From the NCBI RefSeq assembly GCF_932294415.1, contig NC_065535.1, forward strand, positions 92,458,862 to 92,522,861: a DNA stretch of 64,000 nucleotides, in the 5' to 3' direction. The notes under the pieces are model-generated. The model was not told where the DNA came from. It saw only the letters and a list, made by a program, of their open reading frames with translations, and did not search any database. This stretch comes from Quercus robur. Taxonomy: Eukaryota; Streptophyta; Magnoliopsida; Fagales; Fagaceae. The position numbers and the translations under genes are program-made. Each line of letters begins with the position of its first letter. The first letter of the stretch is position 1. This document shows positions 1-64,000 of this stretch, piece after piece.

Positions 1-657
1 ACTCAAGCTGAATATGCATTGAGATTATTAATAACCAACTTACCAAAGTGAGATATTGTCCCCATCTTATACTTGTAGCCACACTAACAACATGCAAACT
101 CAAAAAATAGAACACATGCAATATGCTTTAAAACAAATCACCGGGGAATTACTAGAGTCAGTTATGACTTACATATTGTTCAATGCATATTTCATTGATA
201 TGATTTACAAAGGTGATTTATATTTCTACAAAGATCTTCAAAGACACAGCCAACAACTACATTGTAATTTGACATTGTCTCAAGTTTTATTGGAGTGTTG
301 GACATATAAAATCATAATTGTGGAAGGGAGCAATGGACTAAGCGAATTGATATTCACAAAAAGCCAAGTTATTATTTCCTTGAAATTTCTTAAGTGGCCT
401 CAGATGTGACCTTCCATTCTGCAGTGCAAATCTCATCAATTATATAAATAAATAATGAAAACTTTTGTTGTCAGCAACTATGTGCTTTCCGAAAATGCTT
501 CAGAAAAGCAGGAAAATAATAATTATTATTTAAAAAAATATATACAAATTGGAAAAAAAGTGAACATAAAAATCAAACTAAGGGGAAGATTCACAAAACT
601 TGCGGTTGGTCCAATAATTAAAAATGGATAGGCAAACAGAGAAGCTTGTGAACCTAC
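1..657. other. Non-coding flank of the separase-like exons
   Basis: This AT-rich stretch holds no convincing exon on either strand. On the minus strand it follows the splice donor of the exon at 658-855, so it is probably intron of the same gene, with later exons outside the window. A 117-codon plus-strand open frame at 56-409 starts with TTG and resembles nothing I recognise, so I treat it as chance. Confidence 0.5.
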
Positions 658-995
658 CTCAGCATCCACGAGGTGTTGTACTTTGCATCTCCCAATCATA
701 TTTGAAAAGAACTGGTAATTAAGATGAGTGCCAAGTGAAGCTTGATGAAAATATGAAGCCCAATGATTTTCAGAGAGTGCTTTGCAAGAAGGGGACAACG
801 GAAAAAACTCAGTTGAGGCAGAAAGTACATTGATGGTAGCAAGTAATTTAGAAACCTGTTGTGTCATTAAAAGTAGCAGTTAATAATCTCCATGATTACA
901 TGAAATTATGAAACAAAGTCTACTTCAGCAAGAGAACACAGAGCTTTCAAAATTCAAAATAAGAGGGTTTCGTTACTTATCCAAAAAACCAAAAA

Positions 996-1026
<31 letters not shown>

Positions 1027-3459
1027 TCAAAATAATAGGGAATTACTTGCAACTGCAACACATGGAAGCTGAGGTAAAAGTGGAATGAACTCGAGTAGAT
1101 TTCTAACAATCCAAATTCCAAAACAGAATTTTTTGCAGGGAAAAAAAAAAAAAAAAAAAACAGAATTTGATATCCCTGTATCTAACTCACAAAATTCATA
1201 CTAACACCACAAGGTCATATTGCAACCAGATCCGATAAAAATACCTTTCTATAATTAATAAGGGAAATTTAGATAAAAATAAATCACAATTATGACAATA
1301 TATTTAGATCTGCAAATAGGACTAATACATAAACCAACTAAACTTAGTTGGTAAACAAAAACCACAATTAAAATTCCTAAAAACTCTTGTATAGTCCCAA
1401 ATCCCAAAAAGGACAAAAATCATATTGATTTATGTCTGTTCAAATTATCCATTTGATTCTCAAATAAACTCTCAACCACATATTTTGTCAATCAAGCTTT
1501 CTAGGTAAATATCAATGGAAGATCATACAACAGCAAGAAGCTTTGAGACCGATCAAAATGGGCAACAGCATCTTGGTGTAAAGTCAGATGATTCAAAACT
1601 ATTACGTCTCCCATAAGTTTCAGTGTCACATTCATAATAAGATTTGATTTGTGGTCACGAACATTAATTGAAAGCCACAAGTTTAGGTATGTATATTTTA
1701 TTAAAATAATCGTGACCTAATAATTTTATTTAACAAAAAAGATAATGAAAGTTGAATCAAAATAATTGCTCAAAATAATTGCACAATCTATTTTGCCATT
1801 GCCAACCTCAATAAATAGAAAACCAGATTTTAGATCAATTCCAAGTTTTATGGGACAAATTAACCAGATTGTTTCTTGATTACAATAATGAGATTTACGA
1901 TCCTTTGAAAACAATTTAAGTAACACGAGGGGAAAAAATAACTACAAATTTGTTTTGTACTTTAATAAGAGGGGAAATACTGGATTTGCATAATTGCATA
2001 AAAAACTAGATTAGTTTTTTTTAAAAATGACGGCCCATCTACTAGAGAATATAAGTCATCATGCAACAGAAATAGATACTTGGACTAGATATAAATTAGT
2101 TCAAAAGATCTACAAAAGGGAGACAAGATAATTCTAGAAATCCAAGACACAGGATATACTCCTTGCAATCATTGGATGACAAGCCTTAAATCACCTTTAA
2201 ATTCAGTAATATGCCCCAGCAAAAAGTTCCAACAACCAACGATCAAACATAAAGAATCAATATCAAGACAGAAAATTTAAACAAATTTCACCTTCTGAAA
2301 AAGTATAGGAACCTCACGGCAGAGAACAAAGGCCAGCATCAACCAAGACACTAATTTTGGTAAATGAATGTCAAATAGATCACAGCAAGAGGTCCTGGTA
2401 ACAAAACCAACAAAAAAGAGAAGGCAAAGGAGGTTAGTTATCAATTTTTGATCGCATAGAGAGCCTATTAGTGCTATTATAGATCCAAAAGTTCATCATT
2501 TAAACAACAAATACATACTTATGTCATGTCATACAATTTAATATACTATCAAGTCATTGCACACAGCTCTGAGTGAAGAGAGTAATCTATCAAACCTATC
2601 GTCTAGGAGAACAGTGTGTGTGTGTGTGCGTGTGTGTGTGTGAACATGTGCGCACACAAGCAGACAAGTACAAGACCAGAAAGAAAACAATCTTTTAATC
2701 TGACAGAGTTCATTAGATGAACAACATATGCAACAATGCAAAACAAATATGGACACAATTTGATGAGGTGAATGAAATATCAAAACAACCCTTTGAACAT
2801 TCATTTACTTACCACACCACATCTTCAATGGGGATATTAGAAAAGGTAGGAAAAAAAATTATTGTCCTTAGTAAAACCAAAAGATCACCACTAATTTAAT
2901 AGGCATATTGACAAACAGAAGAAAAGATTATTAAGGTAATATAACCTAAAAATCTCATGCCCCTGAGAATCACAGTCCAAAAATTTTCAATCCCATAAAA
3001 GTCATGAATGGTTCAGGAATTATGATCATTCCTATGAGAGAAAGACAAGTTAACAGCAGCCCATCTAATTAGAAATCGGCAATATCTAAGTATTTATACC
3101 ATTGCCATTGTTAAAAATTCTTCATAGGAAATAAGGGAAGTATAGACACATAAAGATCCATACACATGAATAAAATGCATAACAGACACACAAGCACCTA
3201 TTGTAACATTGTTACAGATACCTGGTATCCTTAGAATGGTAACTCTTCAAAGAAAACCAAGATATGTTAAAAAGTATTGCCGCACGCTTAATAGTGAATG
3301 CATCTCCAGATATCTCCTTTTCAATAAAATCAAGCAAAAAAGTAGGTGGAACGGAAGAGTCAACATAACCAAACGAATTTCTGCTAACTAGGACTGATAT
3401 GCTTTGAAACAAAACTTTATGTGTTTCATGAATCTGACCACGATCCCCAAAGCATTTTC
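658..3459 (-). CDS. Partial gene, separase (ESP)-like, three internal exons
   Basis: Three minus-strand exons fit together by splice consensus and phase: 3222-3459 (238 nt), 2292-2394 (103 nt) and 658-855 (198 nt). The joined frame is open for about 179 residues. The first exon ends in AG and the second supplies G, giving an Arg codon; the second ends at ...VPILFQK in phase 0 and the third begins [14 protein letters not shown]. The third exon contains [19 protein letters not shown]. From memory these stretches resemble the helical N-terminal part of plant separase, the cysteine protease that cleaves cohesin at anaphase. The catalytic domain is not in the window, so the name is inference. No start exon or upstream exon could be found between 3460 and the LINE at 4.3 kb, so this is either the middle of a long gene or a stranded fragment. 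Intron 856-2291 holds an (AT)n run at 1004-1027 and poly-A tracts; intron 2395-3221 holds a GT-rich run near 2613-2641. Confidence 0.5.
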
Positions 3460-4329
3460 CTGAAAATAAAAACATTAATTATAATTATATTTATAATAAG
3501 CACATAAGAAAGAAAGAATCTAAACTCCATGCATAATGGATGTCACTAATTAGCCTCAATTGCAAGAATGATGTAAAAGAAACAGAAGCTTGTCTCTTCA
3601 TTGGAGAAACCACCGTGCAAGTCCCTAATAGTACTGATTTTGGAATTTTTGTTGAAATAGTTTTTCATAGTTGCTGGTATTGGTTTCAAACGTTCTCAAG
3701 CATAAAGGTTTCTTTTCATCAACGGAAAAAACAGTAGTTGTCAGATGTGATATAGTTTGATTGCTATCACTTTAGCTACAATGAATCCTCCAGCTCTTAC
3801 TCCCCAAACCCGATTCCAAGTTCAAGATCTCCAATTACAGTGGTTGAAAATCCAAATGGACCCAAAGTACTGAAGCAACTGTGGTTTGCCCCAATTTCCA
3901 CATCCTAATAAATATCATCAAATGCAGTACTCCATCTCCATCACCTAAGTACCACAGATACTACCACTACATAATCCAAACACCATGAGCGTTGGGAAAA
4001 GAGATTTAAAAGGAGAAGAGAGCTTAAGAAGAGGAAGTTAACATGTTGGTATCAAATGAGGAATTTTTGTGGAGTTGTTCATGAGATGAGTTCAAATTCC
4101 ATCTTTGTTGAGTGGAATACAATTTGCTCTCCAAAGTCCAATGGGGTTTTCGGGGTGTGTAAGTTGGGTACATTATATCAAGCCCTATACAGTGTTGTTA
4201 AAAGCGCGCTTAAACGCAAAGCGTAGAGCCCTTGGAGCTTTTTTCCTCTAAAGCGAAGCACGGTTTTTTGAGCTTTTCGTAAATTTTTTTTTTTTTTTAA
4301 ATCCTGATTTGATTTTTAGCCATTAAATC
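3460..4329. other. Unassigned region upstream of the separase-like exons
   Basis: No gene is resolved. A minus-strand open stretch around 3640-3740 could be a further exon but I could not find matching splice phases. Around 4192-4290 lies a remnant rich in the motif AAAGCGCGCTTAAACGC, a type of dispersed plant repeat. It ends in poly-T at about 4268-4288. Confidence 0.35.
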
Positions 4330-4394
4330 TTTTTTTTTTTTTTTTATAAGTAAGAATATAATATATACGAATGGCTACTCTATGCATGAAAAAC

Positions 4395-5194
4395 CTATGT
4401 TGCACGGACACGGACACGGACACGGGGATATAGCAATTTTTTAAAAATAAGGACACGACCGACATGACGGCGACACGACGGTTAAATAATTAATTATATT
4501 TTATATTTAGGCATATTTTTAAATATTTTTAGACATAAAATACGTTTATGTCTAGAATTTAAATAATGTAAGAACTACAAATAAGTAAACTAACACCCAA
4601 AGTAGTACAATAATACACAATATTTAAAACTATAGCAAGACACACAAAAACAAAAATCACTAAATTCATAATAAATATTATAATTTATAAGGCAAAACAA
4701 AAGGTTGAGTAAAGAAATACATTAACAGTAAGACTCGGATTAAAAAAAAAAAAAAAAAAAACAAACAAACAAACAGAGAGAGGAGGTCGAACCTGTTGTC
4801 CACGCCGAGAGAGAGAGAGAGAGATCGCCAGAAGGAACAGGGCACAGCATTACTCGACGCCTATGGAGCTCCCCGATCTTGCTCCGGCGAGGAACAGAGA
4901 GAGGAGGTCGGACCTGTTGTCCACGCCAAGAGAGAGAGATCGCCGGAAGGGACAGGGCACGGCGTCACTCGATGCCTATGGAGCTCGCCGATCAGCCCAA
5001 TCTTGCTCTGGCGAGGGACAGAGGGCAGCGGCAGAGGTCAGAGGGAGGGTGGGTTAAGAACTTGAGAGGTGGGTTTCTCAAAATGACTTCTTAGACTCAA
5101 AATCTGTGATTTTCCTTTCTTTTTTTCTTCATTGCTGGCGTGTCAGACGCGTCGGAGCCGTGTCGACGCCACGACAACGCGTGTCAGAGAAACG

Positions 5195-5225
<31 letters not shown>

Positions 5226-5316
5226 CACTCGTCGGACACCGAAATCCGGCGAGTCGTACCCATTCTGGTGTCCAACACTGACACAACGCCAAAAATGGCG
5301 TGTCCGTGCAACCTAG
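4395..5316. mobile_element. Non-autonomous hAT-like DNA transposon
   Basis: The ends are inverted: CTATGTTGCACGGACACG on the left and, on the complement of the right end, CTAGGTTGCACGGACACG. Both sides are flanked by the same 8-bp word TGAAAAAC (4387-4394 and 5317-5324), the duplication length of hAT elements. The 922-bp body has no transposase. It is more GC-rich than its surroundings at 4780-5060 and near the right end. Two tandem units of about 121-124 bp (4773-4893 and 4894-5017) contain GAGAGAGGAGGTCG and CTATGGAGCTC. A long poly-A at 5194-5223 lies inside the right arm. Confidence 0.87.
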
Positions 5317-5392
5317 TGAAAAACATAGAGCAAACCCAAAAAATACAAGAAGGAAAACAAAGAAAAAACAAAAAAGAAAACCAATCCACAGA

Positions 5393-7649
5393 TTAAATAC
5401 AAAGAGAAAGAGAGCTAATGAAAGAAGGGAGAGAATCACTAGTCGTGAGTACCCAAGCCCGAAACCAATCAAAAAGAGTCCCACTAAAAGAAGCAAGCAT
5501 CTGATCACCAAAACTATCCAAATCCTCAAAAGTCCACATATTCCGTTCCTTCCAAATACACCAAAAGATGCACAACGGAACTAAATCCCATATTTGAGAC
5601 GAGTGCTTCCTCAACCAATTCCACCAGCCAAAAAGCAAATCTGGGATCGATCTAGGTACAACCCAAGACAGGCCAAAAGTTATAAAGACAAAGCTCCATA
5701 ACCGATAAGCCATCTCACAATGAAGAAGTAAGTGATTTACCGTCTCTCCACAATGTTGACACATAATGCACTAGTCCACAAAAACCAATCTCCTCAATCT
5801 TAGATTATCACTCGTTAGGATCTTATTCCAAGCTACACACCAAACAAAAAAGGAAACTCGCCTAGGGGCCTTTACTTTCCATATAGCTTTCCAAGGAAAG
5901 ACAATTGAAGGAGAATTCCTTAATTTGTTATAATATGACCGGATATCAAAATCCCCATTAAGCTTCAACTTCCATCTCATCCGATCTCCCACATCCATTG
6001 GAGGAGTATTAGCTCCCAAAATACGAAGAAAATGCAGCCCTTCATCCATCTCCCAATCATTAAATTCTCGAATAAAACGAACATCCCAAATTCTTCTATC
6101 CTCCGCCCCCTGCCTTGACAAAGATGCTTCAACAGATACCTCCTTATCAATGGCAATACCATACAACCTTGGGAAAGCCAAGTGAAAAGGTTGATCCCCA
6201 CACCATCCATCCTGCCAAAATCTCACTCTATTCCCCAACCCAACAACAAATTGACAATTTTTGCTAAAATCCTCCCATCCCATGCGAATACATCTCCACA
6301 AACCACACCCATGAACTCCCCTACCCAGTTTTGAGGTCCAACCCCCCCATTCTTCCCCATATTTTGAAGTTACCACCCTCCTCCATAACTGATCCTCTTC
6401 CTTCCTAAACCGCCACAACCATTTCCCCAATAAGGCCTTATTGAAAGTAGTAAGTTTCCTTATCCCCAAACCACCATTAACTATAGGCGCACAAACTTTA
6501 TCCCATCCTACTAGATGAGTTTTGCTATCACCCCATAGAAAATCCCTTTGCAACTTTTCAATTCTATTAGCCACATGAGTAGGAATTGTGAATAGCGATA
6601 GAAAATAGGTAGGAAGACTAGATAGTGTACTCTTAAGTAACATCAATCGACCCCCCTTAGACAAATACAGCTTCTTCCACCTGGCTAATCTCCGCTCAAA
6701 TTTTTCCAAAATAGGATTCCAAATTAAAGGGGAATTATGTGAAGCCCCCAAAGGCATGCCAAGATAAGACATAGGCAACTTTCCAACTTTGCAGCCCAAA
6801 ATTTCAACCAGGACATGCACATCATCAACCTCCCCTATTGGAACCATTTCACTCTTATGCACATTAACCTTCAAACCTATTACCACCTGAAAACTAAGTA
6901 ACAACAACCGAATATGAAAGATTTGCTCCACATCCGCATCACAAAATAGGATAGTATCGTCTACAAACAGTAGATGTGTAACACATTCCCCACCACCCCT
7001 CCTACCCTCAACCTTAAAACCACGGATCAAGCCAGCTCCCTCCACTCTTCTCAACATCCTACTAAACACCTCCATCATAATCAAAAACAGCATAGGAGAT
7101 AGCGGATCCCCTTGTCTTAAACCTCTTGAACTACCAAAGAAATCAGCTGGAGACCTATTAATCAAAACAGAGAATTGAACTGTGGATATATAAGTACGGA
7201 TCCACTTACACCAATTCACTCCAAAGCCCATTCTATGCAACAAATTCAACAAAACCTCCCAATTCACATGATCGTAGGCTTTCTCAAAATCAAGTTTACA
7301 AATGACTCCAAGAACCCTACTCTTCCCTCGGCTATCCACACTCATTCGCAATAAGAACTGAGTCAAGAATTTGTCTCCCACCCACAAAGCTATTCTGAGT
7401 CTCAGAAATCAACTGATCTAAAACCACTCTCAATCGATTTTCCAAAACCTTAGACAAGATTTTATACATACTCCCCACCAAGCTAATAGGTCGAAAATCT
7501 CTAATATTAGAGGCATCATTCTTTTTAGGAATTAATGCAATGAAGGTAGCATTAAGGGATTTTTCAAACTTACAATGTTGAAAAAACTCTTCAAAGACCG
7601 CTAAGATGTCTTTCTCCACTACTCTCCAATAATGATGATAAAATGTCAT
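5393..7649 (-). pseudogene. LINE reverse transcriptase, inactive
   Basis: Translation on the minus strand reads [33 protein letters not shown] and RQGDPLSPMLF, the order of fingers and palm motifs of a plant LINE reverse transcriptase. The catalytic box reads LLFVDDTILF, so both aspartates remain but the usual Ala of F-A-D-D is Val. The C-terminal part carries a zf-RVT-type CxxC..H..H motif (CQHCGETVNHLLLHC). The frame is broken at least twice: a frameshift near 7335-7390 just after the [13 protein letters not shown] block, and an in-frame TAG at about 5768-5770 between FVD and CIMCQHC. No endonuclease domain is left. The protein cannot be made as one chain. Confidence 0.93.
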
Positions 7650-7688
7650 AGTAAACCCATCCGGACCTAGAGCTTTGTCCCAAACTTC

Positions 7689-7875
7689 TCAGGCCGTGCC
7701 AAGGACAGATTTTCTTATTTTACTTGTGTTTAACAATCTTAATTCGGCAATTTTTATTGTCTTACTTCTGGAGTAGAACTAGTTCTTTCATCCATGCTCT
7801 ATAAATTCGTTATTTGGGCTTGTTGGGCCAAAAACCCCGTCCTATTCTTGGTCCAATCCAAATTCAGTCCTTACA
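7689..7875 (+). mobile_element. 3' fragment of a solo-LTR family
   Basis: The stretch from GGCCGTGCCAAGGACAG to CAGTCCTTACA matches the last ~190 bp of the solo LTR at 44688-45485 (GACTGTGCCAAGAGCG ... GGTCCTTACA) and, more distantly, that at 31948-32632. Only the 3' part is present. It begins where the LINE stops, so one insertion or deletion event probably removed both the LINE 5' end and the LTR 5' end. Confidence 0.6.
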
Positions 7876-8744
7876 ATTGTTTTTATCATGATCAAAAATA
7901 TTAATTAGGTTTTTAGTGTAAACAAAAATTAGACATCATTCGACGACAATAGACTTTACCAATTTAGCTATTTAAAATCCACCAAGAAAATTTAAAATAT
8001 AAGAAATGATAAAATATGAAGAAACAAAAGTATTCATACCTTGAATCCAATTAACTCAATTAATATCTAATATTTTTTTCAATATAAAAAAATATTAGCT
8101 TTTAAATTAATATTAATAGCATTGATATTTGTATCCACATTACTATTCTCTCTCAAAAATCAAGAAGGTGGGCATTGGATATCATTTTAAAAAATACGCT
8201 GGTACTTTTGTGAATTCATTTTTTGTTGCATTGATTTTGGTCCCCTAAATTTGAGTTTTATAATTTGGTTCACTAAATTTGATTTCATTCTTAAAATTGT
8301 CCTTTCAATATTCTCAAAGGCGATTTAGTCTTAAAGTGCCAACTGCCAACATCTCTCTCTCTCCTGACCAGTTTGAAAATAAAATCAAACTGGATGGACC
8401 ATAATGAAGAGTATAAAATTTAAATTTAAAAATAAAAAATAAAAAACCTTAATGTAAACAAGTCCAAACTTTAAAGGTCAAAATCATAATTCAGTCTTGT
8501 TTTTATTAAAGGATAAAATAGTGCATATAGAAAACTAAAAGCTTGGAATTCTCCACTTTACATACTTAAAATTGCTTTTCACTTTTTAGATTTAAGAGGG
8601 GAGAAAAATTCCTTCAGCAAAATTGCCAAATAGGTGTCAAATATTACTAAAAAGCTTTAAAGAACTCTTTTACACAATGCCTGCCAGAGCAAATTTTGCT
8701 AAACCAAACTAATTTCTTTAAGAATTGGACAAAGTTTACCATAT
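7876..8744. other. AT-rich intergenic sequence
   Basis: No gene is seen. The part around 8220-8330 contains TTTTGGTCCCCTAAATTTGA and related words, a decayed end of the common plant GGTCCCTAAA type of terminal-repeat element. A related fragment lies at 45715-45830. Confidence 0.4.
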
Positions 8745-10860
8745 GAACCAATCAATGGCTCCAGGACAACCCCCCCCCCCCCCCCTTCCTTGGCATGCTG
8801 GGCAATGCCACTGCATTGATCGTAAATTAATCTCCTAGTAGGCAGTTTATCCATTTCCTCTTGAGTGTCTCATAAGTTCATTTCACTTGAATCTAAATCA
8901 GAGTCATAATTGAGAGGTCATCACTATCACAAACAATCTCTGAGTCATCACTCATCATCATCAATTCATCAACACCCATTACTCTCAACATCAACATAGT
9001 GGGGGGTTTGGGATGATTTCATCATTCAACTACCCATTTTTTGAATACTTGGATTGAGTGTGATCAGCTCTAACAGACCAATATGACCTTTGCTGTAGGG
9101 GTGGAGACACTACATGTTGTCGGACTATGTCATTGTTCTGCCAAGAACTCTTAGTCTATTGGATTCAAGCATTCACTCTGTCATTGCAATTCTTAAGATC
9201 AGCATTTTGTGTCTACATGGAATTGCCTTTAGCCATTCCTGATTGGCTAGTACCATACACTGAGCTTCTAAATCACATCTGGATGTCCCCATGCAAAAGA
9301 AGTAGAATTCTGAGGAAACTTGGGTCTTGCAAACACATTATGAATTTCAACTGACTGACCTGTGGACGAGAGCTTTATATAAATTTGTGAGCTTGAGAAA
9401 TGGGTCACTATTATCATCCATAAGAGGATTCTACCTGCCTTCTCTGGAACTAATCGTTGTAAGAATTTCTATTAGTGTATAATTGTTTCAAATACTTTAG
9501 CAAACTGTTGAACCTTTAAAGAAGAAATTATGATGAGGATATAATCCTTGCAGTCACTAGTTAAACCAAGAAAAGGCCAGTGTACTAAGTTTGTGATAGG
9601 AGTAATATTTTTTATACCATATGGTTCAAAAGATGTGATTTTACTTCATATGCACATAATATACGATTCTTAAAGATTAGCCTAACAAGACTGTACTACT
9701 TGAAAATTCATTTATCTACTTTTAACAAGATGACACGGGTGAAATAGTCAATAAAGTACTCTCATTTGTTCCATATGTCAATGCCATGCACACTTTTTTT
9801 TTTTTTTCAATAAATCAATGACACATTATCCATAGCTATCCATTCGGGCTTCCAATTGCCGAAACCAGTACAAAGGTGGAAGAAACCATCTAGAGATTCA
9901 ATCAAGATAAATGTTGATGCTGCTTTCAAGGATGATAACTCTTCCATTGCAGTTGTTGCTAGAGATTGGAGAGGGGAAGTGGTATTTGCTTGTGCTAAGA
10001 GAGTATATTCCATCCTCCCTCTTCAGGCAGAAGCAGAAGCCATTAAATAGGCCTTAAGCTTCGCTAAAAGTATCGAAGTTGCTGCTATGATTGTGGAGAG
10101 TGACTCCAAAGACTGTGTCGATGCACTAGCACCTTCTAAAAAAAAGTTCCCAGGAGAATTAGAGGTATTTGCAGTGAAATTCTCAACTTGATTTCACTTA
10201 TTCCTGGCTGTCATGTTACCTGGATCCCTAGGGGGGCAAATAAAGCAGCTCACTCTCTAGCTAAATGGTCCTTTTTGAACAATGTTCTTGGGTCCTTTGA
10301 TGTTGGTTTTGGCCCTCCCTGTTTTGAGATTATCATTAAGGACGAGGCTGTTGTATCCTCTTTGTAGCTTTGTTTTGTCTTGTGAATAAAATTCTTGTTC
10401 ATCAAAAACAAAAAAAAGATGACACGCACACTAGCAGTACTCTAACCAAAGATACTAACACACAACATGACAGAGCAAGTTTACCAGTGGCCAGTCTCAG
10501 ATTTTAGACAATGATAATTGTAAACCCTTGACATGTGAAGAAACGGAATAGTATGCTACTGAGCATGAACTTTTTGTCTACTGGAAAATAAAGGTAACTG
10601 AGCACATTAAATTCCAAGGAAGACTTGATAGAATCAACTCTTAGATCCTAACAATTCTGGTACAAGTTTTAGAAAATTTCAGCTAATCAAATTCTGAATA
10701 GGAGATATATTGAAATTTAGGATATTGATTTTATATGGAAATGACTACAGCAGCATCTAGAATAATTATAAAAGATTAAGCATAACAAGCAGAAAGCTTA
10801 ATATATCGTACAAAGATGCTGAGAATAAGAAGAATGAGATACAAGCACAACATTTTATAC
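8745..10860 (-). pseudogene. Partial duplicate of the SGS3-like gene
   Basis: This block matches the SGS3-like gene at about 20783-22315 in the same orientation. It starts inside the zf-XS zinc-finger coding part (complement encodes W-H-C-P-A-C), runs through the N-terminal acidic exon and continues into the upstream non-coding region, ending near GAATGAGATACAAGC. Intron sequence is shared, so this is a DNA-level copy and not a processed transcript. Gaps relative to the parent include about 28 bp near 8855 and about 90 bp near 9345. A poly-C run at 8770-8787 and a 625-bp LINE insertion (9794-10418) disrupt it further. The XS domain and coiled coil are absent. It cannot encode SGS3. If transcribed, it would share long stretches with the functional gene. 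Confidence 0.88.
9794..10418 (+). mobile_element. 5'-truncated LINE fragment with RNase H remnant
   Basis: A plus-strand insertion inside the SGS3 copy. It reads INVDAAFKDDNSSIAVVARDW and then LQAEAEAIK, the start of a plant LINE RNase H domain, followed by an in-frame TAG, ALSFAKSIEVAAMIVESDSK, and after a frame change WIPRGANKAAHSLAKW. It ends in an A-rich tail at 10403-10417. The flanks ATGCCATGCACAC (9781-9793) and ATGACACGCACAC (10419-10431) are an imperfect 13-bp target duplication, and the parent SGS3 locus has only one such site. A poly-T at the 5' edge (9794-9807) may reflect a rearranged or inverted start. It is dead. Confidence 0.85.
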
Positions 10861-11170
10861 ATAAATTTTACCACAAGCTTTGCGAGAGGTTCTTTCGCAT
10901 ACAAAATCAGAGAATGCAGTTTAAAGGTCAAAATTCAATAAAAGATCTAGACAAACCAAAAGGATGTCATTAAAAAATAATAATTAAACTAGTTAGATAA
11001 AAACACCTAAAATTTAAAAAAATAAATAAAAAAATGTAGTAACCAAACGATAGCTCTAGCACAATAATAAACTACAAATTATGCCACAAGTTCACCAGTT
11101 AAGTGTGGAACTTAGTCAGAGAGCACAGAGCTTCTGACAACCACAGCCTCATTCACCGTCAGCAACAAAC
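10861..11170. other. Spacer and likely PPR 3' flank
   Basis: AT-rich sequence between the SGS3 copy and the PPR stop codon. It should contain the PPR 3' untranslated region and poly-A site, but no signal is distinct enough to place. Confidence 0.4.
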
Positions 11171-13156
11171 TCAGCTGAACTGTGCTTTAGTTTTAATAGG
11201 ATCTCTTCTCTTAACCCTTTTCTTCATCATCTCAGCCCACCTCGCAAAAACATTGGAGACTTCAAACTTACCAGCAAACTTCATCTTCTGAGCCAACTCC
11301 ACAAGTATGTCTGGTTTCCCAGCTCTGGAAAAATCAGCTGCAAACTTGTTGTAATCGAGTTGAGGTGCTTTCATTCCTTTTTCTATCATTTGCTCCAAAT
11401 ATTTACAAGCCTCTCCTGATCTACCTTGACTTATGAGCCCTCCAATGAAAACTGTATAGGAATTATCATCAGGGCAACAACCCTTCTGGATCATCTCATT
11501 CCAAACTGCACAACCCATTTCGTAGTTTCTTGTTTGAAAGTAGGATTTCATTATCATGTTATAAGTGTGGATTGATGGTTCAATGCCATCGTTAATCATC
11601 TTCTTATATATCCTCACCGCATCATCAGGCATCCGTCGACTTGTCATCAATTTAATCAAGGCGTTGTACGTGCGCCCATCAGGAGGGCAACCTTTTTCGT
11701 TCATCTCCTTCAGCAATCCATATACCATGTCCATATTCTTCTGGTTACCAAACCCTGTGATCAAACACGTGTAAACCGCAGCATCTGCTTGGCATCCAGA
11801 TTCAATCATTTCATCAAAATATTCAACCGCTTCTCTCATCTTTGCTTGCTTGCATAATTCCCGAATCAAAATTGTATAGCTTCGAACATTGGGCGAAGGA
11901 CCCTTCTCCTTCATGACTTCAAACAACTTGACCACATCAGACCTCTTCCTACACCTCAACAACCCTTCAAGCATAATATTATGTGCAACTATATCAGGCT
12001 TAAATCCCTTGTCAATCATCTCATTCCACACCCTCCCTGCTTCCATCAAATTCTTCACTCTGCACCAACCATTAAGCAGTACTGTATAAGTTTGCAAATT
12101 ATGTGTAAACCTATCTTTCAACTTCTCAAAAAGTGCCTGCGCTTCTTTACCAAGCTTTGCCCTCCCAAGAGTGTCAAGCAAGCAATTAATCGTATCAACA
12201 CCCACTTTAAATTTATACTTCTTCATCAACTCAAATATTCCAACAGCTTTCTTCCTTTCCTTCCCAGCAGCAAAAGCTTTAATCGCAATCATAAAAGTTT
12301 CCATTGTCAAAAGCCCTTTCTCGCCTATCTCTTCAAGCATTGATACCATGGACTCAAACTGTCTCGTCTTCCCTAATATATTCATCATAGCATTATAAGT
12401 CCTAGAATCATGAGCAAACCCTGGGTTCTGCCCTGCCCAACAAAAGAACCGAAAGGCCGGTTTTCGAGCATGTTTGAACCGTTCCAACACATCCACAACC
12501 AAATCATGTGACAAATCAACCCCACATTCATTGAGAACCGCCTCCATGTTCCTATCTAATGCAAACAATTCATCAATCAACTTGCATACCCTCTCGACCT
12601 CATTCGGGTCTGCACCCGACTTAACTCCAACACTTTCATTACAATCCCCATCACCACTATCATCATCTCCACTCTCATTATCAGCATCAGAATCAGTACC
12701 ACCATCTGTGACACTACCAAACCCCCTATAACTCAAAGCCAGCATCTTTCCTTGTAAATCAATAATGGGCATTATTGAAATTTTAGAATTTATGACCCTA
12801 GAGTTTACAACCAACATTTTTCCACGTGAACCAATAATGGGCAATCGTTTTTCAATTCCAAGATGAAAACTTGTAGAGCTGGAAATCAATAACCTTTCTT
12901 GTATATTAGAGAATGAAGTGGGGTTTGGCAAAAGAAATGGAACTTGACAATGAGAATGATAGAGACTATAATGAGGAGGAGAATGAAGCATAGGAGACAG
13001 GGACATAGGGCTACAACTAGGAAGTCGAACTTGCTCTCTGAGACGTCGTTTTTGAATGGTGAAGTAGTGGTGGCCATTGAGATTGAGGTAGTAGTGAGGG
13101 TAGTAATGAGTAAGAAAGAGAGAGACTTTGGTGGGTTTTCTTAGAGAGAGAGACAT
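11171..13156 (-). CDS. P-class pentatricopeptide repeat protein
   Basis: Single-exon gene of 661 codons, the usual intron-free form of plant PPR genes. The N-terminus (about residues 1-60) is rich in Ser, Arg, Leu and His with almost no acids, as in organelle transit peptides, probably mitochondrial. A strongly acidic Asp/Ser/Gly stretch follows at about residues 150-180. From roughly residue 225 on there are ten or more ~35-residue repeats with the P-type spacing, for example TYNAMMNILGKTRQFESMV, SYTILIRELCKQAKMREAV and TYNALIKLMTSRRMPDDAV. No E or DYW extension follows, so RNA editing catalysis is not expected. The C-terminus is basic (KKRVKRRDPIKTKAQFS). It resembles the Arabidopsis At3g62470/At5g14820 group. 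PPR proteins bind organellar RNA; the target cannot be read from sequence here. The gene appears intact. Confidence 0.96.
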   Translation of the reverse strand: MSLSLRKPTKVSLFLTHYYPHYYLNLNGHHYFTIQKRRLREQVRLPSCSPMSLSPMLHSPPHYSLYHSHCQVPFLLPNPTSFSNIQERLLISSSTSFHLGIEKRLPIIGSRGKMLVVNSRVINSKISIMPIIDLQGKMLALSYRGFGSVTDGGTDSDADNESGDDDSGDGDCNESVGVKSGADPNEVERVCKLIDELFALDRNMEAVLNECGVDLSHDLVVDVLERFKHARKPAFRFFCWAGQNPGFAHDSRTYNAMMNILGKTRQFESMVSMLEEIGEKGLLTMETFMIAIKAFAAGKERKKAVGIFELMKKYKFKVGVDTINCLLDTLGRAKLGKEAQALFEKLKDRFTHNLQTYTVLLNGWCRVKNLMEAGRVWNEMIDKGFKPDIVAHNIMLEGLLRCRKRSDVVKLFEVMKEKGPSPNVRSYTILIRELCKQAKMREAVEYFDEMIESGCQADAAVYTCLITGFGNQKNMDMVYGLLKEMNEKGCPPDGRTYNALIKLMTSRRMPDDAVRIYKKMINDGIEPSIHTYNMIMKSYFQTRNYEMGCAVWNEMIQKGCCPDDNSYTVFIGGLISQGRSGEACKYLEQMIEKGMKAPQLDYNKFAADFSRAGKPDILVELAQKMKFAGKFEVSNVFARWAEMMKKRVKRRDPIKTKAQFS

Positions 13157-13309
13157 TGGGTCGCCGCTCGCAATGTATGAGACATGGGATTTGAGAGTTG
13201 AGAGTGGAAGTGTTGGTTGAGGACTTTAGTCGAACAGATGGTGTGCACTGTGAATGGAGACTTGTTATGCTCTTCCTGTTGATCCAAAGCCACACTCTGC
13301 TCCAAATCG

Positions 13310-13450
13310 ATGTTGGGTATGTGCTCGGCCTTGCGCTCCTTGGCGGAGAAGCTCTCGCCGGAGCTCAACCTGGAGATTGACACGATCGCCTCCGCATACT
13401 TTGGCGGAGGTGGCGATGATTGGGATTGCTGTTTGAATTCGGCAGTGTGA
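13310..13450 (+). other. Short GC-rich open frame divergent from the PPR gene
   Basis: An ATG at 13310 opens 46 codons reading MLGMCSALRSLAEKLSPEL, then an acidic part and YFGGGGDDWDCC, ending with TGA at 13448-13450. Base composition is clearly richer in G and C than the surroundings and the residues look protein-like. It lies head to head with the PPR gene in its likely 5' leader or promoter. I do not recognise it. It may be the first exon of a lost or unannotated plus-strand gene, or chance in a GC-rich leader. Confidence 0.25.
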
Positions 13451-14099
13451 AAACTGAAAAGGAGGAAAAAGAAATCTGAGGAGGGACCAAAATGAAGGAA
13501 TAGAAAAGGGAGGGGAAATTGTGTAAATCAGTATTATTTTTAAAAATATATATTTATTAGATAAAAATAAATAGCAAACTTTTTTAAATATTGAAATTAA
13601 TAGAAAATTACAATTCAAAAATTTATTTAAATATAAAATTTAATTTTTTATATTTAAAAAAATGACAGAAAAATAGGACTTGTGAATTTGATCTTTTAAG
13701 TAATTAATTACTTCAAGTTTTTTGGTGTGAATTCTAATAAGTATTATTATTTACTAAAAAAAGTTTAAAAATAACAGACTTAAAAGTCTATAAATAAAAG
13801 TGCAAAATGAAACAAAAATATAGTTATTTGAAATTACTCCTATTAACATTTTTTTTAAAAGAGAGTTTCAATCTATATAACATTAAAAAAAAAAAAAAAA
13901 AAAAAAAAGATTGAAATAAAACCATATCGTTTAGTATTTTTTTTCTAAAAAATTTTTGGATTTTCACAGCTTTTATCAATTTTTTGTTATTATAAATTTG
14001 TTATTCTTTTCATACCAACTTGAAATTTTGTACATTTTGCTAGTTTGATGCAAGATGCTATGATAACTATGCTATCACTTATAACTAATTAAACAATGA
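13451..14099. other. AT-rich intergenic sequence
   Basis: No gene is seen. It includes a long poly-A at 13887-13908 and a short word AAGAGAGTTTCAATCTAT at 13859, which matches the tail of the SINE-like family found at 35.4 kb. Confidence 0.5.
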
Positions 14100-15480
14100 G
14101 ATGACCGTTGATTTGGCATGGAAGTGGGTAGATTTCAAGGTGCTGACACAACAACCTTGCCTTTAGTTGTCATGTTAACTTAATAGTTGAAACACACTAA
14201 ACAAAAAAAGGAAAATGACTCAATTCAAGTGTGCATAACTTGTCATTTTTTCCGTGATCTTCTTAATTACATTAGTCATGACATTTGGATTTCACAACAT
14301 TTAATGCACCTTACCTACCTTCTCTCTTTCTAAGGCAATTAACATTTTACTAGTGATGTGTTGTAACACCAGAGAAATAGTTTGGCATGTAGGGGAGTAG
14401 GTTTTTAAGGTGGCAAACATGCAGTTGATCAGCTTGAAACACACTCATTAAGAAAATTGGCTCCATTCAATTAAGTGTGCATGACTTGTCCCTTTTCTTT
14501 TAAGAAGGTAGGTGTGCATAACTTGTCATTTTCTTCTTGATCTTCTCAATTATATTAGCCATGACATTTGAATTCCACAAAATTTAATACGTCTTACCTA
14601 CCTTCTCTCTTTTTAAGGCAATCAACATTTCACTAATGATGTGTCTAACATTAGAGAAATGGTTTGGAATGTAAGGGAGTAGTTTTTTGAGATGGCAGAC
14701 ATGCATTTGGTCAGTGTGACAGCTTGAAATACATTCATCAAGGAAATTGGCTCCATTCGATTAAGTGCGCATGACTTGTCCCTTTTCTTTCAAGAAGATA
14801 AGTGTGCATAACTTGTCATTTTCTTCTCAATCTTCTCAATTACATTAGCCATGACATTTGAATTTCACAACATTTAATAGGTCTTACCTACCTTCTCTCT
14901 TTTTAAGGCAATTAACGTTCCACTAATGATGTGTCACAACACTAGAGAAATGGTTTGGAATGTAAGGGAGTAGGTTTTTGAAGTGGCAGACATGCATTTG
15001 GTCAGTGTGTCAACTTGAAACACATTCATCAAGGAAATTGGCTCCATTCGAGTAAGTGTGCATGACTTGTCCCTTTTCTTTCAAGAAGGTAGGTGCGCAT
15101 AACTTATCATTTTCTTCTCAATTTTCTCAATTACATTAGCCATGACATTTGAATTCCACAACATTTAATGCATCTTACCTACCTTCTCTCTTTTTAAGGC
15201 AATTAACGTTTCACTAGTGATGTGTCATAACACTAGAGAAATGGTTTGGAATATAAGGGGGTAGGTTTTTGAGGTGGCAGACATGCATTTGGTCAGTATG
15301 TCAGCTTGAAACACATTCATCAAGGCTCCATTCGATTAAGTGTGCATAACTTATCCTTTTTTTATCTTTTGATATTTTAAATCACATAAGCCATGATAGG
15401 TTAGATTGCACATTTTATGTACCTTACTTACCTTCTCTCTTTCCAAGATAATTAACATTAAACTAGTGATGTTGCATGAC
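14100..15480. repeat. Tandem array, ~290-bp unit, about five copies
   Basis: The word TTACCTACCTTCTCTCTTT or a close form recurs at about 14311, 14594, 14884, 15175 and 15424, giving spacings of 283, 290, 291 and 249 bp. Each unit also carries GTGTGCATAACTTGTCATTTT, ACATTAGCCATGACATTTG and a CACTAG(A)GAAATGGTTTGGAATGTAAG segment. The middle units are the most alike and the outer ones decay, as expected from unequal exchange. No open frame is preserved across units. Confidence 0.9.
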
Positions 15481-16452
15481 AATGTTCTCTAATGTAAAAA
15501 CAATCCCAAACAACTACAGGATAAGTTTGGTACATTATTATTTTAACTCACTTTTATGTTATGAAGTTATTCTTGTTATGTTAACTCAAAAATATTTATC
15601 ATCACTTATTTCTAAGGAATAAACTCTTCCATACCATTTGTAATTTCATTTCAAACACATATCATGTTATTTCATTAGTTGGAGGAAACACAAAGGTCAA
15701 TGGCGACCCATTGGCAGCAAGAGTTTCGAACTCAACTCCCTCAACAATATAGGTTCCAACACAAAAGGACAACACATATGCTAGCCACAAAAAGATCCCA
15801 ACAATATCTTTGGAGGGAAAGGAAAGCAAATAAAATTGCCTCAAACAAGAACCTAATTTCCTAAGTAATCTTGCAATTTTCCATTACATATCCCTTAAGA
15901 TATCCAAGATCCAAACTGAGCCAAAAGCCTTTACCTTCAAAAAACAAAACAAGGAAACACAGAAGTTCAGAAAATACATTCTTCTACCCATAGAAGCTTT
16001 TGATTTTATTTCTTTCAAATTGAAAATTTTTTATCACTTCATCCAACAAGAGTGCAAATCATAACTATTAACCATCTGCTCATGACCATGAGAAAAAGCA
16101 TAGAACATTTATTTTTTGGGTAAAATGTCATCACTAGATTCATTACCACACAACAAAGCAGAAATAAATCATAATAACCCCAAGGGTAGTACAATCAACT
16201 GGGAATCACGCTTCATGAAGCAGACTTCACTACTTTGAATCATCCCCTCCCTCTTACCTTTAGATCAAAACTTACTTAAAAGAAGGAAAATACAAGGCAA
16301 AAATAATAGTAAAGAACTAGCAAGCTCATTCTTTTTTGGTATAACATTCCCCAAAAAACTACAATTGAGCCAAAAACCAAAAGAAAAGCTATAGACCCAC
16401 ATACTCCCATTGCTTTCTGATTCTGAGTTCACCACACTCCAATGAATGGAAG
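15481..16452. other. Intergenic sequence and SGS3 3' flank
   Basis: No further gene is seen. The part nearest 16452 should hold the SGS3 3' untranslated region. Overlapping open frames at 15662-15864 on both strands lack any recognisable motif. Confidence 0.4.
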
Positions 16453-19400
16453 CTATTGGCTGTTTGTTCCTAATGATGATGAGGGGGCATACTTCTCCAT
16501 TAGCTGGGTTATTTCAGTTTCATACTTCTTCTCCAGCTCAACCTCTTCCTTCCAGTACCTCTGCCTTAGCTTTCGCTTCATGTATTCATGATCTCTATCC
16601 AGCTTATCCCTCTCATCTACAAATTGTTCCATCTCTTTGTCCTGGAACTGTATGAATCTAGCAATTTCCTGCTGCCTATTGGCAAAAAAACATTTCCAAA
16701 TATTAAAAATCCATATGACTTAATTGTCAACAACTAAGTCTCACTTACCAAGTTAGTCAAGTTTTTGTAAATAAGTATCAGGCAATGTCATTGAGCTACA
16801 AGGTTATTGGCTCTTTGGCCTGGGTGACGAATTGGAACCTTTTGGTAATGTAAGGCTTAAGGAAACCTAAGGTACTTAACAGATCAAAACTTCAATTATC
16901 TTTTAGGATACCAGTTAGCTGTAGAGAAGGTCAGACTTTTTTTTTTGGGGAGAAGCGCGAAGGGGGGGGGGGGGGGTTAGGTCTAGGTAAGACATTGTTA
17001 CCTAATTCTTAGATCCTCTATCTTAGATGAATTTGTCATCTTCACTTTCTCTCGCTCCTGCTGTTGTAATTGCTCAAAACTATCTTCCTTTGCATCTATA
17101 GCTTGTTGAATAGCTTTGATTTGATCCTTAAAAAATTGTTCTTGGGCATCCATCTAGAAAAGAACACAATACATATTCAACATCAGTGAGGGAAAAATCA
17201 AATGGACAACCAAATATACTCTTTAATGAAGAACAATGAATGCTCTAACACAAAAGTTGATGCAACATAAAATAGCAAAAATAATTGTGGGAAACAAATG
17301 TAATAGGGAAAAAATAAACATAGGAATCAACAACTAGAGTTACTTGGAATCAGACCTGGCAAGAAAAAGGAATCAAAATCTAGGAATCAACACTTGCTTG
17401 GAATCAATAACGAGTCATCAAAAAAAATTCCAACACAAATTGTATTGATCAAGCATATAATCACAATACTAAACTTTGGGGCCTTTAAATAGAAGTCAAA
17501 AGTTTTTTTTTATTTAAATTTTATTGATAATTCGATCGTTACAACAATGGAGGAGTGCGGATTTGAACCATAGTTCTCCTTATAAAGGAGAGCAAGAAAT
17601 GCCACTAAATTACAAAGTTCATAACAATAGGGATCCAAATTACATCAAAGAAGGAACTAACTTTTTAACCAAATAAGGGAAGGAAACAAAATCTGAACCA
17701 AGTAAGAAAGGTAATAACTCTGAAAAAATTACATAAAAACAAATAAAAAAATTAAATTCCTAAATTAAAGAAGTTCATTAAATCAATCAAGCCCAACTGG
17801 CAGTGGGCCTCCATCATCCAGCAATGGATTGGGGCCTATATTTTCTGTTTGCATTACTCCTCACCATGATAGTAACCCTTATAAAGATGAGATCACAACC
17901 ATCAATTCAATTAATCTAATTCTTCTAAATCTGCCTACTTTGAGTCACATGACTAATTAAAAAGTTATGAAATTTATTAGTGGTCACATGGCTCATTCAA
18001 ATCTAACATGAAGACCTTCTCCCCTCTCCCTATGTGTGTGTGTCTTAAAAATATTTAGTATTCTCAAAAAAAAAAAAAAAAAAAAAATTATCACTTTGAT
18101 CCTCCATTACCTTACCTTACAAAAAATATTGCCTAAACACACCTGCATAGAGACCATCATACAAAGAACAACCAAACCCAGGTTTTCACCCACTCAAAAC
18201 ATTAGGTCCAGATGAACCTGGCAAAGGCAATTTATTGGAAATCTTAGATGACTTTTATACTCAAATGCTAATTGCCTCACTTCATCTTCCCTCCCACTTC
18301 CTCAAGGTGTCCATTCTACTGTTAACACACCCTATCCAAACCGGTACTCTGTCTCTAATCATTCTGTTACAAGGGTCATGAAGTCCACCCCCAAAAAACA
18401 TACATACTATGCTAACTCATTCAATAATATTTTTCTACCATGATGCATGGACATTCAAACAAGAGGCAGAAATTAAGAAATATGAAGATTCATTAACAAT
18501 TCAATATAACACAAACTATGTGCTCTTCTATAATTATTTGGGATAAGAATAAAGGGAGATGTAAAAATTCTAGAACAAGTGAGTAAGCCAAAGTAAACAT
18601 ATATAGGAATATAGGATAATCAATAATTAGGAAAACAGATAGGAAAAGTGATTCAAATTAGATGGATGCCCATGTTTTAGAAGGAGAACAAACAGTTGAT
18701 GGACTGCTAAACATGTTTCTGTAGAAGCAATGCTGCCCCTGGAAAATGATCTATGCACTCTGGCTTTCCTCAGAGATATGTATCTTGTAGATTCACAAGT
18801 TTATATAAGAAAGTAGAGGTAATAATTTATAAATTGCATTTAGATACAGTAGCAAGATGGTGGGTACCATAAATTAAATTATGACATCCCCTAGGCGAAA
18901 AAAGGGCAAAGAATAATGTGAAAGTAATCTAACTTCAACAAAGTGCCTTTGAGAGAAGACATAAGGAACCCACAAGAGTGTCCAAGTCATAAAGAAATAT
19001 ATCATATGCGTGAGAATACATGAGATATGAAGAGGTTGATCCGTGGTTTTATAGGATTCAATACCTTTATAGGATTTAAAAATGTATTATAAGCATCTGA
19101 GGTTTTAAAGATTCTTTGTCTCCATAAGATTTTATTAATTCAAGCAGAAGCACCAGCAAAAGTGGCCACCTTGAATGTCCATTACCAGAAAAGTTCATCA
19201 CAGCAGTGTTAAGCAGTAAAATGTGTTGATTAAATTGAATCAACATAACATCTTCTTTCCCACACACCAAAATACTTCTAGAAATAATAAACTCCCTAAT
19301 CCAAAACATTACCTCCTCTTTGTTCTCCTCACGCTGTATTTTAATTCGCTCTCTGACAATACGATTTTCTTCTGTTGCTCTACGCAACTTCTCACTGACT

Positions 19401-21438
19401 TGAGATAGAGTAGCTGCCAGAGTTTGTGAATGCTTCTTCTCTTTAGCAACCCTTTCTTTAAACCAGGTAATCTGCTGTTTATCATCATTTATATCCTTTA
19501 TCTTGCTCTCAACCATCTCTTGGTATGATCTCATCTCAAATTTCAAGTTGGACCTACCTAAGCAATTGCACAGCTTTTTAAATACAGCATGCTTATGAGT
19601 CTATATATCCTCCAAGAATAATTTAAGATACAGTTAATTTTAGGAATAAATAAGAAAGACTAGTGAAGAAAAAAGGTCACTTGTTTTTGGAGCAAGAAAA
19701 TGTGTTTGAACATACTTTAAAATAAAAATATGCTCCCCCCCCCCCCCCTCCCTCTTTTCCACTTTTCTTTTTTGGGTGTCCTAGGAAAAAATTGAATGTG
19801 AAACTAACGCTTCCATTTGCATGTAACTTCCTACAAATTGTCATATTTGTTAAGCAAATTCCTGCTTAATAAGACAATTTTTAGACTCCCAACCTAGGAC
19901 ATACATACCAGAAATTTTTGATATAGTATAATAAACAGCAGTCTGACTCCTATGTCAACATCATTACATTATGCACCATGAAATTGGACCAAAAGAGAGA
20001 TAGAGAGAGAACCATGGGCATGTTGGTTGAAGATATCCAAGTCATCTTTCACAACCATGTAACCATAAAGTTGACGCTTCCCACCCAGACAAAAAGGGGT
20101 CTTACAACGACCCCACGCATCCCTATCTCTTCCTTGCTCTTTGAAATGTTTATGCAAACGTGCAGCCTCTAAATACCCTGATGCCGAGCTCTCAAAGATT
20201 AGCACACTGATGCCTCGGTGCCCTTTTGGACCATATGAGTGTCGAGCCTTCAATGCAGAGTACGAGCTAAAGTAATCAAGAAGCTCTTGATTTCCCATTC
20301 CGTTCCACTAAAAATTCAAATTCATAAAAGGAAAAATATTAAAAATATTGATTGAATATTAAATTCAAGAAATCAACCCTGCTCCTTTTCCAGCCACCTA
20401 ACACCCCCCCCCCCCCAAAAAAAAAAAAGAAGAAGCATATTATGGCTGCAATGCACATCAGTGATAGGAAAATTAAAGAAAGAAAAAATAGTTTAAGCAT
20501 TCATATCATAAGCATAGAGTAGAATATGACAACACCTTATTGTTGTCATCCTGCTGATATCTTGTGTTCATTATGACAACCATTGGGGGCCATACTATTT
20601 CATGATCATTAACCTTTGCATCTAGGCCTTCCCATTTACCATATGCTTCACCAGATAGTGTCAATGAAGTTCCCTTCCTTTGCAACTCCTGATCCAAGAT
20701 TTCGACAAACTTCCTGTGGAGCTTTACTCTTCTTGCCTGTTTGTTTCTGGCATGATGCATTAAGGGCTGCAGGCCTCGATACCAATCAATGGCACCAGGA
20801 GCCCCTTTGCATGCTGGGCAGTGCCACTGCCTTGAGGGTAAATTGATCTCCTCAATAGGCAGTTTATCCATAGACTCAAAGAATGTCACAAACCACTTGC
20901 TCTTCTTGAGTGTCTCATAGCTCACTTCACTTGAATCTAAATCAGAGTCATAATTTGAGAGATCATCATCACTATCACAAACAATCTCAGAGTGATCATT
21001 ATCATTCTTCTCATCATCAACACAGTAGGAGTTTGAGATGATTTCATCATTCAACAGGCCATTTTTTGAGTCACTAGATTGAGTGTGATCAGCTCCAGCA
21101 GACCAAAATGATCCTTGCTGTAGGGGTGGAGATACTACAGGTTGTTGGCCAATGTAATTATTTTGCCAAGGACCCTTAGACTGTTGGATCCATGCATTTA
21201 CTCTGTCATTGGAATTCTTAAGATCAGCATTTCGTGTCTGCATAGAATTCTGAGGAAACCAGGGTCTTGCAACACTACTTCCAGCTCTGTTATATGACTC
21301 CCGTGGGGTAACATTGCAGTCACTAGCTTTTGAATTTAGATTGATGTTTGCTATATGATGATTCAATTGATTAACCTGAGGATGAGTGCTTTTATATACA
21401 CTTGAGAGCTTGGGAAATGGGTCGGCATTATCAGCCAT
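16453..21438 (-). CDS. SGS3: SGS3-like RNA-silencing protein
   Basis: Five coding exons: 20536-21438, 20013-20307, 19313-19557, 17002-17153 and 16453-16675. All junctions are GT..AG and phases agree, giving 605 residues from the ATG at 21436-21438; Arabidopsis SGS3 is about 625. Domains in order: a low-complexity N-terminus with an acidic run (CDSDDDLSNYDSDLDSSEVS); a zf-XS zinc finger (WHCPACKGAPGAIDWY, with two later His); the XS RNA-binding fold across exons 1-2 (YGPKGHRGISVLIFESSASG); and a long coiled coil across exons 3-5. SGS3 binds and protects cleaved RNA and works with RDR6 in cytoplasmic bodies to make secondary and trans-acting siRNAs. The N-terminus lacks the usual EWEV-type segment I would expect, and the reading frame stays open upstream to a possible acceptor at 21521, so an extra 5' exon may exist. 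It may be an SGS3 paralog. An upstream Pack-MULE and a partial copy at 8.7-10.9 kb are nearby. Confidence 0.92.
17505..17625 (-). mobile_element. tRNA-like SINE fragment in SGS3 intron 4
   Basis: The complement reads AATTTAGTGGCATTTCTTGC ... ATGGTTCAAATCCGCACTCC, which has the look of a tRNA-derived head with a B-box-like GGTTCAAATCC, and ends in an A-rich tail (poly-T at 17503-17512 on the plus strand). It lies in the intron between the coiled-coil exons and does not touch splice sites. Confidence 0.45.
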
Positions 21439-23934
21439 CAAAGGATTTCCACTTGCCTTCTCTGGAACTTGTCGTTGTATGAATTCCTGTTTGTGTATAA
21501 TTGTTTCAAATACAAAATTCTGCAAATAGTTGAATATTTAAAGAAAAAAGTACATGACTGTTGCAGTCACTAGTTCAACCAAGCAAAGGCAATGTACTAA
21601 GTTTGTGATATTAGAAATATGAAATACCATATGGTTCAAGAGATGTGATTCTAATTCGTATGTACATGATAGATTATTGTTAAAGATTAACAACCTACCA
21701 AGACTACTAATTGAAAATTCCTTTATCAGCTTTTAACAAGATGCCATGGGTGAAATAGTCAATAAAGTACTCTCATTTGTTTCATTTGTCAATGCTACAC
21801 ACACTAGCAGTACTCTAATCTAAATTACTAACACACAACCTAACAGGCAAACCAATGGCCTGTGACCAATTTTAGACAATGATGACTTTGTAAATCCTTA
21901 ACATGTGAAGAAATAGAGCAGTACACTGCTGAGAAAGAACTTGTCTTCTGGAAAATAAAGGTAACTGAGCACATAAAAATCCAAGGAAAACCATGTATAT
22001 TATAAATTGAGCCGATGACTGTCATTTAAAACTTCAATCAAAATGATTATGAATTTGGGCATGACATTTGAGGTGACCTGATAGAATCAAATTTTAGATC
22101 CTAACAATTCTAGTATTAGTTTTAAAAAAGTTTTGCTGATCAAATTCCAAAAAGGAGCTATATTGAAACTTGGGATACTGATTTCACAATTTAAAGATGA
22201 AAATGACTATAGCATTATGTAGGCTAATTAGAGAAGATTGGGCAAAAAAAGAGGAAAGCTTGATGTATCAATTATCATACAAAGTTAATAGTGTAAATAA
22301 AGAATGAGATGCATCCTCCTAAATAACTAGCAGCAGATGGCTTGAGTAATTAAATTTGTGACAAACTTTGTCTGAGATGTTAAAGACTCAATTGGGACTT
22401 CAAATTTTAGTCTATTAGAATGGTGACTCAATATCATAGCCTATAAAGAACGCATATTTGTACAAGGTTGAAATGAAAATGAGATTCCTTATAATGCATT
22501 TAACAATCTAATTGCAAACAAGAGTTTCAATGCAATTAAGTTGCAGGTCACAACATTAACAAATAACATAAAATAAAGCTTAGCAATTTCTAGCATCAAG
22601 TTGTTGTGGCAAGTTAATCAACTCGTGAAGAACAGATTATACCATCTCTATCTGGGTTCAATCTAATCCCTGTTTTTTTCTTCAATGGATCAATGTATAA
22701 AAAAAGATGCAAACTTTATAAAGCAGCATTTGAAATTGCCAAACAAAGGACTGAAAATCATCAATGGGACAATGCAACCCAGAAAGAGAGAGAGAGAGAG
22801 AGAGATTAAAAGCATACCAAAGAGAAACATAAGAAATACATGTAGTGAGAGGATGTGACACTAACATTAATGCAAGCAGATGGAAAACAAAAGTTACTAT
22901 TAAAGCATTGATAGAAATTGCACACAAAGCAACTAGAACCATTCATATATCATCAAAACATTATCTACCCGTTTGAAAGCTTGCATTTCCCATTCAAGTA
23001 AACAACTTTTTCCTTCCACAAATCATGAAAGTGACATATATCATATACATATACATAGCCAAGAACAATGACACAAGTTGATGATAATGCAAATATTATA
23101 AGCATGTAGAAAGAGATTGAGAAAATGGAATAGAAGAGTGGATGATGATAATACCAATACCAATATCAATGGGTGCTAAATTGGGTATTGAATTTGAGCT
23201 GGCAGGAAAAAGAAGCAATGTGTTACGTACGTAGAGAATGGCAATTGCTTGACCGTGCAACGTACCAGGGCTCTGGCCTCTGGGGACACTACTCTATGCC
23301 AATGTTTTTTTTTATTTTTGGACCCCACAAGGATAAGGTGTTGTACGGCCCTGTACTACTGCCTCGGTTCAACGCAGAACTACACAACACACCAAAAACT
23401 AAGTTTGCTAAGGTAATTTTATTTTATATTCTTTGGTTAAATAGAATTTTGTGTTTCCCTTTTAAAAAAAAAAAATTGTGTTTGCATAAGTCAGATGAGG
23501 GATACACGTGCGACTTAAGCCCACAGCCCACCCGTGCACGTAGCCCACAACACGCGTACATGGGGCGAGGGATCAACCCTTATTTTTTAGAAACAAATAC
23601 ACGCATATAAGGGAGAGAGAATGAGATTGTAGAATTCAATCATTGGGTTTTGTAATTTGTGGGGTCACTATATATATCTTGAGAGTAGAGAGAGACTTGT
23701 TGAAAACAAGGTAAATGGGTGCACATAACAAACAAGGTCATGCATTGAAACTGATCTCAATGTCAACACAATTTACGGTCGGTTGGTTAGAAAATCTGCC
23801 GAAGACCAAAAATAAGTCACATAAGGGAAAAAAAAAATTTATCTTCCAAAGAACCACCGATAAGCCTATGACCTTATCCCCAATTGAACCTTGGACTAAT
23901 TCAAACCCTAATTATGGCCCCAACTCTCGAAAAA
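21439..23934 (-). promoter_or_regulatory. Upstream region of SGS3
   Basis: No second gene is seen. The part 21521-22315 is shared with the partial SGS3 copy and probably represents intron or 5' leader. A GA run lies at 22784-22806. The complement around 23100-23210 could be a 5' leader. No TATA box could be assigned with confidence. The left end of the Pack-MULE begins about 2.5 kb upstream of the ATG used here. Confidence 0.35.
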
Positions 23935-23943
23935 TATAAATTA

Positions 23944-24367
23944 GGCGAAAAACACATTTTGGTCCCTACATTTTGACCCGATTCCCGTTTTGGTCCCTAA
24001 GTTTTTTTTTTACCGCTTTTAGTCCCTCTCCAGAAAAATGGTTCCATTTTAGTCCCTGCCGTTACATCAGAAACGGATATTGCTGACGTGGCAAACGGCA
24101 AAGTCAAAAAATAATAAACTAATGCCCACGTGGCCTAAATTAATAATAAAAAATATTTTTTAATGCCACGTCAGCATCTAAATTAAAAAAAAATAAAAAC
24201 TCTCATAAAAAAAAATCCTTAAATAAAAAAATTAATTTATTAATTCTAACTAAATAAAAAAAATTAAAAACTCTCATAAAAAAAAAAAAAAACTCTCATC
24301 AAAAACAAATTTAAAACTAAACCCAGCAAGAACAACCCAGCAAGAACAAACTAAACCCAGCATAGAA
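23944..24367 (+). repeat. Left terminal inverted repeat of the Pack-MULE
   Basis: It pairs with 25316-25742. It contains GCCCACGTGGCC, a perfect CACGTG G-box core, and the ACGT-core words GCTGACGTGGC and GCCACGTCAGC. The inner edge reads AACCCAGCATAGAA. A doubled word AACCCAGCAAGAACA occurs near the inner edge. Confidence 0.93.
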
Positions 24368-24858
24368 ATGAAAAAGGTCGTGCAAGAACATCTTCATAAC
24401 TGTCCCCCTCTCTCTTTGTTCTGCTCGTGCAAGAACATAATTTTCACAGACACATATTCAACATGGATTTATTTCAACCTAGAGTTTGCAACAGAAAACT
24501 GAACTATAATCCCAAACAGATACTTTAAACACATTAAAACCAAAATTTGAACAAAACCCAGAAAACCCAATAACCAAAAGCCACCACAAAGCCAAAGAGC
24601 AACAAGAATCGGATCCAAAGAGAACGCAAAAAAGAAACCCACAAATATAGTCAGAAAACAAAGAAAAACATCGAATTCAATACCTATGAACAATAAAACT
24701 AAACAAATATATAAAAAAGTGGAAAAGTATCCTTACAATGAATCAAAGTTTCTGGGGTTTATGCAATTTTTTTAGAAAGAAAAAAGAGAAACAAGCGAAT
24801 TTTAAATTTTTTTTTCTGCAATCCTAAGGATTAATCACACACGAACAAGAGAATAGCA

Positions 24859-24934
24859 ATGGCAGACCAACTCACCGACGACCAGATCTTTGAGTTCAAG
24901 GAGGCCTTCAGTTTGTTCGACAAGGATGGCGACG
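24859..24934 (+). pseudogene. Captured calmodulin exon 1
   Basis: The ATG at 24859 opens [20 protein letters not shown] followed by DKDGD and the first base of a Gly codon, then GTCAGA. This is the calmodulin N-terminus up to the first EF-hand loop, and the 76-nt length with a split Gly26 codon is the conserved exon 1 of plant calmodulin genes. The remaining exons are absent, so no calcium sensor can be made. Plant calmodulins usually have Ser where this copy has Phe at position 11. Read-through of the old donor site gives a chimeric 66-codon frame ending at 25059. The upstream bases with CACACACGAACAAGAG look like a real 5' leader. The parent gene is not in the window. Confidence 0.93.
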
Positions 24935-25315
24935 GTCAGATTCTCTCTCCTCTCTCCGATGTGTCTTTTTTTATTATCAGATCTACTTCTTTGTTGGTCC
25001 AACGTTTTCGCTGTCTTTCGTATGATTTTTCCTTGTTCGGGAAATGTTTTGCGTTTTGATTTTTTGTCCTAAAAATGAAAATAATTCTGTTACCAGAATT
25101 TCTATTTATATTTATTTGTTCATCGTTTGCTTGCTAAGAAAGCTTTGGGAAAAAAAAATAAATAAAGAGATTAACGAATTATATGATTGAATCTCAGATT
25201 TGGAATTTCCGAGAAAATAAAAATTCTTAAAACAACTCTTGAGTGCTCAATATTTTGTGAATATGCCTAGACTCAACGTGGGTGTGAAACAAAACAAATG
25301 AAAAAGGTCGAATTA

Positions 25316-25742
25316 TTCTATGCTGGGTTTAGTTTGTTCTTGCTGGGTTGTTCTTGCTGGGTTTAGTTTTAAATTTGTTTTTGATGAGAGTTTTTTTTTT
25401 TTTTTTATGAGAGTTTTTAATTTTTTTTATTTAGTTAGAATTAATAAATTAATTTTTTTATTTAAGGATTTTTTTTTTATGAGAGTTTTTATTTTTTTTT
25501 TAATTTAGATGCTGACGTGGCATTAAAAAATATTTTTTATTATTAATTTAGGCCACGTGGGCATTAGTTTATTATTTTTTGGCTTTGCCGTTTGCCACGT
25601 CAGCAATATCCGTTTCTGATGTAACGGCAGGGACTAAAATGGAACCGTTTTTCTGGAGAGGGACTAAAAGCGGTAAAAAAAAAACTTAGGGACCAAAACG
25701 GGAATCGGGTCAAAATGTAGGGACCAAAATGTGTTTTTCGCC
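25316..25742 (-). repeat. Right terminal inverted repeat of the Pack-MULE
   Basis: Inverted partner of 23944-24367, with the outer end reading GTGTTTTTCGCC and the same G-box core GGCCACGTGGGC. Differences from the left arm are mainly lengths of T runs. Confidence 0.93.
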
Positions 25743-26655
25743 TATAAATTATAGTAAGGGAGGAAGAGGTGAGGTTTGAACCATATATATTGAGACACCA
25801 TAAAAGATAACATTAACACTAATCTATCACTTGAACCCCAAAAAGATAGATATACTGTTTATACTAAACTTTTCCACTGTAATTGTGTGGTTGAATTTAA
25901 TTTGAGAGACTAAGGGCTAAGACACAATAGTTAAGGAATTGTATATAAAACATAACACTTAAAGGGTTTATACAATTGTGGGTGTTTTATTAGATAATAA
26001 ATCATACAAATTGAATTGAATTGAATTGAATTGAATTGTCTTTCAAGAAAGATAATACATCAATGCAGATTCAAAAGGTGTTTCTTTTTCCAATGATAAT
26101 AATTAAATTCAACTGTTTAGCAAAAAATAATTAAATTCAACTATGTGCTTCAATTTGTCAATTTCGCCACATAGTTGAATTTAAATAGAAAACCCTAAAA
26201 GTATATAGTTGAAATAAATAAAAACACTTAAAATAAGTGTCTAAATTTTGCACTGTAATAAGCAATTAATTTAGCACCATAGCTTCTATTATTATTATTA
26301 TTATTAAGGGGAAAAAGGGTAAGTGGTGAGATAGACTATGTTATGAATATGACCCCAATAGCAAGATTTAAATAGTTTCAAATAGTGCTCTCTTAAACAA
26401 GCTCAGCGACAGATAGTCATTATTTTGTGTTTTTGCTGTTATTTTATATATTGTTAATGAGAAAGTTGACTATAAATTGTTTGTGTTGCTTTTATATTCA
26501 GTTTTAGTGACCAGAGAAACACAAAAATTAAAGTGCCAAAAAAAGAAGAAGTCAAAAGGTGAAAGGGATGGATCTAAAACAAATCAGCAACAATAACAGC
26601 CTGAATAGGTCAAAAGAATACAGTGTGAGTCAAAAAAACAAAAACAGGAAATTAA
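25743..26655. other. AT-rich intergenic sequence
   Basis: No gene is seen. It includes about five tandem copies of the pentamer TTGAA (26011-26038) and a short ATT run at 26288-26306. Confidence 0.5.
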
Positions 26656-26927
26656 GGGGTGTTTGGTTTGTGTTTTCAAATAACAATTTTCCGTTTTTAA
26701 ACAATATAACACGTATTTTCACACATTTTTTTACTCATACATATTTCCATATATATTTTTAAATAACAATTTTTAGTTTTTAAACACATGTACCAAACTG
26801 GCCTTAAGGCCTCGCATAGTAATTTAACAACGTGTTTTCAGTTTTTAAACAACATTACACGTATTTTTACACACTTTTTTATCTACACGTATTTTCAAAA
26901 AATACAAACAACGTTACTAAACGGCCC
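26656..26927. mobile_element. MITE, PIF/Harbinger-like
   Basis: The ends are imperfect inverted repeats, GGGGTGTTTGGTTTG on the left and complement GGGCCGTTTAGTAACG on the right, flanked by TAA (26653-26655 and 26928-26930). The 272-bp body has two related halves, each with TTTTTAAACAA followed by an ACACGTATTTTC word. No coding capacity. The three-base duplication fits PIF/Harbinger but is short enough to arise by chance. Confidence 0.5.
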
Positions 26928-26930
26928 TAA

Positions 26931-27894
26931 TTATGTTTATTAGTTTATCCCTGGAAAGGAGTGGATAATAAAATAAACTTTAATAACTAGTTTAAGCTTA
27001 TATTCATCTATTTGTCACCAATAATTTTCACCAGCTCATCATAGAAAGTCTTCAACTATGCTAGAATTTTTCTCGTTAACAGAGGTTGATTTGAACAATG
27101 TTAAAGAGCATATCGTTTTGATTTGAAAACAAGGCTCTAAAACCAAAGCTTTCTTTTTTTCTTTTTCTTTTTCTTTTTTTAGAGAAAATAAAACCAAAGC
27201 TTTCTTGTGTCCTAGAGATGATGACCCTAGGTGAAATGTAAACAGTGGGTGGGAGTGCAACCCTCTAACTTCTAAAGTAAAAATTACATTTGGATTGAGC
27301 CAATATATAGGGTAGGGTAAAGGAAGCGGGAAATTATCTTAAACGTTTATTCTATGTACCGGGCATACGAGAATTTTTTTTATTTTTTTATTTTTGGTAT
27401 TAATAAGGAGCTTAACTAATCGAGTTTTGTGAATATGACCAAGGAGGAGGGGTGGAGAAAGAGGAGATAGAATGGAAGAGGAATTTTTAAAATAACAATT
27501 CATCTGAGGGAATTTGTAAATGGCATTTATACCCCTGGCTAAAAATCATTTGTATTAAATAATAAATCATCTTCTTATGATAGAATTTTAAATTTAATCA
27601 TGTGCACAAATTCTTCTTATAAATCTCTACCCAAATACACCATAGAATTATTAATTTTTGTCACACATTTCTACATAATAATATCACACTACAAGAAAAA
27701 ACTAATTTTTTATTCCAAAAAAAAGAAAAAGAAAAACTAATTTTAGCTAAAATAATATGTTGTAGCGAAAAACATTTTTTGTGTCAACCAAATAGTTGAA
27801 GCAGAGTGATGCGGCTAATCATGACACCTAATATTTGGGAATAAACTAATATGATCATCAAAGCAAAAAATTAAAACTTGAGTTTAAAAATAGA
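26931..27894. other. AT-rich intergenic sequence
   Basis: No gene is seen. At 27687 the words CACTACAAGAAAAAAC match the terminal motif of CACTA transposons; no matching opposite end was found within the window. A C/T-rich run lies at 27150-27180. Confidence 0.45.
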
Positions 27895-28191
27895 ATGATA
27901 TAGATTAAAACCTTTAAAGCGTTTGTTGATTATAGAAAAAAATTGAAGCAAATGAAAAACATGGTAAAAGAAAGTGCATCTCAATGTAATTTTACCTAGA
28001 ATAAAGAGATCTACCAATTTACGAGGTAAAAATCACGAAAATGCAAAATATAATAATTTCACTTATGATAGGTTATAACATCTAAAATGCATGTTGATAT
28101 ATGACAAAATTGAAAATCTAATTGAAAATCAAATGAAAAGCATGGTAAAAAGAAAGTGTATCTCAATGTGAATTCACCTTAATTAGATTAA

Positions 28192-30601
28192 CTAGTCGCT
28201 AACTCGTGCGATGCATGGGAGAATTAAACAAAATTTATACACATTCACCTTTATTGGTACAATCATTTAAAAACAATTCTAACTAATACCCAATTGTAAG
28301 AGACACATTGACTTACTATTTAAAGTAGCCTTTTAAAGAATTTATACATATTGTGCAACTGAGCCTTAATTTCTCATCAATGGTTAGAAGTATAAACTGC
28401 AAATATATAAATAAAGACCATGACTTGAGAAGGATGCATTAAACTTCAAATTAGAGTAGTAATGTTACTTTCTCAATCTTTGCTCAGTTGTAATAATAAT
28501 ATAGAGGAAATTCAAAACATGGAAAGAAAATAAAAATTACAACAATTAATTCCATTATCTTTCATGCTATACTTTGTAATTGTACGGAATTAAGTCAACT
28601 CAATTTAAGTAGTTGTAATAAAATTGGCTTCTACTATTCTCTATTATATAGAGATATGAACATATTGGATTTCTCAAATAATTACCGGTATTGCAATAAA
28701 ATGATTTATTATTGAAAATAAGAAACAATTAAGCTCATCCCTTAAAGATTTACCTCTTGTACTTGGTAATTTCCATTCAAACTTTAAAATAGATTATTTG
28801 CCTTACCTAGATGTTTTCCTTGTGGTGAGGACAAATAAAATGAGACAGGTGCTGCATGACCTTCAAAGCAAAAAAGCTTTCTTCTAGTAAAAAACAAAAC
28901 TCGTCAAGAGGAGTAAGAGAGAAAGAAATTACTCAATGAAAAACCATGGTGAATGGAGAAAAGATTTTTGAACTTCCAAAGATCCACACAAATTTAGCCA
29001 TAGGTGCAAAATGCCATGTTAAGAAATATAAATATTGATCTACAGGTGCAATTTTTAAATAGAAAATAGCATTCTCATGAACAAAAACCCTAGCAACCAA
29101 ATAGAAAAACTATAACCTTAATTTGATTTCTCATTTATCAATGATGGTGACTGGAGAATAAGTTGATTTAGTCCATAAGAGTAGCCCTGAGTAATTGCCG
29201 ATGGCAAGTGCCAAAGATAGTAAGTAAATCAAATTAAAGGAGTATAAATTATTTCACGAAATCAAAGATCTCTTTACATCCCATAAAATTTAAAATAAAG
29301 AAGAAAATCTCTCTATAGCTTAAGAAACACAATATACTAAAATTAAAGAGAGAAAATTTTTGGAGGACAAAATATTATAGATAATTTAAAAGAATTTTGG
29401 CTTAATAAGCTAAAATTTATACCATGCGTTATAGATCTTGAATGCTATACCGTGCGTTTAGGGCTTCCTACATCTGGAGAGAGAGAGTTTGCAGAAACCA
29501 AAGAAAATCTCTCTATAGCTTAAGAAACACAATATACTAAAATTAAAGAGAGAAAATTTTCGGATGACAAAATATTATAAATAATTTAAAATAATTTTGG
29601 TTTAATTCCTGAACACTACAACTCCATAAAATTCATACTAATAATAATATTTTATGATAGCGCAGTTAGAATTTTGGTTTAATTCTTAAACACTGAATTG
29701 GAAATTGATTATATGAGTATTCAATGGTAAACAAAAATTAAGTTAAAATTTGAGCATTGTAACAGCTTCTTCACACAGTATTCTACGAGGAGCAACGAAT
29801 TTAATTTGATTGTGTTACTATATAATCCAAACTTATTAATATATCAAGACTTTGAATTAACTCAATAAAACTATCAAAGCCTTTCCACTACAAGAACATG
29901 TGAAGATTCTGTTAATTTGAGCAAACTTAAACCCCTCCATCCACTTAAATTTTAGAAACAGATTATACACTTAAAATGGTTAGTAATTAATAGCACTTAC
30001 CCCCCACTATTAGTATACAGACACCAAGTGCGGTCGTCGTAACCCTTTGAAAGAACCTTCCTCAATTGGACCCTATAAAAAAAAAAAAAAAAAAAAAAAC
30101 ACCCAATTAACAAAATTGATCCAAAAGGGTCTAAAAAGCACACAAAATCAATTCAACAAACAAAAATATGAGACAAAGTAATTACTTTCTACTGCCAATG
30201 AAATCGTCTTCTGTATTACTGTTCCAAATTGCAACACTTATCTCTCTAAGGCCTTCAATTAACGAAAACACAAACTTCTCTTGGAATACCGGAGTATTAT
30301 GACCATCTATACACACACAAAAAAAACAAAATCAACATTACTCACTATAACTCTATAGAAGCCTCAAAAATATAAAGAGAAATTAAAGGGGTTGAATTTG
30401 ATATTTACGTTTAGAGAGAGAGAGTTTGCAGAAACCGTGACTTTATATTTCTTAACTTGAGAGAGGGGTAAGGTTGCTAGGGTTTTGAGGAGTTATAATG
30501 TTTTTATTTTTATTTTTTATTTTTTAAATATTGTGCTGACGTGGAAAATTGTAATGCCAGCAGAGGCTTCGGTTTTATATATATATATATATATATATAG
30601 A
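28192..30601 (-). mobile_element. Non-autonomous Helitron
   Basis: On the minus strand the element starts TCTATATATATA...AAAACCGAAGCC and ends ...GTTAGCGACTAG. The 3' end shows the Helitron signature: an imperfect hairpin (28203-28221, CTCGTGC/GCATGGGAG arms) seven bases before the terminal CTAG. On that strand the base before TC is A and the base after CTAG is T, the A/T insertion site of Helitrons, with no target duplication. No Rep/helicase frame is present in 2410 bp. It carries a near-identical ~75-bp segment twice (29305-29380 and 29503-29578). It sits inside a tandem array, which gives an independent check of its borders. Confidence 0.82.
29305..29578. repeat. Direct duplication inside the Helitron
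   Basis: The segment with CTCTCTATAGCTTAAGAAAC and ACTAAAATTAAAGAGAGAAA occurs at 29305-29380 and again at 29503-29578, with about two mismatches. The two copies are 198 bp apart start to start. Confidence 0.88.
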
Positions 30602-31120
30602 TAGATTAACATATTTAGCAAAGAAATCGTGAAAATACAAAATATAGTAATTTCACGGTGATTTCAACTGGGATTAATTACAGCCTTTGAGATGCATATT
30701 GATTTAGGACAAAATTGAAATCAAATGAAAAAAATATGGTATAAAAAACGATCGACCAATTTATGAGCATAAGAGCTATAGAAAGCCAAATATATATGAA
30801 ATTTCACTGTAATTTGACATTGGGTAGATTACAACCATTGAAATGCATGATAATTTAAGACGATTGTAAATTAAATGAAAAATACAGTAAAAAGAATGTG
30901 CATTTCATTATAAGTTCACCTATGAGCATAAAAATTGTGTAAATGCAAAATATGGTAATTTCACTACGATTTTTCCTTGGATTGATTATAACCTTTGATA
31001 TGCATGTTGATTGAAGATAATTTGAAAATTGAATGAAAATATGGTAAAAAGAAAGTGCATCCCACTATAATTTTACCTTAGATAGGTAAGTCACTCTTTT
31101 ACGAGCATAAAAATTGCAGA

Positions 31121-31587
31121 AGATCGAAGATGATGAAGATGCAAATTTCCTAATTTTTGAGGTAGAGAAAGGGGGTAAGTGTGTTTGGGAGATTAGGAAT
31201 AGAGAGAACACAACCTCGAACTCTTTAAATTGAAAAATACATCCAGATTTGGGAAGAAAAAAAATTAGAACGTGGCATTTAACTAGGGTTCCACTTGTTT
31301 CGACATAAGATGTTTTCTATCGAAGCTGAAATCATTTTTAGGAAAATTCATTTGTTTTTCAGTGTTTGGTTGTATTCCTTAAAATACTCTGAAAAAAAAA
31401 TTTCTGGAATTTCCCAATTATGAAAATTCTATATTTTTATATAGATATGAAATAAAAACTTTGATTCACTACTTTAAAAATATTAATACCGAACAACTAA
31501 ATTCAACTTTAAAAGAAGCACAAGCAAAATAAAAAAACATAAAAAAAAAAAAAAAAAATTATACTCATATGCATAATCAAAAAAATA
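31121..31587. other. AT-rich intergenic sequence
   Basis: No gene is seen. A purine-rich start (GAAGATGATGAAGATGC at about 31120) looks protein-like but has no supporting frame. Confidence 0.4.
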
Positions 31588-31697
31588 GATCTGGAGTTCA
31601 ATTTCCGCCTACACCAAAAATTGATTAGTGTCTTGGTCTGATAATAAAAGAGTTATTATCAGGAGTAGACGTCATAGGTTGAAACTCTCTAAAAAAA
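31588..31697 (+). mobile_element. SINE-like copy, 3' part
   Basis: Reads GGAGTTCAATTTCCGCCTAC, AATTGATTAGTGTCTTGGTC, then GGTTGAAACTCTCTAAAAAA. It matches the minus-strand copies at 35390-35553 and 38925-39057 and the plus-strand units in the PYM intron. The A-rich end and internal B-box-like GTTCAATTTCC fit a tRNA-derived SINE family. Confidence 0.6.
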
Positions 31698-31799
31698 TAT
31701 ATTAAAAAAAAAAAGTGCAATTGCAAATAAATAAATAAAACAATCAATAAAAACTACCAACTAAACTTACACATTCACATGCATAGTTACAAACACTTG

Positions 31800-32880
31800 A
31801 AACTTCCATAATGATACTTGAATGTTGTTTTTGTGCAACTTTTAGGCAATTTTGGATGTTTTTAAGGTATATTGTAGTCATTTTGAAGGTTTAACAAGTA
31901 TTGTATTCATATTAGAGGTTTAAAAGGTATTTTGATTATTTTGTAGGTGTGGGGTCAGAGAATTTGTGACCTCGACCCACTTTGCATTAAGGCCCAAGAC
32001 CCGAGCCGAGGAGAGACATTGTCAAGGACATATAACGAAATTCCAAATGACCTTGATGTAGTCAAGGACGATTCTGCCATCGGCATCCCAAAGCACTCCT
32101 AGAAAAAAGGGCAAGTACGGTATAGGAGTGGTTCAAAGGAATAGCTAAACACCTCCGCATTGATGGGAAAAAGACCCCTAAACAGTGTGGCGACAAAGGA
32201 CAAGGGAAAGGCTGTCATTACTGCAATTAAAGTACTCTGCGCCTGACAAAGCAATGTTTTTCAGTTTTTACAACCACCCCCAACCACTTTAGGTATGGGC
32301 TGATAGGACAAGTATCAGCCCCAAAAAACTGAGCCTACACGTAGACGTTAGGGAGCGGGTAAAGGCTAGTATAAAAGGAGAAGGAAGCAATCCAAAAAAA
32401 AGGGGCTGGGAAAAAGGGTCAAGAACCAGAGCCTCCCAGTCCGTGCCGAGGAGAAAGACTTCTTGGGTAAGCACGGTTCACCCTTGTACGATTACTATAA
32501 ACACCATGACTAACCACTGCCCGGTGACCAAGGCCTAGCCTTTCATCCCACTCTCTACAAATTTATTGTTTGGGCCTTTAACGTTCGAACCCAATAAACC
32601 AATTTGGGGTCGTTACAAATTGAGTCCTTACAGTAGGTTATGGGGTATTTCAGTCATTTTAAAGGTTTGGAATTTTGGAGGTTTTATGTTTATTTAGATC
32701 ATTTTAGGGATATTTATGTCATATTATGGATTTTTAGGGTATTTTGGTAATTTTAAAGGTTTTCAAATGGTTTTTTTGTCTGTTTGGAGGTTTTGAAAGG
32801 TATTTTGAATGTCTTAGGGGAGTTTTGACAATTCGAAGGTTATTTTGATGATTTGAAATTTTTTAATATATTTCTTTCAT
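31800..32880. repeat. Degenerate minisatellite, split by a solo LTR
   Basis: Repeats of roughly 35-45 bp built on GGTATTTTGGTCATTTTAAAGG occur at 31800-31947 and continue at 32633-32880. The solo LTR at 31948-32632 interrupts them. Copies are strongly diverged. Confidence 0.65.
31948..32632 (+). mobile_element. Solo LTR (685 bp)
   Basis: Starts TGTGGGGTCAGAG and ends GAGTCCTTACA, the TG...CA ends of an LTR. The 5-bp word GTAGG flanks it on both sides (31943-31947 and 32633-32637). There is no internal retrotransposon region, so it arose by recombination between two LTRs. It shares its ends and a GTGCCGAGG motif with the LTR at 44688-45485. A TATA-like GTATAAAAGGAG lies at about 32370 and could be the LTR promoter. 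Confidence 0.87.
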
Positions 32881-33418
32881 TTTTTAAGTTTCTGTTATAT
32901 ATCCTAAAGTTGGAAATGTATTAGCCTTTTAGGCTCTTAAAAAGCGTAAACCTCATGCATAAAATATTTTCAGTGTCAAAGAGAGAATTCCTCTTGGTAC
33001 CCAAAAAAGATTTATGTTTTATGTTTTACAACAAATGATTTATGTATTACTTAGTTTTTTCAGCCATCCTTTACGCACCCAAAAATTAGGAAAAGATTTT
33101 CTGAAAAATATATTACACTAAAAAAACAAAGCTTAAAACTACACATCTATTACCCTAAAAAGAAAAGTTAATAGCATTCTTGAATTCCTACAATTCAATT
33201 TGGCCTGGTGTGGGTCATTCCTTTTTTTATTTTTTGTTAATTTTTTAGATAATTTTGATAGTTGGGAGTAGGGGTTTGTACTCAAAATGTATCTATTAGA
33301 AACACAAAGAGATATCAACCATTTGACTTACAAAGCTTTTTAACCATGGAGTACGTCATTCAAGGCTTTTAAGTTTGAACTTTCTCTCAACTTTAATTTT
33401 TATATATTTTTATTCAAA

Positions 33419-33450
<32 letters not shown>

Positions 33451-33765
33451 CTTTATTAAATGAAATGATTGATTAATTAACTAACCAATTTTTTTTTTTC
33501 AATTAAATTAAGTCTATGTATTACTTAAATTAGGCAGCACCCTCACATCTCTCAAATCCCATTCTCTAATGCAGGAAATAAATCAACTAAGTTAATTGAC
33601 ACTAACATTTTTTAATCAAGTGCCTCTAATTTTCTTAAATAAAAAAAGTTCCTTAAAATTAACCATAACATTATTAATACATAATATCTTAAAAGTTATC
33701 CTCGCTTTTTAGTAAAGTTTGTGGTGCGATTTGCTCCAAAGTTAAGAAAATTAAAGTGGACACAT
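32881..33765. other. AT-rich intergenic sequence
   Basis: No gene is seen. It contains an (AT)n run at 33423-33450. Confidence 0.5.
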
Positions 33766-35149
33766 TGATGGAAAAATGCATGTGTGCAACGGAAAATTAA
33801 CGGATCTACTTCATTCGAAATTGATAACATGTGCTATGTAAATTTCAGAATATGAGAACAAGAGAGTGTACCTTGGTGTGATGAATTTCAAAACAAAGAT
33901 TGTAAGCACTTGAAAATATTTTTAATCTTCACTCCAATTCCACTAACGCCCAAGATATGTGGTCTCTCAATCAGTAATGTGAATTTGTTCAAGTGAGAAT
34001 TCGAGAGTGTCCAACACTCACATACACCATTTCATGTAAGTTGTTCGTTTTTAAAAATCTATATGTTTCTCTCTTAATAGCTGATTATCTAATTGGGCTA
34101 ACATTTTGGGCCTTTCCAATTGGGCTCAAGTATGTGGCTTGGAGTGGGACCAAAAGGGACCAATAAGACACTAGCTCCAATGGGCCTTGGACTTTTCTGT
34201 CAACTCTTGACAAGTCCAAAGTTACCATTAACTATATTTAATACCATTATATAAATATAGTTGCACTCTAGGCCTTATCTATAAATTATATCTCAAGACT
34301 TTATTGTACATGCAATCCCTTCATAAAATATTCGTAGTAATATAAAGTCATAAATGTAGACTGCCACTTTGTAGATTACTACATCTTAATCCTTGAGTAC
34401 CCGGTTTAATCTTTTTAAGTTATTTATTATATATTTATGAAATCCAATTTCATAAATATATACTTTAGTAATTTCTTAGCAAAGTGGTTAGACCTAACTC
34501 TATGAATAACTAAACCCATTAAACTTATCTCAATAGAATATTTTATATCTTCGTTAAGAGATTATGAATTCTATCTTGAGAATACATGTTCCATCAACAC
34601 TAAATGTGGCTGCCCAACATACTGAGGTTTTGACCATTATTTTAGATCTCACTCATGATATATCAAAGCAACCTACACTTTATGATCAGGTCCATTATTC
34701 TCTCAGGATTAAGAGTTCATGTAAATATAAGTCGTGAGATTTATTATTCAATTAACAGTCGTTACGAGAATAATAAATCTCACAGCGATCTTGTTCAATA
34801 TGTCTTAACTCTTAAAACATATCAACATATTAACTAGAAGTCACCACTTTCATGATCAAGACAAATCATCTTAGTTGATATGTTATAGTCTTTGTAGATG
34901 AAACATCCAATTTCATCACCGACTACGAACTATATTCTGAGTTTACAAAGAACTTGTGATTTATATCTTCTGTGACTTTTCACATAAACCACATACTATG
35001 CATCTCATGAACTATATGATAATGTTCGAATATTCATATTACTATTATTTCAAATAATAATAAAACAGCTTTATTAATTACAATATTAAGTCATACATAA
35101 TATTACATATAGCATCAAACAATAGGATTTAAGGGCACTAATCCTAACA
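33766..35149 (-). mobile_element. Solo LTR, Copia-like (1384 bp)
   Basis: On the minus strand it begins TGTTAGGATTAGTGCCCTTA, a start I associate with plant Copia LTRs, and ends in CA at 33766. The 5-bp word CACAT flanks both sides (33761-33765 and 35150-35154). No coding region is inside. The superfamily call rests on the start motif only. Confidence 0.82.
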
Positions 35150-35389
35150 CACATAACACAAAATTAGATAATAATTTGAAAATAATTTATATTTAATTTG
35201 AATTCTAATTGTGTTTTGACTTTAATATAATATATATGATTAAGCTATCTATCAAAAAAAAAAAAAAAAGTAAATCCTTAAGCTATAGAAGAACCCTAAT
35301 TTCTTCTCTAAAAAATAAAGCCCTAATTACAATACATCACTTAATATAAGTGATCTATTGATACAGGGAAAATTTTTAATACTTTATTT

Positions 35390-35553
35390 TTTTAGAGAGT
35401 TTCAATCTATGACATTCGCTCCTGATGATAACTCTTTATCATCAGATTAAGACACCAATCAGTTCCTGGTGTAGGTGGAGATTGAACCCCAAATCTCTTA
35501 TTAAACTATCAAAAACTTTACCAGTTAAACTAACTGAAACTCACGTGTTTATT
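35390..35553 (-). mobile_element. SINE-like copy
   Basis: The complement reads GTTTCAGTTAGTTTAACTGG, TTGGGGTTCAATCTCC, GATTGGTGTCTTAATCTGAT and GATTGAAACTCTCTAAAAAA. This is the most complete copy of the family: a tRNA-like head with a B-box-like GGTTCAATCTCC, a body and a short A tail. Confidence 0.65.
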
Positions 35554-35809
35554 GCATTATTCCTAGTTATAAATACTCTACTCTTTTGCTATAAAAACTT
35601 TACCTAATAAGATTTTTTTTCTTCAATAAGTTACCTTTTTTTTGGAGAAATTTTTTAATAAGTTACTTAATTAGGTTATATACCCAAATTTATGTTCTCT
35701 CTCTCTCTCTCTCTCTCTCTCTCCCACATTTATTTAGAGTCTTGCCACATTTATGAGGGTAAATCTTAATAGGATATGAAAGTTGATACTTTCTTAAAAG
35801 AAATGATAT

Positions 35810-35943
35810 GTCTACAATATTTTTATAACAAATCAAAGGTGGTTAGTGTTATTGTTGGGGCAAAAAAGTAATCTTAGTATTAGTTTCAAATTTGGACCAA
35901 TAACAACTAATCACCTGTGATTTGTTGTAAAAATATTGTAGAC
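35810..35943. mobile_element. MITE with ~31-bp inverted ends
   Basis: The left end GTCTACAATATTTTTATAAC and the complement of the right end GTCTACAATATTTTTACAAC match over about 31 bp with few changes. The 134-bp element has no coding content. The element at 62119-62310 has a similar end. Target duplication could not be fixed. Confidence 0.65.
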
Positions 35944-37109
35944 GTAGCATCTCTCTTTCTTAAATGGGTTGGATAACTTCAAAGAAATCTTTGGAAGGTT
36001 CAGTCATTGGAAAATCCTATTTGGTCATGTTATTCGCATACTGTCAGAAGATGGTTGTGTGTTTTTCCACCCAGTATTTCTTTTGGCATTTTCTTTTAGA
36101 AAAATAATTCTTAAAAGACAGTGTTTGTTTTGGGAATTTAGAAATCTATGAACTTCGGATAACTTCATCATTAAAGTTTATCTCAATTATGAATGGTTTA
36201 TCACCAACTACACTCTTTGCAAGGAGCTTCTAGAAATTTCTGTAATTACAATTAATTAGCAATTACCACAATCTATGACTTTCCTAATAGTATTAATTAA
36301 GGGTAAAAATGATTTTTAGATTATCTTTTAGTTTCATTTAAATGAGTTCTTAATAAAATTATTGCCTCCTAGGCTTTTGCATTAGGGTGATATCATTTCA
36401 TTCATTGTCTTCTATTATTCATATTAAGAAGTCTTCACCCGATTAGGATAAAAACATTTTGAAGAGGCCCTAAGTTTTAAAAGGCTGCAAAAAATAAGAG
36501 TTACAAACTATATCTACTACATCCCTAGCCTACATCATGGCCAAAATCATCTAAGTTTTAATTGCTTACGCAACAACTTCTCCTTATTCTCCATTGGCAA
36601 TCACCACAACCATCATAGTTTTCAGCAACAATTTTCATGCATTCTGCTATAGCCTTTGTATGCTCTATTTTTGCTGCCACAACTCACACAGACCAAGACA
36701 ACCACCACCACCACTATATATACCGACATCTACACCATAATTGCCAATTTATTGTGCCCCTGAACCTCAACAATTCAGCCCACTTTCAGACTCATACCAA
36801 ACAGGAGTAGACACCATTTACTGTTGTCTACATTCACCACGAACATATCTTTACTTGCAATTTTGGACCTAATTTTTTCCAGTATTGTTTCTTCTAAGTA
36901 TTTAACAAAATACTTCTCTTTTGAGTGTCAAATTTATTTTGACAAAACTTCCGCAACGACAAATCTTTACAATCATTTGACCCCAATGAAGCTCAAGCCA
37001 ATTATGGTGATGCAAGAGAAGGTAAGAGTAATATTGCCTTTCTACCTATCGTCATTGTATTAACACCTACCATAAATTATAGAACTCTTGATTATTTCTC
37101 AAAAAGTGA
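35944..37109. other. Intergenic sequence
   Basis: No gene is seen. A (CT)n run lies just upstream at 35695-35723. The stretch 36520-36830 is less AT-rich, with ACCACC repeats, but shows no supported frame. Confidence 0.45.
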
Positions 37110-37390
37110 ATTTATTAAGTGCATCCGGTCCAGTGTATTACACGTTCTTCTCACATCAAAATGAACTCCATATATGGAGAAGGTATATGCTGCAACCACG
37201 ATATGTAGCACGTCTCTCACAACATGTGGGTCCTTATGCTGGTGGAGCCCACATGCTGTGAGAGACATCCAACATACCGTGAATAATAATGGCATATCCT
37301 TCTAATAATATGTGGCTCCTTAGAATTATACATGAGACTCATATTTATGTAAGAAGAATATATAAAACATCGGATAACGAAATAATTTCC
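37110..37390. repeat. Long imperfect foldback
   Basis: The two halves are inverted copies. The centre is a tight hairpin, CTCTCACAACATGTGGG pairing with CCCACATGCTGTGAGAG around 37211-37266. Outward, GAAGGTATATGC pairs with GGCATATCCTTC and GAAGAACGTGTAATACACTG matches the inverse of the far right arm. It looks like a foldback MITE. Transcripts would fold into a long hairpin. Confidence 0.6.
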
Positions 37391-38044
37391 CACAATATTT
37401 GCTCTTGCAAAAAAGTGGGTCTCATACATATAGATCCCTGCACAGATTCAAATTTACTTATAAGGATATTTTGAATAATTTTATGCATATTACACTGTAT
37501 ATAGGAGACTTTCTCATCTTGAAGCACATTCAAATGGTCAACTAGTTGCAATAGTTGGATGGAGGATTCAAATCATAAATGTTTCCGTTAGAAATATTAT
37601 GAGATATCAATTGAGCTACAACTCTTGACAACTATGTTTAACATAGATATCCATCATACAATTGTGATTTGTGAGTTCTACCGTATGTCTTCGTGATAAA
37701 AGAGTTACCATAGAAATAGAAGTGATGGTATCATTAGCTTCTAAAGCAATTGACACTATAGTCACACTTTTCCTTTTCTGATCGGGAAGCAGTAAAACTG
37801 TGAAGGGTTTTTTTTAATTTATTTTTTTATATTAATTTCTCTGATTACCATATAAAACTAATTGACTCTTTTGGCGTTTTCTGTCTTTCTTCCTTGAATT
37901 CAATATAAAATATTGTGCAGATTTTCTTTTCTCTTCTGTATTGATTTTTTTAGAAATTGTTTTATAGTTTAAAGAGGTATTTCAGATTACTGGCTTGACA
38001 GCTTAAGACAAATTTGAAATAAGCTCGAAGAAGAAATTGGTGAA
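37391..38044 (+). promoter_or_regulatory. Upstream region of the GATA gene
   Basis: AT-rich sequence without another gene. The 5' leader of the GATA gene must lie here, probably in 37.9-38.04 kb; a pyrimidine-rich patch (37805-37950) precedes it. No TATA box is assigned. Confidence 0.4.
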
Positions 38045-41000
38045 ATGGGAAAACGAGGGCCTTGTTTCCATTGTGGAATTGACAGTGAGTTCTCTTTTCT
38101 GTGATTTTTCTTAATTGGGAAGCTGCAATTTATGTTCCACAAATTCTTTCTTCTTTTTTATTTCTATGTACTATTTTATCACAAAATTTAAGTTTTAATT
38201 TCGAAGAAATTTTCAAAGTTTCACGTGGATTTATAATGTCTGATTATGCAGTCCATAGTTTGGTGATTTTTGTGTAGTCTCTATTTTTACACCATTGAAT
38301 AATTTTCTATTGAATATGTTCTTGTTTTTATTCCCTTTTTTTTTCTTTTTTTTCTTTTTTTTTTTTATAAATTCAATATACACAGTATCCTTATAATCTT
38401 CATTTGGAAAAATGTGCATGACCATATATTAATAATTATCAAATTTAGAGTTTCGTAATTCAATCAGTATTTCTTGGTGTTTTTAATAGAATACATTCAT
38501 AGTTCAAATTTCTCATTCCCCAACTACCATATTATCAAAAATAATTATTACATTTATGAATTGTTAAAATTTTAATTTTTTTTATTATTAAATTATATAA
38601 CAAAACATTAGTTTATATATATAATAAATGACATTTAATTAACATGAAATTTAGCTTGCCTATTAGGAACAAAAAGAATTTGAAAATCAAATTTGTCGTG
38701 GTGATATTTTAATTCAAGTGTAAATCAAATAGAAAGTTATTAAATAGTGGAACAGTAATAAAGAATTACACTAAAAGTTATATAAAATTCATGATACGAA
38801 TCATAAATAGACCTCTAAAAGTCCTATAGCTCAAGGGAATATAAAATTTATTATCTTGAGAACTTTTACCTATTAATGTTTGTCGAGACATTTTTTTTTT
38901 CTTTTTATGGATACAATAATATTTGAATTTATGGTATACTCTCTATGATAATCACTCTTTATCATTAGATTAAGGCACTTGGTGTGGATGAGATTTGAGT
39001 TCCTACCTCTTATTCAAAAACAAAAAATTTTACCAATGAAGTTAACTAGAACTCACTATACTCAAGACCTCACTATTGGTGGAAGATAGATTATAAGCGA
39101 GAAGAAAGAATTAGTAAGGGTGTCTTTGAAATAAAAACTATTCATAATCTCGTAAGTTATAACTCACATTCATGTGTACAGAATTTAAAAATAAATAGAT
39201 AAAACCCTAGATTTATTAATTTTATGTGTTCAAGGTTTAATTATGTAACAGGTTGTTGTAAAATGTAAACTTAAACATTACCTGAAAGAAAATTTTCTAA
39301 TTAATGTAAGTGAAGGGATTCAAGTGATAGTTTAAAAATAATAACATTTTTTGTGATGTCCCATATTTATAGTTTGAACTCGACTACCTTTCCTTCCCTC
39401 ACTATCTACCTATCTATCTCCCCCCAAAAAAACGAAACAAGCATGAGTGAATGAATATCAAATGTTCTAAAGACATGTTAAATAACAGCAACTATATTTC
39501 TTATACTCATAATAATTATTCTAAGCTTATAATCTTATAATAAATACTATTAAGTGGGTTCTCCTTAAATTATTGATTAGCAGGTAAAAACTTTAAAAAA
39601 TTACTAATAAACATAAAGTAACTATTTATGAAATAAACTGAACAATCAACTTGCAAGAATTTTAAGTTGTTGATGCTGGAAGAAAAGGATGAATTGAACA
39701 CTTAATTAAAATTTACAATTTTGCTGATAAATGACAAGAGATTTAGAAGTAAAAGATAGAGGATAGGACTTACAGAATCACTTATTTGAACAGAGAAATA
39801 TATTCACTCAAGAATAGGGATTCACCAACCAATTAAAGCACAACTCATCCTTCCCAGGAAAAATTTCAAAACCTATACCAAAAAATAATTCAAATTCACT
39901 AGTCTTTCTCATTCTCTTCACACTGACAAGACTTATATAGTGAGTAAACATCTAACAGAAAACATAGTATTTCAAAGTATTTAAAAATAAAAAAATAAGA
40001 TGCTAAACTTCTTTCAAGACAAAGTTCAACTCTTCAACTTACTAGGAGTCTAAGACATCCCCCTACACACCACCTTACTAAGCAACATAAATACTAAACA
40101 CGACCCCCACACACCATACAACCCATGAGACAATTTCCAAGACAAGTTAACAAGTAAACCTAATACCAAAAGGATTTTTTTAATGCAAAAGGAATTAAAG
40201 ACTTATTAGTAACTTCAAGATATCAAAATCTTCAATATCATTAGAGACTTGCATCAATTGTTAAGTTGGTTCTATAAACAAACTAATAGTTAAATATTTT
40301 AGTTGTAAAATATTTGTTGTTATTGAATAAAACAATATACCATAGGATTGTCAGACAAGGATTGGTACTAACTACTAAAGGGTTAGTAAAATATTTGCCA
40401 ATGTTATTGGTTACAACTTTCTCATGTAAAACTATAATTAGCACTTGATGCATGTTCATTTGCGGCTTTTTTTTTTTTCTAGTTTAATTAGCTTGATGAT
40501 CTCCCCCCAATAGATTTGGTTAATCTGTTTGTTTCAATCTTCTATTCCTTTAGTTTTATTTTCCCTCTTAAGAAGAAGAAGAAACACACACTGCACGCAT
40601 GCGTGCGCACACACAAACCTATATCATGACTGCTTTGTTGTTCACTCTATATAACTTTCTATATATTGATTATGAATAATGAAATTGAACAGACACTCCC
40701 CTTTGGCGAAATGGACCGCCTGAGAAGCCAGTGTTGTGCAATGCATGTGGATCAAGGTATAGGATAAGAGGAACTCTTGAGAACTACATTCCCAAGCATA
40801 TCTTGAAGAAACCAAGAAAGTCTCGTAACATAGTTCACAATGAAGGCAATTTGAGTATGAAAGAAGATGGCTCAGGTTATGTCCCTGATTCAGTTGTTTC
40901 TGAAGATGATACTGGCAATAAATCAACTTCAGATTCTCAGTCTGCAATAACATGGGGCTGCATCAAGTTAGAAAATGTGGATGATTTGGAAGGCGAAATC

Positions 41001-42866
41001 CCAGGTTATCCATAAGTCTCTTTCAAAGTCTTAAGATATATATCAATAATTGCTCCAGTCCATTTTGTTTTGTTTTCTGTTTTTCCTTTCACTGCTACAT
41101 GTATATAATTTCATTGCTATGCAATCGTACGTGATTGATAATGTGATAAAATCCCACCATAGATCTAATTGAACATCAGGCTACATAAAAAGACTAGAAG
41201 TTTGAATGTGACATCTGGATTGTATGGATTGTATTGTGCGATCTTGAGTTTGATCTTGTGTTTAAGTGGTTATGTAGTGCGTTATAAATCCAACATGTAC
41301 AAGGTCGATTTGAGTTTTATGTTCTGAAAGTTTCAATTGTGACAATTATTTTTGAAATAAGACGCAAATATAGTTTAACCATTTTCAATGTGATACATTA
41401 GGTTATATAGATTGGATTGGATAAATGTGTTGTGTACACTTGTACTAAGTCTTGTTCTAGAAAAAAAAAAGTTGAATTGGGCTATATATTAGTGATTTTA
41501 ATCATTTTTTCTTTTTTTTGTTGTTATATAACCCAAATGTAACTAGTGATAAAACATAAACCTTTGTCTATTTTGAAGTACCAAAAGTCCATTTAGTTGG
41601 AATGACTTGAAAAGGTCAATATGAATAATTATAAATGATTTTTGGGTCAAATTGCGTCTCCTTTCCCACAAATAATGATCTAAATAAAGAAAGACGAAAA
41701 TCATAGAATTGATGATCATAATCTGCAGGCAACTGCCAACAAAAATCATGGGTGAAAGTGAAACGTATTCCATCAAGGAAGAGGTCACTAATGACACACC
41801 GTAGTTTATCACCCATTGAGAGACTACAAAGAGATCTTTGCAATTTACAAAAACATCAAGGCCCATCTGAATCCCCAGAGGATGTTCTCATCTATAATTT
41901 AAACGGCCCAATATCTTCCCATGAAATGGGCCTCGGAGGCATTCTTCTTAGACCACCCAAACATCATTCGGGTCAAACAAGACCCTCATCAAAGTAAGTG
42001 ATTTTTTTTTTTTTTCCTTTTATTGTATTTACTATTTATACGTAATATGTTATTGTAATGTATAATTCCATAAAATGGTATAAAATGAAGATCTAGGATA
42101 CCTCAAACATTTTGATTTGAATATATGGAAGTGCTTAATGACCATTAACTCTTTTTTGGATGAAATAACTAAAATTTATTCTACTAAGAAGGTTGCAAAA
42201 ACATACCAAGTTAAACAATAGAAACCCCACAAACAGCTGCTGTGAGGAGAACCGACCCATCATCATCCTTACAAAAGACCCAAGAAGGAAGAGATAAGAT
42301 TGGTTGAACCCCATACCAAACAAAAAGAAGCCCAATGGGCAACATTATGGGCTAAAGAGTTACAAGAATGTGGGCTAAAACAAAAGGAAATATTGCAAAG
42401 ATGCCGAAGGAGATTTCTAATGTCAGCAATAATTAGGCAAAATTTCCAGCAAAGATCAGGGGATGGATTGTTGATGCAGCCAAGGTTTTGATGCCTATTG
42501 GTTGAAGAATTTATTAGAAAACCATAATCAACCTTTTCACAGTGCAGCTACTTTCTTGAAAAATCAAGTAGTACTGCATGCCCATATAAAATTTCCTTTC
42601 AAATAAAAATATACATTTCCATTTCTTTGTCTCTAAAAATGCGTCACTAGTGATATTCAAAAATCATTTTTCTTTGTCTTTGTTTCTTCCACATAAATTT
42701 GTTGAATGTTTTATTAATTCCAGGTACTAGAAGTCTAGAACTGCCGTTGGAAAATCATAGGATTGCTGAGAGCTCCAATTTCCCCTCCACTCTGAGCTCG
42801 ATATTCCAAGCTAGAGAAGTCTGTCAAGTGTCAACAACATTAGACGATAATTCATGGTTGCTCTAA
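38045..42866 (+). CDS. GATA26/27-type zinc-finger transcription factor, short form
   Basis: Exons: 38045-38084 ([13 protein letters not shown]), 40693-41004, 41729-41993 and probably 42734-42866; GT..AG sites and phases agree. The finger is C-x2-C-x18-C-x2-C (CFHC ... CNAC) with the [20 protein letters not shown] core of the GATA26/27 subgroup, where the finger is N-terminal and split by the first intron. Exon 3 holds a second family block, [13 protein letters not shown] followed by SPEDVLIYN and [10 protein letters not shown]. With exon 4 the protein would be 249 residues; family members run near 500 and end in an Asx/DEUBAD-type region that I cannot find here. Using the stronger acceptor at 42723 gives a stop after two codons. 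So the gene is either C-terminally truncated or more exons lie undetected. Intron 1 (2.6 kb) carries a SINE copy. Nuclear DNA binding to GATA motifs is expected. Confidence 0.85.
38925..39057 (-). mobile_element. SINE-like copy in GATA intron 1
   Basis: The complement reads GTGAGTTCTAGTTAACTTC, GGAACTCAAATCTCATCC, CACTTGGTGTGG-like body words reversed, and GATTATCATAGAGAGT. It matches the copy at 35390-35553 in the head, the B-box-like segment and the tail, with more decay. Confidence 0.55.
42149..42500 (-). mobile_element. Possible decayed LINE 3' end in GATA intron 3
   Basis: The complement ends TTTAGTTATTTCATCCAAAAA, like the tail of the LINE at 9794-10418 (TTCTTGTTCATCAAAAACAA), and contains a VAHWASF-like stretch reminiscent of the last block of LINE RNase H. 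Frames are broken. No target duplication was found. Confidence 0.3.
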
Positions 42867-43355
42867 CAAGAATTTCTATGACGACAACAAAGTATTCAAA
42901 GTTCAAACTCAATTCATAAGACCAGCTTTACATATATATGCATAACATCCAAGCTTCAAATTATGATATCCATTTGGGATAGTGAAATAATCCGTCCAAA
43001 TCTAAGACAATGTTCTTTCAAATCATGAATGAGTTTTATTTCAAATAGCTCTGGAAATGATTTTCTAGATGTTAGGATGGAAACTTAAGCTGTGAGATAG
43101 AGAGCAATCTAGAAAACATTTTCAGTTCAATTTTCCTAATTTCTCTACAACTTCAAGACATATATAATTTTCTCTTCTTATTTGGCCAATTAGTGCATTA
43201 CAATAAGTCTATTTCACTATTTGGCTGGAAAAAAAAAAATTCTCGCATTTTATCAAATACATAACAAAATAAAACTTTAAAAAAATTAAACTAACTTTAA
43301 TCTTTTTATCTCACATTTAGATAATAAATCATCAAAAATATGGATACCCAACTCA

Positions 43356-43396
<41 letters not shown>

Positions 43397-44687
43397 CCAG
43401 GGTTGAAAACATCTATCTTGGGTATAGATCCTTTAGGTTACAACTTATAAGAGATCACTTCAACCCATACTTATCATGGAAAAGATGAAAATGAAGACAT
43501 TGCCTTCAAAAATGAGATTGCAACTTTCACAATCTCAAGGGAGATATCACTCACTGTCTTGTCATTATGTCTTTTGTGCCTTGCTAGCTTCTCTCCACAC
43601 ACATGAACGCGACAAATTATTCAATACTTCTATAATAATGTTTATATTGATTTCTCTCACATGAATGATAGGTTTTACCATGAATATAATTAATATAATT
43701 CACCCGACTGCTAAGTCCTTCTTGTAAATTTTAAATTTCAAAGTTTTTTATTAAGCTATTTTGAATATATATATATATATATATATATATTTTAAGCTAA
43801 AGTTATATTAGATTCTACTCATCAACTTGATGTAGAATTCTCAAATATAAATAATTTCAGTATTGGATTCACTACTAACATTGAGTTGTGTATTAATAAG
43901 TTTATTATAGATTTTTTTTTTAAATTATTTAGTTTTTCCCCCTTCAATACCATGTTTAATTTTATTACTAAAACTCTATATATTTAGTTATTTTTACAGG
44001 TGATTTAACTTTATTTAAAGTTTCATGTATACCAGGAATACACATCTTCTTTTCTTCTTTTGTCGAAATATTGGGCTATTATGCTATGAGAATTAACTAC
44101 TGGACTATAAAATTAAGGATTCATGTAATCAATATATTTTCCAAGTGCTTTTTTTGGGGGGGGGGGGGGGGGGGGGTGGTGTTGGAAAGCAATATGAAAA
44201 AAGATGTTAGACTTGAGGAATTGTTATTCACATTGTACTATACCCAAAAGGATTAGTCAAGTTATAATTCGGCTCATTGTAATCATTTATATAGGCCAGT
44301 TTGTGGGACTCAAGGTCCATATTGCATTGCAATGCCCTTAAGCCACCTAATGTTATAGGTTGGTTCTGATACCATTTGTCACAACCTGAGTAAGGTCTAG
44401 CCACATATGCACTATATCTTAAAAACTAGTTAAGTAACAATTATGAGTTCTCATAAGAATACTTATATAATTTAGTTTGACTTAGTACACAATCAACGTA
44501 AGACTCATAATACACTCATGTAGCACATACCTATACAATTGATTGATGACATAACTATTGATATTTAATTATCTTAAAATTTTGCAAGTATGGAGAATGT
44601 ACGAAGATAATATAATCCAACTGTTAGTTTGTTAAAATTCAATTAAAATTACATCTGGTGTAATTTTAACCCAATCCAAATATATAT
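42867..44687. other. AT-rich intergenic sequence
   Basis: No gene is seen. Simple repeats: TA runs at 43361-43386 and 43766-43790, and a run of 22 G at 44157-44178. Confidence 0.55.
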
Positions 44688-45481
44688 TGTGGGGACGCAG
44701 GCCCAAATATATATTGGGCCTTGGGCTTGTCCGAAATGGCACAACAGTCCGAGAATAGATCAATAGTAAGGAAGGAGTAAGACCAAGAACTTCATAAGCA
44801 AGCTATGGCTGTAAAGGCTGGGAGAGGTAAGCCGAGGAGAAGTATCTCCTTGACTAAATAGAGAAAGGGTCAGAAGGTAAGTTCTATTATCCAGAGTGAC
44901 ATTCTAGGAAATTCTGTTGATAGGAATATGCACTGTGAACGTACGGGACAAAGTGGGAGTTGAGAAATATCTAAGAAAAAGCTGCTACTATCGCATTGAA
45001 TGCTCTGTAGTTAACTCTTTAGCTGCATTTATATGGAGAAGACCCCTGAACAGTACTACTTTAGTCGCCCCAACTCACAGAGAGCCTATGAGAGTGTCTG
45101 ATGGAACAAGCACTTGAGTGATGACTTGAACGATTGATAAGTGGAGGGCCAAGATCATTCAAAGGGAGATATATAATGTGAGAGACCCCTGAGGAAAGAG
45201 GGATCGAGAATTAGAGAGAAAAACACTATAGCAACCAAGAACAAAACTTGTAATCAAACTTGAGGATTAATATATAAGAACTGATCTCATCGGACTGTGC
45301 CAAGAGCGATTTTCTTTAGTTTAAACTTGTTTATCTTCATTCTCTTGTCATCAAGATCTACTTTATTTGTTATCTGATTCACTAAAACCCAGCTTTCCAA
45401 CCCACTCTCTACAAATTTATTGTTTTTGACTTTTTGGGTCTAAGTATCCATCTTTTGGATTGGGGACTCAAATCTGGTCCT

Positions 45482-45485
<4 letters not shown>
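44688..45485 (+). mobile_element. Solo LTR (798 bp)
   Basis: Starts TGTGGGGACGCAGGCCC and ends CTGGTCCTTACA. The flanks are TATAT on both sides (44683-44687 and 45486-45490), a 5-bp duplication but in a TA-rich context, so weaker than for the LTR at 31948. It is the same family as that LTR and the fragment at 7689-7875. No internal region is present. Confidence 0.8.
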
Positions 45486-45519
<34 letters not shown>

Positions 45520-45919
45520 TCAAGATTATGAGCTAACCATCTATAGAGGAAAAAATATCCTCAAAAGAAGCAAGATAAAAAATGGAAATGAACCCTAATA
45601 CCTTACAAGAATAAGTCCATTGGTTAAGATTATGAGCTCCTTCATTGGATTTTCGGTGGACAAAATTTACTTGCCAAATTCAAATTATGACTTTTAAAAT
45701 TTGAATCTATTTTCAGTTTGTCGCATTTGAGATATTTTACTTTAGTTCACTAAGTTTGATTTCATTTTCCAAACGGTTATTCTATCCATTTTTGTAATTG
45801 ATTTGGCTATTAAGTGCTAACAAAACAACATTATTTCTTTATTTTTATTTTTTTTAAATTACACTTTCAACACTTAATGGTTGGATCAGTTTATAGGAAT
45901 ATAGAGAAGTATCCTCTAA

Positions 45920-45950
<31 letters not shown>

Positions 45951-46611
45951 TAGAAGTACCATTTTGAAAATGAAATTAGACTCAGTGCAACCAAAAAAAA
46001 AATTATATTTAAGGGATCAAAATAAAATCAATCCTAAAATTTAAGAATTAAATATGTAATTTAACTATTTTTTTTAAAAAAATTCATACTACCGATACAA
46101 AAATTATTTTTCTTAGAAAAGAAAACATTAGACGCAAAAAAAAAAAAAAAAAAAATTACGAATTAATCAATGATTTCCATGTTTTCAACCGTTATCTAAA
46201 TTAAAGTCTATCTATCTTTAAGCTACTATTTACGCCACATGTTGATGCTCTTTAAAAAAAATTATATATTATTACTATATATTTTTGGTGTAGCAATTAT
46301 TTCATAAGTATAAATACTTGTAGGGATGAAAAATAATGGTTGGAGTTCAAGTCCCTATGACGAGGCTTCACATACACATACACAGCTAGAGTAGAAATTA
46401 TATATAGTAAAAAAATTTTATATTTAAAAAAAAAAAAAAAAAGTTGGCTATAGTTGATGATGCTGACTTCTGTCTCGCACCGACAGTGAAATTGCTTTTG
46501 TTTCACTCCAAAGTCCAGTTTCGCTTGCTTCCTCAAAATCTCAATCTGTCCCTCCGATCTGTCTCTCTTTTTCGGCATTTCAATTCCCATTTCCATTTCC
46601 AGAGGCGGGTT
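45486..46611. other. Intergenic sequence upstream of the TMEM87-like gene
   Basis: No other gene is seen. It starts with a TA run (45486-45514). The words TTTAGTTCACTAAGTTTGAT near 45740 match a decayed repeat also present at 8260. The 5' leader of the next gene likely starts in the less AT-rich part after 46440. Confidence 0.45.
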
Positions 46612-49600
46612 ATGGATTCCTTAGCATTGTTATTACTTTCCATATTTCTCTTACTCTCACCCATTGGAATAAAGAAAAGCAATGCTTCAATCCACATCTA
46701 CCACAACGACCCTTTCAGAGAAGTGGGTAACGCTTACCTTCTCTCCGGTGGTAGCGAAGGCCTCATGGCTACACCTTTCTCTTCATCAAACCACATCTCT
46801 TACATCCGGTACTCTCTCTCTTTCTCTGTCTTACGTTTTGTTTGGATCTGAGGTTTTACAATGTCTGTTTTTTCTTGTTTTTTTTTCTAATGCCAGCCAA
46901 ACATCATTTTTTAAGTTAAACCCAAATCACAGTTTCTGTTGAAATTTGTTAAGCTTGGTTAAGTACTGAAGTTGGGTCAGTCTTTTTATTTACTATTTTT
47001 TCCTCGTTGCCCAAAAATATAAAGAAAAAAAGAATCTGAATCTTAATAAAAAGATACAGACTTGGTCTTTTTCTTTTTCTTTTTTGGCTGTGACACTTGA
47101 CATTCATAAATTTAGAGATACCGAGATAAGTTCTTTGCCAAAAACAGAAGAGGACGATTCTAAATTATTCGATAAGTCTAGAGAGTAGAGACTCAACATT
47201 TTGCACAATTGTTGACATGAATTTTTGTGATTTTGGTGCATTGGTGTTAGTGACGGACCCAAGTAAAACTGATGTTGCTCTAATTACAACATGTCATGTC
47301 AGTAGTTTGTGGGAAACAAGAAAGCGCCCTACCATTAACAATAAGTCTAGAAACACAACTAATTTCACATTTTTCATGACTATTAAGGTGGTAGATTGTG
47401 ATTGGTGTAAAATAAAAATGATGTTAGTAATTGTCGCATGTGAAAGTGATGTTACATTAATAACAATTTGTCACCTCAAATGTTGTGAAAATAGTTATGA
47501 AATTTGTTGTCTTGGTAACGTTGTTTTACCATTAAACTAGATTGAGCAAAGCATTGTATAATTAAAAGCAAAAAACAAAAAGTTTTGATCTTTAGAGAAA
47601 ATGAGAACAACCAAATGATAATCAATTAAATCACGAATTGATTTTGTAAAGACAAAATGATGAATAAGATAAAGTGCCATGCTCTTTTCTCGCTCCCCTC
47701 TTACTCGTTTTGTCTTTGACTCTTCTCCATCTCATGTTTGGTGATTCTCGTGGTCCCTTTGGTCTAGTTCATATACAAAAGAAGTTACACCAGTATTGGA
47801 AAAATAGGTTCTTAAAAATGGTTGTACCCAATGCACAAAGCTCCCACTTTTACGGTGTTTGGGAGAGGTGATTGGTAGACAGTGTTATTCCCAATTCTTG
47901 CTAGTCTCTTGCTTGTAAGTTTGAGAAAATGAATGTCTTATCTGGGATGGATAGAGAGAAGTTTCTTTAAGTATGTAAACTCTTGTTCTTTAGGAATTGC
48001 TATTTGTTTGGTGGATCCAATTTCAATTTATCTTTGTGAATTCTTTGAAACTACCACAAAAATAATTAGTAAGAGACCAGAAGAATTTTTTTTCATTTCC
48101 GTGATCTAACAGATGCTTCAGCAAGTAAATGTATATGCACCTGTAGTAGGCCATGTGTTCATAAGATTTTTGCAAAATGCCGTTGGTTTCTCTTTATTAG
48201 AGTGAAAAAATCAAAAGAGAATCCGTTGTGACTATCCAAGTTGGTAACAGATAGCATCTTGTTTGAAATTTCAGTTTCCTTTATACATACATTCATGTGA
48301 ACTTGTTAGTATGTTATCAAGATACTTACACATGAACTTGTGACTATCCAAGTAGAGAAAGTTTGTTGAACTTGGTTCTCTACTTGGTGGTATGGCAGGC
48401 ATCTGGGTGTAAAAACATGCATGCTCCTGTATTAGGCCATGTGTCTGTAAGATTTGATTAAGCTATCAGTTATAACTATAAATATTATCTCTGACATTTT
48501 CCAATTTGAATAGCTTTGAGAATATCACCTTCTGGAGGAGCAAGGATGTTGCTGACCAGCACTCAGACATGGAGCATAGTTCTGGGTTGGTACAAGCTAT
48601 AATTTTTGAGGCAGCTGACCGTAATAATATTGGTGGTTCCGCTTATGGTGGACAAAGAGCTATATGCTGCACACCTGATCTTGCTAAGATGGAAGGTTGT
48701 AAGCAAGGTGAAGTTCTTAGGAGACCCTCTGCAACAGATATCAACTGGCCAGTTGTTTTAGATGTACAGTTCAGTGGGAACTCTTTATTTACAAAAATGG
48801 ATTACAAGGAGGTTCCTATCACAAAGACTGGAATGTATAACTTGTTTTTTGTGGCATGTGATCCAAAACTCAAGGAACTAGTAATGAGTGGGAAAACAAT
48901 GTGGAAAAATCCTGATGGTTATTTGCCTGGTAGGATGGCGCCATTAAAGAAGTTTTATGTATTTATGTCACTTGCTTATGTGATTCTTAGTATCATTTGG
49001 TTTACTCAGTATGTGAGGTTTTGGAAGGATATACTGCAACTTCAGCATTGCATCACTGCTGTTATTGCTCTTGGGTTATTTGAGATGATTCTTTGGTATT
49101 TTGAGTATGTAAATTTTAACGATACTGGAATAAGGCCAGTTGTAGTTACAACTTGGGTTGTAACAGTTGGAGCTGTTAGGAAAACAGTTTCACGCCTTCT
49201 CATCCTCTCTGTTTCAATGGGTTATGGCGTTGTGCGGCCCACTCTTGGCGGTCTTACCTCAAAGGTGCTTCTTATTGGGATAACTTACTTTTTGGCATCT
49301 GAGTTGCTGGATATTACTGAGTATGTGGGGACCATCAATGACATATCAGGAAGGGCAAGACTATTTTTAGTTCTTCCTGATGCTTTCCTGGATGCATTTT
49401 TGATATTGTGGATTTTTACATCTCTTTCAAGAACACTAGAGCAGTTACAGGTATCACATTTTTACCAGTGATTTGCTTCTATTTTGATACTTAATCTCTT
49501 CTTCTAATTTTATCATAGTAACATTACTTAAAATTCTTATTCCTGTGTGATGTTATTATGCTTTGATACGGCATAACTTTTAGACACTAATATAATTTCT

Positions 49601-51854
49601 TTCCAGGCAAAAAGGAGTTCTGCTAAGTTGGATATATATAGGAAGTTCTCAAATGCATTAGCTGTGACAGTAATTGCCTCAGTTGCTTGGATAGGATATG
49701 AGGTATGGTTTCTAGTTGATAGTGTAATGGTTTTTGTGCAAATTAACATTCATTTAGTATCCTTTGTCATTTTAAGAACTTATTTACTTCTTGAGTAGTT
49801 ATTGTGATTTTTCTGGGGGGGCACTAAAGGAATGCAATATCATAAAAAAATCATCTAAATAAATATGTATAGTACATTGTTACGTGTAACAACTTAGTTT
49901 CTTTAGGAAGCTCCTTATAAACATGCAGAACTGGTATATCACCCTCTTTAGGCCAACCAGGAAGCCATAACTCACTGATGACCCGTTTTACCAAAACTTG
50001 GGTTTCCTGATTATATATTGCAATTATATTTTAAATTTTACTGCTTTTGCATGAGAATATTAAAATTTTCAAGTTGCCTTTTCGTGGTCCTTGACATTGT
50101 AATGATCTACATATTACCGAGTGAAACTGTCCCTGATTTTTAGAAATCAACTGTTAAATATCCGTGGCTTATTTTTAACTTATTTGGTTTGGGGTGAAAA
50201 ATCAAAGTCAATCACCCTATAGATATCCCCGCATAGCTAAGGAGAGAGTAAGGATGGTGGTGTAATAAGTGCCTAAATTGCCTTGAGAGTTTTTAGGTGA
50301 GCTTGGTATTATGCATGATGGGTCTCATACATTCTTCTCTAAATCACTTAACAAGAAACGAAAACTTTCGGATCCTGTGGCCAAAGGCCCACATTGTTGG
50401 AAGGGAGTATATATGATAGCTTATTAACTATCAAAACTATCTTGGGAGTTTCAAGTTGGGTTTGACATTAAGCGTGCGTTTTGCATTAGCTTATTTTAGT
50501 TTTGTTTCTGAACGTGTGCTAAAGTATACTTGCACTTTGCGAAAGTGTGAAAAAGTGAGGTTTTAAAAAGTTTTACATAAAAGTTAAAAGCTAAAAGCTG
50601 AAGGAAAAAGCTAATGCAAAACAGACACTAAGCTTGCTTAATGGAGTGATGGACCTCATCTATTTCTCTCAGTGATGGACCTCATTTATTTCTCTCCTTC
50701 AATTTACTTACTAAAAAATATGATTGACTTCTATGACTTGGTAGTGGTTACAATTCTATGCATCACATTAGAGGAGAATAACAGAAACTTGGTAAAAGGT
50801 TTGATGATAATCTGTGTGGGTGAGGCAATTTACTTGATTCTTTTGTGTATCTCTTTTCCATATGGGTTAGATTGCTTTTCTTTTCCTAAATTTTGCACAA
50901 TTGTTATTAGATCTGATAAGCTTGCTCATACAGGTCTACTTCAAAGCAACCGATCCATTCAATGAGCGATGGCAGAGTGCTTGGATCATCACTGCTTTCT
51001 GGGACATTCTTGCATTTGCATTGCTCTGTGTAATCTGCTATCTGTGGGCCCCATCTCAGAGCTCTCAACGGTATGTTATAATATGCAAACATCTATAATC
51101 AACAGCATGGTTTCTTTGCTAATTATTGGCTGAAATTTCCAATGCAAAAATTTTGCTTGAAATGGCAGTCTGCATAAAAAGGTTGAAAACATTATCCAAA
51201 GTTGTTTCTTCTCTCTAACTTTAAACAGGCTTGCTTAATAAGATTATTTGAGGATTTTACCCTTATGTTAAGAACTAAATTTAAACACTGGGTAACCTCA
51301 AATCTCCTCCAATAGGTAGCCTGGTAAAACACCCTTTGTTTAATCAGGTGTTTTCTTAGTTCAAATTTACATGAATCTATTCTGGAGGTGTATTTGTATT
51401 ATTGCTATCGGAACTTGCACGTGCAAGCTGCCTACTCCTAAATAAAACATTATATAAAGTGGGAGAAGAATCTGGAAAAGAGGAATTGGGAGAAGTGGGA
51501 GTGTAGACATCCTTTACGGCCTACATTCACTAGGTCATCTCCAGTCTTTCTTTCCTTTTTATTTGGGGGAAAGTTCATAAATGTCTCTTTTTTCATGCCT
51601 AAAGAAAGTAACAAAGTAAACTATTCACCAGCACCCTTTTTTCTCTTTTTCATTTTTAAATGTTGACTTATACTTCCAATTATCACAGGTATGCTTACTC
51701 TGAGGAAGTGGGAGAAGAATCTGATGAAGAAGCTCATTCTCTAACCAGTAGAAAGGGGGAGGGTGATATCAGTTTAGTCAAGCAAGAGAAGAATGTTGGA
51801 ACCAATGATGATTTTGAACAAGAAGATGATGAGGAAGAAGATAAGAGGGAATGA
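46612..51854 (+). CDS. TMEM87/GOST-type seven-TM (lung seven-TM receptor family) protein
   Basis: Five exons: 46612-46808, 48514-49450, 49607-49702, 50934-51070 and 51689-51854, summing to 1533 nt (510 residues) with matching phases. The start gives a signal peptide (MDSLALLLLSIFLLLSPIGI). A luminal globular part follows (exons 1-2; SFxN-like FENITFWRSKD, GGQRAICCTPDL, PITKTGMYNLFFVACDP), then about seven hydrophobic helices, from FYVFMSLAYVILSIIWF to IITAFWDILAFALLCVICYL. The tail is acidic (QEDDEEEDKRE). This order defines the lung seven-transmembrane/GOST family, whose TMEM87 members act in the Golgi and endosomal system; Arabidopsis members have been listed as candidate GPCRs. Intron 1 (1.7 kb) holds a repeated segment (48128-48170 and 48415-48460) and intron 3 carries a MITE. 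The frame is intact. Confidence 0.92.
50472..50628. mobile_element. Tourist-like MITE in intron 3
   Basis: The left end GCGTGCGTTTTGCATTAGC and the complement of the right end GTGTCTGTTTTGCATTAGC are inverted copies, flanked by TAA (50469-50471 and 50629-50631). The 157-bp size, the ends and the TAA duplication fit PIF/Harbinger (Tourist) MITEs. It does not touch splice sites. Confidence 0.7.
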
Positions 51855-51874
51855 TCACGCAATAATTTTTGGTT

Positions 51875-52664
51875 GTGCGTTATGGTCATGTTAATATGAG
51901 CTCTGGGGTTGAGTCTGTTGAGATCAGCCTATTCTCCCTGGAGTAACATTTATTGCTTCAATGATGACCCTGGTATGCAATGGGGTGGTGTAAGATTTTG
52001 TAAAAGTGTTCTAGGGTCAAAAGGCTGCTTACTATTTTTGATATTTTTTTTCCACAATATTAGCTTTGTTTCTTTGTGCATGTATAACATATGTTGCAAA
52101 TGGTGATGTCAATAGGGTAAAGCAGCTTGAGAGAGAGAATGGGATTGAAATATTAGATGTCAATGCCCTTGACAATACGTGTGTCATCATGATTAATTGT
52201 GAGCTTGGATTGTCATGTGATGCCATTTCTTCTCTATTTTTTAGCATCTAATGTAATTCAATTTGTTCAGTTAGTGCGTTATGGTCATGTTAATATGAGC
52301 TCTGGGGTTGAGATCAGCCTATTCTCCCTGGAGTAACATTAATTGCTTCAATGATGACCCTGGTATGCAATGGGGTGGTGTAAGATTTTGTAAAAATGTT
52401 CTAGGGTCAAAAGGCTGCTTACTATTTTTGATATTTTTTTTTCCACAATATTAGCTTTGTTTCTTTGTGCATGTATAACATATGTTTCAAATGGTGATGT
52501 CAATAGGGTAAAGCAGCTTGAGAGAGATAATGGGATTGAAATATTAGATGTCAATGCCCTTGACAATACGTGTGTCATCATGATTAATTGTGAGCTTGGA
52601 TTGTCATGTGATGCCATTTCTTCTCTAGTTTTTAGCATTTAATGTAATTCAATTTGTTCAGTTA
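51875..52664. repeat. Tandem duplication in the TMEM87-like 3' region
   Basis: Two head-to-tail units, 51875-52273 (399 bp) and 52274-52664 (391 bp), differ by a 9-bp TCTGTTGAG deletion and a handful of substitutions. The join falls on GTTAGTGC. The first unit starts 21 bp after the stop codon, so both copies lie in the 3' untranslated region or just beyond it. Open frames inside are shared between copies but show no known motif. Confidence 0.95.
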
Positions 52665-53725
52665 GTGCAAGATGTCCCTTCTCATTTAAGTAGTCAGAGC
52701 ATCTAGTTCCAGTAAATGCTCATTTGTATTTGGCAGAAGTTTGTTACAGTTGATTATGTTTCCTTCATAAAGAGATTGTTGCAGACTTGTAGGAATGTTC
52801 AACTATACTTAGCAAATAATCATATCATTTTAAGAAGGATTTAAGACTAACTCTTATAAGTCGCATCTACAATTTTCATTTTTCACTTCATCAAAAAAGA
52901 AATTATCAAATTTTATAGGACCGTATTCACTCAGGTCTTTTACTTAATTTAATATTATATATATAATTATATTTTATTATTATTTTATATATATACATAC
53001 ATAAGATTTTTGTATCACCGTGTGGTAAAGAAATCACTCCTGGTTATAACAATTTTAAGGGCTTGTTTGGTAAGGGATTTCGAACAACAATTTTCAGTGT
53101 TTAAATATTGAAAACTGAGTAAAAAAAAAAAAAAAAAAGTGTTTGGTAGGAATTTTCAATTAGGAGAGTCTGAGTTACGTTTCTTATTTTATGGTATTTG
53201 AATACTGAATTTAGAAAACTCTTTTTACCGGTTTTCAGTTTTCAAATAACATTCTTTAATGACACTTTTATAAATATATTAAAAATTGTAGGCCCCACCT
53301 GATAAGACTACATATAAAAGATAGTTTTGGAACTCTCCACTGATGTCGGAACTTCTTTCTCTCTCTCAAGTCTCAAGCCTTTGGTCTTCTTTTTCTCTTT
53401 CTTTTTCCTCCCATTCATGCCTGGGACCTTCCCTCTCATGCAAAGTCCTCTTCAAACTCTGGCTGTGCATCTATGTATCTTCCTATGTATAAACTTCAGA
53501 GTTTCTTCCATTATTCCATGTATGGACCATTTCATATATTGGGCATATGGAAGAATGCTAGCATGGCTCCAATTACTTACATTGTCTACCTTCGAAATTT
53601 CAAACCCATTCAAAGCCTTACCTGAATCATAATCATAATTAAACTAGAGAAATAGTACTAAAATAGCATACCCTACTTTGAAACAATGCAACCTAAACAC
53701 CCAAAACTGGATAGCACCAACAAGA
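52665..53725. other. Intergenic sequence
   Basis: No gene is seen. Around 53055-53240 lies GGGCTTGTTTGGTAAGGG with TTTTCAGTTTTCAAATAAC, a decayed MITE of the GTTTGGT type like that at 26656-26927. An AT-rich patch lies at 52945-52995. Confidence 0.45.
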
Positions 53726-54532
53726 GGCCAAAATGGAAAATTAACCCTGTTTGCCAAACAATATAATTAGTAAGCATTGTTTTCAAACTATATTTTTTAC
53801 TAGCATTGAGTCTAAGAGACTCGATTTAGGACCTATAAATCGAGCCTCAAAGACTCAATTTTTATAGTCTAATCACGTCTGATGTGACATTTTTTCCACA
53901 TGGTGACCACTTGGAAATCGAGTCTCTAAGACTCGATTTATAAGCCAACCCTACAAAACAAGTAAAATCCTGCATCTTTAGCCTCCTTCTCATCAGAGAA
54001 GAAAGAGAGAGGAAAAAAAAAAAAAACCCAGAAACAGAACACCGACGCCGCCAGCACGACCCAAGCGGTGGTCAAAGTGTATTTTTTTTTATTTTTGGAT
54101 TTGGGTTTCCGATTCGATTGGTTTTTATTTTGGATTTTGTAATTGGGTTTTTTGGGGCTTTGGAAGTTTCAGAAAGGAGAGTGGGAGAAGAAGAGGACGA
54201 GAGGAAGATGGGAAAGAACGACTTTTGTTTGTTTTGTTGAAGAATAAGAAGGACAATCTGGGTCTGGGTCTGGGTACCAGTACCACTCCAAACACTTGAG
54301 TAAATGTTGCAGATGTAAATCGAGTCTTAGAGACTTGATTTCCAGGTGAACGCCACGTGATAAAAGTGTCAACTCAAACCCGATCAGAACATGAAAACCA
54401 ACCCTCAAAGACTCGATTTATAGTCCAAAAATCGAGCATCTTAGACTTGAGATATTAATAAAAAATATAGTTTGAAAACAATGCCTACTATTTATATTGT
54501 TTGGCAAATAGAGTTAATTTCTCATTTTGGCC
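53726..54532. mobile_element. Second Mutator-like element, ~200-bp TIRs
   Basis: The ends are inverted repeats starting GGCCAAAATGG on the left and, complemented, GGCCAAAATGAG on the right, continuing through TTTGCCAAACAATATAA and GCATTGTTTTCAAACTATAT for about 200 bp with moderate divergence. The exact 9-bp word CCAACAAGA flanks it (53717-53725 and 54533-54541). The 807-bp element has no transposase. The arms contain many copies of AAATCGAGTC and its complement, including a palindrome at 53915-53939. The GC-richer core (54030-54240) may be captured host sequence but is not recognised. It is unrelated to the Pack-MULE at 23.9 kb by TIR sequence. Confidence 0.83.
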
Positions 54533-54541
54533 CCAACAAGA

Positions 54542-55217
54542 AGGGTAGCCTACAACTAGATTTGCAGTCAGATCTGTGGATTTTCAGAGTTCAAGCCATA
54601 CACTTTGATGCGTGGGTTTTGTAGTGGTTGTTGATGGCAACAAAAGCGACTTGTTTCCCCTTGGAATGCTCTGATAGAGATGAGAACCTCTGAGAGAGAA
54701 GTAGTAATGGGTTTTGAGGACACAAAGAAAAGGAAAAGAGAGGAGGAACAGAGGAGAGTAGTTTGAAAAGAGGCAATGGTAAAATGAGGGAGCTTTCTCC
54801 CTCTTCAAATAATATAATAATACTTTTACTGTACTTTTCAGTTTATATATATATATATATATATATAAACACATATACATATCAATGGTTAAGCAGATCT
54901 GTCATTTTTGAAAGACATGACATGGGAAAACTGTAAATTCCAACAAAAAAGGGGAAAAAGTAAATGACAAATGGGGACATGAAAATTATTAAAAACACGT
55001 TTGCAAGATACTAAAAATGAAGGGAACTGTAGAGGATTATACTAAGAAGCCAAAAAACACCTTATCTAATATATCGAGAACAAGAAATCAGTAAAAATAT
55101 TTGGGCACCCATTCATGCCCTCATCTTCAATCGATTCGGATATACAAAAGTTGCATTATAGGTTGGGACACTTGGACATCACATCTCTAGCATGTGCCTG
55201 GCCTTCTACCCGACATT

Positions 55218-55252
<35 letters not shown>

Positions 55253-55487
55253 AGATAATAGAATTTATAGAGAGGGAAGGAGGAGGAGGAGGCACGTGAT
55301 TGGGGTATTTGTTTCTCAATTCATTGACATGGCTCCACATAATAAATCCACATAAAGCATTTACTTGCATAATAACTCATCACAAAACATTTACTTACAC
55401 AAGTTTGCTGCCTCCATCTCAATATCCCTTGAATAACACAAACCAATAAGATACTGACAATATTAACCAAATCTTTGAAACAAAGGA
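54542..55487. other. Intergenic sequence and ALG6 3' flank
   Basis: No gene is seen. It has a TA run at 54844-54867 and a GA run at 55220-55250. The ALG6 3' untranslated region should lie just below 55488. Confidence 0.5.
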
Positions 55488-57130
55488 TCAATGAAGCTTC
55501 TTTTCTTTATCCAACAAAACAGAGCGTTTCATCAGCATCCATTGCTTTGCATTAGTGTACAAAGCAAGCAACATAAACTGTGAGAAGCAAAGAAGCATAA
55601 TCATAGCATCAAAAAGGAAAGGATATCTGTGGGGGGGATGCATGGTTAAGTAAACAATATGAAGAACAACAGAGCATGACACAAGACAGATTGTGAAAAA
55701 TGAATTGAAGGAACGCATCTCCTTTCTATCTTGTCTTCCACTTGGCACATAATAAATAAGGACGAAGAGAGCAGATACTGCAATATATGGTAGGATCAGC
55801 TTGTCACGACAAAGAAGAGGAAACATAGAGAACAAGGCATAAAGTGTAATCCATTTAAGAAGAAAAGGCTCTTCCAGTGCCAAAAGGCTTGCAGGCAGGA
55901 GAGGAAGCAAAATTGACTTCTCGTGCACTGTAAATTGAAACAATGAAAATAATTTTTATATACAATACTATGAAAAGAGAGATTAGGAAAAACAAAATGA
56001 ATCAAATTCAAAAAAAAAAAAAAAAAAAGATGACTTACCTTGGAATGAGAACATATAGAATGAGAATGCACTATTCAGCAGTCCATAAAGGAAACCTTGG
56101 TTGCTTGGAGCCCATATCTGCTGAACCATTGAAGGCAGACATGTAGAAACAGTTGCACCAAGGCTGAGAAGCTTCAATGATTGTATTGTGAAGATACTCT
56201 TCCATTTTACAAGAACTGATGTTGTGCACCAAAAGTTAGCCACATAATCCTCATATATTCCTCTCTCAAAAGGAGCAAGACGAGAGAGAACCTGTAAATT
56301 TACCAAGCTTAAGTAATTCATAACTATAGTTGACTCAAAGATAAACTCAAAGAGAAGAATTTCTAAAAAAACTATGGATAGCCATAGCATAAAAACAGCA
56401 AAGATGGATTGCCATCTGATAGACCAACATCCTTGTAAGGAATTACCGCAAAAGATCTATGGAGTTAATTTAGTGTACAATAGAAGCATATTGACCACAG
56501 TTGTTTACCCTTGAAAAGGCTTCCATAGAATGAAGATATGGCCACCAAACAAGAGAAAATGTTCCCAAGACCACAAGGCCTAGTTTCAACACTTCAAGAA
56601 CAGGATTCCGGTGCCTAAGACTTTTACCCAAGAGATGGCTGAAAAATGCAGGTGCAAAATATGCAGTCATCTGCAGTAAACCACAATGAAACATTTGCTG
56701 AAGCCAAATCAGCTGGCAGGAGTGAAGTCCAGGAATAACAAATACATTATTAAATATTTAGCTTGTTACAAAAGGACTTGCAGACCACAATTTCTTTCAC
56801 ACACATGGCGCATGGAAGAGCATATAAACAATATTTCATATATCTTCAAACATAAATTAATCAAAATCCCTGGGAGAATGTTACTCAATATATAGCAAGG
56901 CAATTCTGCAATGGGCTTTTTATGAAATAAGCATTTTCTTCCCCTCTGCATCATATTTTTTTCAGTGTTATTAAAAGACTAAACCCACTTAAGCACAAAG
57001 GCCTCTTCCTAGGTGCAAAGTGGAACCAAGCACCTAATTAAAGTGAAGTGTAAATTTTTTTTAAGGTTAAGTAATGACTTCTAATAGATGGATTCATAAT
57101 ATATAATAATAAATTAATTAAAATTTATAA

Positions 57131-57170
<40 letters not shown>

Positions 57171-58378
57171 AGTAGTGTACAACAGTTGCAGGTTCATAAA
57201 TCAATTCCCACATAAGCTAATTTAATTTCTTAAAGTTTCTACGGAGTATTTTGAAAAGAATTATCAATGGACAACATATAAAATTTAAACATAACATTTT
57301 ATACAATTCTCCTGTGCTTCACAAAATCTACTCAATCATCACAATGATCAAACAATGTAAATGACTTAATTATAACACCAAAATCATAGATCAACAAGCA
57401 TACAAAATAGAAAAAAGTAGTGATTTTTATGCAAAGGGTTTAGGGTTTTAGGTTTAGGGACCTGCTTGTGGTTGAGAGCAAGACTGAACAAGAAACAAGC
57501 TACTAGCTCTTTGTTAGAGAGAACAGCAGCAACAGCTCCAACAGTAAGGCCTAAGCTGATACAATTGTACTGACAGAATCAATGAGAATGAGAATTAAAA
57601 CATTAGCAACCCATACTAAGTGCCTTCAAAGTTTTAATATAGGGGTGGAAAAAAGCAATGGGAAATTCAATTTTGAACCTGAAAATGACCGTGATCTATG
57701 AGCATCAAACATGGACTCAGTAAAATCATTGCAATGTGCCATGCTATGTGAGTTTTATGGCCATTTGAGCGACCTGAATGGTACGCAAGAACAAAATAGA
57801 AAACTGCAGGAAAGAACACCAGTGCATCAGAGGATAGAACCGTCCACCTCATGAGAAGTTTTCTGCAGGAAAGAGCATAGAAAACTTCAGAAAGCTAAAA
57901 TTTATCATTACTTACTGCTAATCAAGAAAATTGAAAAAAGAAGTTTTTGATGAAAAAGAATGTCTGATAATACAAACCCAAGGTAAGATTCATGGCCTCG
58001 AGAAGTGAAAAGAGAAACTGATTCAGGATGGAAGAATCTGAGAAATAGACCATGGAAATAGCTCTGGTAGGCAGTAAGGGGAGGGTAGTCAAGTCCCCAG
58101 TAGCTGATATTATTGGTTGTGCTGTTGCGATACCATTCCTTGACTGGCAAATTAAGGGTGATCTCCATCCAATGCCTCTGTGCCTCAAAGTCTCCATACT
58201 TGGGAGGATTTCCTGCACCAGAATAAGGATGGAGTGATATAGCCACTCTCATCAAAAGTGCAAACACAGCAATGCACAGGAATGAGGCTGCAATTCCCTT
58301 GTGAACCAACCACCAGCAAAGATCACCATCACCAACTTCCTTGTCTTTCACCACCTTCCTCCCCTTTGTCCTCTCCAT
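55488..58378 (-). CDS. ALG6: ALG6, dolichyl-P-Glc:Man9GlcNAc2-PP-dolichol alpha-1,3-glucosyltransferase
   Basis: Six exons: 57978-58378, 57679-57862, 57462-57569, 56509-56670, 56039-56291 and 55488-55927. They sum to 1548 nt (515 residues) with consistent phases; Arabidopsis ALG6 is about 506. The protein adds the first glucose to the lipid-linked N-glycan precursor on the luminal side of the ER, using dolichyl-phosphate glucose. Sequence support: the GT57 (GT-C) luminal-loop motif PPKYGDFEAQRHWMEIT with its Asp, YWGLDYPPLTAY, HKTHIAWHIAMILL, LIDHGHFQYNC, SRLAPFERGIYEDYVANFWC and HEKSILLPLLP, interleaved with about eleven hydrophobic helices. The C-terminus ends in a basic KEKKLH, compatible with ER retention of a membrane protein. 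Intron 3 (56671-57461) is the longest and contains a 50-bp poly-A-rich tract and a decayed repeat. The gene looks intact. Confidence 0.97.
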
Positions 58379-59040
58379 CTCTCTTAGACTCTCCAGCCCT
58401 AGTCCACGGCAGAGACCACCAAAATTCTAGCTTTTTCTTAATGATCTGTATAATACAGGCAAAAGAAAACTATTGAAGAAGCCAACAAAAATATATCAAT
58501 GTGTCACTTGAATCCCTATAATAAAGTGCGTTGGATCATAAATCGTATGGCGCAAATCAGGAGGCAGGCTGACACAGTACAATTTTTTGAATTCCACGTT
58601 ACAGAAGAAAACACAACACGGATCTTCAAGAATATTGGGATATTGCTTCTTTTTGGTGCCAAACAAATAGGAGGAAGAGTTACAAATAAAGATTTGAAGC
58701 TTAAAAATTTGAATTGATTTATGCTCAAAAACATGATTAAAACACAGGTTACCCCACAACTATTGGCAGACACATTATTCCAAAATTAAAAGCAGTATTC
58801 AATTCAAGCAAGTCCCATAATTTTCAGTAAGAAGTATCTATACAGTAAAACGGTTTTGACAAAATAAAAAAGAATATGTATATAGATCCCACAATCTTGT
58901 ACAGCTCTCTCTATCAAACATGAATGACACTAAAAAAAGCACAAAGAAATTATATTTTAGACAAACAATCTGTAATAGACATACATCCTTTGATCATAAT
59001 TCAAAAGAAGAGCTACCAAAACTTTAATAATGTTGCTAAA
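58379..59040 (-). promoter_or_regulatory. Upstream region of ALG6
   Basis: No second gene is seen. The leader just upstream of the ATG is pyrimidine-rich on the coding strand, as is common for plant housekeeping genes. Overlapping open frames at 58496-58773 are without motifs. Confidence 0.4.
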
Positions 59041-59350
59041 CTGTGTCTCCTTGACATTTTATCAAACACCTGAAGCTCAACATGCAAATGACTAGCATGT
59101 AGGTGCAATCATTGGTGAAATTCGTACTAAACCGTCAATGGGTCACAGAATTGACAAACACATAGACAACCCAGAACAAAGTTTGACTAAATATTAAAAA
59201 CCGTGTCTTCTTGACATTTTATCAAACACCAGAACCTCAACATGCAAATGACTTGGATGTAGCTATGGGCAGTGATGAAATTTGTACTAAATCGTCAATG
59301 GGTCACCGAATTGACAAACATATAGACAAACTAGAACTTTTGATCAATAT
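59041..59350. repeat. Two-copy tandem repeat, ~160 bp
   Basis: Units 59041-59200 and 59201-59350 share TTGACATTTTATCAAACACC, CTCAACATGCAAATGACT and CGTCAATGGGTCAC, with about 15 percent change. Confidence 0.9.
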
Positions 59351-61698
59351 TTAGTTTTGGTACCTCTGGGATTCCTGGCGTTGGCAACCAAGTTTCAAAT
59401 TTGGTCTCTTTCTTATAGTGTGACAGCTTGGTGTTCTTCTTCAACCTCTATTCCCACTAGCACCTTCATCTTCGTTTATTTGGTTAGTGTTTTTCTCACT
59501 CTTTGTGGAGGAAAGAAATGGAGAATGAAAATGTTGAAAGATCCGTGAGGGCTGTTTACGTTGAACTAGTGTTAAAAAATTGCTCCCATGCCCCCCCACA
59601 TGGAAAACAATTATGTTAGATTTCGATGGAATTTTGAAAGTTTCATTTTAGTCCGCTTTAGAGGTACAAATTGAAATTACCAATTGAAAATTTAAGGACT
59701 AAATTAGAAAAATGTCAAACCACACAAGATGGATGCTAATTGATCCCAAACAAAACAAAATTGTGAATAACGGAATGGAAAAGTGAAAATTATCTTATGA
59801 TACAATCTTATAAGACGTTTCTCTCATAAAATGTGTGAGTCCCAAATGTTGTGAATGAATCATTTCATGCGATACATTTTCATTGGAAAAGGGTGTTGTG
59901 TAAGGATAAGAACAAGGTAGAGTAGGGTCATATCATAATATCAATGTATCATTTTCTTATTGTAAGGTCTAATTAAATAAATAAGACTTCATTAACTTAT
60001 TTAAATTTATATTCAATAAATGATTACAATTTACATAAAGAAGATTAATATTATAATCGAATCAAAACTAACTCTCAAATTTGACGTACCAAAATACATC
60101 AAATTAACAAATATATAGTTAGCCTTAAAATCTAGATTAACTCAAACTATGAAATTTAAAATCATATCATATCATATACTATATAATAAGAGTTGAGCTT
60201 GGAAGCCATGGTTGTGTCAAGTGTCTTCACCAAATTGCAGCAATATTTTTAAAAAATAGATATAATTTTTCTTCTCTTATAATTTCTTAAAAAAAAATTT
60301 AATTAAAAAAAAAAAAAAAAGGTTGGCTGCCCCAAATTGCAAGAAATTTATAGATGAAAAAAAATAAATAAATAAATATTAAGCCCTATGTATATCACTA
60401 TATCCTACTTGGATTTGATCACAATTGAAATACTAATCCACATCAAGTACCACTTCCAAAACTAATTAGATAAAGCATGAATACAAAAACTTCTAATTAA
60501 AATGAATTACAAGGACCAACAAAACTAATTTGATAAAGCCCAAGACACCTAAACAAAAAGGAGAATGCGCATAAATATAAAAATCAAAAGACAAAAAAGG
60601 AGAAGATAATTTGATTACAGTTGAAACACTATCCGCATCAAATACCTCTTTTAAATATTAATGTTTTAGCTATTATATACTGATTTCTTTTTCAAACTAA
60701 GTCTATCTCTCAATTTGAAAAAAAAAAAAAAAAAAAAAAAATTCTCACTCCCTCTCCAAGAAACGGTTTGATATGGAAAACATCACCACCACCACCACAC
60801 GCAAGTATTTTTTTACACTTTACATGCACTTGATTTGTCTTTCAAATATGCATACTGTTAATTTGCATTTACAAGATCAAAATGAAATTCCATTATGAAT
60901 TTACGGCTATCAAGATCTATAGATTCGACCAATAAAAGACAAAGAATTACAGATTATATAAGCAATGAACAATTGATGATAACCAATATAGTCATACATT
61001 TATTTTACATAATAAATTTGCATCGATCTACTTCAATTGTGTACATCTATTTTATAATAAATTTGTTGAATACTTTAATAAACCAGGATGCTAATGCTGT
61101 TGCAAATTTCCAAAGATGTGAAATACCTTACGTGAAATACCTTGCAAAAACCCTTAAGACATACATAATATCAATTGGATCAATTGATAAAACACATTGT
61201 ACAAGGTCAGTAGGTTGGGAGAATTATTGCAGCCTTGTAGATATATTGAAAAACTAAATTTTATCAAATAATAAGCCTTCAAATTGCAAAATGACAATTT
61301 TTGCATGAGTACATGTTAATTATAGTAATTATATAAAAAAATATTATCATAATTAATATTGCTATTTACAAATAAAAAAAAAAAAACATTGTTTGTTCTT
61401 TGTAGTTTTGTGCACTATTGAATTCCTAAAAAGAGGATTGCCCCGTGCACATATTTTATTTGGCTTCACCATTGCAGAAATTCCAAACAAAGATACAAAC
61501 CTTGGTACATATAAAGTAGTAGCTCAATTCTTAATACATGCATGGAATATGCGGTGTAGCAATTAAAAACTCATTATTCCTTTCTCTATAATAATTATTT
61601 ATCTTGTTATTGTTTTTCAAATAAAATATATTTTTTCAAATAAAATATATATTTTATAAGATTATGGTAAAACCTTGCAACACATGGGTCTTTAATTG

Positions 61699-61735
<37 letters not shown>

Positions 61736-62118
61736 TGATTAAGTGTGGATTAGGTTCATGTTCTTTGGGGTGGGGGGTGTGGTGGGGGAGGGGGAGGAAT
61801 TATGTTAAACTGTATTAGCTTAAATTCATTGAATTGGTGGAGTAAATGCACCTCACTTAATAAATCCAAATTGAAGTGAAAGTGATGGGGTACTAATAAT
61901 GTTTTGACGTTGATAAATTCTACAATTAAAACGGGAGAATAAAGATTTAAAACGTGAATGTTTTAATTGAAAATATCAAAAAATACTAATTGAGTTGCAA
62001 GTCTTTTAGAAAAGATTGGTTTTATTTTATTTTATTTAGAATCAAAGGGCTAATAATTTATAACACAACAAATTTATATCAATTAAAAAAAATTTTGAAA
62101 ATGCATATTAATTGAAAG
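59351..62118. other. AT-rich intergenic sequence
   Basis: No gene is supported. A 120-codon frame at 60895-61257 has an ATG but its composition follows the AT-rich background. A TA run lies at 61706-61730, a purine/G-rich patch at 61768-61798, and poly-A runs at 60303-60320 and 60718-60740. Confidence 0.5.
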
Positions 62119-62310
62119 AGTAATGCTATAGACACAAACTAATTTATAACATTTTTACAAACTGTTGATGTGGTTTTAGTAATTTTCAAATAACTATTGG
62201 TAAATATAAATGTGATGTTAGTAGTGGACCCATATTAAAACTAATAAAAAAAATTTTACATCAATAGTTTGTAAAAATATTATAAAATAATTTGTGACTA
62301 TAATATTACT
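62119..62310. mobile_element. MITE with long inverted ends
   Basis: The left end AGTAATGCTATAGACACAAA and the complement of the right end AGTAATATTATAGTCACAAA match, and pairing continues through ATTTTTACAAACTGTTGATG. The 192-bp element has no frame. It resembles the element at 35810-35943 in its end words. It lies about 290 bp upstream of the PYM start codon and may affect the promoter. Confidence 0.65.
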
Positions 62311-62595
62311 TGCTAATAATATTTTTTTTTTGGGGGGGGGGGGGGGGAGAAACAAAGGTTTATTAAATAAATAAATAAATAAATAAGAATTGGTTGGGTG
62401 AGTTTGGGTTCATAATTGTTCCTTTTGGGCTTAACCAAACCTCAAAAGAGTAAAAAATAAAAATAAAATAAAAACAAAAATAAAAACTGTCTCTGTTTTT
62501 TTGTAAAAAGGTTATTGAAGAGGAGAGTAGCATCATCAAAGAGGGTCGGGTCGGAGAAGCAGCAAATCTGAAAGAAAACCCATAATAATAGTATC
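62311..62595 (+). promoter_or_regulatory. PYM upstream region and 5' leader
   Basis: Contains a G run at 62333-62347, an (AAAT)n run at 62363-62386 and GGGTCGGGTCGGAGAAGC just before the start codon. The leader is purine-rich. No TATA box is assigned. Confidence 0.4.
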
Positions 62596-64000
62596 ATGGC
62601 GAACAGCAATGGAGGTGTTGGAGAAGAAGAGTTGAATCGATTAGCGGAGCTGAGCAAAACCCTAAAAGAAGGGGAGAGAATTCTAGCACCGACCAGAAGA
62701 CCCGACGGTACACTCCGAAAGCCCATTCGGATTAGGGCTGGGTATGTTCCTCAAGAGGAAGTCGCCATTTATCAATCCAAAGGAGCTCTCTTGAAAAAGG
62801 AGATGGCCTCTCAGCCCCAACTGGGCCCACCTGGCTATGATCCTGATTTCGACTCCAGTTCTTCTTTAAAGCCCAAGACTAAGTCCGTTAAGAGAAACGA
62901 GAGAAAGAAGGAAAAGCGGCTACAGGTTTCTTTTTTCTTACTATAACTTCTATCTTTACTTACTTAGTAGTTAAGGATAGTTTTAGTTAGTTGAACTGGT
63001 AAAGTATCTTGTTTTTGTGTTCAAATTTCACTTATGTTCAAAACTGATCGGTGTCTTGGTCTGATTAGACGTTATATTCAAATCTCGTTTATACTAAAAA
63101 CTGTTTGGTATCTTGGTCTGACTAGACACCATAGGTTCAAATTTCATGTTCGGAAGGTGAAGAGTGGTTAGTGAAAGCACACCCTAGGATATCTGGTGTT
63201 ATTAAATAGAAAAAAAAAATATTGTTATTTAGTGCTCCGTTCAACTGGTAAAGTCTCCTTTTCGTTGTTGTGTTATATAAGAGACCTGGGTTTGAATTCT
63301 GCTTATGCCAAAAACTAATTAGTGTCTTGGTCTGAGTGGGATGCCGTAGGTTCAAATTCTATTATGTAAGGTAAAGAATGCTTAGTGGAAAGTCATTTAC
63401 ATGGAATGGATACCTGGTATTATTAAGTTCATCTAGGCTTGGTTTCAAGCCTGAAGCCCAACTAGGTCACACCTAGCGTATTTGGATCTTCTGTAAAACA
63501 CATTTGATGGGGCAGAAGGACTGAAAAAGTGTAGTGTTTTTGCATTAATTGACGTTAAGAATGCTGAAGTCAATTGGTAAAGTCTCTTATTGTCGTGTTG
63601 TATAAGACACTTGGGTTTGAATCCTGCTTATACGAAAATTAATTAGTGTCTTGGCCCGAATGGATGCTTTAGCTTCAAATTTTATTGTATCTATAAATAA
63701 AGAGCTATAAGAATAGATATACCTTTGTAAGGTAAAAAATGTTTAGTGAAAACTCATGTACATGGAATTGACATGCCCTAGGATACTTGGTGTTATTAAA
63801 TGAATCTAGGCTCTATGCCCGAAGCCCAGCTAGGTAACATGTAGTGCGTTATGTTCCTTTTGTAAAACACATTTGATGGGGCAAAAGGACTGTTAAAGTG
63901 TAGTTGTTTTGCATTGAGTGATGATTTCATAAATGCAGTATCTACTAATCTCATGCAGGTTTCTTTTTGGTTGATTTATCATCCAGGCTGCTCTTGAAAA
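62596..64000 (+). CDS. PYM: PYM, partner of Y14 and Mago (5' part)
   Basis: Exon 1 is 62596-62925, encoding 110 residues in phase 0; the donor is CAG|GTTTCT. The next exon begins at 63987 with GCTGCTCTTGAAAA (AALEK) and runs off the window. The N-terminal Mago/Y14-binding block of the family is clear: GERILAPTRRPDGTLRKPIR and AGYVPQEEVAIYQSKG, followed by PPGYDPDF and a basic NERKKEKRLQ stretch leading into AALEK. PYM removes exon-junction-complex cores from translated mRNA in the cytoplasm. Family proteins are about 200 residues, so roughly half is missing beyond the window edge. The intron (62926-63986) is filled with SINE-like units. Confidence 0.94.
62980..63935 (+). repeat. SINE-like units and a tandem duplication in PYM intron 1
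   Basis: Two head-to-tail units, about 63232-63560 and 63571-63935, share TGGTAAAGTCTC, GGGTTTGAAT, TAGTGTCTTGG, TACCTGGTATTATTAA-like words and ACACATTTGATGGGGCA. A third, partial unit lies at 62985-63205. The heads resemble the dispersed SINE-like family at 31.6, 35.4 and 38.9 kb. The second unit has about 40 extra bases near 63690-63730. Confidence 0.8.

Follow-up and report, generated by a model that had tools for sequence, protein, structure and literature searches.

Introduction

The closest described systems are the Pack-MULEs, Mutator-like elements that combine long terminal inverted repeats (TIRs) and a 9-bp target-site duplication with an interior that holds no transposase gene but a fragment of a host gene whose donor lies elsewhere, and that occur in more than one copy. 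An earlier note on the DNA described here had presented such an element as a rarity in a eudicot; this was overstated, for an excerpt of PMC3310237 tabulates Pack-MULEs for Arabidopsis (46) and tomato (220). The excerpted text of PMC3276141 describes maize Mu18, a Mutator element that carries a calmodulin fragment together with part of another gene, ARF15; that element is from maize, we liken it to the one reported here by cargo, and the excerpt is silent on the order in which its pieces were captured.

How Pack-MULEs acquire genes was called perplexing in 2021 (PMC8277862, in part). For the Pack-TIRs of animals the same excerpt puts forward two models, gap filling and fork-stalling template switching (FoSTeST), with a microhomology of 1–36 bp (median 2) at one or more breakpoints in 67.6%; these are animal elements, mostly hAT and Tc-Mariner, although the authors call the bearing of their models on plant Pack-MULEs worth exploring. 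Cargo drawn from several loci is also described, and in maize a second gene piece was inserted stepwise in a subgroup of the elements of Zm-Pack-PIF cluster 18 (PMC8903248, in part). That cluster belongs to the PIF superfamily, however, and in the excerpted text it is read as compatible with neighbouring insertions and not as microhomology template switching.

The element that we describe from Quercus robur is ordinary in kind and unusually well resolved. Unlike other Pack-MULEs, it can be compared with surviving donors and with a surviving sister that lacks its second fragment, and its two captures can be put in order base by base. Among publications on Pack-MULEs with calmodulin or microhomology, judged by titles and the beginnings of abstracts and hence no proof of absence, we recognised no base-level nested capture in a plant Pack-MULE. 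The matches listed for sequential acquisition were unrelated, save one with a single use of the term Pack-MULE; Pack-MULEs were absent among the matches listed for oak and chestnut; and three strings from the TIRs had no match in a search of literature text.

Results

The Element and Its Ends

The DNA analysed, which we call the window, is a stretch of 64,000 nucleotides (C2:92458862-92522861) from a genome of which we searched 786 Mb in 42 contigs. Positions 23944-25742 of the window are a complete, nonautonomous Mutator-like element. Its left TIR (23944-24367, 424 bp, plus strand) aligns to its right TIR (25316-25742, 427 bp, minus strand) with two substitutions, at both of which the left arm has T and the right arm C, and three one-base gaps in A-runs. 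The arms are well beyond the 100 bp that marks a Mutator-like element, and the exact 9-bp target-site duplication that adjoins them (TATAAATTA, at 23935-23943 and again at 25743-25751) falls within the expected 8–11 bp. Between the arms lie 948 bp, which on the sequence matches consist of donor-derived DNA, element backbone and short fillers, with no coding sequence for a transposase.

The same element type occurs at a second site, C4:24792223-24793752, as a 1530-bp sister with TIRs like those of the window element and its own exact 9-bp duplication, TAGTTTCTT. The two copies thus stand at different sites with different target duplications, as expected of mobile DNA, and a 424-bp inverted repeat flanked by an exact 9-bp repeat, found again in a sister with another 9-mer, is not chance. 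The inverted repeats of about 425 bp, the exact duplication, the Pack-MULE structure with captured calmodulin exon 1, and the youth of the element (here 2/424 between its TIRs) had all been reported in the earlier note, and all stand; the repeats were not found without their target duplication. A search of the 64-kb window found no second copy, and the exact TIR pattern had 0 matches in viral contigs.

Element-derived sequence extends inward from both TIRs. On the left, 24368-24380 (plus strand) completes the motif AAATGAAAAAGGTCG (24366-24380), and on the right, 25276-25315 (plus strand), beginning ACGTGGGTGTGAAACAAAACAAATGAAAAAGGTCGA, belongs to a stretch of about 41 bp found in seven other family members with other cargo. 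The 15-nt direct repeat of AAATGAAAAAGGTCG on the two sides of the cargo was considered as a scar of capture and rejected, as the motif is part of the element and recurs in members with other cargo. Where cargo meets backbone on the right there is a 10-bp filler (25266-25275, plus strand), outside the aligned donor block; the sister has the same filler, and the family members compared have other bases in its place.

The Calmodulin Cargo

From an ATG at 24859 there follow 25 codons, that ATG included, and one further base that match calmodulin, up to a GT at 24935, and the peptide of this 76-nt exon 1 (24859-24934, plus strand) retrieves calmodulins from PDB with a best E of 7.1e-14, as expected from the earlier note, which had named the conserved exon, its donor site and part of the intron. 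A query of window 24768-25300 finds four places in the genome: the window itself, the sister on C4 and two calmodulin loci on C35. One of the latter, C35:34614774-34615291, is 92% identical to the query and is the likely donor; the second calmodulin gene, at C35:50555095, reaches 87% over 151 query bases. The parent gene that the earlier note had supposed to lie in the same genome is therefore present and intact: its exon 1 (76 nt, ATG at 34614864) and an exon 2 that begins at 34616084, after CAG, together encode a calmodulin of 149 aa with Ser at position 11. The captured fragment, for its part, does not continue into a full gene outside the element.

The captured block of the donor, C35:34614733-34615291, measures 559 bp, made up of a 131-bp leader, exon 1 and the initial 352 bp of intron 1; the acceptor before exon 2 (C35:34616084) lies outside it. 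In the element these parts are found, all on the plus strand, as two blocks of 5′UTR (24403-24438, which matches C35:34614733-34614768 at 97% over 36 bp, and 24766-24858, placed by alignment to the donor), exon 1 with the replacement S11F relative to the donor, and the 5′ part of intron 1 at 24935-25265, from which 23 bp of the donor's 352 nt are deleted. Codons 1-25 and one base of codon 26 are all that was captured of a protein whose function calls for four EF-hands.

The left edge of the cargo has a further feature. Before the main block stands an extra 20-bp copy of calmodulin 5′UTR (24378-24397, plus strand), identical to donor C35:34614755-34614774 and likewise present in the sister; it has TCG in common with the element motif and is directly followed by a 5-bp filler (24398-24402). 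This templated repeat suggests two successive strand invasions.

The calmodulin leader named in the earlier note has proved to be composite, for the two 5′UTR blocks are genuine but 335 bp between them (24435-24769) come from an unrelated locus on C5. Of the promoter and start codon that it also saw in the cargo, the start codon is there, at 24859. The promoter is not: capture began at donor base 34614733, 46 bp beyond the start of the nearest upstream TATAAAA (C35:34614687), and the core promoter thus stayed outside, which corrects the view that a calmodulin promoter is part of the element. If transcription begins about 30 bp after the TATA-like box, the captured block would begin just inside the transcript. 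A candidate calmodulin TATA box in the element itself, TATATAAAAAAG near 24708, was rejected, as it lies within the piece from C5.

The Second Fragment

Window 24430-24780, used as a query, finds three places: the window, C5:28581723-28582034 (98%) and C41:22146664-22146987 (86%). The fragment at 24435-24769 (minus strand) follows C5:28581723-28582034 with five differences in 312 bp (98.4%) and then, after a jump over 71 nt of C5 at 24743-24746, a short second block. With C41 as outgroup, two of the five differences fall on the window side, two on the C5 side and one in a gap; the C5 and C41 loci are alike over just some 430 bp (85%) of the 20 kb compared.

The likely donor of this piece is the C5 locus, and the gene to which it belongs can be proposed from composition. 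The plus strand of the piece is very rich in A, its T-A skew falling as low as −0.8 (that of the calmodulin intron is +0.65); the minus strand has the look of an exon that closes with ATT, followed by GTAAGG and a T-rich stretch. It is most likely an antisense 5′UTR exon with its first intron. About 2.6 kb downstream of the putative exon begins a hAT-derived coding frame of 713 aa (minus strand, from an ATG at position 2433 of the stretch L013, C5:28577000-28586999; PF14372, 7.2e-36; PF05699, 2.6e-29), which is the likeliest candidate for the gene of this exon. The same 10-kb stretch holds, on one strand and a few kilobases apart, the hAT-transposase-derived frame and frames with FAR1 and MULE-transposase domains, and the captured piece sits between the former and the latter.

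The sister element places the two fragments in order. It carries the calmodulin cargo with the same edges as in the window, including the 20-bp filler and the 10-bp filler on the right, and therefore both elements derive from one capture; it has no counterpart of window 24439-24769. The donor and the sister both read GAACAT-CTTC-ATTTTTT...AAAG (uninterrupted, ...GAACATCTTCATTTTTT...AAAG), and the window reads GAACAT, then the C5 piece, then ATTTTTTTAGAAAG, with CTTC missing. Since donor and sister are uninterrupted where the window has the C5 piece, that piece is a gain in the window lineage only, made into an already captured leader.

Each of the three junctions of the second capture has an overlap of 4 bp between the sequences that it joins: ACAT at 24435-24438, TCAA at 24743-24746 and ATTT at 24766-24769. 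The first and third give the same result with the C35 donor as template. When breakpoints were placed at random in the same sequences (200,000 draws each), overlaps of at least 4 bp arose in 2.8%, 4.1% and 2.8% of cases. At the third junction there is a T-run, of 6 T in the donor and 7 T in the window, and the exact string over it is absent from the window, the C4 template failing by a change private to C4 and the other template by one T. These microhomologies suggest repair with template switching.

The TIR Family

The TIRs belong to a large family from which we scored 40 of 1883 first-look candidates, so that all counts are lower bounds; beside the window element there are at least 39 more, in keeping with the earlier note's expectation of other copies, and these (L012 and L015-L052) are the best-scoring places and not a random sample. 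All 39 have two inward-facing TIRs that match those of the window element, and their lengths run from 1.37 to 1.79 kb. Of these, 36, the C4 sister included, are flanked by a duplication that is exact over 9 bp or more, a count that is generous in that a 3-bp slip of the ends was allowed and several duplications are A/T runs; in L022, L027 and L050 the duplication is not exact.

The interiors of the 40 elements fall into nine groups of 10, 8, 7, 7, 2, 2, 2, 1 and 1 members, the calmodulin pair forming one of them. L033, L035, L044, L046, L049, L051 and L052 have a common interior, and within it L033 and L051 carry a kinase fragment, which in L033 is closest in PDB to CIPK23 (E 9.2e-52) and CIPK24 (1.2e-47); this CIPK-like fragment is a second calcium-signalling cargo of the family. 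Polyubiquitin frames are present in L026 (by Pfam) and L031 (longest frame 192 aa), and L022 has a leucine-rich-repeat fragment with a likely donor at C2:81342665-81343328 (96%, on the sequence match). With CIPK-like kinase, polyubiquitin or leucine-rich-repeat fragments in some of the 40 members, this is a family that captures genes repeatedly. L020, L034, L040, L043 and L045 contain repeated ATGAAAAAGGTCGAGTTTATGTTCTTGCTGGGTTT units inside the element, and one frame of L045 had no Pfam match.

Discussion

We consider it highly probable that the oak element is a young, complete, nonautonomous Pack-MULE whose cargo was acquired in two steps of template-switching repair before an ordinary Mutator-type transposition. 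In the first step, common to the window element and its sister, repair synthesis inside an ancestral element would have switched template to the calmodulin gene on C35, copied 20 bp, jumped back by about 40 bp and then proceeded through 559 bp of donor, from the 5′UTR across exon 1 into intron 1. In the second, confined to the window lineage, a break in the captured 5′UTR would have been repaired by copying 335 bp from the C5 locus, with three switches at 4-bp microhomologies. The enlarged element would then have transposed by the usual reaction, leaving its 9-bp duplication, with a MULE transposase presumably supplied in trans. The fillers of 5 and 10 bp at the first capture fall outside this account. 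A break, a polymerase path, a repair mechanism and a transposase are what we infer; they are put forward to account for the donor matches, the nested order, the microhomologies and the differing target duplications that we observe.

A different view of the element is that it functions, as a chimeric gene or as a source of siRNAs that regulate calmodulin. The start codon opens a read-through frame of 66 codons, the donor splice site is retained, and the right TIR has five candidate acceptors, use of which is predicted to give fusions of 37–83 aa; siRNAs and transcripts of Pack-MULEs are known in general, according to excerpts of PMC8277862 and PMC13317346. Set against this are the absence of the calmodulin core promoter from the cargo, the splitting of the leader by the second capture and the pattern of change since. 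Over 490 comparable columns of calmodulin cargo, two changes are private to the window element, four to the sister, and nine separate the donor from both. The two substitutions in exon 1 are both nonsynonymous (S11F in the window, T6I on C4), and coding constraint is not visible, because both alter the protein; in a sample that is small, of the six changes private to the window element or its sister, four are C-to-T or G-to-A. Few as they are, these changes look like those to be expected of methylated, unconstrained sequence. We therefore think a function of this kind unlikely. The element probably makes no useful protein and seems to be a decaying passenger, probably silenced, without a useful product. 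It is recent by the measure of its ends: its TIRs differ at 2/424, those of the sister at 11/434 (12 mismatches in a BLAST alignment), and its mismatch rate per aligned base is the lowest among the 40 elements, whose TIR alignments span 175–520 bp.

As to how the cargo was gained, two nearby elements could have moved as one and carried the DNA between them. Such neighbouring insertion has been proposed for Pack-TYPE elements, and the maize Pack-PIF cluster, with its second insertion in a subgroup, offers an example (PMC8903248, in part). In the oak element, however, the second capture lies inside the first cargo and shows no remnant of a TIR on either side, it derives from another contig, 71 nt of its donor are skipped, and 3/3 switches fall at 4-bp microhomologies; the first capture, moreover, has the templated 20-bp repeat at its left edge. 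Around the donors on C5 and C35 (stretches L013, L054 and L059) we found no full TIR, just brief stretches rich in A that match the TIR beyond its position 230, which is the weak point of the argument, as a flanking pair of long ago may since have disappeared. Taken together, the nesting, the templated repeat and the switches at three 4-bp overlaps lead us to favour repair with template switching over co-mobilised neighbouring elements, and we regard the latter as quite improbable.

The order of the captures would be undone if the sister had once possessed the C5 piece and then lost it. Divergences alone do not order the captures, that between window and C5 (5/312) being not smaller than that between window and sister (6/490), and this much is in favour of a loss. 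Such a loss would nevertheless have had to restore the order of the donor, including the CTTC that the window copy lacks, and we judge it very improbable. No third element with calmodulin cargo was found, the genome search with the cargo giving the window, the sister, the donor and the second calmodulin gene. That the inverted repeats and cargo are an artefact of assembly or segmental duplication is scarcely credible, for we saw no point in its support, the target duplication is exact, a sister with a different duplication stands elsewhere, and 304 bp of left flank have no other match in the genome search.

What survives here is a rare dossier from one genome: two donor loci, an intermediate (the C4 sister), the finished element and siblings that carry different cargo. 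We tentatively suggest, holding it somewhat short of an even chance, that the TIR family captures serially: repair synthesis within an element would jump again and again between chromosomes by way of short microhomologies, and cargo would grow by nested pieces. If that is true, the calmodulin element would provide, from a plant and with its donors and intermediate still intact, a case able to discriminate template-switch gap filling from neighbouring insertion.

The surroundings of the insertion can be described briefly. An empty paralogous site was not found, the 304-bp left flank being without other match and the right flank matching just a short repeat; about 100 bp adjoining the right target duplication (25745-25844) are an old dispersed repeat with 37 other places at 74–85% identity. 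The window also contains, at 5771-7408 on the minus strand, a 545-aa frame for a LINE-type reverse transcriptase (RVT_1, 1e-22; zf-RVT, 2.5e-10) and, at 19076-21537 on that strand too, a gene that has zf-XS and XS domains and perhaps a coiled-coil exon and that we take to resemble SGS3, an RNA silencing factor. The Pack-MULE lies about 2.4 kb upstream of the first recognised exon of this gene.
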